This document shows, piece after piece, positions 1 to 64,000 of a stretch of 64,000 nucleotides of DNA. A model generated the notes under the pieces. It was given only the letters and a program-made list of their open reading frames with translations, was not told the origin of the DNA and made no database searches. The number at the start of each line of letters is the position of its first letter. The first letter of the stretch is position 1. Origin of the DNA: Dysgonomonas hofstadii (GTDB taxonomy: Bacteria; Bacteroidota; Bacteroidia; Bacteroidales; Dysgonomonadaceae); contig NZ_JACIEP010000001.1 in assembly GCF_014196915.1 (NCBI RefSeq), forward strand, positions 496,001 through 560,000, in the 5' to 3' direction. The translations under genes and the position numbers were made by a program.

Positions 1-1509
1 GAATTGCGTACCCCTCTTACCCTTATATATGCTCCGTTGAAGCGTATGCTGGACAGTAAAGGGGAAAGTATGGAAAACGAAGAGCATAAAAAACAGATCG
101 AAAGTATTTACCGTCAGGCAAATCACATGAAGGGAATCATTAACTGGATACTGGATTATGATCGCAATACAAGCCTTTCAAACGATTTGAACCTGGCATT
201 TGTAGATATAAACGAATTGATACGGAAAGCGGCCGGTGACTTTACACAGGAGTTTGAGGAAAAGCAGATCGGCATAGAATTTAGGCTGGATGATACATTA
301 AAGCCTGTTGAAATAGATGCGACCAAGATTAGGGTTGTTATTTCCAATATAGTGATGAATGCCCTTAAATTCAGTGAACCTGAAACAAATATTACAGTGG
401 GGAGTTGTATAAGAGGAGAATATATACATATCTGGGTCGAGGATAAAGGTATCGGTTTGAATAACGTGGATACTAACAAGTTGTTTACCCGGTTTTATCA
501 GGGGAACCATGATTTTAAAGGAAGTGGGATAGGTCTTTCATATTGCAAAGAACTGGTGGAGAAACATCAGGGAAGAATCGGTGCGGTTGATAACGAAGGA
601 GCCGGGGCTACTATATATTTTGAACTGCCTTATAGGATAACATCAGACAATATGATACTCGGCCGGTTCGACGACTCTGAAATGTATAATAGTCTTATCG
701 AACAGGAAAATGTTTCGGAAACACTTGACACATCAAAATACTCCATATTAATAGTAGATGACAACAAGGAATTCTTGCAATATCTGGAAAGTGAGTTAAA
801 ACCTCTGTTCAGGAAAGTTTTTAAAGCAAATAACGGTGCTGAAGCAACAGACGCATTAACTAAATATCAGCCTGATATATTGATAAGTGATGTGATGATG
901 CCTGTAATGAATGGTTACCAGCTATGCAGATATGTGAAGGAAAAAATTGAAATCAGCCATATTCCTGTAATATTACTTACAGCAAAGGGTGATGGCGATA
1001 GCCAGAAAATGGGATACAAATTGGGTGCGGATTTTTATCTGGCAAAACCCTTCGATATAGAGCTACTGCTATCCGTAGTCCGCAATCAGCTAAAAAATAA
1101 GGAGATTATCAAACAGAAATATCAGACAGAAATATTGACTATAACTCCCGAACAGGCAACAATAAGCAATGCTGACGAACAATTCATGGCCAAACTGAAT
1201 CAACTGATAAAAGAAAATTACAGCGATGCCACGTTTGATGTTTCTGCTATAATTGATAGCCTGGCTATGAGCAGGGCATCTCTATACAACAAGATGAAAA
1301 ATATTACAGGAATAGGAATTAGTGACTATATAAACAAATACCGCATATCAGTGGCCTGTTCTTTACTAACCGATACGGATAAAAGTATTGCCGATATAGC
1401 TTTTGAAACCGGATTTACATCCCAGCAGTATTTCAGTACGGTATTTAAGCAAGCAATGGATAAAACACCGTCAGTTTATCGCAATGAAATGAGAGCTGAT
1501 CTTTCATAA
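1..1509 (+). CDS. Hybrid two-component sensor/regulator (HTCS), 3' part only
   Basis: The reading frame is open from base 1. The first codons give E-L-R-T-P-L-T, the part of a histidine-kinase H-box just after the phospho-accepting histidine, so the gene starts upstream of the window and the TTG at 4 is not a start. Visible in order: the dimerisation helices; a HATPase domain with N-box Asn near residue 120, DKGIG near 148 and GSGIGL near 174; a receiver domain with the acidic pair near 253-254, phospho-acceptor Asp near 297 and conserved Lys near 349; and a C-terminal AraC-type helix-turn-helix (about 396-496). This kinase-receiver-AraC order is typical of Bacteroidetes regulators that sense oligosaccharides and switch on polysaccharide-utilisation genes. 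The GH88 gene 250 bp downstream is a plausible target, which would suggest uronic-acid-containing glycans. The sensor part lies outside the window. Confidence 0.93.
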   Translation, partial: ELRTPLTLIYAPLKRMLDSKGESMENEEHKKQIESIYRQANHMKGIINWILDYDRNTSLSNDLNLAFVDINELIRKAAGDFTQEFEEKQIGIEFRLDDTLKPVEIDATKIRVVISNIVMNALKFSEPETNITVGSCIRGEYIHIWVEDKGIGLNNVDTNKLFTRFYQGNHDFKGSGIGLSYCKELVEKHQGRIGAVDNEGAGATIYFELPYRITSDNMILGRFDDSEMYNSLIEQENVSETLDTSKYSILIVDDNKEFLQYLESELKPLFRKVFKANNGAEATDALTKYQPDILISDVMMPVMNGYQLCRYVKEKIEISHIPVILLTAKGDGDSQKMGYKLGADFYLAKPFDIELLLSVVRNQLKNKEIIKQKYQTEILTITPEQATISNADEQFMAKLNQLIKENYSDATFDVSAIIDSLAMSRASLYNKMKNITGIGISDYINKYRISVACSLLTDTDKSIADIAFETGFTSQQYFSTVFKQAMDKTPSVYRNEMRADLS

Positions 1510-1757
1510 TATTGAGAATAACACACTTTTATATCAATCAGGCCGGAAATCAATTTTACAAATTCTTCTTGGTTTTAAATATAAGGTGAAAACACTTATA
1601 GATTTTTCTTACCTTTACATCCTATTCTTAGGAATACTAAATGTCTGATTAAAAGGAGTATTTGCTATTTTGAAATATAATATTGATATGAATTTTTAAA
1701 ATAATGAATAGCTATATTTCTCATATTTGTGATGTAAAATAACGAAAACCTAAATCA

Positions 1758-3011
1758 ATGAGCAAACTATTTATCCTGATTACTTCCTTCATCATTATCC
1801 TGGTATCATGTAAAAGTAAAAAAACAGAGAAAACAGATATCGTTCAATCTGATTTCAATTTTGCATCTGCGCAACTTAGCTATGCAATGGTCGAAGTAGA
1901 TAAGGGCATTACAGAAGAGCCTGAAGAAAGTAAAGAAAAACGGGAAAAGAGAGGGCATAGCCCTTTAGTCTCTCCAAGGTCCATAGATGAAAACGGTAAA
2001 CTTATACTCGTGCCCTCGCGCGACTGGACCAGTGGCTTTTTCCCGGGCGAATTGTGGTACATATACGAATATACCAAAGATCCGAAATGGGAAGAAGCCG
2101 CACGTAAGTATACTGCCCCAGTCGAAAGGGAAAAAACAAACGGCGGAACTCATGATATGGGCTTTAAGGTATATTGTAGTTTTGGAAATGGATATCGTCT
2201 GACCAACGATGAAAGTTACAAAAAAATTCTCCTAGAATCGGCATACACACTGATAACACGCTACAGACCCGGTGCTAAAATCATTCGCTCATGGGATCAC
2301 AGCAAGGATAAATGGGAAACTCCCGTTATTATCGATAATATGATGAATCTGGAATTATTATTCTGGGCATTTAAGGAAAGTAACGATTCCACATTCTACA
2401 ATATAGCTGTAAATCATGCTACAACCACAATGAAAAACCATTTCAGGGAAGATTACAGCTCGTACCATGTTATTGATTATGATACCATAACAGGTAATGT
2501 GTTGAAGAAAAATACGCATCAGGGCTATTCGCACGAATCGGCATGGTCGCGCGGACAGGCATGGGCAGTTTATGGTTATACCATGTGTTACAGGGAAACG
2601 AAGAAAACTGAGTATCTTGAACAAGCTAAACATGTAGCAAATTATATCTTTACTCATCCTAATTTACCAAAAGATCTGATCCCGTACTGGGATTTCGATG
2701 CCCCGGAAATACCAAATGAGCCGAGAGATGTTTCTGCGGCTACAGTTACCGCATCCGCACTCTATGAACTGAGCCTTTACGATGCAGACAATGCTGCAAA
2801 ATATAAAGAATGGGCTGATACAATACTTGAAAATCTATCCAATAACTATCTGGCTAAGGCAGGTGAAGATTTCGGATTTTTATTACTTCACAGTACAGGC
2901 TCCAAGCCCGGAAAACTCGAAGTGGATGTTCCCCTTTCATATGCTGACTATTATTTTCTGGAAGCCTTGTTAAGAAAGAAAAAACTGGAAGAAACTGGGA
3001 AACTATTTTAA
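1758..3011 (+). CDS. GH88 family lipoprotein, unsaturated glucuronyl/galacturonyl hydrolase
   Basis: A 417-residue protein with a lipoprotein signal peptide (hydrophobic 4-16, lipobox LVSC, Cys18). The mature part is an (alpha/alpha)6-barrel of family GH88. The two aspartates known to matter in Bacillus unsaturated glucuronyl hydrolase appear as THDMGF (Asp133) and IIDNMMN (Asp193), with matching spacing; DWTSGFFPGE lies at 89-98. The family hydrates and releases the 4,5-unsaturated uronate left at the non-reducing end by polysaccharide lyases (glycosaminoglycans, pectin, ulvan). The lipoprotein signal implies the periplasm or outer membrane. The preceding hybrid regulator may control it. No lyase or SusC/SusD pair is in the window, so the substrate is open. 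The start ATG is the only one ahead of the signal peptide. Confidence 0.92.
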   Translation: MSKLFILITSFIIILVSCKSKKTEKTDIVQSDFNFASAQLSYAMVEVDKGITEEPEESKEKREKRGHSPLVSPRSIDENGKLILVPSRDWTSGFFPGELWYIYEYTKDPKWEEAARKYTAPVEREKTNGGTHDMGFKVYCSFGNGYRLTNDESYKKILLESAYTLITRYRPGAKIIRSWDHSKDKWETPVIIDNMMNLELLFWAFKESNDSTFYNIAVNHATTTMKNHFREDYSSYHVIDYDTITGNVLKKNTHQGYSHESAWSRGQAWAVYGYTMCYRETKKTEYLEQAKHVANYIFTHPNLPKDLIPYWDFDAPEIPNEPRDVSAATVTASALYELSLYDADNAAKYKEWADTILENLSNNYLAKAGEDFGFLLLHSTGSKPGKLEVDVPLSYADYYFLEALLRKKKLEETGKLF

Positions 3012-3086
3012 ATATTATAAGACAAAAATCTGAAGTCAAGATGATTTCTATAATAAACATATTTTTTTCAAAATAGATATACTATG

Positions 3087-3119
3087 TTTAGGATATATTA
3101 ATACAGTCGACTACATTTG
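3087..3119 (+). promoter_or_regulatory. Candidate Bacteroidetes-type promoter of the pyridoxamine kinase gene
   Basis: TACATTTG at 3112-3119 fits the Bacteroidetes -7 consensus TAnnTTTG. TTTA at 3087-3090 lies 21 bp upstream, close to the -33 TTTG element. The first good ATG is about 25 bp downstream. This argues against the in-frame TTG at 3117, which lies inside the promoter, as the start. Confidence 0.5.
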
Positions 3120-3143
3120 CTTACTACTAAGCAAGATAATAAG

Positions 3144-4019
3144 ATGATGAGACCATATAAGACAAAGAAGATAGTAGCTATACACGACTTATCAGGAGTA
3201 GGAAGGGTTTCTCTGAATGTCGTAATCCCCGTATTAACCTCAATGGGATTTCAGGTAGTGCCATTGCCAACGGCTATTCTTTCTAATCACACCCAATATC
3301 CTCATTTCACCTTTTTAGATTTAACAGGAGAAATGAAAAAGATCATTGCTGAATGGGAAAAACTGGGTATAAATTTCGATACATTCTATTCCGGTTATCT
3401 GGGTTCCCCCGAACAGATTGAAGTCGTTGATGATTTTATTAAAAAATTCAAAAAAGAAGAAGACCTGGTTATTATAGATCCTGTATTGGGTGATAATGGG
3501 AAACTCTATACAGGTTTTGATAATAGAATGGTTGAAAAAATGCGTTATCTGATTAGCTCAGCCGATGTTATTACTCCAAATCTGACGGAACTTTCCCTTT
3601 TGTTGGACATTCCGTATGAAGAGACAAATACGGACGAACAATTAAAAAACCATCTTCTGAAACTATCGGAGAAAGGCCCTGAAATAGTTATTATAACAAA
3701 CGTGCCTGTCATAGACGAGCCTCATAAAACATCTGTTTATGCATACAATCGCAATGGTAACCGTTTCTGGAAAGTGAAATGCCCTTATCTTCCTGCTCAT
3801 TATCCGGGTGTGGGAGATACATTTACCAGTGTACTTACCGGAGCTTTTATGCAGGGAGACAGCCTGCCTATAGCTCTGGAGCGTGCCACTCAATTCTGTT
3901 ATCAGGGCATAACTGCAACATTCGGATACGACTACGATTCACGCGAAGGTATCATGCTCGAGAAAGTGTTACACAATCTTAATATCCCTATCCAAATAAG
4001 CAGTTATGAGATAATTTAA
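3144..4019 (+). CDS. pdxY: Pyridoxamine/pyridoxal kinase (ribokinase family)
   Basis: About 291 residues, using the ATG at 3144 (a second ATG follows at 3147). The frame is open upstream to a TTG at 3117, but that overlaps the likely promoter. The N-terminal stretch with HDLSGVGR and the TAILSNHTQYP segment are characteristic of PdxY-like kinases. The C-terminal anion-hole and catalytic motif is PGVGDTFTSVLTG, with the aspartate as general base. The enzyme phosphorylates pyridoxal or pyridoxamine with ATP in the B6 salvage route, in the cytosol. It is a single gene closed by its own terminator. PdxY versus a pyridoxamine-preferring kinase cannot be separated by eye. Confidence 0.85.
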   Translation: MMRPYKTKKIVAIHDLSGVGRVSLNVVIPVLTSMGFQVVPLPTAILSNHTQYPHFTFLDLTGEMKKIIAEWEKLGINFDTFYSGYLGSPEQIEVVDDFIKKFKKEEDLVIIDPVLGDNGKLYTGFDNRMVEKMRYLISSADVITPNLTELSLLLDIPYEETNTDEQLKNHLLKLSEKGPEIVIITNVPVIDEPHKTSVYAYNRNGNRFWKVKCPYLPAHYPGVGDTFTSVLTGAFMQGDSLPIALERATQFCYQGITATFGYDYDSREGIMLEKVLHNLNIPIQISSYEII

Positions 4020-4054
4020 CACTGATCTTTCTTTATTCTTGTCTTTTTTTAGTA

Positions 4055-4117
4055 TATTTAGAAACCTTATTTCTAAATAGTTATTGTTTCGCCCATTTAT
4101 ATGGGCCTTAATTTTTT
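4055..4117 (+). terminator. Terminator downstream of the pyridoxamine kinase gene
   Basis: There are two hairpins. The first is a perfect 10-bp stem (4055-4064 with 4070-4079, loop of 5). The second has the stem GCCCAT/ATGGGC (4091-4096 with 4101-4106, loop TTAT) followed by CTTAATTTTTT, a classical intrinsic terminator on the plus strand. It separates the kinase gene from the hdr-flx operon. Confidence 0.7.
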
Positions 4118-4376
4118 ACTATAATTAACCTATATACAACCGGCAAAAGAGTCTGGAAAACTATTTAGGCACTTATTTATATAAATTGAAAAATTGTGTT
4201 TTATAACATAAAATAAATAGCATTTATAAGCAATAGAATAAATATATTTGCATCAAATTGCAAACTCGACTTAGCAAAATCAACTAAAAATACACTAAAA
4301 TACCGAAGATCAGATAATTTTCTTCGATTTATATGAGACCATGATAAACGACATCTGAAAACTAAAAAGCTATTAT
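4118..4376 (+). promoter_or_regulatory. AT-rich leader and promoter region of the hdr-flx operon
   Basis: Together with the terminator before it, this fills the 357-bp gap ahead of hdrC. It is very A/T-rich. TATATTTG at 4243-4250 fits the -7 consensus TAnnTTTG. A TTTA at 4223-4226 is the nearest -33-like element, but its 16-bp spacing is short. If the -7 call is right the leader is about 120 nt. I saw no obvious operator palindrome or riboswitch. Confidence 0.4.
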
Positions 4377-4934
4377 ATGTCAATAGAAAAAGAAGGCTAC
4401 ATATCAGAAATCAAATCACATACAGGAGTGAACGTTAACCGTTGCTACCAGTGTGGAAAATGCTCGGCAGGATGTGCAGTCAACGAAGAAATGGACTATC
4501 CGCCAAGCATGGTTATGCGTATGCTGCAAACAGGTGAAGAGGAATGTTACAATACAGTTCTTCATTCGCAGTCTATCTGGCTATGTGTAACGTGTCAGAA
4601 TTGCCTTACCCGTTGCCCGATGGAAATCGATATCCCCAAGTTGATGGACTATATGCGCGAAAAGTCTTTGGCAAAAGGTACTGCAAGCAAAAAAGCTAAA
4701 AATATCATTTCCTTTCATAAATCATTTCTCGATTCTGTAAAATATACAGGACGTCTGTATGAAATAGGGTTGGTAGGCGGTTACAAAATGCGCTCATTCA
4801 AACTATTGCAAGACCTGAATGTAGCACCCGGAATGTTTGTTCGGGGAAAATTACCTCTGTTGCCTGAAATGGTGAAGGATAAAAAGCAAATCAAAGAAAT
4901 TTTCTCTAAGACCAAGAACAAGCAGGGGGAATAA
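4377..4934 (+). CDS. hdrC: Heterodisulfide reductase subunit C-like iron-sulfur protein
   Basis: 185 residues with two CxxCxxCxxxC-type [4Fe-4S] motifs: Cys23, 26, 29, 33 followed by an AV dipeptide, and Cys70, 73, 76, 80 followed by proline. This is the HdrC pattern. There is no membrane segment, so it is the soluble type. HdrC passes electrons from the clusters of HdrA to the disulfide-reducing HdrB. It is the first gene of a seven-gene run with short gaps (54 bp to hdrB), all on the plus strand. The basic Lys-rich C-terminal tail is ordinary for the family. Confidence 0.92.
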   Translation: MSIEKEGYISEIKSHTGVNVNRCYQCGKCSAGCAVNEEMDYPPSMVMRMLQTGEEECYNTVLHSQSIWLCVTCQNCLTRCPMEIDIPKLMDYMREKSLAKGTASKKAKNIISFHKSFLDSVKYTGRLYEIGLVGGYKMRSFKLLQDLNVAPGMFVRGKLPLLPEMVKDKKQIKEIFSKTKNKQGE

Positions 4935-4988
4935 TAATATAAAAGATCAACTAATACTGTCACATTTGGCAGATAAGATATACTAACC

Positions 4989-5834
4989 ATGGAAATAGGA
5001 TTCTATCCGGGCTGTTCACTCAAAGGTACGTCTTCAGAGTATGCCCAATCGACTTTGGCTTTAGCAAAAGCATTTGGCATCAATCTGGTCGAAATAACTG
5101 ACTGGAATTGCTGCGGTGCAACTGCTGCCCATAATATGAATCACGACTTAGCTGTTGCCCTGCCTGCGCGGGTGTTAGCTCTTGCCGAGAAAGACGGCAT
5201 GAAAGAGATCGTCGTTCCCTGTGCGGCTTGCTATAATAGATTGTCGGTTACTCAGCATGACCTCAACAAGGATAAAGAACTGAAAAAGCGTGTTGAGGAA
5301 ATTCTGCAAATGCCGCTATCAGGTAATCTGGAAATACTGAATGTTATGCAGTTTATCGACAAATATATTGCTGACAAAATAGAAGAGAAAGTAGCCAAAC
5401 CATTCGATCATAAAGTAGTATGCTATTACGGCTGTCTGCTGGTACGTCCGCAGGAGGTGCTGAAATTCGACAGGCTCGAAGATCCTCAGTCTATGGATAT
5501 ACTGATGGCTAAAATAGGAGCGACCAGCCTTGAATGGGGATATAAAACCGAATGTTGCGGAGCGGGATTTTCTGTTTCCCGTACCGATATTGTAGGCAAA
5601 TTATCCGGAAAAATAGTTAAAGATGCTATTGACAGAGGTGCTGAAGCTATTATTGTTGCCTGTCCTATGTGTCAATCCAATTTGGATATGCGCCGTCCGC
5701 ATATCGACAGTTACCTGAAAATGAAAACAAATATACCTGCCATGTTCATTACGCAGGCTATCGGGCTTGCCGTAGGTGTTAGCAGGGAAGATTTGGGACT
5801 GAAAAAACTATTCGTAGCACCTGCATTCGTTTAA
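4989..5834 (+). CDS. hdrB: Heterodisulfide reductase subunit B-like protein, two CCG domains
   Basis: 281 residues with both cysteine-rich CCG motifs complete. The first has Cys9, Cys41-Cys42, Cys78 and Cys81, with spacings of 31 and 35 residues, exactly within the family rule CX31-39CCX35-36CxxC. The second has Cys149, Cys189-Cys190, Cys225 and Cys228. In methanogen HdrB these bind the two non-cubane [4Fe-4S] clusters where the disulfide is cleaved. The intact ligands imply a working disulfide-type active site. The partner disulfide is unknown: Bacteroidales lack CoM-S-S-CoB, and no DsrC is encoded here. Between hdrC and hdrA. Confidence 0.93.
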   Translation: MEIGFYPGCSLKGTSSEYAQSTLALAKAFGINLVEITDWNCCGATAAHNMNHDLAVALPARVLALAEKDGMKEIVVPCAACYNRLSVTQHDLNKDKELKKRVEEILQMPLSGNLEILNVMQFIDKYIADKIEEKVAKPFDHKVVCYYGCLLVRPQEVLKFDRLEDPQSMDILMAKIGATSLEWGYKTECCGAGFSVSRTDIVGKLSGKIVKDAIDRGAEAIIVACPMCQSNLDMRRPHIDSYLKMKTNIPAMFITQAIGLAVGVSREDLGLKKLFVAPAFV

Positions 5835-5853
5835 AAAGAAAGGAGAACATTAT

Positions 5854-7854
5854 ATGTCAAAAATAGGAGTATTTGTTTGTCATTGTGGAGAAAATATCGG
5901 GGCTACGGTCGACTGTGCAAAAGTAGCCGAAGAAGCTTCGAAAATCACGGGTGTTGATGTTAGTGTCGACTATAAATATATGTGTTCCGATCCCGGGCAA
6001 ACGATCATCAAAGACGCTATTCGGGAAAAAGGGCTGACAGGAGTTGTCGTTGCTGCTTGTTCGCCACGCATGCATGAGCCTACATTTCGTAAAGCTTGTG
6101 CCGAAGCAGGCCTTAACCCTTTTATGTGCGAAATGACCAATCTGCGTGAGCATTGCTCATGGGTACACGAAAAGAATGAACAGACCACAGAAAAGGCAAT
6201 TGACCTAGTCCGCATGTTAGTTGAAAAAACGAAGCTGAACAAGCCGCTAACCCCGATCAAAGTACCGATCTCAAAAAAAGCATTGGTTATTGGTGGAGGT
6301 ATAGCAGGCATACAAGCTGCACTCGATATTGCCAATGCAGGACATAAGGTAATTATGGTAGAGAAAGAACCATCGATCGGCGGACACATGTCACAACTAT
6401 CGGAGACTTTCCCTACCCTCGACTGCTCACAATGTATTCTTACTCCGCGGATGGTGGATGTGGCACAGAATCCGAATATTACATTATATACTTATGCTGA
6501 ATTGGAAAAGCTGGAAGGATTTATAGGAAACTTTAAGGCTACAATCCGGCTGAAAGCAAAGAGCGTAGATCCGAAAACTTGTACAGGCTGCGGCGAATGT
6601 ATGACCAAATGTCCTAGTAAAAAGATACCAAGTGAATTTAATGAAGGGTTGGGAAACCGTACAGCAATTTATACACCATTTCCACAAGCTGTACCGAATA
6701 AGCCAGTTATCGACAGGATAAATTGCCGCTACTATCAGACAGGCAAATGTAAAGTCTGTCAGAAAATATGTCCTACGGGAGCGATCGAATTTGATAAGGA
6801 AGATGAATTCATCACCGAAGATATCGGAGCTATTGTTACCGCAACGGGCTTTAATGTACTGAAACCCGATTTCTTCCCTGAATACGGCTATGGTAAATAT
6901 AAGGACGTGATAACCGGATTGCAGTTCGAACGCCTCGCATCTGCATCAGGTCCGACTCTAGGTGCAATACGTCGTCCATCGGATGGAACGGAACCGAAGA
7001 AGATAGTATTTATTGCCTGTGCGGGTTCACGCGATCCGGCTAAAGGCAAGCCATACTGTTCCAAAATATGCTGTATGTACACTGCCAAGCATGCCATGCT
7101 ATACCAGCACAAAGTGCATGATGGCGAGTCGTATGTATTCTATATGGATATACGTGCCGGGGGTAAAAACTATGAAGAATTTACACGCCGTGCTATCGAA
7201 GAGGATGGAGCAAAATATATACGTGGGCGTGTAGCACGTGTCTATGAGAAGAATGGAAAGCTAATCGTTTGCGGAGTAGATACCTTACTCGGTAGTCGTC
7301 CTGTGGAGATAGAAGCCGATATGGTTGTATTGGCCAGTGCAGGGATTGCCAATGAAGGCTCGGAAGAACTGGCACAAAAAATGCATATTTCTTACGACCC
7401 ATATAAATTCTTTGCAGAAGCGCATCCGAAACTAAAACCGGTGGAAACCAATACAGCAGGGATTTATCTCTGTGGAGCTTGTCAGGCACCAAAAGATATA
7501 CCCGAAACTGTAGGCATGGCATCGGGAGCTGCAGCAAAAGTAATCGGGTTGTTTTCGAACGATGAACTGACCCGCGAACCTGTTGTAGCCGTGGTTAATC
7601 GTATCGCTTCACATGATGTATCAACATGTGTAGGCTGTTTCCTTTGTGAAACCGCTTGTCCTTATCAGGCTATAGAACATGAAGAAATAAAGAACCGCGC
7701 GGGCGAAGTGGTTAAAACAGTTGCACGTGTCAATCCGGGGCTTTGTCAGGGATGTGGAACATGCGTATCGTTCTGCCGCTCGAAGTCGATAGATATACAG
7801 GGCTTTTCTAACGAACAGATGTATGCCGAAGTAATGGCCGTATTAGAAGAATAA
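5854..7854 (+). CDS. hdrA: Heterodisulfide reductase subunit A-like flavoprotein
   Basis: 666 residues, the usual HdrA length. The N-terminal region has conserved cysteines (Cys9, 11, 44). A Rossmann FAD site GGGIAG lies at 147-152 with the acidic VEKE after it. DCSQC (Cys191, Cys194) follows. Four iron-sulfur motifs can be read: Cys243/246/249/253, Cys291/299/302/306, and two C-terminal ferredoxin-type sets, Cys592/595/598/602 and Cys631/634/637/641. In bifurcating Hdr complexes the HdrA flavin splits electrons between ferredoxin and the disulfide-reducing HdrBC. No selenocysteine codon is seen. AAAGGAG about 10 nt before the ATG is a good Shine-Dalgarno, uncommon in this group. It sits 19 bp after hdrB. 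Confidence 0.94.
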   Translation: MSKIGVFVCHCGENIGATVDCAKVAEEASKITGVDVSVDYKYMCSDPGQTIIKDAIREKGLTGVVVAACSPRMHEPTFRKACAEAGLNPFMCEMTNLREHCSWVHEKNEQTTEKAIDLVRMLVEKTKLNKPLTPIKVPISKKALVIGGGIAGIQAALDIANAGHKVIMVEKEPSIGGHMSQLSETFPTLDCSQCILTPRMVDVAQNPNITLYTYAELEKLEGFIGNFKATIRLKAKSVDPKTCTGCGECMTKCPSKKIPSEFNEGLGNRTAIYTPFPQAVPNKPVIDRINCRYYQTGKCKVCQKICPTGAIEFDKEDEFITEDIGAIVTATGFNVLKPDFFPEYGYGKYKDVITGLQFERLASASGPTLGAIRRPSDGTEPKKIVFIACAGSRDPAKGKPYCSKICCMYTAKHAMLYQHKVHDGESYVFYMDIRAGGKNYEEFTRRAIEEDGAKYIRGRVARVYEKNGKLIVCGVDTLLGSRPVEIEADMVVLASAGIANEGSEELAQKMHISYDPYKFFAEAHPKLKPVETNTAGIYLCGACQAPKDIPETVGMASGAAAKVIGLFSNDELTREPVVAVVNRIASHDVSTCVGCFLCETACPYQAIEHEEIKNRAGEVVKTVARVNPGLCQGCGTCVSFCRSKSIDIQGFSNEQMYAEVMAVLEE

Positions 7855-7867
7855 AACAATACATTAT

Positions 7868-8347
7868 ATGACTAAAGAATTCGAACCAAAAATATTAGCC
7901 TTTGTCTGCAACTGGTGTACATATGCCGGAGCCGACCTGACAGGCACAAGCCGTATAAAATACGCATCGAACGTAAAGATCGTACGCTTCCCATGTACGG
8001 GGCGCATCGACTTTATGTTGTTGCTGAAAGCTTTTGCAAACGGTTCCGATGGCGTAATTGTATCGGGCTGTCACCCTAATGACTGCCACTATACATCTGG
8101 TAATTTTCATGCGCGTCGTCGTTGGATATTGTTCCGTAGCTTGCTTGATTTTATGGGAATAGATATCCGTAGAATCCAGTTTTCCTGGGTGTCGGCTGCC
8201 GAAGGTGCAAAATGGGCAGATATTGTAAATCAGACTGTTGCTAATATTCGTGAACTCGGTCCGTATATGGAATATCAGCGTGCAGCTGAATTTCTTGCAG
8301 GGAATGAAGACGAACTGGCTAAAGAAATGGAGGTGAACAATGGATAA
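7868..8347 (+). CDS. flxD: MvhD/FlxD-type [2Fe-2S] electron-transfer subunit
   Basis: 159 residues of the methyl-viologen-reducing hydrogenase delta subunit family. The likely cluster ligands are Cys14, Cys17, Cys43, Cys68 and Cys73, in the pattern FVCNWC ... PCTGR ... SGCHPNDCHY. In methanogens MvhD links the [NiFe]-hydrogenase to HdrA. In the Flx-Hdr complexes of Desulfovibrio and fermenters FlxD links FlxABC to HdrA instead. Thirteen bp after hdrA, and its last 8 nt overlap flxC, so coupled translation is likely. The flxC-flxB-flxA context favours the name FlxD over MvhD. Confidence 0.9.
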   Translation: MTKEFEPKILAFVCNWCTYAGADLTGTSRIKYASNVKIVRFPCTGRIDFMLLLKAFANGSDGVIVSGCHPNDCHYTSGNFHARRRWILFRSLLDFMGIDIRRIQFSWVSAAEGAKWADIVNQTVANIRELGPYMEYQRAAEFLAGNEDELAKEMEVNNG

Positions 8348-9125
8348 TCTGATCAGTAAAGCAAAAGAATTACTGGCAAATGGAGACATTGACCTTTTTA
8401 TCGGTTATGAAAAAGGTACCCGTTTGCCTCGCCCTGTTTTTATCTCATCCCTAGAAGATACCGGCAAGCTTATCTTTGATGATCGATGTACAGGAAATCT
8501 GTCCGTTTACCTTACCAGAAAAGATTTGGTTGGAGGTAAGAGAGTTGGAATTACTGCTTCTTATTATGCGTTGAAAAGTATAAGCCAATTATATGATGAA
8601 AATCAGATAAAAGAGGATTCTTTAAAAGTATTCGGATTGATTGATAATTCTCTCAAACAATTCGGAAATATTGAGGAAATAAAGGAATATCTGAAAACAG
8701 CCACTCCTCCGGCAAAACAAACAGACGACGAACTTGTAAGCCAGATAGACGCCATGACGATGCAAGAGCGTTGGGAGTTCTGGACAAACGAACTTTCGAA
8801 ATGCTTTAAATGCTATGCCTGCCGCGCTGCCTGTCCGATGTGTTATTGTACTAAATGTATTGTGGAAGTAAACCGTCCGCAATGGGTGCAGCCTTGGGCT
8901 GCTACAGCAAGCAATATGGAATGGCAGATCAACAGGGTGATGCATATGGCCGGGCGTTGTTCCGATTGCGGATCTTGTGGAGCAGCTTGTCCGTTAGGCT
9001 TACCTGTCCATATACTAACACATAAGATGGCTGCACTGGTAAAAGAACACTTCGGAGAACAGGATGGAAAGGGCAATGTACTTTCCACATTTAAACCCGA
9101 AGATAAAGAAACCTTTATTTTGTAA
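8340..9125 (+). CDS. flxC: FlxC-like [4Fe-4S] protein of the Flx-Hdr complex
   Basis: 261 residues. The first 150 carry no recognisable motif apart from family resemblance. A cysteine-dense run follows: Cys155, 158, 161, 165, 168, 170 and 173, seven cysteines in 19 residues. A second motif is Cys207, 210, 213 and 217 followed by PLGLPVH, as in ferredoxin-like subunits of CoB-CoM reductase and sulfite-reductase families. Its role is to carry electrons between FlxA/FlxB and FlxD-HdrA. GGAGGTGA ahead of the ATG, inside the end of flxD, is a strong Shine-Dalgarno. The symbol rests mainly on gene order and cluster pattern. Confidence 0.82.
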   Translation: MDNLISKAKELLANGDIDLFIGYEKGTRLPRPVFISSLEDTGKLIFDDRCTGNLSVYLTRKDLVGGKRVGITASYYALKSISQLYDENQIKEDSLKVFGLIDNSLKQFGNIEEIKEYLKTATPPAKQTDDELVSQIDAMTMQERWEFWTNELSKCFKCYACRAACPMCYCTKCIVEVNRPQWVQPWAATASNMEWQINRVMHMAGRCSDCGSCGAACPLGLPVHILTHKMAALVKEHFGEQDGKGNVLSTFKPEDKETFIL

Positions 9126-9128
9126 GTT

Positions 9129-10151
9129 ATGGAAAAACGATATATAACCGAGAGTTCGCTAAAGAACTGGCTGTTGAAGATCAAAGACGATGGCTCGCAT
9201 ATATATGCACCTGTACCGAAAGGAGATAAGACAGATTTCAAACGGATAAAATCCATCGACGAAATATCTATGGAGCATATCCAGACTACCCAGTCGGCCA
9301 AAGCTATTGCTTTTCCACGTACGGAAAAGTTGTTTTCCTTTACAAGGCAAAAAGGTGATATTTCCTTGCAGGATTACGATACATCAGCCATCCCTGAAAC
9401 AGTGGTATTTGGCATGCATCCATGTGATGCGACAGGATTTAAACCGTTGTCTTCTATTTTCAATTGGGGTACGCCGGATCTGCCTTTTAATGAAAGGATG
9501 AAACGTACGACTTTGATCAGCGTTAGTTGTTCAACGTGTGATGAATACTGTTTCTGTACCTCTGTAAACGGTAGTCCGGGTAATACGGAAGGCAGCGATA
9601 TATTACTTACCAGGATAAACGATGGTTACCTTGTTGAAGTGATTACAGATAAAGGAAAAGCACTTGTCGAAAAATACAACGATCTATTTGGAGATGCACC
9701 TGAAGTAAATAAGGAAGACTATCTGGCAAAAATTCCTGTACGATTCAGTCTGGATGAATTACAAGGCAAAATCTCGGGTATGTTTGAAAGCGAAGTATGG
9801 AAAAAACAATCGGAACGATGCCTCGGTTGCGGGGCTTGTGCTTTTGTCTGTCCTACCTGTGCCTGCTTCGATATACAGGAAGATTCGAAAGGCAATACAG
9901 GAAACCGCCTGCGCTGTTGGGATGCCTGCGGATTCTCTTTGTTTACCGTTCATACATCGGGACATAATCCTCGTGAAGTGCAAAGCCAGCGATGGAGGCA
10001 ACGCCTGCTACATAAATTCTCTTATATGCCCGAACGGCTTTCGGTGACAGGCTGTACAGGCTGTGGCCGTTGTTCACGGGCTTGTCCGGTAGATATGAAT
10101 ATATGTGAACATTTGGAATCGATCAGCGAACTAGAAAAAGAGACAATCTGA
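9129..10151 (+). CDS. flxB: FlxB-like [4Fe-4S] dicluster protein (sulfite reductase subunit A / hydrogenase beta type)
   Basis: 340 residues. A central group (HPCD near 97-100; Cys134, 137, 141, 143) resembles the extra metal or cluster motif of AsrA and HydB-type subunits. Two ferredoxin motifs follow, Cys231/234/237/241 and Cys309/312/315/319 followed by PVDMN. In the Flx complex this protein takes electrons from the FlxA flavin and hands them on. It follows flxC after 3 bp and precedes flxA by 13 bp. A stand-alone anaerobic sulfite reductase subunit A was considered, but there is no asrC gene next to it and the hdr genes fit Flx better. Confidence 0.83.
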   Translation: MEKRYITESSLKNWLLKIKDDGSHIYAPVPKGDKTDFKRIKSIDEISMEHIQTTQSAKAIAFPRTEKLFSFTRQKGDISLQDYDTSAIPETVVFGMHPCDATGFKPLSSIFNWGTPDLPFNERMKRTTLISVSCSTCDEYCFCTSVNGSPGNTEGSDILLTRINDGYLVEVITDKGKALVEKYNDLFGDAPEVNKEDYLAKIPVRFSLDELQGKISGMFESEVWKKQSERCLGCGACAFVCPTCACFDIQEDSKGNTGNRLRCWDACGFSLFTVHTSGHNPREVQSQRWRQRLLHKFSYMPERLSVTGCTGCGRCSRACPVDMNICEHLESISELEKETI

Positions 10152-10164
10152 AAATTAGATAATT

Positions 10165-11004
10165 ATGGATAAACCAAATATATATCTTCCCTATTTAGTT
10201 ACAATAGAAAAAATAATAGACGAAGCACCGGGGGTAAAAACCTTCCGCCTGAAATTTAAGGATGAAGAAGTAGCACAGAACTTCCAGTTCAAAGCCGGAC
10301 AATTTGGTGAATACTCTGCATTTGGCGAGGGAGAGAGTACCTTCTGTATTGCATCTTCTCCTACCCGCAAAGGATATATTGAGTGCACATTCCGTGAGGC
10401 CGGAAAAGTAACTTCTGCATTGGCGAAGTTAGAAGAAGGACAGACAATGGGATTCCGCGGGCCATTTGGTAATACATTTCCGATAGATGAATGGAAAGGG
10501 AAAAACCTGTTGTTCATTGCCGGAGGTATAGCATTGCCCCCTATGCGCTGTGTAATCTGGAATACACTGGATACACGCGAGAATTTTAAAGATATAAGTA
10601 TCCTTTACGGAGCTAAATCTGTTGCCGACCTGGTATATAAACATGAGCTGAAAGAATGGGATGAGATGTCCGATGTACGGCTCGTTACTACAGTCGATCC
10701 GGGAGGAGAAACTCCTGACTGGAAAGGCGAAGTGGGCTTTGTTCCATCGGTATTGGAGAAAATGAATCCGTCGCCGGAAAATACAATAGCTATCGTTTGC
10801 GGGCCTCCGGTAATGATCAAGTTCACATTTCCGGTATTGGAGAAACTGGGCTTTGCTCCGGAGAATATATATACAACACTTGAAAACCGTATGAAATGTG
10901 GCGTAGGTAAGTGCGGGCGCTGCAATGTCGGTAGCCAGTATGTGTGTAAAGACGGGCCTGTATTCTCAAGGGTACAACTCGAAGCCTTACCAGCCGAGTA
11001 TTAA
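10165..11004 (+). CDS. flxA: FlxA-like FAD/NAD(P)-binding oxidoreductase with C-terminal [2Fe-2S]
   Basis: 279 residues of the ferredoxin-NADP reductase superfamily (as in AsrB, HydG and dihydroorotate dehydrogenase PyrK). An FAD-binding beta-barrel spans about 10-105. The NAD(P) domain starts at LLFIAGGIALPP (115-126) and has CGPP near 212. The C-terminal iron-sulfur motif is Cys245, 250, 253 and 261, of the form CGVGKCGRC...CKDGPVF. It is probably where NADH (or NADPH) enters or leaves the complex. Last gene of the operon, followed by a strong terminator at 11061-11095. Confidence 0.88.
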   Translation: MDKPNIYLPYLVTIEKIIDEAPGVKTFRLKFKDEEVAQNFQFKAGQFGEYSAFGEGESTFCIASSPTRKGYIECTFREAGKVTSALAKLEEGQTMGFRGPFGNTFPIDEWKGKNLLFIAGGIALPPMRCVIWNTLDTRENFKDISILYGAKSVADLVYKHELKEWDEMSDVRLVTTVDPGGETPDWKGEVGFVPSVLEKMNPSPENTIAIVCGPPVMIKFTFPVLEKLGFAPENIYTTLENRMKCGVGKCGRCNVGSQYVCKDGPVFSRVQLEALPAEY

Positions 11005-11060
11005 CAAAACGAGATCATACAATTAATTAATATATAGAACTCATTAAAGTTTTTACAACA

Positions 11061-11095
11061 GAAAACCTCTGATCCGTGATGGAACAGAGGTTTTC
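11061..11095. terminator. Bidirectional terminator between flxA and the GH97 gene
   Basis: A perfect 11-bp stem (11061-11071 with 11085-11095, loop of 13) ends in TTTTC and is followed by T-rich sequence on the plus strand. On the minus strand it is followed by a T-rich tract as well. It lies between two convergent genes and can serve both. Confidence 0.8.
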
Positions 11096-11119
11096 GCCTT
11101 TATGTAATAATATCGTGTT

Positions 11120-13123
11120 TTACTTCTTTGTTATCTTAATTACATATCCACCTCCCGGAGCCATTGATATCGGAAGCTTTTTGTTAGCCGGAATATCAAT
11201 GATTTCTTTCTTATAGTCGCGGGCTGCTCTGTCGGCATTCACTCCGTCTTTAAAGACTTCTCCCTTGAAACTACCTTCCCCAAGGAAAGACAGATCCAGT
11301 TCAAGATTACGTGCATCCCAGTTAGTCATAGAGCCTACATACCATGTGTCTCCTTTCTGGCGGGCTATAGAAACATATTTACCAATTTCTCCGTTCAGAG
11401 ATACTGTATTATCCCATATAGTTGGAACCGCAGCAATAAATTTAGTGCATTCTTCTTCCCGTTCATAATTGGAAGGGCTGTCGCAAAGCATGTTTATCGG
11501 AGATTCGAAGATGACATACTCAGCTAGTTGGCGGCAGCGTGTGCCCTGACTCATGGCTTCACTGTTCACACTCTTAATATTATTTTTTGAAGCATTACGC
11601 ATAGCGCCTTGTGTATAATCCATAGGGCCTGCTACCTGACGGATAAATGGAATTATTACATCGTAAGTAACCTGATCCAGTTTTTCTGCACCCCATTTCA
11701 TTTGCTCCAATCCGTTTACACCCTCAAAATTGATAACGTTTGGATATGTCCGTTGTAAGCCTGTAGGTTTGTATGTCCCATGATAATCTACCAGCATTTT
11801 ATATTTAGCAGCCATCTGGGCACCACGGTGATGAAAGTTGACCATGATCTGGTCGTCCCTGTCCATAAAGTCTACTTTAAAGCCCTTGATACCCATTTCA
11901 CTGTAATGTTTGCAGACACGTTCCATATCCCTGTCGAAAGCCCAGTAGCCTGCCCAAAGAATAAGGTCTACATTTTTCTTTTTACCGTATTCAATTAATT
12001 CTTTCAGATCGATTTCAGGTACTACCTGAAACAGATCGGCTTGTTTGTTTACAGCCCATCCTTCATCCAGGATAACATATTCGATACCATATCTGGATGC
12101 GAAATCAATGTAATATTTATATGTATCGTTATTGACTCCTGTTTTAAAGTCAACGCCATACAGGTTCCAGGCATTCCACCAGTCCCACGCAACCTTTCCG
12201 GGTTTCACCCACGAATAATCGCCTTGGGCTGGAGTAGCTAGTTTGTAAACCATATCGTTGTCGGCCAGTTCCGAATCCATTGCTGATATAACAACGGCAC
12301 GCCATGGGAAATCTGTCGCACCATCGAATTTAGCAATGTAGCTTTCTCTCGATTTCACAAGCATTTGTAGCATATTGTGTCCGCCTTGTTCCACATCTTT
12401 AGGATATGGTGCAAATATACCTTTTAGTGATCCTTGTTTTTCATTCGGATAAAGGAACATACCCGGATAGTTCATCAGGTCGGCTTCTACGATACAAACT
12501 TTTTTACCGTTTACACCCTCAACCACAAGCGGCGAAATACCAAGACGTTTCTTATTCCATTCTGATAGCAGGATATGATGGTAAGGCTGCTCGAAAGAGT
12601 TCATATACTGGCTCTCGAATGTTCCTTCCGGCTTATTGGCATAATTGACAAATGCTTTGGCATCGGAAGGGAAATTAAATTCAACCTGTTCGTTTTCTAC
12701 CACAAAAGGTTTTTTTGTTGTGGATACAAAGCGATAGGCAACCCCGTCATTATAAGCTCTGAAAACAATGTTGTAATCTCCTTTGAAACGAAGAGTCAGC
12801 TCATTATAGTTGTCAGTTATTTTGTTTCTCTTGTATATAGTTGCATCTATTGTCTGATTAATGGAACTTGTAGATGATTTTGTCAACTTTGGATCAACCC
12901 CGAATGTACTGCCATCTGCTAATTGCATGGATATGGCCGATTTGTCGAGCATGAGATCCCCTTCATGAGAAACTGAATATTCAATAATTTTACCTACTGA
13001 AATCTGCGCTCCTATCTTTCCATCAGGAGACTTTAATGTGAATTGTTTCTGGGCTGAAACTACTGTTGAAAAGCATAAAAATATGCTTAGGAAAGTTGTG
13101 ATCAGCCGTACATTTTTCTTCAT
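11120..13123 (-). CDS. GH97 family glycoside hydrolase, probably the retaining type
   Basis: 667 residues from the ATG at 13123; the frame opens 11 codons earlier, but this ATG starts a clean signal peptide (MKKNVRLI...VVSAQ). An N-terminal beta-sandwich begins LKSPDGKIGAQISVG, a catalytic TIM barrel follows, and a small C-terminal sandwich closes the protein. Key residues, numbered from this start: LDEGW (354-358), FKVDFMD with Asp418, and Glu467/Glu473. The Asp418-Glu473 spacing of 55 matches, as I recall, the nucleophile and acid/base of the retaining Bacteroides alpha-galactosidase BtGH97b, rather than the glutamate bases of inverting SusB. Alpha-galactosidase or a related alpha-glycosidase is therefore likelier than SusB-type alpha-glucosidase. 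Secreted to the periplasm. Confidence 0.88.
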   Translation of the reverse strand: MKKNVRLITTFLSIFLCFSTVVSAQKQFTLKSPDGKIGAQISVGKIIEYSVSHEGDLMLDKSAISMQLADGSTFGVDPKLTKSSTSSINQTIDATIYKRNKITDNYNELTLRFKGDYNIVFRAYNDGVAYRFVSTTKKPFVVENEQVEFNFPSDAKAFVNYANKPEGTFESQYMNSFEQPYHHILLSEWNKKRLGISPLVVEGVNGKKVCIVEADLMNYPGMFLYPNEKQGSLKGIFAPYPKDVEQGGHNMLQMLVKSRESYIAKFDGATDFPWRAVVISAMDSELADNDMVYKLATPAQGDYSWVKPGKVAWDWWNAWNLYGVDFKTGVNNDTYKYYIDFASRYGIEYVILDEGWAVNKQADLFQVVPEIDLKELIEYGKKKNVDLILWAGYWAFDRDMERVCKHYSEMGIKGFKVDFMDRDDQIMVNFHHRGAQMAAKYKMLVDYHGTYKPTGLQRTYPNVINFEGVNGLEQMKWGAEKLDQVTYDVIIPFIRQVAGPMDYTQGAMRNASKNNIKSVNSEAMSQGTRCRQLAEYVIFESPINMLCDSPSNYEREEECTKFIAAVPTIWDNTVSLNGEIGKYVSIARQKGDTWYVGSMTNWDARNLELDLSFLGEGSFKGEVFKDGVNADRAARDYKKEIIDIPANKKLPISMAPGGGYVIKITKK

Positions 13124-13196
13124 ATTGCTTACTGTATTTAGGTTAATTCTTTTCAAAGATAATTAACAATTAATGCGAACCATTAGCCGGGGTTGT

Positions 13197-13310
13197 TAAA
13201 AGTTGACAAAGTTGACACATATTTACAGTTATCAGTCAACAGTTACCAGTTATCAATTAACAAAAAAGTTACAAAAGTTACACTTTTGCAACTTTTTCAA
13301 AAAACCTGAC
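13197..13310. repeat. Dispersed intergenic repeat A (shared with 57.0 kb)
   Basis: Bases 13197-13224 are identical over 28 bp to 57073-57100. The following A/T-rich stretch is built from repeated CAGTTATCA / GTCAACAGTTA modules and a short palindrome around AAAGTTACACTTTTGC. It is non-coding and lies upstream of the GH97 gene. Similar modules surround the second copy in a different order. Confidence 0.65.
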
Positions 13311-13327
13311 ACAATTTTCAGTTTATT

Positions 13328-13418
13328 AGCTTGTAGGGGAGAACCTATGTGTTCGCCCACTATATTATTTATATTATCTGGGTAGGCACATAGGTCTACC
13401 CCTACTAAACCTGAAGCT
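13328..13418. repeat. Long imperfect palindrome in the GH2-GH97 gap
   Basis: The outer arms AGCTT/AAGCT, then GTAGGGG (13333-13339) with CCCCTAC (13399-13405), then CCTATGTG (13344-13351) with CACATAGG (13387-13394), and an inner GCCC/GGG pair form a hairpin of about 90 bp. This resembles short mobile palindromes scattered in Bacteroidetes genomes. Together with repeat A it fills most of the 406-bp gap. It may also act as a structured 3' end. Confidence 0.6.
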
Positions 13419-13529
13419 TTATAAATATTATTTTTCTTTTTCATTGGCATATAATCATATTTGCTCATTGTTTATCTTATTGATAAAGTTACCGAAGAAA
13501 AATGCAGATTCAACCCTAGATCTGTATAA

Positions 13530-17018
<3,489 letters not shown>

Positions 17019-17027
17019 CTAACTGAC

Positions 17028-17055
17028 AGAAAGCCTGTCTGAAAACAGGCTTTCT
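17028..17055 (-). terminator. Hairpin between the GH109 and GH2 genes
   Basis: A perfect 11-bp stem (17028-17038 with 17045-17055) with a six-base loop, 18 bp after the GH109 stop codon. The trailing T-tract is weak on both strands, so it may be a partial terminator or an RNA-stability element within an operon. Confidence 0.55.
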
Positions 17056-17073
17056 ACTATATGTTTATGGGAT

Positions 17074-18468
17074 TTACTGTGCGAATTTCAATCCGTCGAG
17101 TTTATTCCATGCCCCACGGGTAAAGTCTGGTATTTCAACCGGAGCAGAATTATTATCAAGGGATATTTCGGTCAATGGTATCAGGCAGCACCATTCAGCT
17201 AAATCATATACGTCCATGTCGAGAGGCAAGCCTTTTTGGAGACAGTAGATCAGGCGGTAATCCATGATAAAGTCCATCCCTCCATGTCCGCCTACCTGTT
17301 TCGCTTTTTCTTCAATATCTTTGGCTATAGGATGTTTATATTTTTCCATCAACGCTTTTTTTACATCGTCCGGAACAAAGCTATGTGTAGTCAGGTTTTC
17401 ATGGTTCTTTGTCATTTCCGGATCAAGGTCTTCGGCTCCCAGCGCGTAGCCTTGCACAGGATATTTATTGGCAAAACCTTTTGTTCCTGTAAGCTGATAC
17501 ATACGGTTATATGGACGAGGCGAAGTGATATTATGCTCGATCAGTATAGAATTTCCTTTTTCAGTGCTGATAAGTGTACACGTGTGGTCTCCGTTGCGGA
17601 AGTCTTTCACGTCTTCCCCTCTCTTTTCTTTCAGGAAAGCCGGATTACCTACAGCTTTAGTATCTACCGAAACCAGGTAATTAAGCTTATCTCCACGGTG
17701 AATATTCATAGCTTGACATACAGGGCCCAGACCATGGGTAGGATATACATCTCCTCTGTGATTTTTATTATAATCCATACGCCAGTCGTTCCAATACTCA
17801 TCCCAATACGGCTGTAAACCGTGTATATAGGCTCCTTCTCCATGGATGACTTCACCTAACAGGCCTTGTTGAACCATGTTTAAAGTTGTCAGTTCAAAGA
17901 AGTCGTAAACACAGTTTTCGAGTTGCATACAATGTTTGCGGGTTTGTTCCGATGTATTGATCAACGCCCATATTTCATCCATATTCATTGCTGACGGAAC
18001 TTCAATGGCTACATGTTTACCGTCTTTCATGGCTTGTACACCTATCGTTGCGTGCGATTTCCAGTCAGTAGCTACATAAATAAGGTCTACATTTGGTAAA
18101 GCTGTCACTTTACGCCATACAGTAGTATCTCCGTAAAATTCCTGAGCTTTAGGTAATCCCTTTTCTTCAAGCATCTTATTGACTTTCTCTGTGTTCTTTT
18201 GTTCCACGTCACACAGGGCAATGATTTCCACTCCATCGATGTGTGTCATGCGTTCCACAGCACCAGGACCTCGCATCCCAAGACCGATAAAGGCTACCCG
18301 AACTGTCGGTAGAGGGTCGGTTCTTAGTTCCAGAACATCGTTCTGTCCGGCTGGTCGTTCAGGCACCGGAGTCTTGATCATTGTTGAGGGCTGTCCGTCC
18401 TTTGATTGCTGGGTACAACTGATGAGTGCCAGACTGAAAATTAACAACGTAAATAATACTTTTTTCAT
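17074..18468 (-). CDS. GH109-type NAD-dependent glycosidase lipoprotein (Gfo/Idh/MocA fold)
   Basis: 464 residues with a lipoprotein signal (LISC, Cys18). A Rossmann domain follows (FIGLGMRGPG at 60-69; acidic LCDVEQ after the second strand), then EVPSAMNMDE and the family-typical run ENCVYDFFELTTLNM ... GEVIHGEGAYIHGL ... GDVYPTHGLGPV. His245 in that last motif is the position of the catalytic-zone histidine of GH109. Characterised members are alpha-N-acetylgalactosaminidases that cleave through a transient NAD-linked oxidation. A plain sugar dehydrogenase is the alternative, but these motifs are closest to GH109. With the neighbouring GH2 and GH97 enzymes it suggests breakdown of host-type glycans or glycolipids carrying GalNAc and Gal. 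Confidence 0.85.
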   Translation of the reverse strand: MKKVLFTLLIFSLALISCTQQSKDGQPSTMIKTPVPERPAGQNDVLELRTDPLPTVRVAFIGLGMRGPGAVERMTHIDGVEIIALCDVEQKNTEKVNKMLEEKGLPKAQEFYGDTTVWRKVTALPNVDLIYVATDWKSHATIGVQAMKDGKHVAIEVPSAMNMDEIWALINTSEQTRKHCMQLENCVYDFFELTTLNMVQQGLLGEVIHGEGAYIHGLQPYWDEYWNDWRMDYNKNHRGDVYPTHGLGPVCQAMNIHRGDKLNYLVSVDTKAVGNPAFLKEKRGEDVKDFRNGDHTCTLISTEKGNSILIEHNITSPRPYNRMYQLTGTKGFANKYPVQGYALGAEDLDPEMTKNHENLTTHSFVPDDVKKALMEKYKHPIAKDIEEKAKQVGGHGGMDFIMDYRLIYCLQKGLPLDMDVYDLAEWCCLIPLTEISLDNNSAPVEIPDFTRGAWNKLDGLKFAQ

Positions 18469-18804
18469 GGTTGATTTCTGTTTCTGTATATAATAAGTTA
18501 ACTGATTCCGCTTTTCCAGAGTATTAATCTTCTTTTTCTGCCATCCTGCTTAACCTCTTTTATCTATACTGAAAAAGTATTGAGAATAGCTATGTTTTTG
18601 TCGTATATTAATATATTATACCTTGGTTTTACTATATATACGATTTTATCTCTGTTTTGTACTCACTTTTTGTCGATAATTTTTGCCGAAAAATGTTAGT
18701 CTCAATGGTTATAATGGAAGATACTTTACAAAGAGTGACTTACCATTTTTTATAATTCTTCTTTTTGATGATCCTTCCGTTCGATCAAGAAAACTATTCA
18801 ATTA

Positions 18805-18836
18805 CAAAAATATGATTTTAAAATCAAATAGTCAAA
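18805..18836 (-). promoter_or_regulatory. Candidate promoter of the GH109 gene
   Basis: On the minus strand TTTG (18836-18833), a 20-bp spacer and TATTTTTG (18812-18805) match the Bacteroidetes consensus TTTG-N19-21-TAnnTTTG. It lies about 335 bp before the start codon, so a nearer promoter is possible. A chance match in A/T-rich DNA cannot be excluded. Confidence 0.4.
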
Positions 18837-18953
18837 GTACAGGTTGTATTATTCATTATCAAAAAGTTGAAAATCATTAATAATGAGAAGGGATTCAGTT
18901 TTAGAGGTAAATATTAAAATATATAACAGTATGGTAAGGGTAGAATGAATAAA

Positions 18954-18989
18954 ACTTTCAGATATTATTTGTCAACAATACCTGAAAGT
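18954..18989 (-). terminator. Terminator of the acyltransferase gene
   Basis: The stem ACTTTCAG/CTGAAAGT (18954-18961 with 18982-18989) has a further weak inner pairing. On the minus strand it is followed by TTTATTCATT. It lies 28 bp after the stop codon. Confidence 0.55.
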
Positions 18990-19016
18990 ATTTCATCTGC
19001 ATTTATCTTAGTTCTT

Positions 19017-20147
19017 TTATTTCAGAAATCTTTTACGAAGCCATTCTCTGACAGGAATGTCATAGAATCTCATCGATATATATGCAACCAGAACAGACGC
19101 ACATACTACTAAAATACCTTGCATCCATGAATCTTCCAGCCCATAGCCGTTATTTGTAGCCCAGCCCATGTAAACGTAGGCTATCGGATAGTGGGTGATA
19201 TAGATAGGATAAGAAATATCCCCAAGAAATTTACAGAGTTTTGATGCTTTTCTTCCTTTTACCTTTCCTCCTGCACCCAGCAATACAATGACAGGAAACA
19301 TGATTATCAGGCAAAAGCATTCGTATAATCCATTCATCCAAAGATTTTCCGTACCACCAAGGCGTGGTATCGAGAACAATATTACCAGTAAAAGACTGGC
19401 TGTAAGAAAGGCATTTTTCGTGTAACGGAGTTTCACTGTGCGGGCTAAAAGCAGTCCGGCCATAAATGGAAATGCAAGGCGTGTGAAACCGATCCGCAGT
19501 TGTGTGGGATCGTCGATAGACCATCCGCCGATTATATCACCGTTCGGATTGGTCAGCGCATAATGTATTGTTATTCCGGCAGCAATAGCAACAAATACAC
19601 CTAGTAAGATTTTGGATAGATGGCGCAAAACTAATGCGTATATAATATTAGCTATGTATTCGAAAAACAAAGACCACGCGGGACCGTTCAAAGGATGCAT
19701 TTCGTGCCAGCCTCTTATGTCTAAGCCTTTGCCGACAGGAATCAAGGTACAACCGATCAGCATGACAAGCAACATTTTCCAGACAGGGACGTCGGCAATA
19801 CCGGCCCACCCCAATCCGGGTGATGCCTGAAAATAAAATAATGCCGCACCGATCAGAGATCCGATTATAATCATAGGGTGGAGGCGAATGATCCGTCGTT
19901 TAAAGAAATCCTTCAATGTCATTTTTCCCCAGCGGTCGTCGTAGGCATAACTGATAACATAACCAGAAAGCATAAAAAAGAAATCGACGGCTAAGTACCC
20001 ATGATTTATTATCTGTTTTGAATGGTCGCCATGCGAATGAATTTCAAATACATGGAAAAACACAACGACCAGGGCCGCTACACCCCGCAATCCGTCGAGT
20101 ATTTCGTAGTGTGGCTTAGATTCTGCTAAACTTAGGCTTTGCTTCAT
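19017..20147 (-). CDS. Acyltransferase family 3 membrane protein (OafA/YrhL type)
   Basis: 376 residues with about ten hydrophobic segments. The N-terminal motif is LDGLRGVAALVVVFFHVFEIHSHG, carrying the conserved Arg and, ten residues on, the histidine of the R-X10-H signature. VDFFFMLSGYVISYAY follows. The family moves acetyl or other acyl groups onto sugars of O-antigen, capsule, peptidoglycan or exported small molecules, at the inner membrane. The product cannot be told from sequence. CAAATATA at 20170-20177 reads as TATATTTG on the minus strand, a possible -7 element. The gene ends at its own terminator. Confidence 0.9.
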   Translation of the reverse strand: MKQSLSLAESKPHYEILDGLRGVAALVVVFFHVFEIHSHGDHSKQIINHGYLAVDFFFMLSGYVISYAYDDRWGKMTLKDFFKRRIIRLHPMIIIGSLIGAALFYFQASPGLGWAGIADVPVWKMLLVMLIGCTLIPVGKGLDIRGWHEMHPLNGPAWSLFFEYIANIIYALVLRHLSKILLGVFVAIAAGITIHYALTNPNGDIIGGWSIDDPTQLRIGFTRLAFPFMAGLLLARTVKLRYTKNAFLTASLLLVILFSIPRLGGTENLWMNGLYECFCLIIMFPVIVLLGAGGKVKGRKASKLCKFLGDISYPIYITHYPIAYVYMGWATNNGYGLEDSWMQGILVVCASVLVAYISMRFYDIPVREWLRKRFLK

Positions 20148-20169
20148 TTTAAAGAAAAAAGGTTTAGAA

Positions 20170-20177
20170 CAAATATA
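20170..20177 (-). promoter_or_regulatory. Possible -7 element of the acyltransferase gene
   Basis: TATATTTG on the minus strand, 22 bp before the start codon. A TTTG lies 15 bp upstream, closer than the usual 19-21 bp. Confidence 0.3.
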
Positions 20178-20235
20178 TTAATAGAACGATCGCAAAAATA
20201 AGACAATTTTTAAAATACCTATTATTTTAATCCTT

Positions 20236-20511
20236 TTATCTTTCTTTTATCATTACATGAACTATGTCGCCGGGCTGCTTCCCTATTTGTTTTCGTATCT
20301 CCTTTCTGATACCAATAATATGTCCTGGTGTCCCCATTCGTACAATGCTTCCCTGATAAGGGACTCCATCAAAAGTCGCATTGACGGGAACACGCCCTTT
20401 GCCGAAAGCTTCTTTTACATCGAAAGGGATTTCTATATAAGCTCCGTCAATATCCGGCACTTTTTGTATCACGGCATCAAATTCACAAACTTTTTCTGCT
20501 GTCGTCTGCAT
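20236..20511 (-). CDS. DUF1905 domain protein
   Basis: 91 residues, essentially one DUF1905 domain: an initial strand FDAVIQKV, the segment [26 protein letters not shown], then [25 protein letters not shown] and the closing [10 protein letters not shown]. It is a small beta-barrel fold of unknown biochemical role, often next to or fused with YdeI/OmdA-like domains. It follows the GNAT gene by 31 bp on the same strand and is probably cotranscribed. No catalytic residues can be named. Confidence 0.85.
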
Positions 20512-20542
20512 TCTGCTCGATTAAAATTAATATTAATATGAA

Positions 20543-21385
20543 TCAAAGTTCAAGCTTCATATCTAGTTGGTCGATATAATTTTCAAGACCTATATTCAGG
20601 AGAAATGAGTTTAGCGGCTCAGAATTTTTATCAATATTAACGATCGATAATTCAGTCCCCGGTTCTTTTGTTATTGATGCGATTAATGCAGAGGCTATCT
20701 TTTTTCTGCGAAAGTCTTTGTGCACAGCGATCTGCTGAATTCTTCCGTTGCCGGGATTATAGATTATAAAACCTGTTAACTGCCCGTCTATATATGCTCC
20801 CAGTGATTTATTAATGCTTTTGAGTTCATCCAGTGCATGAGCCGAATTCTGCCATGTAGGAGTGAAATCCCAGAAGGATTGCATCATATCCCAGTCGTAA
20901 CCGGCTAATTCTTTAATGGTAACGTTGTCGGCTTTTCCGCTTAAAGAGGTTTGCCCTTTATAACATTTTAGCTCCCGGGCAATTTTAAATCCGACTCTTT
21001 CGTAAGATTTTATTGCCTGGATGTTTTTGAAGATAACTTCCAATGTCAGATAGTCAATGCCTTCTTCTTTTAATCTTGGGAGGATAAAATCATACATCTG
21101 CTTTGTCAGTCCCTTTCCTCTTTTTGAAGGAATTACTCCGGTTCCTCCATTGTAAGCAACTTTTTTATCCTCTATAATATCCGTTCCGTGGAGGATGAAC
21201 CCGATAAGCTCCTCTTCTTCAAAAGCTCCGACTGAATATTCAAGGTTTACCCTGTCCGATTTCATCTTTGCACTCAATTGCTCCAATGTAAGATGGATAG
21301 GGACAAAATAATCGGAAAAGGCCAGGTTGAAGGTGCCTGTTATCTTTTCAAGGCTTGTTTTGGCTAGTGTTTTAATCTGTATCAT
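20543..21385 (-). CDS. GNAT acetyltransferase with two GNAT-like halves
   Basis: 280 residues. The N-terminal half has the acetyl-CoA-binding pattern GTGVIPSKRGKGLTKQMYDF (about 82-101). The second half has IQQIAVHKDFRRKKIASAL (about 213-231), again the Q/R-x-x-G/K-x-A pyrophosphate-binding type. Such double proteins acetylate small molecules or proteins; the substrate is unknown. Cytosolic. It is 27 bp after the outer-membrane protein gene and 31 bp before DUF1905, so probably part of one transcript starting with the alkyltransferase-like gene. Confidence 0.85.
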   Translation of the reverse strand: MIQIKTLAKTSLEKITGTFNLAFSDYFVPIHLTLEQLSAKMKSDRVNLEYSVGAFEEEELIGFILHGTDIIEDKKVAYNGGTGVIPSKRGKGLTKQMYDFILPRLKEEGIDYLTLEVIFKNIQAIKSYERVGFKIARELKCYKGQTSLSGKADNVTIKELAGYDWDMMQSFWDFTPTWQNSAHALDELKSINKSLGAYIDGQLTGFIIYNPGNGRIQQIAVHKDFRRKKIASALIASITKEPGTELSIVNIDKNSEPLNSFLLNIGLENYIDQLDMKLEL

Positions 21386-21412
21386 AATATTATAGTTTAA
21401 GTTATTTTAGAA

Positions 21413-23998
21413 TTAGAAACCCATCCCTAACTGGAACATAAAGCGGCTACCATCGCTCGATCCGAAATATGAAAATTTACCTGTGAATTTACGTAATATG
21501 GTAAGCCAGAAACCGCCTCCGTAAGAAGAATACCACCTTTCTGAACTTTCCCCGTCATACCAGACCCGTCCATGATCGACTCCTGCGAATACCCCATATT
21601 TCAGCGGTGTGAGCGGATTTTTGAGTTTACCCATATCGAGACGGATATCGGAGTATTGATAGAATGATTGTTGTCCGATAAAACGGTTGTCACGAAATCC
21701 TCTTAGCTCGGTAGTCGCCGCCTGATAGAATTCGTATTTAGAAGACGACAAGGCAGTTGCCTTAAACTGGGTAGCAAATGAGATGCGATCGGTTATTTTA
21801 AAATTCAACCCCAGTTTTGCCTTTGTATAAGCATAATTCCTGTCGGGTTCATCTATATTAAAATTCCATCCACCTGTAACGGCAAAAGATACTGAGGAAA
21901 GAAAGTATGGTAACTCTTTATTCAACTCATAAGTCATGCTCAGGTTCATAAAATAGTTTGGGGAGTATATATAATGCCCATCTTCATATATTGTATTAAT
22001 AAAGCGATCTCTTCCTGAAGGATTTTTTACCTTATATACTTCGAAAGATGCCGTTGTGTAAATCGTTTGTTCTTTTGTGATATTATAATACAAAGCAGGA
22101 GCAAGCATATATTTTGTAATATTTACACGATTGTATTTTTTACCTTCGTCTTTATAGCCACTAGTCCTGTTCCCAAAGCCAAAGAAGTTGGAGAAATAGG
22201 CCGGGCTACCTAAATATGCTGCCACATGCAGGCTCTTTTTGTGGTCGTAGCTCGGAAAAATCCCCTGATAGGTGAATCCGTTCGTATAATCGTAGCTCAC
22301 CTGATGGCGCCGGGTATACGGGGCTCTGCGAAATCCATATAACGTATATGAAACCGAAGTTCCTATATTCAGCCCGAGATCGGAGTCATACAATCCTATC
22401 GGGGTAACCGACACAGTGGAGTATTTCAATTTCCGGTAATCGTAGTCAAGAGCGCTTTCATCATTTGGTATAACCAACTTAGCAGCTTTTACCTCTTCTT
22501 TTAATCGATCTTTCTCCGGTTTGTATTCATATACCGATACATTTTTTCCAGGCCCTATCTTATATTCGTTTTTACCCTTTCCTCCAATCAGTAATAAGGA
22601 TATGTTCCGTTTCTTTTTGTCTACTTCAAAATCATCATCACCTCCCAGACCATAAAGCCATATTTCTTCGGTATACTTTTCTATATACAATTTATCAAAA
22701 GTCAGGGTATTAGTCTGTTTGTCAAAGATTCTGATTCTTAGGTTTTTGTCCTCGTCCTGTTCTATCGCAAACCGTTCGCTTTTATCCGAGCCTGTCAACA
22801 CTGGTGTTTTCTGTGTATATTTATAATATTCCAATGCAATTCTTTCCAGATTCTTTTTTCGCTGCTTCAGGTTCTTTCTGATCAAATCTGATTCTTTATT
22901 CTGCATCTCTTGTGGTAATTTAGAGAATGCAAGATCTATAACATCGTCAGCCAAGAGTGACTTTAGCTCTTTTGCCTGCTGTTGCCAGTCGGCTGCAGTA
23001 CAGCTTTGAGTAATGGCGATATCCAGAGGATAAGATAATTTGTTGAATTTTCTTACATCCTTCAGATTACCTTCATAATTTGTAATAAAGCCTACTCCAA
23101 GCATATTCAGTAATTCTTTGAAGAACACCCCATCCACTTTAGTGAAAGCATGGCTACGTTCTAGCGACTGGGGGGTGTAAATAGTAAAATTACCATCTGT
23201 CGATGGTATCCAATACCAGTTTTCAGACACCTTATTCCAGTCTCCTATCAGCATATCGAACAGACGGGCTTTAATGTACTTTTGCTGATCGATTTTCACA
23301 AAATTATCCTTGTGTAATATCTCCAGTAATGTATCTGTATCATTAATCACTCCTGATTCTCTTATATCGGGAAGTCGTGATATTCCGACAAGCTTGTCTT
23401 TTAGCTCGCTTCCATCCGATATGGTGTCACACTCGTTCCCTTTGGCAATATATACGATTGCCGGGTCTGAGTCTCCCAGTTGTGCGGCTTTTGCCAGACG
23501 TTCGGCAGCTATGAAAATATATGGGTGAACAACCGTATAGGCTTCTCTAATAAAATCATTAAGATATGTCCCTTTAAAATCTTCACGCTCGTATACATCC
23601 TGAAAAAATTTAGATTCAAGAAAACTGGACGATCCTCCAAGAGGTTTCAACAGGTACAACTGTTTTTGTTGGTTTTCCAGTATGAGGGCATGTAGCTTTG
23701 GTATTTGTCCGGCAATGGATAAACCTCCGGCCAGATTGTCTAACGATGCGGTTTTCACGGTGACAGGCCGGTAATACAGATCACTGTAATGCTTTCCCCA
23801 TGCCCATCGGTAGAATCCGCCGTGCGTCTTAAAATTATCAGTATAAATGGACTTTTCGGTCTTCTTGCCTAGTTGTACAGGTATGCTGTCTTCTGTAAGG
23901 ATCTGGCTTGCTAACGAGAGAGGAAATATGAAAAAACAGAATATATATAGGATCAATCGTTTGTTTATGCTTATAATATATGGGGCAGTTAAACTCAT
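21413..23998 (-). CDS. Outer-membrane beta-barrel protein with N-terminal kinase-like region
   Basis: 861 residues. A hydrophobic signal segment spans about 13-31. Residues 60-450 resemble the soluble part of large Bacteroidetes surface proteins that are sometimes fused to metallophosphoesterases. In those, as I recall, a conserved GDWDRHEDQW and a later DRDQAF recall the catalytic loop of FAM20/HipA-like kinases. Here the equivalents are GDWNKVSENW (252-261) and LERSHAF (279-285), so the acidic residues are lost. The rest (about 520-861) shows alternating beta-strands and ends in a C-terminal Phe (QLGMGF), the pattern of a BamA/TamA-type barrel recognised by the BAM machine. It is 13 bp after the alkyltransferase-like gene. 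Function unknown. Confidence 0.75.
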   Translation of the reverse strand: MSLTAPYIISINKRLILYIFCFFIFPLSLASQILTEDSIPVQLGKKTEKSIYTDNFKTHGGFYRWAWGKHYSDLYYRPVTVKTASLDNLAGGLSIAGQIPKLHALILENQQKQLYLLKPLGGSSSFLESKFFQDVYEREDFKGTYLNDFIREAYTVVHPYIFIAAERLAKAAQLGDSDPAIVYIAKGNECDTISDGSELKDKLVGISRLPDIRESGVINDTDTLLEILHKDNFVKIDQQKYIKARLFDMLIGDWNKVSENWYWIPSTDGNFTIYTPQSLERSHAFTKVDGVFFKELLNMLGVGFITNYEGNLKDVRKFNKLSYPLDIAITQSCTAADWQQQAKELKSLLADDVIDLAFSKLPQEMQNKESDLIRKNLKQRKKNLERIALEYYKYTQKTPVLTGSDKSERFAIEQDEDKNLRIRIFDKQTNTLTFDKLYIEKYTEEIWLYGLGGDDDFEVDKKKRNISLLLIGGKGKNEYKIGPGKNVSVYEYKPEKDRLKEEVKAAKLVIPNDESALDYDYRKLKYSTVSVTPIGLYDSDLGLNIGTSVSYTLYGFRRAPYTRRHQVSYDYTNGFTYQGIFPSYDHKKSLHVAAYLGSPAYFSNFFGFGNRTSGYKDEGKKYNRVNITKYMLAPALYYNITKEQTIYTTASFEVYKVKNPSGRDRFINTIYEDGHYIYSPNYFMNLSMTYELNKELPYFLSSVSFAVTGGWNFNIDEPDRNYAYTKAKLGLNFKITDRISFATQFKATALSSSKYEFYQAATTELRGFRDNRFIGQQSFYQYSDIRLDMGKLKNPLTPLKYGVFAGVDHGRVWYDGESSERWYSSYGGGFWLTILRKFTGKFSYFGSSDGSRFMFQLGMGF

Positions 23999-24011
23999 TC
24001 AGTTATATTGT

Positions 24012-24353
24012 TTATTCCAGTTTTATTTCTTGGAGCGGGTTCCAGTATACCTTCCTCCAATTACAGATCTTGTTATCTTTTACTTTAATATTTTCGGCTT
24101 CCAGCAGCTCCTGCATCTTGGTTGGTGTTTCAAAAGCAAATCGTCCGCTCAGATATCCCTGGCTGTTGACCACTCTGTATGCGGGAATTTTCTCTTCAGA
24201 ACAATCGCCCATTATGGCACCGACCATACGTGACATATTCGGATATCCCACCGCCTTGGCTATAGCTCCGTAGCTCGTTGCACGTCCAAGTGGAATAAGC
24301 CTGACTATGTCGTAAACAGCTTTTTTGAAGCTTTCTTTATCCAATATAACCAT
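24012..24353 (-). CDS. Alkyltransferase-like (ATL) DNA-binding protein without the active cysteine
   Basis: 113 residues, the DNA-binding domain of O6-methylguanine-DNA methyltransferase. It keeps the helix-turn-helix RATSYGAIAKAVGYPNMSRMVG (24-45) with the Arg at 42, and the asparagine hinge VVNSQGYLSG. The catalytic PCHRV motif is replaced by PAYRVV (57-62): Cys to Ala and His to Tyr. It therefore cannot transfer alkyl groups to itself. Known ATL proteins with Trp or Ala at this position bind O6-alkylguanine, flip it out and recruit nucleotide excision repair. The start ATG at 24353 gives a complete domain. Confidence 0.88.
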   Translation of the reverse strand: MVILDKESFKKAVYDIVRLIPLGRATSYGAIAKAVGYPNMSRMVGAIMGDCSEEKIPAYRVVNSQGYLSGRFAFETPTKMQELLEAENIKVKDNKICNWRKVYWNPLQEIKLE

Positions 24354-24506
24354 ATAACTGCCGGAGTTGTTTAACTAAAAAGTAACTATATCAGTCAGCA
24401 GTGATCAGTAAACAACGCATTTCATTCTTAATTCTTCATTTTTTCTTCTGACCACTGTCTACTAATTACTTTTTCCGGGAAGATAAATATCCGTAGATTT
24501 GAAAGA

Positions 24507-25265
24507 TCAATCTTTCACTTTCACATAAATAAGCTTTGTATGGCTCTTTTTATCTACTTCGCGTTCATCGATTTCAAATACCTTATTTTGTGATTTGATG
24601 AGAGGCGTTAGTTTTGGAAAGCCATATATGCGGGGATCGAAATCGGGGCGTTTTTTGATTATCAGATTGCCGACTTCACCCAGGTATGCCCAGCCATCGT
24701 CGTCTGCAATATCCCTGATCGTTGCTTTTATCAGTTGGATAAGTTTCTTGTTGATAGTCTCTATCTTTGTTTTCTTTGCTTTCTCCCTGCCTTTTTCCGT
24801 ACTGTCTTGCGGTATCTCTGTATCTTCTTCCAGTATTTCGAGATAAATGAATTTATCGCAGGCTACAATAAACGGATTAGGTGTTTTCTTTTCGCCGATT
24901 CCCAGCACAAACATTCCCGATTCCCTCAGTCTTACAGCCAGGCGGGTGAAATCGCTGTCGCTGGATACAAGACAAAACCCATCAACTTTATCACTGTGGA
25001 GTATGTCCATCGCATCGATGATCATCGCAGAGTCGGTCGCATTCTTCCCGGTAGTATAACTATATTGTTGTATAGGTGTTATCGCATGTTCTAGTAATGG
25101 CTGTTTCCAGCCCGATACGGTAGGCTTGGTCCAGTCCCCGTATATACGTTTGATTGTAGGATTACCAAACTTTGCGATTTCGTCCAACATCCCTTTTATA
25201 TTCGAGTATGGTATATTATCGGCATCTATCAGTACTGCCAGCATCAGGTCTTTATTATTTCTCAT
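24507..25265 (-). CDS. NYN/PIN-like nuclease domain protein with C-terminal LOTUS (OST-HTH) domain
   Basis: 252 residues. The NYN domain (about 8-145) keeps the acidic set expected for a metal-dependent RNase: Asp14 and Asp16 in LIDADN, Asp78, Asp84 and Asp103/Asp105 in SSDSDF. The middle (150-172) is charged. Residues about 175-250 match a LOTUS/OST-HTH fold with GWAYLGEVGNLI and FGFP-like YGFPKLTPLI. LOTUS domains bind RNA, including G-quadruplexes, so the protein is probably an RNA-directed nuclease. Family members are widespread but mostly unstudied in bacteria. It stands alone between the alkyltransferase-like gene (153 bp away, same strand) and the divergent radical-SAM gene. Confidence 0.88.
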   Translation of the reverse strand: MRNNKDLMLAVLIDADNIPYSNIKGMLDEIAKFGNPTIKRIYGDWTKPTVSGWKQPLLEHAITPIQQYSYTTGKNATDSAMIIDAMDILHSDKVDGFCLVSSDSDFTRLAVRLRESGMFVLGIGEKKTPNPFIVACDKFIYLEILEEDTEIPQDSTEKGREKAKKTKIETINKKLIQLIKATIRDIADDDGWAYLGEVGNLIIKKRPDFDPRIYGFPKLTPLIKSQNKVFEIDEREVDKKSHTKLIYVKVKD

Positions 25266-25443
25266 ATTTTATAAGTAATTTAGATATTCAAATATACAAG
25301 TTTTTCATTTGCGTAAGGTCCGGGAATGTTATTATATTTTAAAAAATGTATACAGAAAGCCTGCGTAATTGGCTTTTAGCCCCATTTTTTGTATATTGTA
25401 AACATCAGAAAAACATATCAACTAAAAAACATATTAATTTAGC

Positions 25444-26769
25444 ATGAGCAAACAGATAAAGACGTATGCACTGCATAACTATCTGTCTATTCCTCAAATG
25501 GCATCTTTACCGGATGAAATGAAGAAGGAAATAGACGTAGTGGGCAGGGTATTACCATTCAAAACAAATAATTATGTAGTAGATGAACTGATAGACTGGG
25601 ATAATGCAGAGGTTGATCCGATCTTTACATTGAATTTCCCAAGACGGGGAATGTTGGAGAAAAGACATTATGCGGCAGTTGAAAAACTGCTGGATGAAAA
25701 TGCAGATAAAAGAATTGTTGATGAAAAAATAAGGCAGATCCGGTTATCACTCAATCCCAATCCTGCCGGACAGGAGCATAACGTACCTTATCTGGGAGAG
25801 GTCCGATTGCGTGGAGTGCAACACAAATATCCCGAAACAGTCCTGTTTTTCCCAAGTCAGGGGCAAACCTGCCATGCTTATTGTACGTTTTGTTTCCGTT
25901 GGCCTCAATTCTCAGGTATGAGTGAACTGAAGTTTGCCATGAAAGAGGCCGATCTGCTATTGAAGTATCTGCGTAATCATAAGGAAGTAACAGATATTTT
26001 GTTTACCGGAGGAGATCCGATGGTTATGAATGCTTCTACTCTCGCCACCTATATCAAACCATTGCTTCATCCCGATTTTAATCATATTCATTCTATACGT
26101 ATAGGCACAAAATCATTGGCTTACTGGCCTTACAGATATCTTACCGATCAGGATAGCGATGATGTGATCAGGCTTTTCAAAGAAATTGTATCAGCAGGTA
26201 AGAATCTTTCTGTACAGGCGCATTTCAATCATCCGAGAGAATTATCGACCGAAGCTGTTAGGCAGGCAATTACACGTATCCGAAACACCGGGGCACAGAT
26301 ACGAACCCAATCTCCATTATTGCGGAATATCAATGACAAATCGGAATTGTGGTCGGAAATGTGGCGCAAACAGGTCGATCTGGGTTGTATACCATACTAT
26401 ATGTTCATTGCCCGCGATACAGGGGCAAAGCATTACTTTGAATTACCTCTCGATAAATGCTGGCAGATTTTCCGCAGGGCTTACCGCAAGGTGAGCGGAC
26501 TTTGCCGTACGGTAAGAGGGCCGAGTATGAGTGATCATGCAGGAAAGATTCAGGTGTTGGGCGTTCAGGAGGTAAGGGGAGAAAAAATATTTGTCCTGCG
26601 CTTCCTGCAAGGGCGAAATCCCAAATGGGTAGATATACCGTTTTTTGCAAAATATGATGCGAAAGCGACATGGTTCAATCAACTGGAACCTGCTTTCGGA
26701 GAGGAAAAATTCTTTTTTGAAGAGGAAAAAAAGAGATTGGAGATTACCAAACCGTTTTTGTTTGAATGA
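25444..26769 (+). CDS. KamA-family radical SAM protein (lysine 2,3-aminomutase-like)
   Basis: 441 residues. The radical-SAM cluster motif is CHAYCTFC (Cys143, 147, 150) and the downstream glycine motif is FTGGDPMVM. Near the C-terminal part of the barrel, GPSMSDHAGKIQV corresponds to the region of the PLP-binding lysine (GGGGK in lysine 2,3-aminomutase), so a PLP lysine may be present. Classical KamA has a more glycine-rich version, and the EF-P-modifying EpmB is shorter (about 340), so I do not assign a substrate. It stands alone, with no kamDE or epmA/efp beside it, and is transcribed towards mutL with a repeat element between. Confidence 0.82.
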   Translation: MSKQIKTYALHNYLSIPQMASLPDEMKKEIDVVGRVLPFKTNNYVVDELIDWDNAEVDPIFTLNFPRRGMLEKRHYAAVEKLLDENADKRIVDEKIRQIRLSLNPNPAGQEHNVPYLGEVRLRGVQHKYPETVLFFPSQGQTCHAYCTFCFRWPQFSGMSELKFAMKEADLLLKYLRNHKEVTDILFTGGDPMVMNASTLATYIKPLLHPDFNHIHSIRIGTKSLAYWPYRYLTDQDSDDVIRLFKEIVSAGKNLSVQAHFNHPRELSTEAVRQAITRIRNTGAQIRTQSPLLRNINDKSELWSEMWRKQVDLGCIPYYMFIARDTGAKHYFELPLDKCWQIFRRAYRKVSGLCRTVRGPSMSDHAGKIQVLGVQEVRGEKIFVLRFLQGRNPKWVDIPFFAKYDAKATWFNQLEPAFGEEKFFFEEEKKRLEITKPFLFE

Positions 26770-26931
26770 AAAAAGAAGCTGTCTAAAAAATAATTTTTAT
26801 TATCTCTTTATCATGTTGAACGGAGTGAAACATCTCGTTTCCGGAGAGTCGGGATTCTTCGTTACACTCAGAATGACAAAGGGAAGTAACACTTTGATAG
26901 TGTAATCTTACTTTTGGGACAGCCTCTTTTC
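26768..26931. repeat. MITE-like repeat between convergent kamA-like gene and mutL
   Basis: The terminal inverted repeats are AAAAGAAGCTGTCT (26771-26784) and its partner GGGACAGCCTCTTTT (26916-26930); 12 of 14 positions match. The interior holds the motifs TGAACGGAGTGAAACATCT and CATTCTGAG (on the other strand), which from memory are typical of small palindromic repeats spread in Bacteroidetes genomes. No coding capacity. Placed between 3' ends, its hairpin could end both transcripts. Confidence 0.7.
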
Positions 26932-26950
26932 TTATAAAATATTGTTGTAT

Positions 26951-28795
26951 TTATCTGAACATTTTATCTATCACATCATCTTCGAGAACAGAGATGATTG
27001 TCTTCCCTTCCGGAGTGTGTTTGTGAGTAGATGAAGCAAACAACTGGTCTACTATTTTATTCATTTCTTCGTCGGATAATTTGTGTCCGTAGGGAATAGC
27101 AGCGGAATGAGCCATCGATAAAGCAAGCGACTCCTGTATTTCTTCTTTTACATCGCTTCCTGTATCTACACTTTTCCCTATCATATTATGAATGACCTGT
27201 ATTGGGTCGAGATTGGTTATTTCGGAAGGTATGCCATTGATCGCATATGAATTGTTGCCGAGATTACTCAGGTCGAATCCGATAGCTTCCAGATCGTCCA
27301 TAAGGTAAGGAACCATGGCCGATTCGGAAGGGGATAGTTCGATAATCTCCGGAAAGAGCGTACGCTGAGATATTCCTCTTTTCAGCCTGATCTGTGAAAG
27401 GAATTGGTCGAATAATATTCTTATATGTGCCCTGTGCTGGTCTATCAGCATCAGTCCCGATTTAACCGACGTAAGTATATATCTGTTTTTATACTGGTAA
27501 TGCACTACCAGATCGGTTATGTTGTTGTCTATCCTTTCCTGCTTCCCTTCTGTCGAATTAAACAGGTTTGTATCATGTTGTGGTTCAGCAAATATGTCAT
27601 TTTCTTTTTTCTCATTCTCAAAGCCTTCATAGAATTGTTCCCAATCCAACTTTGGCCTTTTATAACCGGAAGACCCTATACTTGTTGTTTTAAAAGGATT
27701 ATAAGACGGATTTATATTTACCTGAGGCTGGCTCACATTTCGCGATGGATCGTGGATCGGTATATCTATCGCTCCTTCGGTGTCGAAATCTATTGTTGGC
27801 ACTTCATTAAATTTACCCAATGCTTCTTTTACTGCGGCAAAAAGTATCTGCCAGATCGGTTGCTCGTTTTCAAACTTGATCTCAGTCTTGGTAGGGTGGA
27901 TATTTACATCTATAGTTGATGGGTCTACCTCGAAATAAATAAAGTAATTCGGGTTTTCTCCTGTTGGTATCAATGGCTCGAATGCGCTTATTATAGCCTT
28001 GTTGAAGTAGGCATGACGCATATATCTGCCATTTACGAAGAAGTATTGCAGGGCACGGGTTTTTCTTGCGCTTTCGGGTTTGCCTACATATCCTTTAATT
28101 TTTACCAGAGAGGTTTCTATATCGATGGATATAAGTTGCTGATTGAAGTTTTTGCCTACAACATTTACTATCCGTTGCCGCAGATTTGCCGCAGGATAAC
28201 GTAATACTTCGATATCGTTTTCAGCAAAAGAAAATTCTATTTCCGGATTTACCAGAACAATGCGTTCCAGCTCTGTTAGTATATTTCTACGTTCGGTATC
28301 GTTCGATTTCAGGAATTTCCGCCGTGCAGGTACGTTAAAGAATATGTTCTTTACAGAGAAGTTACTGCCGGAAGGACAGGCGATACATTCCTGCGATTCT
28401 ACTCTGGAACCTGATATTTGCAGTAACGTGCCCAATTCGTCTTCTTCCTTGCGTGTACGCAGTTCCACCTGTGAGATAGCAGCTATAGACGGCAGCGCTT
28501 CGCCACGGAAACCCATTGTGCGAAGGCTGAACAGGTCGTCAGCTGATTTAATTTTCGATGTGGCATGCCTTTCAAATGCCATGCGGGCATCAGTCGCCGA
28601 CATCCCTTTTCCGTTGTCTATGACCTGGATAAGAGTGCGCCCGGCATCCTTTATGATAAGTTGTATGCTGTCTGCTCCGGCATCTATTGCATTTTCAACC
28701 AGTTCTTTTACCACAGAGGCAGGACGCTGTATAACTTCTCCCGCGGCAATCTGGTTGGCAATAGAATCGGGCAGTAGATGTATGATGTCGCTCAT
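26951..28795 (-). CDS. mutL: DNA mismatch repair protein MutL
   Basis: 614 residues. The GHKL ATPase domain is clear: [27 protein letters not shown] and the ATSKI strand. A variable linker (about 345-430) precedes the C-terminal dimerisation domain. The usual endonuclease motif DQHA-x2-E-x4-E reads [12 protein letters not shown] (452-463), so the first metal-binding Glu is Ile. The usual C-terminal PHGRP is PEGKT without the upstream Cys. The nuclease may therefore be inactive or altered. It is the last gene of the envelope operon, 11 bp after the OstA-like gene, which is an odd partner functionally but common in this group. Confidence 0.96.
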
Positions 28796-28806
28796 TTGTT
28801 TTTTCT

Positions 28807-30768
28807 TTAAAATTCTTCGAATGGCCTGTCGAAGACAGAAGACCGTTTAGGCCGGGTGTCCGCAGCTTTCTTTTCCACTTTTCTGAAAATATCGTCCTTA
28901 TCAATAGGCCGCAGATAGTCGTACCAATAGAATTCGCTAAGACGTAGTTTATCAGTCAGCAGTAAGCTGAATGGTGTCGCTTTGGCTACAGGAGTAGGCC
29001 ATGCTACCAGTTTAGAAAATGCCCCGTCTTCCATAAATATCTCAAGATAACTGCTGGTCAGCCAGTTTTGTATCAAATTAAGTGAGCCGTCTTTCTCTTC
29101 AGGATAAGATATGGTTTCTACATTACCTTCGGCTAATACTCTGTTGACTTTCTTGTTCTCAAAATTTATTTTCAAGGAGCGGCTTTTCAGCTGGTTGAAG
29201 TGTATCGAGTCCTTTTGTTCTATAGAGAAACTATATTGTTTCACATGCATGCGGTCTATCGTGCTGTCATTCATGTAAATGTCTATAGTGTCACCTGTCA
29301 GTTGCCTGTTGGTGTTCCACAGTATCGGGTCTTTATACATGTGCAGAATGGAATCCCGTGAACTGAACTGCAAAGAATCGCATACGCCTTGCATATCCGA
29401 CCGGTAGAATCGTACTCCGTAATACGCTTTTATCAGGCGGAATCGTTCGGGTACAGTATCAGAGGCCTGTGGTTTTGGCAGGGTAGGAGGTTTACTTTCT
29501 ATAGAATCTCCCGGAATGACTACTTCTTCATCTGTAATATCAGCTATTATTGCCTCCGATTGAGTCTGAACTTCTTCTGCTATTTGTGCGATGGAATCCA
29601 AAGGTAAAGATGCTGTCCCTATAGAATCGGTCAATTCCAGTGCTTCTATGGCAGCCGGTTGTTCCAATATCTTATTTAGTTTCAGCTTTGTGCTGTCAAC
29701 TATTGTAATGAGCTTTAATGTATCAGCATGAATATATAAACTATCTCCTTGCGAATATTCGATTGCAAACGCCGAATCGGTAGCCAGTGCTGAGTCGTCC
29801 AATTCGTTATAGATACCGTAATGACCTCTTAAAATAACATGCTTGGCTGTATCCTGTAAGTACATATTGCCAAACACCTCTCCGTACCCTTGTGCCTTAT
29901 AATAGAAGATAGAATCTCCCCGGAGATAACGGTTCCCTTCTTTATTGACCACAGTAGATTGGTCTAGCAGTAGAGACTCTTCATTTTCGGTATTGTACCA
30001 GCCATTACTGGTATATATGTAACCACTGTCGGATACTATGGTTGTGGGAGTTGAGATAAGGGCTATTTTCCGGTCTGTATCGTACTTTAACTGATCGGAA
30101 TACAATACAAAATTAGGATTTGTCAGTATTACGCTGTCGCGGAATGTAGCCATATTCAGATTTGGTTCATACTGTCCCCAAAAGGAGGTCAGCTCGTTCA
30201 GTGAATCGACAAGCATACCTCCATCGAAATAATATCCCAGATTCATATTGCGATCATAGTTGAGACTGTCAGTAAACAGGGTAACAATGTTTCCCTTGTC
30301 CTGTGGTACATGTTCAAGACTCACATCCCGCCGCACCTTTACCAATTTAGTGTTTCCGTCGTAATGCATGTATCTGCCATTCAGGAATAACGTATCACCC
30401 TGCTCCATGCGTACATTGCTGAATGCTTCGAATGTATTGTTATTTTCGTTCCAGTACGCGCTGTCGCAATACAGATAAGCTCCATCATGAAAAAAGATAA
30501 CACTGTCTTTTAGTATCTGATGATCAACGTTCTGAGGGTGGAATAAAATGTTTGAATTAATGATCTCTATAACTTTTACCCCTTTGTCTTTCGGTTTGGT
30601 CTGTTTTTTTATAGAGTCCTGTGGTTTTTGGGGGACCTGGTGCTCTTCTAAAACAAGCCGGGGAGAAGTCAGCGATTGGGCTGTCGCATATAGAGCAATG
30701 AGGCACAGAACACTCACCAGAGAGATTCTATGCCTTTGTGTCAGATATTTTACTGTTTTTCTTAACAC
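28807..30768 (-). CDS. OstA/LptA-like family protein
   Basis: 653 residues with an N-terminal membrane or signal segment (about 14-30) and a long run of short beta-strands typical of OstA/LptA repeats: [53 protein letters not shown] and so on. A Glu/Pro/Ser-rich linker lies at about 385-440. In Proteobacteria LptA/LptD handle lipopolysaccharide transit; the Bacteroidetes OstA-like proteins are believed to play a related part in the periplasm. It is 29 bp after surA and 11 bp before mutL. The C-terminus is basic ([13 protein letters not shown]). No LptD barrel is fused. Confidence 0.85.
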
Positions 30769-30797
30769 AGATGTATTTTCAATTCAATTATTCTTGT

Positions 30798-32168
30798 TTA
30801 TTCCTTCACCCACCCTGAATACAGGAAGTCACAGTTTTTCCAGTTGTCCTCTATTCTGATGTAAGTATCTTTTATCTTATTTTGCAGCCATTTTTTCAAA
30901 ACTTCTTCTTCTTTCTTGGCTTCCACTATTTCTTTCAATGCCTGATAGTCATCCGACACATTGGCCACATGGCCTTCGGTACGGGAGCGTAGCTTTACTA
31001 TTGCTACTGCTTCTTTTCCGTTGTTTTGCATCATCTTGAATGGCGCGGAAACTTCACCTATTTTCATCTTATCTACAACTCTACCCACTTCGGCAGGAAG
31101 TTCTTCCATTGTAAATCTCGGTGTTCCGTAGTTTGAACTTTCTTTACGGTTCACCATCAAGCCATTGTTGCGACGGGTATCTTTATCTGTAGATATTCCT
31201 CCGGCTGCTTCCTCAAATGATACCTTGTTCTCTTTGATGTATGTAGCTATAGTGTCAAGCCGATTAATGGCTTTATCTATTTCTTCTGCAGGTACTTTCG
31301 GACGCATAAGGATATGGCGCACATTGATGAGATCGCCCCTTCTTTCTATTAACTGAATGATGTGAAATCCATATTCGGTTTCAACTATATTCGATACTTT
31401 TTTAGGGTCATTCAGCGAAAACGCCATACTTGCAAATTCCGGAACCCACTGTCCACGTCCGTTGAATCCGGTTTCTCCGCCATTAGCGGCTGATCCGTCT
31501 TCTGAATACATGATTGCCAGAGAAGAGAAACTGGTCTCTCCGGCGTTTATACGATTGGTGAAGTCTCTCAGCCTCTCCTTTACTTTGTCTATTTCGGTCA
31601 AAGGAATTATAGGCTCAATAGTGATGATCTGTACTTCTACTGTCGTTGGTATATAAGGAAGGCTGTCCTGTGGCAGTTGAGAATAATATCTTCTGACCTC
31701 GGACGGTGTTAATGACGTTTTCTTACCCACGATGTTCTTTTTGGCTTCGGTTACCAGATAATCGTTTCTGATTTCTTCCCTCCATTCTTCCCTGAGCTGG
31801 CTCATCGGGGCCTGCATATATTCTTCAGCCTTCTCTTTCGATCCGAGATTGGCTATTACTCTCTTTTCATAACTGGCGACACCTCTGGATAATTCTGATG
31901 CCGGTACATCGACACTGTCTATCTTGGCCTGATCCAGAAACAGTTTCTGAACAGCAAGCTGCTCGGGAATGAAGCAGTAAGGATCGCCTTCGATACGTTC
32001 GCCTCGCGAAAGTAGCATAAGACGGGCTTTTTCTACATCCGATTTCAGAATAGCTTCGTCGCCTACAACCCATATTATTTGATCAATGATATTGTCCTGT
32101 GCTTTACAAAAAAGTCCTGAACCTAATAATACTAACAATAAAATAAATCTTCCGGCTTGTTTTACCAT
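30798..32168 (-). CDS. surA: SurA-like periplasmic chaperone/peptidyl-prolyl isomerase
   Basis: 456 residues with a signal peptide (about 6-22). The SurA N-terminal helical domain is recognisable from IIWVVGDEAILKSDVEKARL. Two parvulin domains follow: the first contains GGETGFNGRGQWVPEFASMAF and GFHIIQLIERR, the second begins INVRHILMRPKVP and ends near VDKMKIGEVSAPF. The second lacks the classical GYHII close. The protein guides unfolded outer-membrane proteins. It lies in a run of four envelope genes. A second, larger PpiC protein and a lipoprotein with only the SurA-N type domain are encoded just upstream. Confidence 0.9.
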   Translation of the reverse strand: MVKQAGRFILLLVLLGSGLFCKAQDNIIDQIIWVVGDEAILKSDVEKARLMLLSRGERIEGDPYCFIPEQLAVQKLFLDQAKIDSVDVPASELSRGVASYEKRVIANLGSKEKAEEYMQAPMSQLREEWREEIRNDYLVTEAKKNIVGKKTSLTPSEVRRYYSQLPQDSLPYIPTTVEVQIITIEPIIPLTEIDKVKERLRDFTNRINAGETSFSSLAIMYSEDGSAANGGETGFNGRGQWVPEFASMAFSLNDPKKVSNIVETEYGFHIIQLIERRGDLINVRHILMRPKVPAEEIDKAINRLDTIATYIKENKVSFEEAAGGISTDKDTRRNNGLMVNRKESSNYGTPRFTMEELPAEVGRVVDKMKIGEVSAPFKMMQNNGKEAVAIVKLRSRTEGHVANVSDDYQALKEIVEAKKEEEVLKKWLQNKIKDTYIRIEDNWKNCDFLYSGWVKE

Positions 32169-32252
32169 GTTATATGTTTAATTAAAAATCGCGTAAATAT
32201 AGTGATTATATGTATCACTTTTTTCTCTTAACGTGAAAAAAGAGATTATATT

Positions 32253-33119
32253 CTATTTATTATAAAACTTAATTTCTTTATCTGATACAGCCTTTTCATA
32301 AAGGTCTTTTCTTACCTGTTTCAGATAGTCGGCCTTTCGTTGTTCCAGATATATTTCGGAAAGTACACCTTTAATGTATTCAAAAGGCGCCTGATCTCCG
32401 GCCAGTTTAAATTCTTTAATATTTAACAGGTAAACAAAAAGAGAATCTCTTACTTCAATGTTTTTATTAACTCTCAGATATTGCTCTTTATTGTCTATTA
32501 TAGATGGAATATTTTCCATTATAGCATCAAAGCTCACCCATTGGTCGTAAAAGTATTCATAGCTGGCAGCATTTTGTAACCTGTTTTTTTCTATGTTCTC
32601 TACTGCGGCATCTGTTCCTTGTTTATACCATTTTATGAAATTATTAAGCTCCTTCGAGTTGGATGGGATTTTCAGATACAGTCCTTTTATTATATTCTCT
32701 TCAAGCTTAAATTTCTCTTTATTTTCTTCATAATAAGCCTTTAATTGTGCGCCGGAAACCTCCCGGGAGAAATGTTCTTTCAAGAGTTGTTCCTGATATG
32801 AGTTGACTATCAGTGATTTTTTGTAATCTTCGACGAGGCTTTCTATATCGTTTTTGTTCACAATGTTTTGTTCGGCTTTGTCGTACATAAGCTGGTCGTG
32901 TATCCACATATCCATATATGATTGGGCAGCCATAATACTATCCTCCCCGGTAAAGCCAATAGGAATGATCTTTTCTACGTCGGCTTTATATAGTGTTTTA
33001 TTTTTTACCGATACCAGGGCCGGACTGTTTTCATCTACAGAAGTCTCGGTCCCCTTTTTACATGAGAATATTATGGAGGAGAGGAGTGCTGATATTAAAA
33101 GAACTAATGGATATTTCAT
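32253..33119 (-). CDS. Lipoprotein with SurA-N-like helical domain, no isomerase domain
   Basis: 288 residues with a lipoprotein signal (SIIFSC, Cys20). The pattern ALVSVKNKTLYKADVEKIIP followed by YMDMWIHDQLMYDKAE resembles the N-terminal chaperone part of SurA/PpiC proteins. A long helical remainder follows, and no parvulin motif (GxxG...GYHI) is present. Its ATG overlaps the stop of the upstream PpiC gene by 4 nt, so the two are translationally coupled. It may be a partner or co-chaperone of the neighbouring PpiC and SurA proteins. The function is inferred from position and partial similarity only. Confidence 0.7.
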   Translation of the reverse strand: MKYPLVLLISALLSSIIFSCKKGTETSVDENSPALVSVKNKTLYKADVEKIIPIGFTGEDSIMAAQSYMDMWIHDQLMYDKAEQNIVNKNDIESLVEDYKKSLIVNSYQEQLLKEHFSREVSGAQLKAYYEENKEKFKLEENIIKGLYLKIPSNSKELNNFIKWYKQGTDAAVENIEKNRLQNAASYEYFYDQWVSFDAIMENIPSIIDNKEQYLRVNKNIEVRDSLFVYLLNIKEFKLAGDQAPFEYIKGVLSEIYLEQRKADYLKQVRKDLYEKAVSDKEIKFYNK

Positions 33120-35131
33120 TTCAAATTCTTAATAAACGGTTTATTAAACTCAATCATGTATTTACCCCTTATGTATGCGTTCCAATCATTTTCCAGTTTT
33201 TCCTGATAATCGGCTTCAACAGTACTCCTTACATCAGTAAAGTCTTCGGGCTTATCTATCAGCCTGCCTGAAACGAAATAATAAGGGAATCGCTTGTTCT
33301 GTACTTTTGGCTCGCTTCCATTAAATACTTTATAGTCAACATACTGATTGGTGCCTTTTTCCCATAATCCGGGCTCTATTGTGACTGTTACAGAGTCTTT
33401 GTTCAGACTTCCCCTTATTTTGTCTGTAAAAACTTCTCTAGTGTCTGTACTCTGTAGCATGTTTTGGGCTTCAGTCAAACTTTTTATATCTTTGGCATAT
33501 ACGATCATGCCTTTATATTTTTCTCCATCCAGCGTATATTTCGACTTGTTCTCCAGAAAAAATTTATTCAATCCCTCTTCGTCGGCCTTGGCACGTTTCC
33601 AGATATTTTTGTCTTTTACTTCAAACAAAAGTACACCATCTGCATATTCATCCATTACTTGCCTGAATGCAGGAACTCTTTCTTCCAGTATAGATTTTTC
33701 ATAATCTTTGGCTAAAAAAACAGTAAAGGCATCAAGGTATTCTTTCAGTATATCTGTCGACAGGCTATATGGCGTAGCTTCTTCGACGCGTAACATCTGT
33801 AGTTCGTTAGGGTCTGATTCCAGAAGCTTTTGCCGCATTTTGATATATTTGTCAAATTCTTTTACCTGATATTTTCTTTTTCCGTCTATACTCAATAATA
33901 TATCATTTCCGTTTTTTATCAGGGTATTGAACACCGAATCACGGGGGGATAACGATGCCGCAATATTTTCCAGTTCGGCATATGCTTTTTTATTTATTTC
34001 CACATGCATTCCTTCCATAATCTGTTTACGGCTGCCATCACTTAGTTCCTGTGCCTTGTCACTCTTGATTATCTTTTCTTTTAGTTGATTCTTTAGTTTA
34101 CCAAATTCGGGAACCGGGATTTTACGGAGCAACCTTAATATGTGGTAACCATAATTACTTAAGGCAGGCTTGCTTATGTCACCCGGTTTTTCGAGATTGA
34201 ACGCGGCTGTTTTAAAATCGGGGTACAAGGGTGAATCCAGCCCGATGATACCGAAATAACACCCTTGATCACCTGTCTGATGAACCTTGGAAAATTCTTC
34301 ACATAGCAGAGTGAAATCAGCTGAGGAACGGATGTTGTTATACTCTCTTTCTGCCACCGCTTTTACACTGTCTATCTGGTGATCTGTAGGGGGAATTTTG
34401 GGGAAGTTGAACATGACTTGTTCCACCTCGGCCGAGCCTGTTGCCGGACGCCTGTCCAATACCTGCACTATGTGATAACCTCTGTGAGACCTTATAGGCT
34501 GGCTTATTTCTTTTATCGGGAGCGAATACAATGCATTTTCTACTTCGAAAGGGAGCATAAAAGTGGTAACCCATCCCAGATATCCGTTGTGATCCTCTGT
34601 CTTAGCCATAAATGGAGTGATTCTGGGAGATCTGAATTCTTCGAGGTTAAATCCGTCTTTTATAATTTTATTCCTTACCTCTAGGGATTTTCGGTATATT
34701 TCTACCGTATCGGCCGGTAGTACCAATTCATTGGCGAAAGGAATAAGTATATGGTTTACTTCTACATTTTCCAGTATGCGTCCGTATATTTTCTTCACAT
34801 ACTGGGATTCATAGACAGTATCCCTGATCATATATGCATCTGCAATTTGGTTTTTGAATGATTCGTATGATCTCTTGTATATGTATGTTGTGTCTATACC
34901 CTGTGCCCGGGCTTCTTCAACGTTGCTTTTATAATCGGCGTATGTCTTGATGAAATCAGCGATGGGTTCTTTTTCTTCTGCATATTCATTACCTTTATCG
35001 TAAGCCTGCTTAACCTCAGACCAATAGACCGGCTTCCCGTTTACCTTGAATACAACAGGGTCGTCTTTTTGAGAAAAGACAGTAGTTGAAGTTAGTAGTG
35101 TAATTATTATAAAGAAAAGTTTCCTGCGCAT
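33116..35131 (-). CDS. Peptidyl-prolyl isomerase, PpiC/parvulin type, two isomerase domains
   Basis: 671 residues with a cleaved signal (MRRKLFFIIITLLTSTTVFSQ). The helical N-terminal domain starts at VFKVNGKPVYWSEVKQAY. Parvulin domain 1 (about 123-228) contains VNHILIPF and HRGYHIVQVLDRRP. Domain 2 (about 235-335) contains GCYFGIIGLDSPLYPDF and NYGYHILRLLRKIP. A long C-terminal helical part of about 330 residues follows. Probably a periplasmic folding factor for outer-membrane proteins. First gene of the run ppiC - lipoprotein - surA - ostA-like - mutL. CAAAGATA at 35161-35168 reads as TATCTTTG on the minus strand, a fitting -7 element 30 bp before the ATG. Confidence 0.9.
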   Translation of the reverse strand: MRRKLFFIIITLLTSTTVFSQKDDPVVFKVNGKPVYWSEVKQAYDKGNEYAEEKEPIADFIKTYADYKSNVEEARAQGIDTTYIYKRSYESFKNQIADAYMIRDTVYESQYVKKIYGRILENVEVNHILIPFANELVLPADTVEIYRKSLEVRNKIIKDGFNLEEFRSPRITPFMAKTEDHNGYLGWVTTFMLPFEVENALYSLPIKEISQPIRSHRGYHIVQVLDRRPATGSAEVEQVMFNFPKIPPTDHQIDSVKAVAEREYNNIRSSADFTLLCEEFSKVHQTGDQGCYFGIIGLDSPLYPDFKTAAFNLEKPGDISKPALSNYGYHILRLLRKIPVPEFGKLKNQLKEKIIKSDKAQELSDGSRKQIMEGMHVEINKKAYAELENIAASLSPRDSVFNTLIKNGNDILLSIDGKRKYQVKEFDKYIKMRQKLLESDPNELQMLRVEEATPYSLSTDILKEYLDAFTVFLAKDYEKSILEERVPAFRQVMDEYADGVLLFEVKDKNIWKRAKADEEGLNKFFLENKSKYTLDGEKYKGMIVYAKDIKSLTEAQNMLQSTDTREVFTDKIRGSLNKDSVTVTIEPGLWEKGTNQYVDYKVFNGSEPKVQNKRFPYYFVSGRLIDKPEDFTDVRSTVEADYQEKLENDWNAYIRGKYMIEFNKPFIKNLK

Positions 35132-35160
35132 GTTATTAAGTAGTTAAGATATATCCCGGA

Positions 35161-35168
35161 CAAAGATA
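35161..35168 (-). promoter_or_regulatory. Possible -7 element of the ppiC-surA-ostA-mutL operon
   Basis: TATCTTTG on the minus strand matches TAnnTTTG, 30 bp upstream of the start codon and just past the guaB terminator. I see no good TTTG at -33. Confidence 0.4.
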
Positions 35169-35211
35169 CAAGAAATATAAGCTTCTAAATTTTAAAATAA
35201 TCTAAAATGAA

Positions 35212-35244
35212 GAACCCTGTGTATTTTTTTGATACACAGGGTTC
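35212..35244 (-). terminator. guaB terminator
   Basis: A perfect 12-bp stem (35212-35223 with 35233-35244, nine-base loop), followed on the minus strand by TTCATTTTAGATTATTTT. It lies 24 bp after the guaB stop and separates guaB from the ppiC operon. Confidence 0.75.
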
Positions 35245-35267
35245 ATGCTATATGCTTTGTGTGTTAC

Positions 35268-36746
<1,479 letters not shown>

Positions 36747-36774
36747 TTAAAGAGCTTTTGAAATTTATTGCGCG

Positions 36775-36782
36775 CAAATATA
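36775..36782 (-). promoter_or_regulatory. Possible -7 element of guaB
   Basis: TATATTTG on the minus strand, 32 bp upstream of the ATG. No convincing TTTG is found 19-21 bp further up. Confidence 0.4.
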
Positions 36783-36900
36783 GTTGTTTTTAGCGAGATT
36801 AAGGATATAGAAAGCTAAAAAAAGATGTAGAAATGAAAAAAATAAGAATTTAAAACTTTAAAAAATATATTGTATATTTTGAAAATATATACTTATATTT

Positions 36901-37020
36901 ACCATTGAAAAACGTAAGGCAATTAATGTAAATGACCTCATAAGCCCGGAAAGAGGTGCATAATTACACTCCTCTGTACTGAGGCTTATCTTCTTGGCTT
37001 ATCAATAATTTTTTTATACT
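36901..37020 (+). ncRNA. Structured leader or small RNA candidate upstream of the DUF3244 gene
   Basis: ATAAGCC (36940-36946) can pair with GGCTTAT at 36983-36989 or with a second GGCTTAT at 36996-37002, so two alternative stems are possible. Inside is a smaller hairpin of GAGG with CCTC. The second GGCTTAT is followed by CAATAATTTTTTTT, as in an intrinsic terminator. This could be a small RNA or an attenuator-like leader. No known RNA family is recognised. Confidence 0.35.
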
Positions 37021-37041
37021 AACCTTTAACATATTAAGATT

Positions 37042-37149
37042 ATGGCTTTAACAAGAGGTGGCCCTTGAATGGAGGATTTGTTATATTTAACCTTTTTAGC
37101 TCACAAAACTATTTCGTTGCCGGGTACATTAAATGGGAAGCAGCGGTAA
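37042..37149 (+). other. Two tiny adjoining open frames ahead of the DUF3244 gene
   Basis: An 8-codon frame (37042-37068, MALTRGGP) ends in TGA and is directly followed by ATG of a 26-codon frame (37069-37149), which ends 24 bp before the DUF3244 start. The exact stop-start adjacency would allow reinitiation. There is no ribosome-site or conservation evidence, so these may be chance frames in the leader. Nothing else was seen in the rest of the 430-bp gap from 36744. Confidence 0.25.
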
Positions 37150-37173
37150 TATTAACTTTTATATAAAATTTAA

Positions 37174-37569
37174 ATGATGAAAAATAAACTGTTTTTATTT
37201 ATAATGATGTTTGCCTGTATGGCTACAACGGTCTATGCGGATGATATAGACTTTTTTGACAAAGAGGGAGATGGAGGAAATGACACTGGCGGCGGCGCCG
37301 TTAAACCTCGTAGTTTAAGACTCGCATTATTTACTGCAGAACTGACGGAGGATATGAATATCGACTTCACCTTTACACAAAACATAGGTAGTACTGAAAT
37401 CGTAATAAAAGATGAGAATGGAGTGGTATATTGCACCAGGACTATTAATACATCACAAACAAACAATCTGACAATAGATGTATCAGGCTTGATCCCTGGC
37501 TCATACACTATTACGGTTAAAAATTCGGCAGGAAGTATAAATAAATATGGTAAATTTGTAATTCATTAG
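37174..37569 (+). CDS. DUF3244 domain secreted protein
   Basis: 131 residues with a signal peptide (MMKNKLFLFIMMFACMATTVYA). The mature start is acidic and glycine-rich (DFFDKEGDGGNDTGGG), followed by one beta-sandwich domain, IDFTFTQNIGSTEIVIKDENG ... LIPGSYTITVKNSAG, the DUF3244 pattern. It is a small periplasmic or surface protein of unknown role. Proteins of this family are often next to TPR membrane proteins like the one that follows. A hairpin lies between the two genes, so the downstream gene may have its own promoter or be partly read through. Confidence 0.85.
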   Translation: MMKNKLFLFIMMFACMATTVYADDIDFFDKEGDGGNDTGGGAVKPRSLRLALFTAELTEDMNIDFTFTQNIGSTEIVIKDENGVVYCTRTINTSQTNNLTIDVSGLIPGSYTITVKNSAGSINKYGKFVIH

Positions 37570-37596
37570 GCTCTCAAATTAGACTAAACATAACTA

Positions 37597-37625
37597 CAGG
37601 AGGCCGGGGGAAAACCGGCCTCCTG
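37597..37625 (+). terminator. Hairpin after the DUF3244 gene
   Basis: A perfect 11-bp G/C-rich stem (37597-37607 with 37615-37625, loop GGGAAAA), 28 bp after the stop. There is no T-tract downstream on the plus strand, so termination may be partial. Confidence 0.6.
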
Positions 37626-37668
37626 TTAACTACAACGACTTACACAAGGGAAAATACTAGAACTGGGC

Positions 37669-39387
37669 ATGAAAAAGTTTGTTTTTGTATTATTTATATT
37701 TATAATTTTATATTCCTGCGACCGGGATAGCCGGTCTGTTGTTCTATTAAAACAAGCCTTAGAATTAGCAGAGAATAATTCCGCTGAAGCATTAACTTTA
37801 TTGGATTCTATACCATCTCCTGAAAATCTGAATAAGGAGCATTATATGCAGTATATTGTAATTAAAACACAGGCTAAATATAAAAATTATCAGGATATTC
37901 ACAACGACTCGCTTATTCTTCAGGCTCAACGATATTTTGTTGAAAACAACAACAATCCATATATGTGTGCACTTGCTAGTTATTATACCGGAAGTTACTA
38001 TTATGAAAATGAAAATTCACCCAAAGAACTCGAAAATAGTTTACTTACAGTATATTATGCTCAAAAAACAGATGATAATCTTCTGATAGCAAAGAGCTTG
38101 CATAGTGTAGGGAATATATATTATGAAAAAGAGATGTATAATGAAGCGATTCTTAATTTAGAGCAGGCTTTAAATTGTTATGAAAAGGAAGAGCATATTG
38201 ATATTAATAAATTAGAGGTAATAAGACTCTTATTGATTACATATAATTCAAAAAAAGAAAAAGAGCAGGCTCTTTATTATTATGATAAAGGGATGCAACT
38301 GGCGAAACAGAATAATGCCATTGATTTTATTACGACATTTACTTATTTACGGGGATTAATTTATTACACACATGGTGAGTATGATATAGCAATACCCTTT
38401 TTTCATCAGGCATATTATAATAATTCGAATAAAGAAGAAGCAGGAAGGGTAAATTTGAGTTTACTTCTTTCTTATAATGATATGAACCAATTAGACTCAG
38501 CAAGATATTACTCCAATCTTTTAATAAAAGAATTACCAAAGATAACGTATCTCTATACATTGCGAACTAGCTATAAGGCTATCTCTGACTATTACGAAAA
38601 AGTTGGAGATTTTAAACAGGCTTTGCCTTATCGTAAACTTTATGAAGATACTACAACGGAAGTTTATAAAGCTAAGAATGCCACAGAACTAGCAGAAGCT
38701 CAGCATAGATATAACCTGGCTTTAATGGAGAAGGAGCAGGATAATGCAGCAATGCGCCACCACACCTATATGGCTAGTATTGCTGGGGTTGCCTTGTTAA
38801 TTATAGTTATTGTTGTATTTAAAAATGTGCAGCAGAAACAGAAAAACCGGTATCAGGCAGAACGGAACAGGTTACTGAAAGTACAGTTGCAAACTCAAAA
38901 TCAGATGGTAGAGCAACAGGCTGATAATATGGTGTATATGCAGAGTATATACAGAAGTATTGTCAACGAATGGGTTGCTATAGATAAGGAAGTCAAGAAA
39001 CTCGCTATCGAATTCGGTGCGACAGAAGAGCCTGAATTGTATACAAGAATGAGACTGATGATAGAGAATTTCAGGCAAAACACAAATAAGCAAATGATTG
39101 TTCAGGCGAGAGACTTTTTTCAGAAACAACCTTATGGCGAAGCTGTTCTTTCGTCACTCAAGGAAAAGGAACTATTACTCTTCATGCTTTATTATTCGGG
39201 GTACAAACGTGTTGAGGTCTCATTGTTACTGGGGGTGAATCATAAACTGGAAAATATGATTTTCCGTAAATTAGACTTAAAGAACAAATTACTCAAAGCA
39301 GGGATGCCTGAGGAGAAAATAGAAGAAGTGCTATTTACAGAGAATGAAGTTCCTAAAAAGAGGGAAAAGGATGATATTCCGATTTAA
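37669..39387 (+). CDS. TPR protein with membrane segment and C-terminal HTH-like region
   Basis: 572 residues. The N-terminus is lipoprotein-like (FIILYSCDRD, Cys17). About 30-350 is a series of TPR-like helices (SLHSVGNIYYEKEMYNEAILNLEQALNCY and similar). A single membrane helix follows at about 366-384, then a coiled-coil stretch rich in Gln and Lys (385-420). The C-terminal region, KEKELLLFMLYYSGYKRVEVSLLLGV, looks like a LuxR/sigma-4 type helix-turn-helix. This layout would link a periplasmic TPR sensor to a cytosolic DNA-binding end. It is probably a regulator coupled to the DUF3244 protein. No ligand can be named. Confidence 0.78.
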   Translation: MKKFVFVLFIFIILYSCDRDSRSVVLLKQALELAENNSAEALTLLDSIPSPENLNKEHYMQYIVIKTQAKYKNYQDIHNDSLILQAQRYFVENNNNPYMCALASYYTGSYYYENENSPKELENSLLTVYYAQKTDDNLLIAKSLHSVGNIYYEKEMYNEAILNLEQALNCYEKEEHIDINKLEVIRLLLITYNSKKEKEQALYYYDKGMQLAKQNNAIDFITTFTYLRGLIYYTHGEYDIAIPFFHQAYYNNSNKEEAGRVNLSLLLSYNDMNQLDSARYYSNLLIKELPKITYLYTLRTSYKAISDYYEKVGDFKQALPYRKLYEDTTTEVYKAKNATELAEAQHRYNLALMEKEQDNAAMRHHTYMASIAGVALLIIVIVVFKNVQQKQKNRYQAERNRLLKVQLQTQNQMVEQQADNMVYMQSIYRSIVNEWVAIDKEVKKLAIEFGATEEPELYTRMRLMIENFRQNTNKQMIVQARDFFQKQPYGEAVLSSLKEKELLLFMLYYSGYKRVEVSLLLGVNHKLENMIFRKLDLKNKLLKAGMPEEKIEEVLFTENEVPKKREKDDIPI

Positions 39388-39392
39388 TAAAA

Positions 39393-39421
39393 AACAGGAG
39401 CATTTGACGAATGCTCCTGTT
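39393..39421. terminator. Shared terminator between the TPR gene and the dcw cluster
   Basis: A perfect 12-bp stem (39393-39404 with 39410-39421, five-base loop) between convergent genes. On the minus strand it is followed by TTTTTATTAAAT, a good T-tract, so it mainly ends the dcw-yqeY transcript. On the plus strand the tract is weaker. Confidence 0.8.
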
Positions 39422-39447
39422 CAATTATATCTGAGTGCAATTACTTA

Positions 39448-39900
39448 CTAATTACTAAGCAACTTCTTTACCGTTTCTGAAATAGCCTTTCCTGCGGCAA
39501 CTCCGGCCAGAGCTTTAGTGGCAACCCCCATTACTTTACCCATATCGGCAGGAGATGTTGCTCCAACCTGAGCGATAATTTCAGTGAGTTTCGCATCCAG
39601 TTCTTCTTGAGAAAGCTGTTTAGGCAGGTATTCTTCCAGTACGGCAACTTGTGCCAGTTCGTCTCCGGCCAAGTCTTCGCGCCCCTGGGTTTTATATATA
39701 TCGGCGCTGTCTTTGCGCTGTTTCACCATCTTCTGCAAAATGAGGATAGCTGTATCATCAGACAATTCATCGTTTGCTCCCTTTGCTGTTTTTGCTTCAA
39801 GGAATTCTTTTTTTATCCCGCGCAGAGCTTCCAGTCTCACTTTGTCCTTGGCACGCATTGCGTCTTTTATGTCTTCGCTTACTTTATCAAATAAGTTCAT
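39448..39900 (-). CDS. GatB/YqeY domain protein
   Basis: 150 residues, the usual YqeY length: helical start LFDKVSEDIKDAMRAKDKVRLEALRGIKKEF, then DDTAILILQKMVKQRKDSADIY, EYLPKQLSQEELDAKL and GKVMGVATKALAGVAAGK. It resembles the tRNA-binding tail of GatB and of some glutaminyl-tRNA synthetases, so an RNA or tRNA role is suspected. It is the last gene of the cell-division cluster, 27 bp after ftsZ, a placement also seen in other Bacteroidetes. Cytosolic. Confidence 0.9.
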   Translation of the reverse strand: MNLFDKVSEDIKDAMRAKDKVRLEALRGIKKEFLEAKTAKGANDELSDDTAILILQKMVKQRKDSADIYKTQGREDLAGDELAQVAVLEEYLPKQLSQEELDAKLTEIIAQVGATSPADMGKVMGVATKALAGVAAGKAISETVKKLLSN

Positions 39901-39927
39901 AATAATATATTGTGTTTAGTTGTTGTT

Positions 39928-41226
39928 TTAGTCGTTGAACAGGTCGCCCTGTTTTTTTGCTTCCGGGCGATATTCACTCGGATTGAACTTCTCGTCACGT
40001 TTAAATACAGGTGTATTTTCCAGTGCGTCTATAATGCGGTCGTTATCCAGTTCTTCGGCAGAAAGGATAGTCGGCTTAGGACTAAAGAATGAAGTCCTTA
40101 CGGCCATTGTCTGCACACCGTCTTTACCGTAATGCTTCTCGATCATTTCATTGATACGGCGTTTTTCTTCCTCCTCATGGCGGATGCGTTCTTCCTCTTC
40201 GGCTTCTTCCTCTTCCGAAAGTTCACGGTAATGCTCGTCGATACCCGGAATACTTGACATGCCGAATCCTGTGGCCAGAAGCGTTATCTTCACTTTCTCT
40301 TCCAGTTTCTTATCGGTTGCAGTTCCCCAGATTACTTCTATTTCAGGGCCAAAGCGTTTCATAAAATTGGCAACAGCTTCCATTTCTTCCACAATAAGAG
40401 GGTTCTCTTCGCTGGAATAGATATTGAAGAGTATCTTCTTCGCGTCGAATACATCATTATTATTCAGCAATGGAGAATGCAGTGCATTTACAATCGCATC
40501 TTCTACACGGTTTTCACCTTCACCATATCCACTACTCATAATGGCTACCCCACCATCTTTAAGAATGGTTTTCACATCGGCGAAGTCGAGATTGATATGG
40601 CCATGCACTGTGATGATCTCAGCGATACCTTTAGCTGCGATAGTCAGAGTATCATCAGCTTTTGCAAAGGCATTTGGGATTGTCAGGTCTGCATAAATGT
40701 CGATCAGGCGCTCATTATTGATAACAAGCAGGGCATCTACATTCTTAGCTATATTCTCCACACCTTTCAGTGCCTGTATGATCTTTTTTCGTCCTTCAAA
40801 AACGAATGGAATGGTAACGATACCTACAGTGAGTATACCCAGGTCTTTGGCAATGCGGGCAACTACAGGTGCGGCACCCGTTCCTGTTCCACCTCCCATA
40901 CCTGCAGTGATGAATACCATTCTGGTGCCGTCGCTAAGCAGGCGTTCCAGGTCTTCTTTGCTCTCTTCAGCAGCCGCTTGTGCTACTTCGGGGCGGTTGC
41001 CGGCTCCAAGACCCTCTGTCGTTTTACGTCCTAACTGGACACGTGTCTCTACTGGCGATTGGCAGAGAGCCTGATTGTCGGTATTACATAATGCGAAAGA
41101 TACATCGTGTATGCCTTCGTTATACATATGATTGACTGCGTTTCCGCCACCACCGCCTACACCGATTACTTTAATAATGGTCTGCGTTTTTCTGGGAAAC
41201 TGAAAATCTAATATCTTGTCATCCAT
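39928..41226 (-). CDS. ftsZ: Cell division protein FtsZ
   Basis: 432 residues. The GTP-binding tubulin signature GGGTGTGAAPV lies at 111-121, the N-terminal GVGGGGGNAVNHM at 22-34, and the T7 catalytic loop contains LDFADVKTIL. An acidic Glu-rich stretch (about 338-362, EEEAEEEERI) begins a linker with several Arg/Glu. The C-terminal peptide, FNPSEYRPEAKKQGDLFND, stands where FtsA binds. It polymerises into the Z ring. It is downstream of ftsA by 41 bp in the dcw cluster. Fully intact. Confidence 0.98.
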   Translation of the reverse strand: MDDKILDFQFPRKTQTIIKVIGVGGGGGNAVNHMYNEGIHDVSFALCNTDNQALCQSPVETRVQLGRKTTEGLGAGNRPEVAQAAAEESKEDLERLLSDGTRMVFITAGMGGGTGTGAAPVVARIAKDLGILTVGIVTIPFVFEGRKKIIQALKGVENIAKNVDALLVINNERLIDIYADLTIPNAFAKADDTLTIAAKGIAEIITVHGHINLDFADVKTILKDGGVAIMSSGYGEGENRVEDAIVNALHSPLLNNNDVFDAKKILFNIYSSEENPLIVEEMEAVANFMKRFGPEIEVIWGTATDKKLEEKVKITLLATGFGMSSIPGIDEHYRELSEEEEAEEEERIRHEEEEKRRINEMIEKHYGKDGVQTMAVRTSFFSPKPTILSAEELDNDRIIDALENTPVFKRDEKFNPSEYRPEAKKQGDLFND

Positions 41227-41267
41227 ATTGTTATAGGCTTTGTTTGTTGCTTTTTAATTGTATGCTT

Positions 41268-42593
41268 TTACTCTTCATCATTGAACATTGTTCCTCCGAA
41301 GTTCTGTATTTTTTCAAAGAACCCGAAAAGGGAAGTTTGCTTTCCATCTTTTTGTTTCTTTTCTTTTTTTGACTTCTTTGGTTGTTCCTCTTCCTCCTCT
41401 ATTACAGGGGGAGCCTGAGTGACAGTTGTATTTACCACAGGAGTAGGCTCTGCCACCGGAATTTCTTTTTTCTCACAGTTTTCATTTGCGAAAAGAAGGA
41501 GGCTCAATGCTTGTGTATAAAGCGGATTCTGTAGGAGTTCGGCCGCATTGTTTATGTAAACGCGTTTCGCTACGGCACGTTTGACTGACATCTGGGATTT
41601 TTCGGCCAGATGATCTACGAGGCCGTTTATCTGAGATGCTCCCCCCATAATGATAATTCCTGCATCGAGCTGGTCACCGTACCCCGATTCTTTTATCTGA
41701 TTAATTACGTTCAGTATGATTTCGTCTTCACGAAGTTGGATTACCTTGTTTAATTCTCTCAGGTCAACCTCCGGAGCTATTTCGCCGCTCGATCTGTTTT
41801 TATCTTTGCCCAGTTTTCCGTAACGGATTTTATACGTTTCGGCCGAATCGAAAATGAAGCCTAATTCCTGTACATCCTTCGTGATTGTGCGTCCGCCAAA
41901 AGGAATAACAGTCATATAGCGGAGTAAACCTCCTTTGTAAATTGACAGGGTAGTGGTGCCTGCTCCAAAATCGACAAGTGCACAACCGGCCTGCCTGTCG
42001 TGTTCGTCAAGTACTAATGCCCCTGCCGCTACAGGTCCAACTATGAAACCTGCTATTTCTATTCCGACTTTGTCTGTTATGCTTTTTATCAGGTTCGTCT
42101 TTATGTTCGGACGGCCTATTACCAAACGGTAATGTCCTTCGATAGAAGATGCTACCTTGTCAATAGGATCCTCTTCGTATTTGCCATCCAGGTAATATTC
42201 GGGGGCAAGGACACTGTAATTGGTATAAAAATCGGGTTTGTTTAGTTTAGCCTGTTGTTCCATCCCATCCAGTACGGCAAAGGTGATAGGCGTCATTCCG
42301 TCCAGAAGTTTCACTTCTTTATGCTCTATTGCCCGAAGCGACTTTCCGGCAACAGAGACATAGGCTTTACCAATTTTCTTCCCCGTTTTATTTTCAAGCA
42401 AGCTGATCAGCTTTTTAATTTTGCCTGCAACTTCATCTATATTATAGATTACACCATACTTTACGGCCGAGTCGGAGGGAACGCTTTCCGATGCCAGTAT
42501 GGAGATCACACCCTGTTCATTTTTGCGGCCAAGTACTCCGACTATTTTCGATGTACCCAGGTCGATACCTACTATAAACCCTGATTGTTCCAT
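41268..42593 (-). CDS. ftsA: Cell division protein FtsA
   Basis: 441 residues of the actin/Hsp70 ATPase fold: VGIDLGTSKIVGVLG (9-23), CALVDFGAGTTTLSIY (about 199-214) and IIIMGGASQINGL. Before the C-terminus is a Pro/Glu/Lys-rich spacer (about 380-415). The end, SLFGFFEKIQNFGGTMF, is an amphipathic helix for membrane binding. FtsA anchors FtsZ to the membrane and activates septal synthesis. It lies between ftsQ (55 bp) and ftsZ. Confidence 0.97.
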   Translation of the reverse strand: MEQSGFIVGIDLGTSKIVGVLGRKNEQGVISILASESVPSDSAVKYGVIYNIDEVAGKIKKLISLLENKTGKKIGKAYVSVAGKSLRAIEHKEVKLLDGMTPITFAVLDGMEQQAKLNKPDFYTNYSVLAPEYYLDGKYEEDPIDKVASSIEGHYRLVIGRPNIKTNLIKSITDKVGIEIAGFIVGPVAAGALVLDEHDRQAGCALVDFGAGTTTLSIYKGGLLRYMTVIPFGGRTITKDVQELGFIFDSAETYKIRYGKLGKDKNRSSGEIAPEVDLRELNKVIQLREDEIILNVINQIKESGYGDQLDAGIIIMGGASQINGLVDHLAEKSQMSVKRAVAKRVYINNAAELLQNPLYTQALSLLLFANENCEKKEIPVAEPTPVVNTTVTQAPPVIEEEEEQPKKSKKEKKQKDGKQTSLFGFFEKIQNFGGTMFNDEE

Positions 42594-42648
42594 ATGTTTT
42601 TACCTTTTAACCGGTCAATTTGATCAATTGATCGGTATACTAATCTAA

Positions 42649-43383
42649 TTAACGTCTTGTACAAACAACTTGTTTGTCAAATTTTAAATTTATGGCCGAA
42701 TATTTATTCCAACCTGTTTCATTCAGTCCGTTTTTATAGAATGCAAACAGTTTGTCGAGTTTCTCTTTATATCCGGATAAGCCTCCAAGTATGATCTCGT
42801 GATCTCCCACACGTGGAATAAGCTTGATATCCTTATTTGGAAGCACGATAATTTGCTCTATCTGCGCATTCCAAAACTCGTTATCATACAAAAATAGTGC
42901 AAATTTATATAATTCCGACTTTGCAAAGTCCTCTTTTATTGTACCTGTGGCTATGGGCAGATAGGCTGTAAAGCGCTTCGAAAGCGGCATTCTGTTACCA
43001 TCGTTGTCTATATAATAATTTTCTCCGGTATTGCTAATAATTCTTAATATAGGCTTGCGCTCCTCTATGGAAGCCTTAATTGTATTATTGTTGGTTATGA
43101 AAACGCTGGCCTTTTTTACCAACTGATTGGTCAATATCGCTTCTTCTATAGCGTTGGTGTTTATGTCTTTGAGTTGTTTTCCTGTGGGATTCAAACCTTT
43201 TTCTTTTATGAAAGCTTCAATATCTTTTGTCTCCACAAACTGATCGGACGAGGAATTGTTCTGAACTTCAACTTCAAAGCCTGTGCATAATCCGTCTTTC
43301 GGCTTTTCCTGAAAATAGATAGCTGCAAATATTAAATAGCCTGCCAACAGGCATATTCCGGTTATGACTAATGCTTTTTTCAT
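42649..43383 (-). CDS. ftsQ: Cell division protein FtsQ
   Basis: 244 residues. A single N-terminal membrane helix (about 4-23) is followed by a POTRA-like segment (about 50-115, VETKDIEAFIKEKGLNPTGKQL...) and the beta domain with INLKFDKQVVCTRR at the end. FtsQ links the early and late divisome proteins. Bacteroidetes FtsQ is weakly conserved, so the call leans on size, layout and position. It overlaps murC by 4 nt. Confidence 0.9.
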   Translation of the reverse strand: MKKALVITGICLLAGYLIFAAIYFQEKPKDGLCTGFEVEVQNNSSSDQFVETKDIEAFIKEKGLNPTGKQLKDINTNAIEEAILTNQLVKKASVFITNNNTIKASIEERKPILRIISNTGENYYIDNDGNRMPLSKRFTAYLPIATGTIKEDFAKSELYKFALFLYDNEFWNAQIEQIIVLPNKDIKLIPRVGDHEIILGGLSGYKEKLDKLFAFYKNGLNETGWNKYSAINLKFDKQVVCTRR

Positions 43384-44750
43384 AATTTTTCCTCCAGAAT
43401 TTCTTTTATCGGCATTAATAGCTGGTCGATGTCTCCTGCACCGATGGTCAATAAAACTTCAATGTCGTTTTTATTTTTCAGTAAGGGAAGAAGCTCTTCT
43501 TTATCACATAATGTCTTTGGACAGGTAATATCATCAAATATGATTTTTGAAGTAACTCCTTCTATTGGTTTTTCTCTCGCAGGATAAATGTCTAACAAGA
43601 TCAGTTCGTCCAGTAAAGACAAGCTCTTAGCAAATTCAGATGCAAAATCTCTTGTTCTTGTATATAGATGTGGTTGGAAAATACCTGTTACTTTTTTGTC
43701 CGGATATAATTCTTTAACAGAGGTAATACTGGCTGCCAGTTCTTCGGGATGATGCGCATAATCGTCGATCATCACTATCCTGTTTGTTTTCAGAAGGAAG
43801 TCGAAGCGGCGTTTTGCTCCCTGGAAAGTGGATATGGCATGACGTAGCTCATCAGCCGTAACACCATTCAACCAGGCAATGGCCATTGACCCCACGCTGT
43901 TTTCAATATTAATCTTTACAGGTACACCGAGTTGTATATTTTCTATGGTTTCGGCAGGAGTAACAAAATCGAAGCGGATTTCTCCGTTTCCTATTTTTAT
44001 ATTTCTGGCATGAAAATCACCTTTGTCAATAGAATAGGTGTAAATACGAACTTCTTTTCCGGTTTTGGGCGAAAGCTTTATATTGTTTTTCATTATTAAA
44101 GCCCCTCCTGGTTGTATCAGGCTGGTAAAATGTTCGAAACTTCTCACATATTCTTCTTCAGTTCCGTAAATATCCAGATGATCGGGATCGACAGATGTGA
44201 CTAATGCCATATACGGATGCAGCCAATGAAAAGAACGGTCATATTCATCGGCTTCAATAACGGTATATTCGCTCTTTTCGGAAAGCATCAGGTTGCTTCC
44301 GTAATTTTTAAGGATTCCGCCCAAGAAAGCACTTGTATCAAGATGTGATTGTTTCAGTATATGGGCCAGCATGCTCGATGTGGTGGTCTTACCATGCGTA
44401 CCAGCACAGCAAAGCGCTTTACTTGCTTTGGTGATCGTACCTAAAACCTGTGCACGTTTCTGTATAGAGAAGCCGTTCTTATGAAAATATCTCACTTCTT
44501 CGTTATCCATAGGTACGGCCGGAGTGTATACAATCAATGTACTACTTTGATTTTTACAATATTCGGGAATAAGGTTTATATCGTCGTTATAATGAATCTC
44601 CGCACCTTCTTTTACCAGGGCTTTTGTGAGTTCTGTTTCGGTACGGTCATATCCGGCTACTTTTATTGCTTTCGACATAAAATAGCGTGCAAGGTTACTC
44701 ATTCCGATTCCGCCGATTCCTATAAAATATATCGATTGTATATTATTCAT
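43380..44750 (-). CDS. murC: UDP-N-acetylmuramate--L-alanine ligase
   Basis: 456 residues. The N-terminal UDP-sugar domain has FIGIGGIGMSNLARY. The ATP P-loop GTHGKTTTSSM starts at 117. Domain 3 contains IDDYAHHPEEL and FQPHLYTRTRD, both diagnostic of MurC. It adds the first amino acid (L-Ala) to UDP-MurNAc. Three bp from murG, and translationally coupled to ftsQ. Confidence 0.97.
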   Translation of the reverse strand: MNNIQSIYFIGIGGIGMSNLARYFMSKAIKVAGYDRTETELTKALVKEGAEIHYNDDINLIPEYCKNQSSTLIVYTPAVPMDNEEVRYFHKNGFSIQKRAQVLGTITKASKALCCAGTHGKTTTSSMLAHILKQSHLDTSAFLGGILKNYGSNLMLSEKSEYTVIEADEYDRSFHWLHPYMALVTSVDPDHLDIYGTEEEYVRSFEHFTSLIQPGGALIMKNNIKLSPKTGKEVRIYTYSIDKGDFHARNIKIGNGEIRFDFVTPAETIENIQLGVPVKINIENSVGSMAIAWLNGVTADELRHAISTFQGAKRRFDFLLKTNRIVMIDDYAHHPEELAASITSVKELYPDKKVTGIFQPHLYTRTRDFASEFAKSLSLLDELILLDIYPAREKPIEGVTSKIIFDDITCPKTLCDKEELLPLLKNKNDIEVLLTIGAGDIDQLLMPIKEILEEKL

Positions 44751-44753
44751 TTT

Positions 44754-45857
44754 TTATTTCACAAGTTTGATGACTTCGTCCACAATCATATCGGTAGAGC
44801 CGGGATGAGCCAGTTTAAGTATATTCTCTGAAAGAAGATTCAATTTTTGGTTGCTATTAATAGTTTCCAATACAGTCGGTATCAGTTTTTCCATGGCTTC
44901 AGAGTCTTTGATAAGTATAGCCGCCTCATTGTTTACTAAAGCCATAGCATTTTTTGTCTGATGATCTTCCGATACATTGGGTGAAGGAACCAGAATGGTT
45001 GCTTTTCCCAACAGGCTAAGTTCGGTGATAGAACTTGCTCCTGCTCTTGAGATCACCAGATCGGCGGCAGTATATGCCAGATCCATCCTGCTTATGAATT
45101 CGTACATATGCACATTGTCAGGATTCCCTTTGCTGGCAAGATCGAGATTCAGCTCGAAAGAATAAAGTTTTCCACATTGCCAGATCAACTGGATGTCGGA
45201 CTGAGCAATGGCATCTATTCCTGAAAATATACTTTTGTTGAGAGTCCGGGAACCTAAGCTGCCGCCTATTAATAATATTGTTTTCTTGTCAGGATCGAGA
45301 TCGAATTCTTTATAGGCATCTTCCTTTGTCAGAGATGGAGAAAGCAGTTCTTTACGGTAGGGGTTTCCTGTTATAACAATTTTGTCTTTAGGAAAAAACC
45401 TTTCCATACCCTCATAGGCCACACAGACGGTAGATGCTTTCTTCCCTAAAAATTTATTTGTAACACCCGCATAGGAATTCTGCTCTTGTATAAGTGTCGG
45501 AATTTTCATTTTGTTGGCTTGATATAAGATAGGACCACTGGCATATCCGCCTACTCCTATAGCCACCTGAGGTTTAAAGTCATTTATTATCTGCCTTGCT
45601 TTTTTCAGACTTCTCCGGAATTTTAGTATAGTGGAAAAATTTTTGAAAATATTTTTCCTGTTCAGCCCGGCTACTTCAAGTCCGATAATCTCGTATCCTG
45701 CTGCGGGTACTTTCTCCATTTCCATACGCCCTTCTGCTCCAACAAACAGAATGGTAGAGTTAGGATAACGCTCTTTTATGTTATTTGCAATCGCAATCGC
45801 AGGGAAAATATGTCCGCCTGTCCCACCTCCACTGATAATCACTCTTAACTCTTTCAT
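44754..45857 (-). CDS. murG: UDP-N-acetylglucosamine--MurNAc-(pentapeptide) pyrophosphoryl-undecaprenol transferase
   Basis: 367 residues. GGGTGGHIFPAIAIA (10-24) and GVGGYASGP (about 101-109) are the glycine-rich loops of the N-terminal domain. The C-terminal domain has LIGGSLGSRTLN and ISRAGASSITEL, the UDP-GlcNAc binding motif, and PSPNVSEDHQTKNA. A peripheral membrane enzyme making lipid II. It overlaps ftsW by 4 nt. Confidence 0.97.
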   Translation of the reverse strand: MKELRVIISGGGTGGHIFPAIAIANNIKERYPNSTILFVGAEGRMEMEKVPAAGYEIIGLEVAGLNRKNIFKNFSTILKFRRSLKKARQIINDFKPQVAIGVGGYASGPILYQANKMKIPTLIQEQNSYAGVTNKFLGKKASTVCVAYEGMERFFPKDKIVITGNPYRKELLSPSLTKEDAYKEFDLDPDKKTILLIGGSLGSRTLNKSIFSGIDAIAQSDIQLIWQCGKLYSFELNLDLASKGNPDNVHMYEFISRMDLAYTAADLVISRAGASSITELSLLGKATILVPSPNVSEDHQTKNAMALVNNEAAILIKDSEAMEKLIPTVLETINSNQKLNLLSENILKLAHPGSTDMIVDEVIKLVK

Positions 45858-47110
45858 CCTTCTAAATTCTTTTCCATTGAGTCGAATGACTCGAAATCCA
45901 CATTCGCAATGCTTTCGTCCACGTCTTCGTGTTCTGCATCATTTAGTTTTGAGGAACAAGCCAGTATGATTCCAAAATAGGCACATGTAATTATGGTTGA
46001 TGTTCCTCCGCGGCTTACCAGTGGCAAAGGCTGTCCTGTAACAGGAATCAGATTGACTGCCACCGCCATATTTGCAAGAGCTTGTATCGTGAGTATGAGG
46101 CCTGCACCCAGAATCAGATAACGAGGGAATTTCTTCTCACATTTCGAAGCTAAGACTCCACACCTGACCATCAAGGCAACATACAGTAATAAAACAAATA
46201 ATCCACCCAAAAGTCCCATTTCTTCCAGGATAATGGCAAATATGAAATCCGAATACGCCTGTGGAAGAAAATCACGTTCTGTCCCACTTCCGGGTAATCC
46301 AATGACTCCTCCGTTGGCTATTGCTATCTTGGCATGGGATACCTGATAGTTTTCATCGGTTATTTTATAGGCCAGAGTGCCGTCTTCGTTCAGGTCGGTA
46401 ACAGCTACCTGACCTTCATTCGAGTGCCGTTCGATACGGTTCTTCCATGTAGCCAGACGATCGGGCAAATATTCTTTTGCAATGTCATCGGGTACTATAG
46501 CCAGACTTCCAAGCAATAAAAGAATGCCGGAAATGCCGATCAATGCGATCATCCCCAATTTCTTTATTTTTACTTGCCCTATAAACATCATCAGGAAACA
46601 AACGCCAAAGAGAAGACATGCCGTAGACAAGTTTTCGGGAGCTATCAACAGGCATAATAAACCAACTCCTATAATGAGGGTATTGAATATCCAGTTTTCG
46701 TTCTCCGGTTTCATTTTACTCAAAAAGAAGGCGACAAAGCCGATGGCTGATATTTTGGCAAATTCTGATGGCTGTATTGTAAAGGCTCCTATTCCCAGCC
46801 AGCGTTGGGCACCGTTTACATCTTCACCCATAAACATTGTAATGACAAGGAGGAGAGCCGAAACAGGGAGACCTAATAAAAGTACAGAGAAGAAACGGCT
46901 GGGAATTCTTTGCAGGAACATAACAACAAAGAAACCGATGAGAAGGAATGCTCCATGTCGTAGAATCGGCGACCAGTGGTTGTGCTGGCGGTATGCGATT
47001 GTACTGGTTGCACTGAAAACCTCAAGCAAAGAAATGATACATAATGCGATGAAAATGCACCATATGACTTTGTCTCCTTTGAATGCCCGTCCTAAAAAAT
47101 TGAATTCCAT
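45854..47110 (-). CDS. ftsW: Septal peptidoglycan polymerase FtsW (SEDS family)
   Basis: 418 residues with about ten membrane segments. The SEDS signature is visible: NGAQRWLGIGAFTIQPSEFAKI and, near the end, PVTGQPLPLVSRGGTSTI. A central extracytoplasmic loop (about 205-285) carries the putative catalytic acidic residue. FtsW polymerises lipid II at the septum together with the transpeptidase FtsI encoded in the same cluster. The C-terminal tail (about 385-418) is acidic. One of the murD-flanking palindromes begins 18 bp past the ftsW start. Confidence 0.96.
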   Translation of the reverse strand: MEFNFLGRAFKGDKVIWCIFIALCIISLLEVFSATSTIAYRQHNHWSPILRHGAFLLIGFFVVMFLQRIPSRFFSVLLLGLPVSALLLVITMFMGEDVNGAQRWLGIGAFTIQPSEFAKISAIGFVAFFLSKMKPENENWIFNTLIIGVGLLCLLIAPENLSTACLLFGVCFLMMFIGQVKIKKLGMIALIGISGILLLLGSLAIVPDDIAKEYLPDRLATWKNRIERHSNEGQVAVTDLNEDGTLAYKITDENYQVSHAKIAIANGGVIGLPGSGTERDFLPQAYSDFIFAIILEEMGLLGGLFVLLLYVALMVRCGVLASKCEKKFPRYLILGAGLILTIQALANMAVAVNLIPVTGQPLPLVSRGGTSTIITCAYFGIILACSSKLNDAEHEDVDESIANVDFESFDSMEKNLEG

Positions 47111-47127
47111 AATTTTTTTATTTCAAG

Positions 47128-47195
47128 ATTTCAAGATTTCAGGTTTCAAAATTTCAAGATTAATCTTACAATTTTGAAACCTGAAATCTTGAAAT
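47128..47195. repeat. Perfect 25-bp palindrome between murD and ftsW
   Basis: The arms 47128-47152 and 47171-47195 are exact reverse complements over 25 bp with an 18-bp loop. The last base of the right arm is also the last base of the murD stop codon. The 25-bp right arm is identical to that of the palindrome upstream of murD (48592-48616). It can form a strong RNA hairpin inside the operon. Confidence 0.85.
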
Positions 47196-48529
47196 TATAA
47201 CTTTCTGACACATTCTTTAAACTGCTTGCCCCTGTCCTCATAATTCCGGAAAAGATCGAAGCTGGCACAACAAGGCGATAACAGAACGGTATCTCCTTCT
47301 TCGGCCAGGGCATAAGATTTTTGTACAGCATCTTCCATAGAAGATGTATCTTCTATCTTTTCTACTTTTCCGTCAAAGAATTTATGTAATTTAGTATTGT
47401 CCACACCGAGAAACACAAGAGCCCGTGCTTTCTCTTTCACCAGTTGCTCTATTTCGGTGTAATCATTTCCTTTGTCAGTTCCCCCCAGTATGAGGATGAC
47501 CTTTGTCTTCATGCTTTGAAGGGCGTACCAGCATGAGTTTACATTAGTGGCCTTCGAGTCGTTAATGAATTGGATGCCTCTTACTTTGGCCACCTTTTCT
47601 AAACGATGCTCCACTCCCTGGAAATCACTGAGTGATTGGCGGAGATTTTCATCTGTAATATCCAATAATTTGGCGGCGATACCCGATGCCAGGGAATTAT
47701 ACAGATTATGAATTCCCTCTAAAGCCAGTAAATCCTGTTCCATAACAAACATAGATTTAGGGGTGTTTATAATTATTTTGCTGTCCATAGTATATGCCGA
47801 AGCATCTCCTGTTTTAAATTCAGCAAAAGTGTATTGTTTTCCTGAAGAAATCAGCTTTTTGATTTCTTTGCTCACGATAGGATCTTCCTCCCAGAAAATG
47901 AGGGCATCCTCTTCGGTTTGGTTTTGTGCGATGCGCATCTTTGCATCCACATATTTCTGCATATCGTGGTCATACCTGTCCAGATGGTCGGGAGTAATAT
48001 TCAACAGAATAGCTATATCCGCTTTGAAAGAATACATATTTTCCAGTTGAAAACTGCTTAGTTCCAATACAAAATAATCGAAATTATCTTCAGCTACCTG
48101 GCGTGCAAAGCTACGTCCTATATTTCCCCCAAGCCCTACATTGAGTCCTGCTGATTTCAGGATGTGGTATATCAGGCTGGTAGTAGTGGTCTTTCCATTG
48201 CTTCCTGTTATACAGATCATTTTGGCGGTGGTATATCGTTTGGCGAATTCCATTTCTGATAAAACAGGTATGCCTTTTTCCGTAGCTTCTTGAACAAGTG
48301 GCGTGTAATTAGGAATTCCCGGACTTTTAATAATTTCTGAAGCAGCCAGAATAAGGTCTTCAGTATGTCCGCCTTCCTCGAAAGGAATATTATATCGGTT
48401 CAGTTCGGTTTTATACTTTTCCTGCAATATGCCATTATCTGACAGAAATACATCAAATCCTTTGGCTTGTGCAAGGATTGCCGATCCTACACCGCTTTCG
48501 CCTCCACCTAATATGATTATCTTGTTCAT
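47195..48529 (-). CDS. murD: UDP-N-acetylmuramoylalanine--D-glutamate ligase
   Basis: 444 residues. The N-terminal Rossmann domain has ILGGGESGVGSA. The ATP P-loop GSNGKTTTT starts at 109. Later motifs are NITPDHLDRYD and FINDSKATN (typical of MurD, Asp-Ser-Lys), and LLSPCCASFD near the C-terminus. It adds D-Glu to UDP-MurNAc-Ala. It is the only gene of the cluster bounded on both sides by the palindromic repeat. Gaps are 84 bp to ftsW and 95 bp to mraY, much longer than the other gaps in this cluster. Confidence 0.97.
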   Translation of the reverse strand: MNKIIILGGGESGVGSAILAQAKGFDVFLSDNGILQEKYKTELNRYNIPFEEGGHTEDLILAASEIIKSPGIPNYTPLVQEATEKGIPVLSEMEFAKRYTTAKMICITGSNGKTTTTSLIYHILKSAGLNVGLGGNIGRSFARQVAEDNFDYFVLELSSFQLENMYSFKADIAILLNITPDHLDRYDHDMQKYVDAKMRIAQNQTEEDALIFWEEDPIVSKEIKKLISSGKQYTFAEFKTGDASAYTMDSKIIINTPKSMFVMEQDLLALEGIHNLYNSLASGIAAKLLDITDENLRQSLSDFQGVEHRLEKVAKVRGIQFINDSKATNVNSCWYALQSMKTKVILILGGTDKGNDYTEIEQLVKEKARALVFLGVDNTKLHKFFDGKVEKIEDTSSMEDAVQKSYALAEEGDTVLLSPCCASFDLFRNYEDRGKQFKECVRKL

Positions 48530-48544
48530 AATTTATATTTCAAA

Positions 48545-48616
48545 ATTTCAAAATTTCAGGTTTCAATATTGGAGACAAAACTAATCTTGGAATTTTGAAA
48601 CCTGAAATCTTGAAAT
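48545..48616. repeat. Palindrome between mraY and murD, second copy
   Basis: The arms 48545-48570 and 48591-48616 pair at 24 of 26 positions with a 20-bp loop. The 25-bp right arm equals that of the copy downstream of murD. The loops of both copies contain TAATCTT. See the murD findings. Confidence 0.85.
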
Positions 48617-48624
48617 GATATATT

Positions 48625-49887
48625 TTATCGCATTTTTAATGTTGCCAATGTAAGTACAGCTAAAATAATGCCTATCAACCAGAAACGTACGACTATTTTA
48701 GATTCGGGTATAGGTGCTATTGGTCTTTGAAACCTTGCCTGTATACCCGCATTTCCGGCTTTTTGGAAATGATGGTGAAGCGGAGTCATCTTAAAAATGC
48801 GCCGCCCTTCTCCATATTTTTTCTTTGTAAACTTGAAATAGAATACTTGTATCATTACCGAAATGCTTTCCACAAAGAAGATTCCGCAAAGTATAGGTAA
48901 CAATAATTCCTTATGTATAATAACTGCAAATACTCCGATGATGCCCCCAAGGGTAAGACTCCCTGTATCTCCCATAAATACCTGCGCAGGGAAGGCATTA
49001 TACCATAAGAAGCCTACTGTGGCCCCGATAAATGCGGCGGCAAATATCACCAGCTCCTGACTACCCGGTATAAACATAATGTTGAGGTACGATGCAAAGC
49101 CAATATGCCCCGATACATAGGCTAGTATTCCCAGTGTGACTCCTATAATAGCGGAGCTTCCTGCAGCCAGTCCATCGAGCCCGTCGGTGAGGTTTGCCCC
49201 GTTAGATACGGCTGTTACAATAAATATAACTACCAGAACGAACAATATCCATGCAGCCGGTTCGGCGTAATCGCCCATAAAGGAGACCAGGCTTTCATAA
49301 TCGAGATTATTGTTTTTTACAAAAGGAATTGTAGTCTGGGTAGATTTTACTCCTTCTTCTATGTAGCTTACATGTTCGATAACATTATCCTGATTCCTGT
49401 ATTCCACATTTTCCCTGATGATGACATCGGGGCTGAAATAGATTGTTAGTCCTACTATTAGTCCCAGGCCTATCTGGGCTATTATTTTAAACTTGCCATG
49501 AAGTCCTTCTTTGTCTTTTTTGAATACTTTGATATAGTCATCGAGAAAACCAAGTGTTCCCAGCCAAATGGTTGTAATGAGCATCAGTATTATATATATA
49601 TTATCTAAGCGAGCAAGAAGTAATACTGGAACAAGGATGGCGATTATGATAATAATCCCTCCCATGGTGGGAGTTCCTTTCTTGCTCAGCTGTCCCTCAA
49701 GTCCGAGATTGCGGACAATTTCCCCGATCTGAAGTTTTTGAAGTTTATCAATTATTCGTCTTCCGATAACGGTTGATACAATAAGTGAGAGTATCAGGGC
49801 TACTGCTGCTCTGAATGAGATGTATCTGAACATTCCTGCGCCAGGGAAATCCAACTGGTCTAAAAAATCGAAAAGATAATATAACAT
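48625..49887 (-). CDS. mraY: Phospho-N-acetylmuramoyl-pentapeptide transferase
   Basis: 420 residues, about ten membrane helices. The conserved cytoplasmic motifs are [11 protein letters not shown] (about 73-83), LGFLDDYIK with the double Asp (about 111-119), [12 protein letters not shown] (about 231-242), and [12 protein letters not shown] near the C-terminus (His-rich). It makes lipid I from UDP-MurNAc-pentapeptide. A hydrophilic loop of about 50 residues (163-210) is longer than in E. coli, as usual in Bacteroidetes. Confidence 0.97.
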
Positions 49888-49908
49888 TATATAAGCTCTG
49901 TTTTACAA

Positions 49909-51360
49909 TTATTCTCCAAAAATATTTCTGACTACTTCGCGGTCATCAAAATGATGTTTTACGCCTTTTACATCCTGATAGTCTTCGTGTCCCTTACCAG
50001 CTATGAGGATTACATCTCCCTCCCTGGCCAGAGTACAGGCCGTTTTTATAGCTTGTTCCCGTTCCACAATCAACAATGCTTTTTTAAGTTGCTGGGCGTT
50101 CAGTCCGTCGGCCATATCGTTGATAATGGCCTGAGGTTCTTCCCAGCGTGGATTATCGGAAGTAAGTATCACCTGATCACTTAATCTTACGGCTTCACGC
50201 GCCATTATAGGACGTTTGGTCTTATCCCTGTTTCCTCCACAGCCTACGACAGTGATCACCCGGCCATTACCATCCAGCACTTCATGGATAGCTTCCAATA
50301 CATTGGTAAGGGCGTCGGGGGTATGTGCATAATCTACAATAGCCGTTACGTTTTCGGAAGAACGTATCGTTTCGAAACGTCCTGCTACAGGTTTTAATGT
50401 GCTGAGTATAAGTAATGCCTGATCAGAATCCTGTCCTAATAACATTGTTGTACCATACACTGCCAGCAGGTTATATACATTGAATACACCCACAAATTGA
50501 ACTTGAAGTTCCTTCCCGTTTATTTCGATAGCTGTTCCATCGAAATGTTTTTCGATGATCTTTGCTTTGAAATCGGCCAATGCCCGTACGGAATAGGTAT
50601 GTTTGTTTGCTTTGGTGTTTTGGAGCATTACTTCGCCGTTCTTATCATCTGTATTGGTAAGGGCGAATGCTGTTTCGGGCAGATTATCGAAGAAGGCTTT
50701 CTTCGCTTTCAGATATTCGGCCATAGTGCCATGATAATCAAGATGGTCTTGTGTGATGTTGGTAAATATCCCTCCTTCAAACTTCAATCCACTGATACGT
50801 TTTTGGTGAATGGCGTGTGAACTGACTTCCATAAAAGCATAATCACAACCTGCGTCTACCATTTTAGCTAACATCTCGTTCAGGGAAATAGGATCTGGTG
50901 TCGTATGCGTGGCATGATAAGCTTTTCCATCAATATAGTTGGCTACCGTGGAAAGTAGTCCGGCCTTATATCCCAGTTTGCGGAACATTTCGTAGAGTAG
51001 GGTAGCGGTTGTTGTTTTTCCGTTTGTTCCTGTCACTCCCACTAATTTCAACTTTGCAGATGGATCGCCATACCAGTGTGTAGCCATTTTTCCGGCTGTG
51101 TCGGCGCTGTCGGTTACTTTTACATATATAATGCCATCTTTTGACGTGTCAATTTTTTCCTGGTGTACTACTATTTTTGCACCCAAATCAAGGGCATTAT
51201 TTATATATTGGTGTCCGTCTACCTGAACTCCTTTTAGTGCAATAAACGCTGATCCGGCTGTTGCCTTGCGCGAATCGGTAAAGATACCGGTTACTTCTGC
51301 ATTCTCGTCTCCCTTTATTTCTATTACATCAACTCCTCTAAGTAAATCCTGTAATCTCAT
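49909..51360 (-). CDS. murE: UDP-MurNAc-L-alanyl-D-glutamate--2,6-diaminopimelate ligase
   Basis: 483 residues. The ATP P-loop [12 protein letters not shown] starts at 111, with [26 protein letters not shown] and DYAHTPDAL further on. The substrate motif DNPR at 402-405 is the form found in meso-diaminopimelate-adding MurE (lysine-adding enzymes have other residues), so the peptidoglycan here is very likely of the DAP type. Twelve bp downstream of ftsI and 21 bp upstream of mraY. Confidence 0.97.
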
Positions 51361-51372
51361 ATCTGTATCTTT

Positions 51373-53577
51373 TTAGTTTAATTCAATTGTAATGGTTGAA
51401 CCTTTCACAATGCGGCTTCCAGTCTGAATCGATTGTTTTCTTACTCTCCCTGAACCCACAAGGTTCACTCTTAAGCCCTCATTTTCGAGAAGGTAAATGG
51501 CATCACGTGCTCCCATACCTATAACATTCGGAACTAGTCCTTGTTTTACTGTCGTATTATTTTCAAGAACAATATCATTGGATAACGAGTCGCTTTTTGC
51601 TTTCATCCATTCCATATCTCCCATTGGAGAGAATGATTGTCCCAGTTTTTTTAGTACCAGTTGTGTGTTTTTCGACGAACCGCTCTTTACAGCCGGAGTC
51701 AGTGGATTAATTGTATCTTTTGGCGCTTGCACTGGCGTAGCTACCAGATTCCGGGTATAGATGCCCTCTGCTATATTCTTGAATACTGCGCCCGGCATAA
51801 GCCCTCCCGATGGTGATCCCTGTGGCCTGCGGATGCCTACAAAGCAGGTATATTTAGGATTGTCAGAAGGAAAATATCCACAGAAAGACACATAATAACC
51901 TTCATAGCCGCCTCTTGCGGCGATCATGGCTGTTCCTGTTTTTCCGGCAATGGGAAATAGTTTAGATTCTACGGCTTTACCAGTTCCGTCTGTAACAACT
52001 CCTCTTAATATATCCCTGACTTCGTTTAAAGTTTTCTCGGAGCACAAGGATGGGTTGATAACTTCGGTTTCAAACTCTTCCTCTATTTTCCCGTCTTTCA
52101 TAAATGCTTTTGTCAGGAACGGTTTGATCATTTTTCCGTTATTGGCAATGCCGTTGTAGAACATCAGCATATAGATGGGTGGAATCTGTGTTTCATAACC
52201 GAAAGACATCCAGGGTAATGTGGTTTTTGACCATGGGTTCCCTTTGTCATTTGGAAAGCGTATTACGGAAGTACCTTCTTTTCCTTTCAGTGGAACGTCC
52301 CATTCTATTTTCTTGGTTATGCCCAGATCGTGTATGTGTTGCACATATTTTTGAGGATCGTTTTCATATCCTTTCAGAATCATCTTTGCAATAACTGTAT
52401 TCAAAGAAGAGTACATTCCTCTCGATACGGTAACATAACCTCTGTTAGATCCTTTGCGCCAGTCGTGGTCACGCACTACGCGTCCTTTATATTCAAATAA
52501 TCCGTTTCCGGCATGGATGGAATCATTGGGAGTGACTACTCCGTCTTCGAGAGCAACCATCAAAGAAACAGTCTTGAAGGTCGATCCCGGTTCCGACATG
52601 TAAGAAAACGCATTCGGATTACCCTCAGCATACACACCTTCCGATACCCTGTCGAGATTGGTAATCGCTTTTATTTCTCCTGTAGCCACTTCCATAACGA
52701 TGGCAACACCCGATTCGGCTTTTGTTTCCGCCAGTTTAGCGTAAAGAGCACGTTCAGCCAGGTCTTGAATATCTACATTCAGGGTTGTTTTTATATCCAG
52801 TCCATCGGTTGGTTCTTCCAAAACAATATCGATCCATCGTCCTTGTACCTTTTGACGGGTTTTGAGTCCGGGTACTCCCTTCAGTATGGAATCGTATTTC
52901 ATTTCCAGTCCACTGGCACCTCCCGATTGAAAGTCTTTGAAAATAGACCCGACTGTGCGACCGGCAAGACGTCCGAAAGGTTTCAGTCGCATTGTTTTTT
53001 CTTCGGTGAATAATCCGCTTCTGTTGCTTGGCTGATTGAAGAAAGGATATGTGTATAACTCTTTCAGGTCGACATAGTTTATGTCGGGGCGTATGATGCG
53101 GATGTAACGGCTACGGACTTTTACTTTCTTGTTCGATCCGTTCTCTTTATTGCGTTTTATGTCTGCCAGTTCCTTGCGGCTCAGATCCCATCCGTCGAGT
53201 ATCACTCTTTTGTATTGGGCTGCATTCCTGTCCGGGAATTTCTTTGCCAGTGCCTGGGAAAGAGGTGTCACATATTTCATCAGTGTATCTTTCCTTATCC
53301 CGTCGGCCATGAAGTCCATGTATACGCCATACAGAGGTTCACTGGTCGCTAACAGGCGGTTATCATCGGCATAGATGTTCCCCCTGTTAGGGCGTATTTC
53401 CCTGTCCTTTTTTACAGTTTCCTGTTTTCCGAGTTCTCTCCATTGAGATCCTTCTGCATATTTTATTTTGAAGATGCAAACGATAACAGCAATAAACACC
53501 AGGGATAATATGAATACAAGCCAACCGTAGCGGCTGACTGCTATGTTCTTCATATTTCCTTCCGACTTCTTTGCCAT
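51373..53577 (-). CDS. ftsI: Septal transpeptidase FtsI (PBP3-like) with C-terminal PASTA domain
   Basis: 734 residues. A single membrane anchor spans about 18-36. The dimerisation domain contains REIRPNRGNIYA. Active-site motifs: STFK (Ser332), SSLN and KTGTA. The C-terminal PASTA domain (about 675-734) reads VPNVIGMGARDAIYLLENEGL. A Ser/Thr/Pro-rich linker of about 60 residues connects the two. It crosslinks septal peptidoglycan with FtsW. A PASTA domain is absent from the E. coli protein but normal in Bacteroidetes. Six bp downstream of ftsL. Confidence 0.97.
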   Translation of the reverse strand: MAKKSEGNMKNIAVSRYGWLVFILSLVFIAVIVCIFKIKYAEGSQWRELGKQETVKKDREIRPNRGNIYADDNRLLATSEPLYGVYMDFMADGIRKDTLMKYVTPLSQALAKKFPDRNAAQYKRVILDGWDLSRKELADIKRNKENGSNKKVKVRSRYIRIIRPDINYVDLKELYTYPFFNQPSNRSGLFTEEKTMRLKPFGRLAGRTVGSIFKDFQSGGASGLEMKYDSILKGVPGLKTRQKVQGRWIDIVLEEPTDGLDIKTTLNVDIQDLAERALYAKLAETKAESGVAIVMEVATGEIKAITNLDRVSEGVYAEGNPNAFSYMSEPGSTFKTVSLMVALEDGVVTPNDSIHAGNGLFEYKGRVVRDHDWRKGSNRGYVTVSRGMYSSLNTVIAKMILKGYENDPQKYVQHIHDLGITKKIEWDVPLKGKEGTSVIRFPNDKGNPWSKTTLPWMSFGYETQIPPIYMLMFYNGIANNGKMIKPFLTKAFMKDGKIEEEFETEVINPSLCSEKTLNEVRDILRGVVTDGTGKAVESKLFPIAGKTGTAMIAARGGYEGYYVSFCGYFPSDNPKYTCFVGIRRPQGSPSGGLMPGAVFKNIAEGIYTRNLVATPVQAPKDTINPLTPAVKSGSSKNTQLVLKKLGQSFSPMGDMEWMKAKSDSLSNDIVLENNTTVKQGLVPNVIGMGARDAIYLLENEGLRVNLVGSGRVRKQSIQTGSRIVKGSTITIELN

Positions 53578-53583
53578 CTTCTG

Positions 53584-53910
53584 TTATTTTTTGATCTTAT
53601 ATGTAGGTTCTTCAGTCAGACTTATATCCACGCCGTTCTTCTGAACCAGTTCTTCTACTTTTGCTTCGCGGCTCACACCCATAAGTTTTGCCGAGATGGT
53701 GAGTGATTCATATTTTGCATCTTTGAGTTCACGTTGCAATCTCTCTATTGTGGCCATTTTTTCGATACAGCTGTATCTGTTGCTGATATAAAGAACAATG
53801 ATGATGAAAACAGTGATGAAGAAGCGTGCGTTCTTCCAAAAGAAATCTTCTGTGAGGACTGTTCCACCCAGAATGTACATGATTTTCTTTTTAATGTCTT
53901 TAGCCTTCAT
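53584..53910 (-). CDS. ftsL: FtsL-like cell division protein
   Basis: 108 residues. One membrane helix (about 30-43, FFITVFIIIVLYISN) follows a short basic tail; a heptad-like helix (about 50-85, MATIERLQRELKDAKYESLTISAKLM) comes after it. This is the bitopic coiled-coil layout of FtsL. Sequence conservation in the family is poor, so the assignment rests on size, topology and its place between rsmH and ftsI. Confidence 0.85.
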   Translation of the reverse strand: MKAKDIKKKIMYILGGTVLTEDFFWKNARFFITVFIIIVLYISNRYSCIEKMATIERLQRELKDAKYESLTISAKLMGVSREAKVEELVQKNGVDISLTEEPTYKIKK

Positions 53911-53920
53911 TGTCTTATGC

Positions 53921-54832
53921 TTAAATCTTTTCTGCTATCCTTAGTTTTGCGCTTCGCGAACGGGGATTCTTATCCTGTTCCTCGGGCGAAGGTATAATTA
54001 CCTTGTTGTTCACCAGTTTAAACGGCGTTTCGAAGTTTCCGAAGATGTCTTTATCTACCTTTCCCTCGAAATTTCCTGTCTTAAAGAAGTTCTTGACCAA
54101 ACGGTCTTCTAATGAATGGTAGGTGATAACAACAAATCGTCCACCCGGTTTTAGTATATCCAATCCCTGTCCCAGCATTTCTTTCAGTGTTCCCATTTCT
54201 TCATTCACTTCTATGCGAAGTGCCTGAAATGCCTGTGCCAGTACTTTCTTCTCTTTCTCACCTCTTCCTACGAATGAATTAAGGGTATTCAGCAAATCGA
54301 TGGTTTTCTTGTATGGCTTTTCTTTCCTTGTTTTTATTATTATGGAAGCGATCCGTCTCGATTGCTTTAGTTCTCCATAAAGATAAAATACGTTGGCCAA
54401 TTGCTCTTCTGTATATGTATTCAGGATGAGTGCTGCTGTCTTTTTTGACTGCCGGTTCATGCGCATGTCAAGGTCACTGTCTTCGAAGCGGAAAGAAAAC
54501 CCTCTGTCTTCCGCATCGAAGTGATGAGATGATACACCCAGATCGGCAAGTATAGCGTCTACTTCTTCTTCACCGTGATACTTAATGAAGTTTTTCAGGA
54601 AACGGAAGTTGCTGCGGATAAAAGTAAACCGTTCGTCCGGTTGTATATTGTTTATGGCGTCTTCATCCTGGTCGAAGCCGTATAGATGACCTCTCCAGTC
54701 TAGTCTTGATAATATTTCGCGTGAATGGCCTCCTCCTCCGAATGTCACATCTACACAGATGCTGTCGGGACGGATATTCATTCCGTCTACACTTTCTTTG
54801 AGTAGTACAGGTGTATGATATACCAGTTCCAT
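53921..54832 (-). CDS. rsmH: 16S rRNA (cytosine(1402)-N4)-methyltransferase
   Basis: 303 residues. Starts YHTPVLLKESVDGM; SAM-binding motif VDVTFGGGGHSREIL (28-42); then AILADLGVSSHHFD and the C-terminal FKLVNNKVIIPSPEEQ with RSAKLRIAEKI. It methylates C1402 in the ribosomal P-site. It is six bp after mraZ, the standard dcw order. Complete. Confidence 0.97.
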   Translation of the reverse strand: MELVYHTPVLLKESVDGMNIRPDSICVDVTFGGGGHSREILSRLDWRGHLYGFDQDEDAINNIQPDERFTFIRSNFRFLKNFIKYHGEEEVDAILADLGVSSHHFDAEDRGFSFRFEDSDLDMRMNRQSKKTAALILNTYTEEQLANVFYLYGELKQSRRIASIIIKTRKEKPYKKTIDLLNTLNSFVGRGEKEKKVLAQAFQALRIEVNEEMGTLKEMLGQGLDILKPGGRFVVITYHSLEDRLVKNFFKTGNFEGKVDKDIFGNFETPFKLVNNKVIIPSPEEQDKNPRSRSAKLRIAEKI

Positions 54833-54838
54833 AATCGA

Positions 54839-55300
54839 TCAGTCGTTTTGTGTATTGTTGTTCATAAGAGCCTGTATGCGGCTGCTGAAATCATCGGCGG
54901 GAATAAGCGTTTGCTCCAGAGTGTTGTTTGTCCATATCTCGATGGTGTTGTCGACACCAAGGAACCGGACTTCAGAGGATATTCCTGCCATCTGACAATA
55001 GCGTTTTGGGATGAGTATGCGGCCATTGGTATCCATTTCGAGCCGTTCGGCATCTACAACGAATTGCCTGAAGAGAGCCTGCTGTTCTCTGTCCCATCTG
55101 TTTAACCGTGAGCGTAGTTTTGCCACTTCTTCTTCCCAAACTTGTAGTGGGTAGAGTACGAGGCAATTTTGGAAAATGTCTTTTCTGAGAATCAAAGTGT
55201 TCTGGTCGGCAGATTGCAGGATCTTACGAAAAGCAGCCGGCACAAAAATCCTTGCTTTTGCGTCGATCTTAGCTTCTATATTTCCTAAAAACTGTAACAT
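54839..55300 (-). CDS. mraZ: Transcriptional regulator MraZ
   Basis: 153 residues from the ATG at 55300. The open frame runs 28 codons further upstream, but that part overlaps the operator repeats and is not MraZ-like; MLQFLGNIEAKIDAKARIFVPA is the proper beginning. Two SpoVT-AbrB-like halves: the first with DAKARIFVPAAFRKIL, the second with DTNGRILIPKRYCQMAG. MraZ rings bind short direct repeats at their own promoter and repress or tune the dcw cluster. A perfect candidate repeat array lies 58 bp upstream. Confidence 0.96.
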   Translation of the reverse strand: MLQFLGNIEAKIDAKARIFVPAAFRKILQSADQNTLILRKDIFQNCLVLYPLQVWEEEVAKLRSRLNRWDREQQALFRQFVVDAERLEMDTNGRILIPKRYCQMAGISSEVRFLGVDNTIEIWTNNTLEQTLIPADDFSSRIQALMNNNTQND

Positions 55301-55357
55301 TAACACTTTGAATTTTAACAGTATACAATTAGAGATGGTAAAGGTATAAAAATTATA

Positions 55358-55382
55358 CACTTTTCCCCACTTTTCCCCACAC
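55358..55382 (-). promoter_or_regulatory. MraZ-type operator: 10-bp direct repeats upstream of mraZ
   Basis: On the minus strand the unit GTGGGGAAAA occurs twice in tandem (55380-55361) followed by a third GTG (55360-55358). This gives TGGGN units at 10-bp spacing, and the AAAGTGG form described for other MraZ operators. It lies 58-82 bp ahead of the start codon. TATAAT follows directly and may belong to the promoter. Confidence 0.75.
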
Positions 55383-55392
55383 AAAATGCCAA

Positions 55393-55423
55393 AAAACTTA
55401 TTAACAGGTCGTTAATAAGTTTT
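55393..55423 (-). terminator. hisS terminator insulating the dcw promoter
   Basis: A perfect 12-bp A/T-rich stem (55393-55404 with 55412-55423, loop CAGGTCG). On the minus strand it is followed by TTTGGCATTTTGT. It lies 123 bp after the hisS stop and just ahead of the MraZ operator. Confidence 0.65.
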
Positions 55424-55546
55424 CAACAATGGTAAATAGTTGATACATTGTTGTTTATCGAAAGTTATTAACAGCTTATTAACCGATGATTAAAAAGAGT
55501 TTATGTCCTCTGTTTCAGAAGGTTTGATGTTTTGCCGTTAAATAGC

Positions 55547-56911
55547 TTACTGATTATTCAGTTTGTTGATGCATTCCTGCAGATTTACAAGCTGTTGTTC
55601 ACCGGTTTCCATATTTTTGAGGGTGATCTTGTCTTCTTGCATTTCACTCTCTCCTATGATAGCGACAAAAGGGATTTTATTGGAGTCGGCATACTTCATC
55701 TGTTTATTCATCTTTGCCGATTCCGGATAAATCTCCACAGCGATATTTGCCTGGCGCATTTTCATTGCCAGAGGAAGGATGTAGGATTCTTCTCTATCCC
55801 CAAAGTTTACAAAAAGTATCTGTGTTCCTTTTGTTGAATCTCTCGGATACAGGTCGAGTTGGTTGAGGACGTCAAAAATACGGTCGGCACCAAATGAGAT
55901 ACCTATGCCCGATACATCTTTCAGCCCGAAGATTCCGGTGAGATTATCATATCGCCCACCACCTGTAATGCTGCCTATCTCTACATCGAGCGCTTTTACC
56001 TCTATGATTGCACCTGTGTAATAACTCAGTCCACGGGCAAGAGTAAGGTCAAGTTCCAGTTCGGAACGAACACGTGTGATTTTTAGTTTGTTAAGGATGA
56101 ATTCCAGTTCTTCAACGCCCTTGATCCCTGTTTCAGAATCTTTGAGAACTGTTTTCAGTGTATTTAATTTTTCTTCGTTTGTTCCTTTTAATAAGATAAT
56201 GGGCTGAAGCTGATCGATAGCTTTTTGCGGAATGCCTTTCGAAGCCAGTTCTTCGTTTACTTTCTCCAAACCGATCTTGTCCAGTTTGTCTATAGCAACA
56301 GTAATATCGACTATCTTATCAGATTCACCGATTATTTCGGCGATACCTGAAAGGATCTTCCGGTTATTCAGTTTGATGCAAACACGGACTCCAAAACGGT
56401 TAAATACTTCATCGGTTATCTGGATGATCTCTACTTCATTCAGTAAAGAATCCGATCCTACAATATCGACATCGCACTGGAAGAATTCACGGTAACGCCC
56501 TTTTTGCGGACGGTCGGCACGCCATACAGGCTGTATCTGGAAACGGCGGAAAGGGAATGTGATTTCGTTACGGTGCATCACTACATAGCGGGCAAAAGGC
56601 ACAGTGAGATCATAACGGAGTCCTTTTTCGCTTAGTTTTGTTGCCAGACGGTTTATATTTCTTTCGGTTAGTTCTTCGTCTGAAATGTCTTTCAGATAAT
56701 CTCCCGAGTTTAATATTTTGAAAAGTAATTTATCTCCTTCTTCTCCGTACTTTCCCATCAGGGTAGACAGGTTTTCCATTGCAGGGGTTTCTATCTGGCG
56801 GAAGCCATAGAGTTTAAACACTTCGCGTATGGTGTCGAAAATATAGTTGCGTTTCGCCATTTCTTCGGGCGAAAAATCTCTTGTTCCTTTAGGAATTGAA
56901 GGTTGAGCCAT
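55547..56911 (-). CDS. hisS: Histidyl-tRNA synthetase
   Basis: 454 residues, class II. Motif 1 region: [30 protein letters not shown]. Motif 2: [25 protein letters not shown]. The histidine-specific stretch [15 protein letters not shown] lies at about 315. Motif 3: [16 protein letters not shown]. The C-terminal anticodon domain ends with [14 protein letters not shown]. Single gene between a DUF4919 gene (upstream, 199 bp) and the dcw cluster. All catalytic motifs intact. Confidence 0.98.
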
Positions 56912-57039
56912 TGGTTTTATTGTTCTAATTCTTTAGTTGTTTTGCGAGACTCGGCATACTGTGAAATAAATTTCAATCCGGCTCTCGCTACTTAACATTC
57001 GATAATATTAATGGTTGCAAAGGTAGGAATAATCGGTTA

Positions 57040-57100
57040 ACAGTCATCAGTTCTCAGTTAACAAAAATGTTATAAAAGTTGACAAAGTTGACACATATTT
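57040..57100. repeat. Dispersed intergenic repeat B (shared with 13.2 kb)
   Basis: Bases 57073-57100 are identical over 28 bp to 13197-13224. The left flank has CAGTCATCAG, CAGTTAACAAAAA and GTTA modules like those to the right of the other copy, in permuted order. It lies in the short gap between hisS and the DUF4919 gene. Confidence 0.65.
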
Positions 57101-57110
57101 CACTTTTCTG

Positions 57111-57824
57111 TTATTTCGCTTTTTGCTTATTTAAATTACTTTCCTTTACACGCGCAGAATTGTCGATAAGCTCCTGTTGCCTTATCAGTTTCCTCGATAT
57201 ATCGAAATATATTTCATTTACCTGGTAGTTTCCACTGGCTTCGATATCGAATTTATCGCACAAGTTCACTAATTGTTGTTTGTGTATTTTTTCGATATTG
57301 AAGTAGCTGTACATCATGTTATATTCGTCCGATATATAGATAACTTTGAAGGCTGTTTCACAAGACAAGCCGTTTCCGCTGTATGCTATCACTTTTCTCA
57401 GTTCTCTGTATCTTTTCTGGTACTTTTTCCATTCGTCTTCAGGTTTGTCAAGTTTGAATAAGGAGAACCCCATATAGTTATTTGCAGCCAGGCTTACAGG
57501 ATTCTTCATCAGAATCTTTTTACATTCTTCAATAGCCAGTTCATACTGTTCCGAATCGATTAGGTTTAATAACTCTTTTTCATCGGGCTGCTTGTTAAGA
57601 TAATCTTCCTGAAATGTAAATCCATAGTAGATAAATGAATACTCTTCCATAGTTAACAATTGATCAAAATTGTTGAACCTTGTCAGTAAACCGGGATAAT
57701 AATACGGGGAATTTTTATCTTCAATCTTTTGCTTGATTTCCTGATAGTTGATCTCTAATTCATCCTGTGAGTAAATGAACTGAATACAGATTAACATGCA
57801 TAGTGTAATTATGAACTTTTTCAT
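57111..57824 (-). CDS. DUF4919 domain secreted protein
   Basis: 237 residues with a signal peptide (MKKFIITLCMLICIQFIYSQ). The body matches DUF4919: NYQEIKQKIEDKNSPYYYPGLLTRFNNFDQLLTMEEYSFIYYGFTFQEDY, then a TPR-like helical stretch ELAIEECKKILMKNPVSLAANNYMGFSLFKL, and GNGLSCETAFKVIYISDEYNMM. The C-terminus is Lys/Asn-rich. Periplasmic, function unknown. Stands alone on the minus strand. The 168-bp gap upstream shows nothing notable. Confidence 0.82.
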   Translation of the reverse strand: MKKFIITLCMLICIQFIYSQDELEINYQEIKQKIEDKNSPYYYPGLLTRFNNFDQLLTMEEYSFIYYGFTFQEDYLNKQPDEKELLNLIDSEQYELAIEECKKILMKNPVSLAANNYMGFSLFKLDKPEDEWKKYQKRYRELRKVIAYSGNGLSCETAFKVIYISDEYNMMYSYFNIEKIHKQQLVNLCDKFDIEASGNYQVNEIYFDISRKLIRQQELIDNSARVKESNLNKQKAK

Positions 57825-57992
57825 AGGAGTAAATTTATAGGTGTATAAAAAATAAAATTAATCAAAAACCTGATTAGTCAACTGATTTTCGGATATTTCA
57901 GTAGTTTTTGATATTCAGATTCTCAGTTTTTTTGTATAGATAAATATAACCGGATTACATGAATTTATTTTCTAAATGAAGATGTAAAATTA

Positions 57993-58691
57993 TTAACCTG
58001 CTGTTCCTACGGCAAAGATACTGATCTTAGCATCTTTGCTCTTTAATATTTCCTTTGCTGCTGATTCTAAAGTAGAACCTGTGGTAATCACATCATCTAC
58101 TAATAAAATATGCTTGTCTTTGAACGCATCTGTATCTGTAATGGAAAAAATATCTTCTACATTTTTCCATCGGTCGAAACGGGAGTTCTTTGTTTGTGAC
58201 TGGTTATTTATTTTTCTGATTAATGTACTCTGATCAACAGGTATTCCTATACTTTCTGATAACCCTTTACATACCTCCAGAGACTGATTGTATCCTCTTT
58301 GTTTCTCCCGCTTTGGATGCAGAGGGATGGGTACCAGTAAATCGACAGAGGAAATAAAATCACTACCCTTTATCTGTTCTCCGCATAATCTGCCTATAAA
58401 CTGCCCGATCCGGGGATTTCGGTTGTATTTCAGTTCATGGATAATCTGCTGAATACTTCCTCCCTTAATAAAATAGGCATAAGCAGCGATCTTTTCGAAA
58501 GGAATCCGTCCGGCGAAAAATTCTTCGAGACGGTTGTCAGGTTGCAGATGAAAATTTGTTTTAGGCAAAAGCAGGAGACAATCGGTACAGATATGTTCCT
58601 CGCCTTCGGATAATCTGCTATTGCATACTACACAAAGGTTAGGAAAAAACAGATTAAGGAAATTATGAAAAATCGTTTTCATAATCGCCAC
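57993..58691 (-). CDS. ComF family phosphoribosyltransferase-like protein
   Basis: 232 residues. N-terminal zinc-finger cysteines are CVVC (20, 23) and CTDC (35, 38). The PRTase domain has LVPIPLHPKREKQRGYNQS and the PRPP loop ILLVDDVITTGSTLES (about 195-210). ComF homologues are linked to DNA uptake and recombination (helicase partner in competent bacteria). The gene overlaps the end of recX by 29 nt; using the second Met would make it 20 nt. Last gene of the prmC-recX-comF run. Confidence 0.9.
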   Translation of the reverse strand: MAIMKTIFHNFLNLFFPNLCVVCNSRLSEGEEHICTDCLLLLPKTNFHLQPDNRLEEFFAGRIPFEKIAAYAYFIKGGSIQQIIHELKYNRNPRIGQFIGRLCGEQIKGSDFISSVDLLVPIPLHPKREKQRGYNQSLEVCKGLSESIGIPVDQSTLIRKINNQSQTKNSRFDRWKNVEDIFSITDTDAFKDKHILLVDDVITTGSTLESAAKEILKSKDAKISIFAVGTAG

Positions 58692-59202
58692 CCATTAGTT
58701 TATTCACACACTTAATAGTAGAACCCATAGAAAAACCTCTTCCGATAGCAAAACGAATAAGCTTTGTTTTTTTCTCGTAATCGTTCTTGCCTTTTACACT
58801 TTTTATTTTTACCGAAAGTATATGTATCAATTGTTCTTCGAATTCGTCTGCCGATAATTCTTCGAAGATAGGATTGTAAATGGATTCTGATATTTTTCGT
58901 TTACGAAGTTCGAATATTATTTTTGTTTTTCCCCATTTGTTGAATTTCAGTTTATCGTTGATAAAGCTTTTCGCATAGCGGTCGTCATTCAGATACCGTT
59001 CCTTTTTCAATCTGTCTAATATCCGTTTTATAGCATCTTCCGGCAATTCCCACGCTGCAAGTTTTTTTCGCACATCGAATTCACACCGTTCGGCACGGGA
59101 ACAATAGTCGGCTATGCGGTTAAGGGCTTGAGGTTCGGAAATAGCCCCTCCTAACCTCCCCGTAGGGGAGGAATTAGATTGTTTCCCTTTTTGTGCTTTC
59201 AT
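58663..59202 (-). CDS. recX: Regulatory protein RecX
   Basis: 179 residues. The RecX helices are clear: ALNRIADYCSRAERCEFDVRKKL, RYLNDDRYAKSFINDKLKFNKWGKTKIIFELRKRKIS and a repeat-like third bundle. RecX binds RecA filaments and limits their activity. The first 25 residues (with SSPTGRLGGAISEP) are not part of the family fold: they are encoded by the hairpin repeat element at 59142-59250. No later in-frame ATG precedes the conserved core. The start overlaps the end of prmC by 29 nt. Confidence 0.88.
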   Translation of the reverse strand: MKAQKGKQSNSSPTGRLGGAISEPQALNRIADYCSRAERCEFDVRKKLAAWELPEDAIKRILDRLKKERYLNDDRYAKSFINDKLKFNKWGKTKIIFELRKRKISESIYNPIFEELSADEFEEQLIHILSVKIKSVKGKNDYEKKTKLIRFAIGRGFSMGSTIKCVNKLMGGDYENDFS

Positions 59203-59250
59203 TTTCAGTCATGGTATTAGTTTCCCCTCCTTCGAAGGGGCTAGGGGAGG
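59142..59250. repeat. G/C-rich hairpin repeat inside the prmC-recX overlap
   Basis: There are two short hairpins, CCTCCCC-GTA-GGGGAGG (59155-59171) and CCCCTTCGAAGGGG-like (59224-59240), with outer inverted ends TAGCCCCT (59142-59149) and AGGGGCTA (59236-59243). The local composition differs sharply from its surroundings. Similar CCTCC-GGGGAGG elements are, from memory, common in Bacteroidetes. Both coding frames run through it. Confidence 0.7.
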
Positions 59251-60073
59251 CCGATGTCATCCTGTCATTCTTATTGATATCCTGATAGAGAGTCACATTC
59301 GAGAATCCCCTGTTTTCAAGCATCTTTACAGTCTCTTTGCCTAGTGCCTGATTGATTTCAAAATAGAGTTTCCCGTCCGGGTTAAGTATATCTAAGGCGA
59401 TATCAGCGATCCGTTCATAGAAAATCAATGCTCTGTCATCAGGAACGAAAAGAGCAATGTGCGGTTCATAGTCCAGCACATTCTTCTCCATATCCCTTTT
59501 TTCACTCTCCAATATATAAGGCGGATTACTTACGATGATATCATATTTTTTATCTGTGGGATAATCTATTAAGACATCTACCTGTTCAAAATCGATATCC
59601 ACAGCATTTCTTTCTGCATTTCCTTTGGCTATCAATAAGGCATCTTTCGATATATCCCAGGCCGATATTTTCGCTTCTTTTTTATATTTAGCTAAGGCAA
59701 TAGCGATAGCCCCACTACCTGTACCTATATCAAGGATATTGAGTTTGTCTTCCTTGTTTTCATTAAGAATAAGCTCTACTAACTCCTCGGTTTCGGGCCG
59801 TGGTATTAAAACATTCTTATTGACAATAAAAGGCAGTCCGAAAAATTCTGTTTCACCCGTGATATGTTGAATCGGTTCGTATGTCCTGAGCCGTTTAATA
59901 ATGTTGTTGATATTTCGGGCTTGTAATTTTGAAAGCTCTTTATTCTCAAGCATTGCCTGAGCATATGGTTTTCCTGTTATATATTCTATAATTATACGGA
60001 TAAACCCCGAAATTTCACTTTCGGGGTAGTATTTATGCAATAGTGTTTTTATGTATGTGATTGTTTCCTGCAT
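59174..60073 (-). CDS. prmC: Release factor glutamine methyltransferase (PrmC/HemK)
   Basis: 299 residues. N-terminal substrate domain, then SAM motif ILDIGTGSGAIAIALA (113-128) and the glutamine-binding NPPY at 183-186. It methylates the GGQ glutamine of release factors. The family core ends near NKNDRMTSA; the remaining tail of about 24 residues (SPSPFEGGETNTMTE...) is encoded by the hairpin repeat and is probably extra. First gene of the prmC-recX-comF run. The upstream 118-aa gene ends with its own terminator. Confidence 0.95.
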   Translation of the reverse strand: MQETITYIKTLLHKYYPESEISGFIRIIIEYITGKPYAQAMLENKELSKLQARNINNIIKRLRTYEPIQHITGETEFFGLPFIVNKNVLIPRPETEELVELILNENKEDKLNILDIGTGSGAIAIALAKYKKEAKISAWDISKDALLIAKGNAERNAVDIDFEQVDVLIDYPTDKKYDIIVSNPPYILESEKRDMEKNVLDYEPHIALFVPDDRALIFYERIADIALDILNPDGKLYFEINQALGKETVKMLENRGFSNVTLYQDINKNDRMTSASPSPFEGGETNTMTENESTKRETI

Positions 60074-60110
60074 AATAAGAATTCGTGGGTGACGTAATTC
60101 GATTATATAT

Positions 60111-60140
60111 AAATAGAGGAAGAATTTTCTTCCTCTATTT
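60111..60140 (-). terminator. Terminator after the small secreted protein gene
   Basis: A 13-14-bp stem (60111-60123 with 60128-60140) with a short loop, followed on the minus strand by T/A-rich TATATATAATC. It lies 10 bp after the stop of the 118-aa gene. Confidence 0.65.
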
Positions 60141-60149
60141 GACTATAAA

Positions 60150-60506
60150 TTATTTTAAACTGATCAGGTCAAATGTCTCTGGATCAATAATTACATCTTT
60201 AATTTCAACGAATCTAAAAAAATAAGTATATTTTTCAGTACTTAACCCTAATTTTTCAGCTATTTCTTTGGACACTTCTTTACTTTTTATTTTGGTTTTA
60301 TATTTTTCAGCTTCCCCCAAAATCTCTTTTGATTTAATGGAATCTTTTACCAAAATGCCATTAAAAACATTAAGCCTAATTATTCTTTTTACATTAGCCG
60401 GCCCAGTAGTAACTATCACACCTTCAAATTCCCCATATCCATTCTGACAAAAGGAGGTGACAGCAAAAAATAATAATAAACCAGACGTAATTAATAATCT
60501 TCTCAT
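60150..60506 (-). CDS. Small secreted protein of unknown function
   Basis: 118 residues with a signal peptide (MRRLLITSGLLLFFAVTSFCQ). The rest alternates strands and basic helices: FEGVIVTTG, KRIIRLNVFNGILVKDSIKSKEI, KTKIKSKEVSKEIAEKLGLS, KYTYFFRFVEIKDVIIDPE. I recognise no family. It could be a periplasmic protein. It lies between prmC and hflX on the minus strand with a terminator of its own, 76 bp downstream of the hflX stop. The Lys-rich middle is the only notable trait. Confidence 0.65.
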   Translation of the reverse strand: MRRLLITSGLLLFFAVTSFCQNGYGEFEGVIVTTGPANVKRIIRLNVFNGILVKDSIKSKEILGEAEKYKTKIKSKEVSKEIAEKLGLSTEKYTYFFRFVEIKDVIIDPETFDLISLK

Positions 60507-60582
60507 AGATTTATATTTTTATTAATCTTCTCAACTAAAAGGCGAGTATATGAAATTTGTCTTTAAAAACAAAGTATTATAA

Positions 60583-61803
60583 TTATTCAGTTTCCTCATC
60601 GTATTTCTGAAACAGGAAGTCATTGTATGGATAGCGTTCGATGTGTATGGTTTTCACACGTTCATACAGCAGATTCTTCAATTCGTCTATGTTTTCCTTG
60701 TTCTTTGCTGATATGAAGATACAATCGTCATGCATTTTGTTCATCCACGATTTTTCCAGCTCTTCCAGAGAAATGTTTTCCTTGGTTTTTGGTGTCAGGT
60801 CGTCTTCATCTTTTGGTTTGTAGGTGAAAGCATCTATCTTATTGAATACAATAATAGTCGGCTTTTCTTCCTTATCGATTTCCAAAAGTGTATTTTTTAC
60901 AACCTCTATCTGCTCTTCAAAGTTAGGATGAGAAATATCTACTACATGCACAAGCAGATCGGCTTCACGAACTTCATCCAGTGTCGATTTGAAAGATTCT
61001 ACAAGGTGTGTAGGCAATTTTCTGATGAATCCTACCGTGTCGGACAATAGAAAAGGTAAATTTTCTATTATCACTTTTCTTACTGTCGTATCCAGTGTAG
61101 CAAATAGCTTATTCTCTGCGAAAACTTCCGATTTGCTCAATAGGTTCATAAGGGTAGATTTTCCCACATTGGTATACCCTACAAGCGCCACACGTACCAT
61201 CTTCCCTCTGTTCTTCCGTTGCGATGCCATCTGGCGGTCAATATCTTTCAGTTCATTTTTCAGGAATGATATTTTAGTCAGGATAATACGGCGGTCACTT
61301 TCCAACTGGGTTTCACCCACACCACGCATCATTACACCTCCTCCCCGTTGACGGTCGAGGTGGGTCCACATGCGGGTTAGACGCGGTAATAAATACTGAT
61401 ATTGAGCTAATTCTACCTGTGTTTTAGCATAAGCAGTTTGCGCACGCATAGCGAATATGTCGAGAATAAGGCTGGTGCGGTCAAGTATCTTTACCTGTAA
61501 TTCCTTTTCTATATTTCTTATCTGTTTGGGAGACAGCTCATCGTCGAAGACTACGACGCCGATCTCGTTATCCTCCATATATTGCTTTATCTCCTGCAAT
61601 TTCCCTGTTCCTACAAATGTTACAGGATTGGCATAATCCAGTTTCTGGGTGAATTTCTTTTCCGGAATTATTCCTGCTGTGTCAGCAAGAAATGCCAGTT
61701 CATCGAGATATTCTTTTACTTGTTCTTCTGTTTGTTGCGGGGTAATGAGTCCCACAAGGATTGCTTTTTCGTTTTTTGATTCTGATATGATAAAATCTCT
61801 CAT
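60583..61803 (-). CDS. hflX: GTPase HflX
   Basis: 406 residues. The HflX N-terminal domain (about 10-195) with VTFVGTGKLQEI, VVFDDELSPKQIRNIEKEL, RTSLILDIFAMRAQTAYAKTQVELAQYQYLLPRL and the flexible GGGVMMRGVGETQLE. G motifs: GYTNVGKST at 209-217 (P-loop), DTVGFIRKLP (switch II) and FNKID. HflX splits stalled or idle ribosomes under stress. It is 17 bp after the GH92 gene, so cotranscription is possible. C-terminal region conserved. Confidence 0.96.
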   Translation of the reverse strand: MRDFIISESKNEKAILVGLITPQQTEEQVKEYLDELAFLADTAGIIPEKKFTQKLDYANPVTFVGTGKLQEIKQYMEDNEIGVVVFDDELSPKQIRNIEKELQVKILDRTSLILDIFAMRAQTAYAKTQVELAQYQYLLPRLTRMWTHLDRQRGGGVMMRGVGETQLESDRRIILTKISFLKNELKDIDRQMASQRKNRGKMVRVALVGYTNVGKSTLMNLLSKSEVFAENKLFATLDTTVRKVIIENLPFLLSDTVGFIRKLPTHLVESFKSTLDEVREADLLVHVVDISHPNFEEQIEVVKNTLLEIDKEEKPTIIVFNKIDAFTYKPKDEDDLTPKTKENISLEELEKSWMNKMHDDCIFISAKNKENIDELKNLLYERVKTIHIERYPYNDFLFQKYDEETE

Positions 61804-61820
61804 ATAATTTTTGTCTGGTT

Positions 61821-63842
61821 TTAATACTCCAGTTCCAGTGTTCCGCCTTTGATCAGTTCATTATGGTCAATTCTGAAATCAGATACCGGAGCTTTGTTAA
61901 ATGTCACCTTTTTTATAACATCGTCAGGCGACTTTCTGTTTTTCGTTTTAATATTGATTTTCTTTCCGTTGTCTAACTTGATCGTTATATTATCAAAAAA
62001 CGGAGAGGTGATTTCGTACCAGGATTCACCTACTATCAGCGGGTATAATCCTAAAGTGGAGAATACATACCATGCCCCCATTGTGCCGTCGTCTTCATCC
62101 ATTTCAGGCATGAATCCCTCTGTGGCCATCCTGAACGGTTTCCCTACATACGGCTTAGGGTATTCGGCATTTCCTCCATAGCGATGTACTAAATCTTCTT
62201 TTATAATGCGTCTTATATTTTTCTGTGAATTTTCATATTTTCCTAATCTGTTAAATATATATGGAGCATGAAGTCCGACTTCGTTGCTCTGGTTGAAAAG
62301 ATTGTTTGCAAAATAATAATCCAGCTGGCTGGTTAATGTCTCTTTTCCTAAACTTTCTGTCATATAATCGAGATATTGAGGCAGAGCCCAGCGATATTGC
62401 CATCGTGTTCCCTGGTATAGCCCATTGTCTTTCATCTGAGAGAAAGTGCTGTCTACGTTTTTAAAGTCTTTATTCCATGTTTCTATAAATGTGTTTTTAG
62501 CTTTTTGGCTGTATTTCTCAGCATCTTCGTTCTTGTTCAGTATTCCGGCTATCTGCGCCATCGACCACCAGTCGATACAACTCTCTAATGCCTGGTCGGG
62601 ACGGCTCGCCGGAAGGTTGTCCATTTCTTTCTTCATTCCTTCGTAGGCTTTAGTCAGATTGATATTTGTAATGCCCTTTTTGTAAGCGTCGAGTATTACA
62701 GCAATGGAGTGTTCTGTACGTACAGTCGGGGTAGATTCAAATTTTGTAGCCCAGTCTTTTTTACCATACGCGTAAAGATTACAGAGCGAGTTGGCAAAAT
62801 TGCGCATATTTTTAGAGTCCAGTAAAGTTATTAGCGGAAACTTAGTACGGTATGTATCCCACATCGACCATGAACTATAATAAGTAAAATCTTCGATTGG
62901 GTATATGCCGCCATCTGTTCCCAGGAATTTACCGTCCAGAGATGTTACATTAGCCGGACTGAGAAAAACTCTGTAAAGGGATGTGTAAAACATGATTTTG
63001 TCTTCTTCACTGGCTCCTTTGAGTTCTATTCTCGATAATATGTTTTCCCATTCATCAGCGGCTTGTTTCTTTACTTGTTCAAATGTCAGTTTTTTTACTT
63101 TTTCATTTTCTTTTTTTGCTGTTTCGGTGTTTATGGGGGATAATGCAACTCTTACTTCGACTGGTTTCAGTCCTTCACTGCCAAAAGATAGTTCGGCTTC
63201 CCGTTCTGTTCTTGATTTTACAGTGAAAGGTCTGCTAGTTGTCAGATTGAAATAAAGCTTGTAAGCTCCGTGGTCACAAGTGTTTCCTGCCTGAATATAG
63301 CCTTGTATTTCACTGTCTGATACTATTTCGTATTTTACGTCCAGAACCTTGGTGAAAGAGGCGGCAAAGTTAATTGACATAAGCGCTTCCTTCCATATCG
63401 GGTAATGATATTGTTCGAAGGCCACATTGTTTGTCGCTGTAAATTCCGCTTTTACACCATTGTCTAATGATGTTATGTAATAGCCGGGCATTGCCATTTC
63501 GTAATTTTTGTCCAAATATAACTCAGTCTCTTTAAGTGAAGGTTTAATACTTATATTTCCTCCTGCTCCGCTGCATCCTATACCCGAAATCCGGTTGACT
63601 GAAAATCCCGATATCTTGGTTATGTCGTAATCATACCCTGCATGAGATCTGGGGTCTGAATCGGGGCAAACTCTAGCCATACCATATGGTACACAGGCGG
63701 CAGGATCTACTTGCCCGTTGTCGCCGGCTGTGCCTATAAATATTTTTACATACTCACTGTTTTTCTGAGCCGAAACAATGCTGAAGTTTGAGAAGATTAA
63801 AAAAATTATAGCTACTGCAAAATAAAGATTACTTTTTCTCAT
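61821..63842 (-). CDS. GH92 family exo-alpha-mannosidase (variant)
   Basis: 673 residues with a signal peptide (about 8-25, IVSAQ). The start of the mature protein, GTAGDNGQVDPAACVPYGMARVCPD, and the glycine-rich GIGCSGAGGNISIKP are typical of GH92. The later run is PEMDEDDGTMGAWYVFSTLGLYPL: the usual GNDDxGQM-SAW motif is changed to DEDDGTM-GAW, but the acidic residues that act as base remain. The family contains Ca-dependent inverting alpha-mannosidases (1,2-, 1,3-, 1,4-, 1,6- and phospho-linked). Shorter than the usual 730-760. Linkage cannot be assigned. The neighbour hflX is unrelated. Confidence 0.85.
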   Translation of the reverse strand: MRKSNLYFAVAIIFLIFSNFSIVSAQKNSEYVKIFIGTAGDNGQVDPAACVPYGMARVCPDSDPRSHAGYDYDITKISGFSVNRISGIGCSGAGGNISIKPSLKETELYLDKNYEMAMPGYYITSLDNGVKAEFTATNNVAFEQYHYPIWKEALMSINFAASFTKVLDVKYEIVSDSEIQGYIQAGNTCDHGAYKLYFNLTTSRPFTVKSRTEREAELSFGSEGLKPVEVRVALSPINTETAKKENEKVKKLTFEQVKKQAADEWENILSRIELKGASEEDKIMFYTSLYRVFLSPANVTSLDGKFLGTDGGIYPIEDFTYYSSWSMWDTYRTKFPLITLLDSKNMRNFANSLCNLYAYGKKDWATKFESTPTVRTEHSIAVILDAYKKGITNINLTKAYEGMKKEMDNLPASRPDQALESCIDWWSMAQIAGILNKNEDAEKYSQKAKNTFIETWNKDFKNVDSTFSQMKDNGLYQGTRWQYRWALPQYLDYMTESLGKETLTSQLDYYFANNLFNQSNEVGLHAPYIFNRLGKYENSQKNIRRIIKEDLVHRYGGNAEYPKPYVGKPFRMATEGFMPEMDEDDGTMGAWYVFSTLGLYPLIVGESWYEITSPFFDNITIKLDNGKKINIKTKNRKSPDDVIKKVTFNKAPVSDFRIDHNELIKGGTLELEY

Positions 63843-63961
63843 AATATCAAGATTCCAAAAAGTTATAAAATGGAGGAATTAAAGATAAGAACAATTTCTT
63901 CTAGTTAAAACGCAGTGATCTAATTTTTTTCGATTTATATGGAAAAATAAGATAAAACAAA

Positions 63962-63987
63962 GAGAGCCTGCTGTGCAGCAGGCTCTC
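63962..63987 (-). terminator. Terminator of a minus-strand gene beyond the window
   Basis: A perfect 11-bp stem, GAGAGCCTGCT with AGCAGGCTCTC (63962-63972, 63977-63987), and a four-base loop. On the minus strand it is followed by TTTGTTTTATCTTAT, a good T-tract. It ends a transcript entering from the right, just upstream of the GH92 gene. Confidence 0.7.
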
Positions 63988-64000
63988 CAATATCTTTCTT

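Follow-up and report, generated by a model that had tools for sequence, protein, structure and literature searches.

The window, a 64,000-nucleotide stretch of Dysgonomonas hofstadii DNA, carries a standard FlxABCD-HdrABC (NADH:ferredoxin/disulfide) operon which is of an already known kind and ordinary in itself. Its testable part is a link to a complex I that lacks the NADH module (NuoEFG). Across the order Bacteroidales, Hdr-Flx nearly always occurs together with this headless type of complex I while the reverse is untrue, a co-occurrence that is strong and one-way. We tentatively propose that Hdr-Flx may be the electron-input device of headless complex I in Bacteroidales, with electrons passing from NADH to Flx-Hdr, from there to the headless enzyme either by ferredoxin or by direct docking, and then to menaquinone.

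The operon spans positions 4377-11004, where the ORF list of the window gives seven intact genes on one strand in the order hdrC-hdrB-hdrA-flxD-flxC-flxB-flxA (Table 1), with successive intergenic gaps of 54, 19, 13, −8, 3 and 13 bases. It is flanked by pdxK (ORF 3117-4019) on one side and by a minus-strand gene (11120-13156) on the other. No hydrogenase, DsrC or alcohol dehydrogenase was recognised among the ORFs between these two genes, and the NiFe hydrogenase subunits MvhA and MvhG are absent among the ORFs that flank the hdr genes. The sequence-only reading had claimed both the seven-gene run and the lack of these partners in the cluster; the ORFs, Pfam and NCBIfam models and matches to PDB sequences bear out the former, and the inspected interval agrees with the latter.

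Table 1. Genes of the Hdr-Flx operon, with positions in the window and assigned or proposed roles.
Gene	Positions	Strand	Features and role	Basis
hdrC	4377..4934	+	Two 4Fe-4S clusters; assigned HdrA-HdrB relay	Pfam, NCBIfam, PDB sequence match
hdrB	4989..5834	+	Two CCG domains (non-cubane 4Fe-4S); proposed disulfide site	Pfam, NCBIfam, PDB
hdrA	5854..7854	+	FAD/4Fe-4S protein; proposed bifurcating site	HdrA2 model, 5odc_A
flxD	7868..8347	+	MvhD/FlpD-type 2Fe-2S linker, Flx to HdrA	PF02662 E 1.4e-48; 7bkb_F E 1.7e-46
flxC	8340..9125	+	4Fe-4S dicluster protein	7bkb_E E 3.8e-17 (FdhB C-terminal part)
flxB	9129..10151	+	4Fe-4S dicluster protein, sulfhydrogenase beta-like	9nez_B E 9.8e-50
flxA	10165..11004	+	FAD/NAD(P)-binding ferredoxin-reductase type with PyrK-type 2Fe-2S; assigned NADH entry	9nez_C E 6.7e-66

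Pfam and NCBIfam describe HdrC and FlxC as 4Fe-4S dicluster proteins, HdrB as a protein with two CCG domains, HdrA as HdrA2-like, FlxD as FlpD/MvhD, FlxB as sulfhydrogenase-beta-like and FlxA as sulfhydrogenase-gamma/PyrK-like, the best NCBIfam models all scoring under their curated cut-offs (for HdrA, 754.5 bits against the HdrA2 cut-off of 1100, with a 5odc_A match at E 7.1e-206). In FlxA, PF00970, PF00175 and PF10418 are above cut-off and correspond to FAD- and NAD-binding domains and a 2Fe-2S motif. Among PDB sequences, HdrA, HdrB, HdrC and FlxD match methanogen HdrABC-MvhD, FlxA and FlxB match the gamma and beta subunits of sulfhydrogenase 1, and FlxC matches the C-terminal part of FdhB. 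The cofactor cysteines, which the sequence-only reading had called intact together with two HdrB CCG motifs, were compared over 36 fetched loci of the window's operon type, with only those proteins kept that exceed 85% of the length of the window protein (37 rows including the window for HdrA, HdrB and HdrC, and 28-34 for the Flx subunits). PF02754 covers HdrB in two stretches, both CCG motifs are complete, and their ten cysteines as well as Cys145 are kept in 37/37 rows, as are eight cluster cysteines of HdrC and 26 cysteines of HdrA. The Flx subunits show the same invariance, with five cysteines kept in FlxD (32/32), eleven in FlxC (34/34), fifteen in FlxB (33/33) and the C-terminal four in FlxA (28/28).

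The scores of HdrB bear on a rival reading, in which HdrB passes electrons to menaquinone or straight to headless complex I and no soluble disulfide takes part, as in SdhE, the CCG-domain anchor of 8-methylmenaquinol:fumarate reductase. The SdhE model scores slightly above that of CoB-CoM HdrB (159.8 and 152.1 bits), DsrC is unmatched in 29 of 46 Hdr-Flx genomes, and nuo genes are physically linked to the operon in some relatives. However, both models fall under their curated cut-offs (500 and 345.15 bits, respectively), the five distinct PDB chains matched are all methanogen-type HdrB, and no membrane anchor was recognised, and we regard this route as unlikely.

Methanogen HdrABC-MvhAGD (5odc and others) has homologues of its HdrA, HdrB, HdrC and MvhD in the window, with cluster cysteines kept among the bacterial relatives, whereas MvhA and MvhG do not adjoin and the input is of the NADH-type Flx kind instead of H2. 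The window's bacterium is not expected to contain the methanogen heterodisulfide CoM-S-S-CoB. The closer parallels are the FlxABCD-HdrABC complexes of Desulfovibrio (Nitratidesulfovibrio) vulgaris (DVU2399-2404) and Bilophila, which have the same subunits; the Bilophila operon, written hdrCBA-flxDCBA, also has the order of the window (PMC12125255, PMC10920352). For D. vulgaris, a single protein is listed for FlxC and FlxD (FlxCD, DVU_2401), with Adh1 as DVU_2405 and DsrC as the proposed acceptor, whereas in the window flxC and flxD are separate genes and no alcohol dehydrogenase is recognised beside the operon. The non-sulfate-reducing fermenter Pseudoclostridium thermosuccinogenes has the same complex in a succinate operon, clustered, unlike that of the window, with fumarate reductase (PMC7282089).

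Of 393 genomes sampled across the order, 44 have HdrA of the window type, as do 3 of 25 genomes in the window's genus, and the idea of a rare oddity in Bacteroidales is rejected on this count. At E <= 1e-150, HdrA was matched in 49 genomes, and the 44 are those left after five of them (G036, G038, G098, G294, G360) were dropped as having other Hdr types. The flx genes were seen in 38 of the 44 (G080 shows flxA only); G323, G070, G321, G130 and G177 were counted solely on an HdrA identity of at least 76%, and G329, which has no FlxA match, was retained, associations being also given without it. G020 (82% complete, outside the 44) has no FlxA match either. A survey of the gene order in Bacteroidales had been suggested by the sequence-only reading: in 29 of the 38 genomes with flx seen, a single locus holds all seven genes arranged as in the window, a recurrence that is not a chance pattern, and at L058 and L072 flxD and/or flxA are in pieces or cut by a contig end. 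All seven are visible in Dysgonomonas sp. HGC4, Bacteroides oleiciplenus YIT 12058 and Segatella paludivivens DSM 17968, and six in Alistipes sp. dk3624, where flxD is unlabelled.

Recent transfer into the genus is disfavoured because, in a comparison by sequence identity, those of HdrA (96, 95 and 91% for G001, G020 and G156) track those of IMP dehydrogenase (91-92 over two fragments in G020 and 88 in G156; G001 is without a match). On the other hand, the gene context of the operon differs between the window genome (G000), G001/G020 and G156, and the genus is patchy for Hdr-Flx, 5 of its 22 non-carriers being <90% complete. Some lineages display the opposite trend, such as G114 (HdrA 72, IMP dehydrogenase 82). 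G242 and G323, with HdrA identities of 87 and 86, are without a usable IMP dehydrogenase match, and the operon may have been transferred in these two.

The window genome (5.0 Mb, 99.7% complete) encodes an 11-subunit complex I without NuoEFG and a separate 14-subunit complex I, and the label "fermentative" given by the sequence-only reading is therefore too narrow; that reading had, furthermore, considered the disulfide side only, while its subunits, motifs, complex and absence of DsrC stand. The nuo subunits were first named by order and size, and later identification confirmed part of them (A, B, C, D, H, I, J, K and L of the headless type; A, C, E, F, a short G of 361 aa, H, I, J, K, M and N of the 14-subunit type in the window genome, where D was identified separately), the remainder being assigned by similarity. 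In the headless loci of 22 genomes, some of them cut by contig ends, nuoE, nuoF and nuoG have no match at 1e-10, and they were found in 9 of 10 fetched 14-subunit loci, the tenth being cut at the contig start.

Headless-type NuoD, defined by a query from an Hdr-Flx genome at E <= 1e-120, occurs in 43/44 Hdr-Flx genomes (42/43 without G329) compared to 105/349 others (Fisher 2.2e-19). Within the 20 families that hold both kinds of genome, with strata typed from tables that leave out some genomes without a match, the counts are 30/30 and 26/49, respectively, against an expected 22.5/30 (exact P 1.2e-5). The exception, G080, has HdrA and FlxA, lacks headless-type NuoD and lies outside the family strata. 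Of 22 Hdr-Flx-negative genomes of the window's genus, 13 were tested and all 13 carry headless-type NuoD; the NuoD type therefore does not require Hdr-Flx. The 14-subunit-type NuoD is found in 26/41 Hdr-Flx genomes compared to 10/342 others, ten genomes with a third NuoD class being left out of this association.

In 11 of 43 genomes, which represent 6 families and at least three layouts, nuoD lies <26 kb from hdrA on one contig (the linkage reach of 30 kb was fixed after the distances had been seen). In G117, on one contig, and apparently in G219, over two contigs, nuo genes separate hdrA from flxD. Of two named fen MAGs, one (L152) has divergent nuo genes beside hdrC and in the other (L150) only nuoB is visible. 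Headless nuo genes also adjoin a second Hdr type, hdrCBA-mvhD-mvhG-mvhA, in G343, and NiFe MvhA/MvhG-type genes stand beside hdr at the divergent loci L083-L085 and L090-L092. In family f100, 14-subunit nuo genes are also found ~14 and ~21 kb from hdrA (G223 and G370), so linkage in this family is unspecific. In the window genome, Hdr-Flx (contig C1) and headless nuo (C16) are unlinked, and it is therefore by inference that we connect them there. This comparative evidence bears mostly on the ferredoxin side of the complex, not on the disulfide side.

The whole window genome has no match to DsrC (PF04358), RnfC or [FeFe] hydrogenase. The search for a DsrC-like partner suggested by the sequence-only reading thus came back empty, which at the sensitivity of the Pfam model rules out DsrC as the partner there, and neither Rnf nor [FeFe] hydrogenase is matched as an outlet for ferredoxin. 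Lack of DsrC is not unusual: it is matched in 17 of the 46 Hdr-Flx genomes and has no match in G001, G020 and the single-contig genomes G156 and G349. A DsrC-type carrier as in Desulfovibrio is consequently very improbable for the window genome, despite the lower DsrC frequency among relatives (4/41, in a sample mostly of the window's genus and hence an unbalanced control) and its presence in 8 of the 11 genomes with linked nuo, which for this reason may be poor stand-ins for the window genome. [FeFe] hydrogenase, an alternative ferredoxin outlet, is present in 33/46 Hdr-Flx genomes, which counts against the role of headless complex I. Nine Hdr-Flx genomes have a match to neither RnfC nor [FeFe] hydrogenase; eight of them carry headless-type NuoD and the ninth is 51% complete. 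G114 and G367 (~1 Mb; 1.0 and 1.2 Mb) have kept Hdr-Flx and headless-type NuoD and show no match to DsrC, RnfC, [FeFe] hydrogenase or 14-subunit-type NuoD.

Neighbouring genes were grouped into 29 families recurring at three or more of 46 clustered loci, with one representative of each identified (a kinase family by similarity only). The recurring redox neighbours are complex I genes and a long DHOD-like flavoprotein (PRK07565 family), and no NADH-consuming dehydrogenases. At E <= 1e-60, the DHOD-like family occurs in 292/393 genomes. Of the 21 genomes with the best matches (E <= 1.5e-127, a threshold chosen after a gap was seen), 20 are Hdr-Flx genomes, and the gene adjoins hdr-flx at six loci and headless nuo at three. 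It is rejected as a general acceptor because the window genome has no match at E <= 1e-60. Succinate is commonly made by Bacteroidales, in keeping with an HdrB branch that ends in fumarate via a soluble thiol-type fumarate reductase, but none of the 29 families is a fumarate reductase. Although such an ending has been proposed for the P. thermosuccinogenes operon and for Endoriftia (PMC7282089, PMC11636981), we consider it improbable here. The complex could also run by confurcation, with reduced ferredoxin and a thiol as the donors and NADH for reductive steps as the product, as proposed for D. vulgaris in fermentation (PMC10920352). A ferredoxin-to-NAD link would be useful in the window genome given that RnfC is unmatched, but the kinds of redox neighbours seen in relatives and the lack of a recognised alcohol dehydrogenase adjoining the operon make this direction rather unlikely.

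The bifurcating NADH:ferredoxin/thiol complex of the sequence-only reading stands as the best functional reading, and we consider it probable that the cytoplasmic FlxABCD-HdrABC bifurcates NADH electrons to ferredoxin and a non-DsrC disulfide, with the ferredoxin feeding headless complex I. NADH would reduce FlxA, and electrons would pass through FlxB, FlxC and FlxD to the FAD of HdrA, where they would bifurcate. The first branch would reduce ferredoxin, and the second would run through HdrC and the two non-cubane clusters of HdrB to a disulfide, which in the window genome would not be that of DsrC. Reduced ferredoxin would be re-oxidised mainly by the 11-subunit complex I, which would reduce menaquinone and pump ions. 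Bifurcation, its direction, ferredoxin as the product and quinone as the end acceptor are inferred from known families. One argument against the proposal is that NADH bifurcation seems wasteful in a genome that, like that of the window, also encodes a 14-subunit complex I.

The electron donor of the 11-subunit complex I, the kind to which the headless nuo operon of the window genome belongs, has been described as open, with PFOR, hydrogenase and ferredoxin suggested, in a paper the main text of which does not use the term Hdr (PMC11238625). The sulfate reducer Desulfotomaculum reducens has both an eleven-subunit Nuo and FlxABCD-HdrABC-like loci, with DsrC as the proposed acceptor and no link between Nuo and Flx-Hdr drawn in the parts that treat them (PMC4759654). 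Among the surveyed matches of a full-text literature search that included Bacteroidetes, Dysgonomonas and Azobacteroides, no publication was recognised as linking Hdr-Flx to the 11-subunit complex I. The one-way co-occurrence and the nesting of nuo genes seen in G117 point to one answer on the donor: if the proposal is true, Hdr-Flx would be a missing donor for headless complex I in Bacteroidales, and lineages like G114 and G367 might use it as their principal path from NADH to the quinone pool. Linkage in relatives makes the electron source of the headless proton pump testable, with the named isolates as test cases, and the acceptor of Hdr-Flx in the absence of DsrC is a second question that these isolates could address.

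The operon in the window (contig C1, 496001-560000) is an ordinary, complete Flx-Hdr operon. Its HdrA, HdrB, HdrC and FlxD match the chains of methanogen HdrABC-MvhD, FlxA and FlxB match the gamma and beta subunits of sulfhydrogenase 1, respectively, and the match of FlxC lies in the C-terminal part of FdhB. The cluster cysteines are kept across the window and up to 36 fetched loci, and all ten HdrB CCG cysteines are present in 37/37 (the window and 36 fetched loci). The sequence-only reading of a complete seven-gene hdrCBA-flxDCBA operon with intact cofactor cysteines is confirmed. By analogy with the established chemistry of HdrABC and Flx-Hdr (PMC12125255, PMC10920352 and PMC5296606), NADH is the expected electron source of the complex, which would pass one share of the electrons to ferredoxin and the other to a disulfide. 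Direct reduction of quinone by HdrB, in an SdhE-like manner, is a live rival to the disulfide branch.

Positions of the operon, of a further ORF in the window and of genes recurring near hdr-flx or headless nuo
Feature	Location	Strand	Remark
hdrC, hdrB, hdrA, flxD, flxC, flxB, flxA (in order)	window 4377-11004	+	seven consecutive genes
ORF resembling lysine 2,3-aminomutase-type radical SAM protein	window 25444-26769		recognised by eye
DHOD-like gene beside hdr-flx	L057:7129-8163, L068, L069, L070, L110, L168		
DHOD-like gene beside headless nuo	L128, L129, L136		
PstS/TPR/Tol/TonB-like genes upstream of hdr-flx	L060, L066, L069, L071, L077, L078, L079, L081		

This hdr-flx operon is of a known, widespread kind. 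The best 80 of at least 574 named loci include related operons from Chlorobiaceae, Ignavibacteriae, relatives of Geobacter, Planctomycetes and others. The closest named HdrA among the matches listed is that of Dysgonomonas sp. HGC4 (91%), which makes the Dysgonomonas group the probable home of the window's genome and Bacteroidales the probable order sampled. Within the window's genus, three of 25 genomes have HdrA; across the order, 49 of the 393 sampled genomes, from 39 of 206 genera, have it at E <= 1e-150. Removal of five genomes with other Hdr types leaves 44 Hdr-Flx genomes. The survey of gene order proposed in the sequence-only reading showed flx genes in 38 of these 44, with all seven genes in one locus and in the window's order in 29 of the 38, while in the remaining nine the hdr/flx genes are split, lie at a contig end or are interrupted by nuo genes. 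G216, G080, G114 and G367 have flx or hdr genes on a different contig from hdrA or at a long distance from it, with flxA elsewhere in the genome; the genome search of another of the 44, G329, gave no FlxA match. The hdrA genes of L048 (G216) and L064 (G080) have no adjoining hdrB, hdrC or flxB-D, and the separate flxA of G216 is accompanied by flxB, flxC and flxD. HdrA of genomes G001/G020 and of the sister genus is 91-96% identical to that of the window's genome, despite differing gene contexts of the operon (window 4377-11004 versus L046, L088, L089).

The search for a DsrC-like partner in the rest of the window's genome (5.04 Mb, 99.7% complete), another check raised by that reading, gave no match to DsrC (PF04358), nor did this genome match RnfC (TIGR01945, E <= 1e-30) or [FeFe] hydrogenase (PF02906). 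With G001 and G020 added to the 44, these three have matches in 17, 9 and 33 of 46 Hdr-Flx genomes, respectively, and nine genomes match neither RnfC nor [FeFe] hydrogenase. Eight of the nine, the window's genome included, encode NuoD of the headless type, i.e. of the 11-subunit complex I that lacks NuoEFG; the ninth is 51% complete. Two small genomes rated 99% complete (G114, 1.2 Mb; G367, 1.0 Mb), possibly Azobacteroides-like symbionts as judged from L149, retain both Hdr-Flx, with flxA at a separate place, and NuoD of the headless type, and show no DsrC, RnfC or [FeFe] hydrogenase match.

Neighbour clustering of 46 loci, followed by identification of representative genes, revealed headless nuo linked to hdr-flx in 11 genomes of 6 families. 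The genes nuoABCDHIJKLMN (no E, F, G) lie downstream of flxA in G270, G092 and G250, and after flxA with a dihydroorotate-dehydrogenase (DHOD)-like gene in between in G152. In G117 they separate hdrA from flxD, as they apparently also do, spread over two contigs, in G219; in G223, G123 and G370 they are upstream of hdr-flx with intervening Tol-like genes; and in G376 and G230 the distance is 20-25 kb. Under random placement, at least 11 of 43 linked would have P = 3e-11 (3e-6 by family), given a 30 kb reach chosen after the distances were seen, a 4 Mb genome and shared ancestry ignored. In two named fen MAGs, divergent nuo genes adjoin hdrC (L152) or stand beside it with nuoB alone visible (L150). 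In G343, a genome that also has Hdr-Flx, headless nuo genes are followed at locus L090 by another Hdr operon, hdrCBA-mvhD, that includes NiFe-hydrogenase subunits.

Headless-type NuoD (E <= 1e-120) occurs in 148 of 393 genomes of the order: 43/44 Hdr-Flx genomes versus 105/349 others. Within the 20 families holding both kinds, it is present in 30/30 Hdr-Flx genomes versus 26/49 others (expected 22.5/30; exact P 1.2e-5); G080, the sole Hdr-Flx genome without it, falls outside this test, as no other member of its family was tabulated. The headless loci fetched from 22 genomes, some of them ending at contig ends, had no match to NuoE, NuoF or NuoG; these were matched in 9/10 fetched 14-subunit loci, the tenth being cut.

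A long-form DHOD-like protein (PRK07565 family) is a recurrent neighbour of hdr-flx or headless nuo. Twenty of its top 21 genomes by score are Hdr-Flx (20/44 versus 1/349); the family overall occurs in 292/393 genomes, and in the window's genome no hit reached E <= 1e-60. PstS-like, TPR, TolQ-like, TolR-like and TonB-like genes precede hdr-flx in eight loci, in sets that vary by locus. A weakly matching TolQ adjoins the headless nuo operon in L135 (the window's genome) and L143.

Against a link to headless complex I, the window's genome shows no physical linkage of hdr-flx with headless nuo, headless-type NuoD is common without Hdr-Flx (13/13 tested of 22 Hdr-Flx-negative same-genus genomes), and DsrC is present in 8/11 genomes with linked headless nuo, unlike the window's genome. 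A 14-subunit nuo operon also lies near hdr-flx in family f100. The window's genome has both types, the 14-subunit operon on contig C2 and the headless one, with fused NuoCD, on C16. In a cell that also has a 14-subunit complex I, bifurcation has no obvious energetic reason and may be needed under some conditions only.

The available text of PMC11238625 states the electron donor of headless complex I as open, and that of PMC4759654 reports eleven-subunit Nuo and FlxABCD-HdrABC-like loci in a Desulfotomaculum genome, drawing no link between them. In the accessible literature, subscription papers being outside its scope, we recognised no description of linkage between Hdr-Flx or heterodisulfide reductase and complex I in Bacteroidetes. 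The present analysis adds the comparative link to headless complex I, together with the result that DsrC, RnfC and [FeFe] hydrogenase went undetected in the window's genome. Our inference for this order is that headless complex I would often re-oxidise the ferredoxin reduced by Flx-Hdr, an argument strongest in the nine genomes with neither RnfC nor [FeFe] hydrogenase matches, eight of which have the headless-type NuoD.
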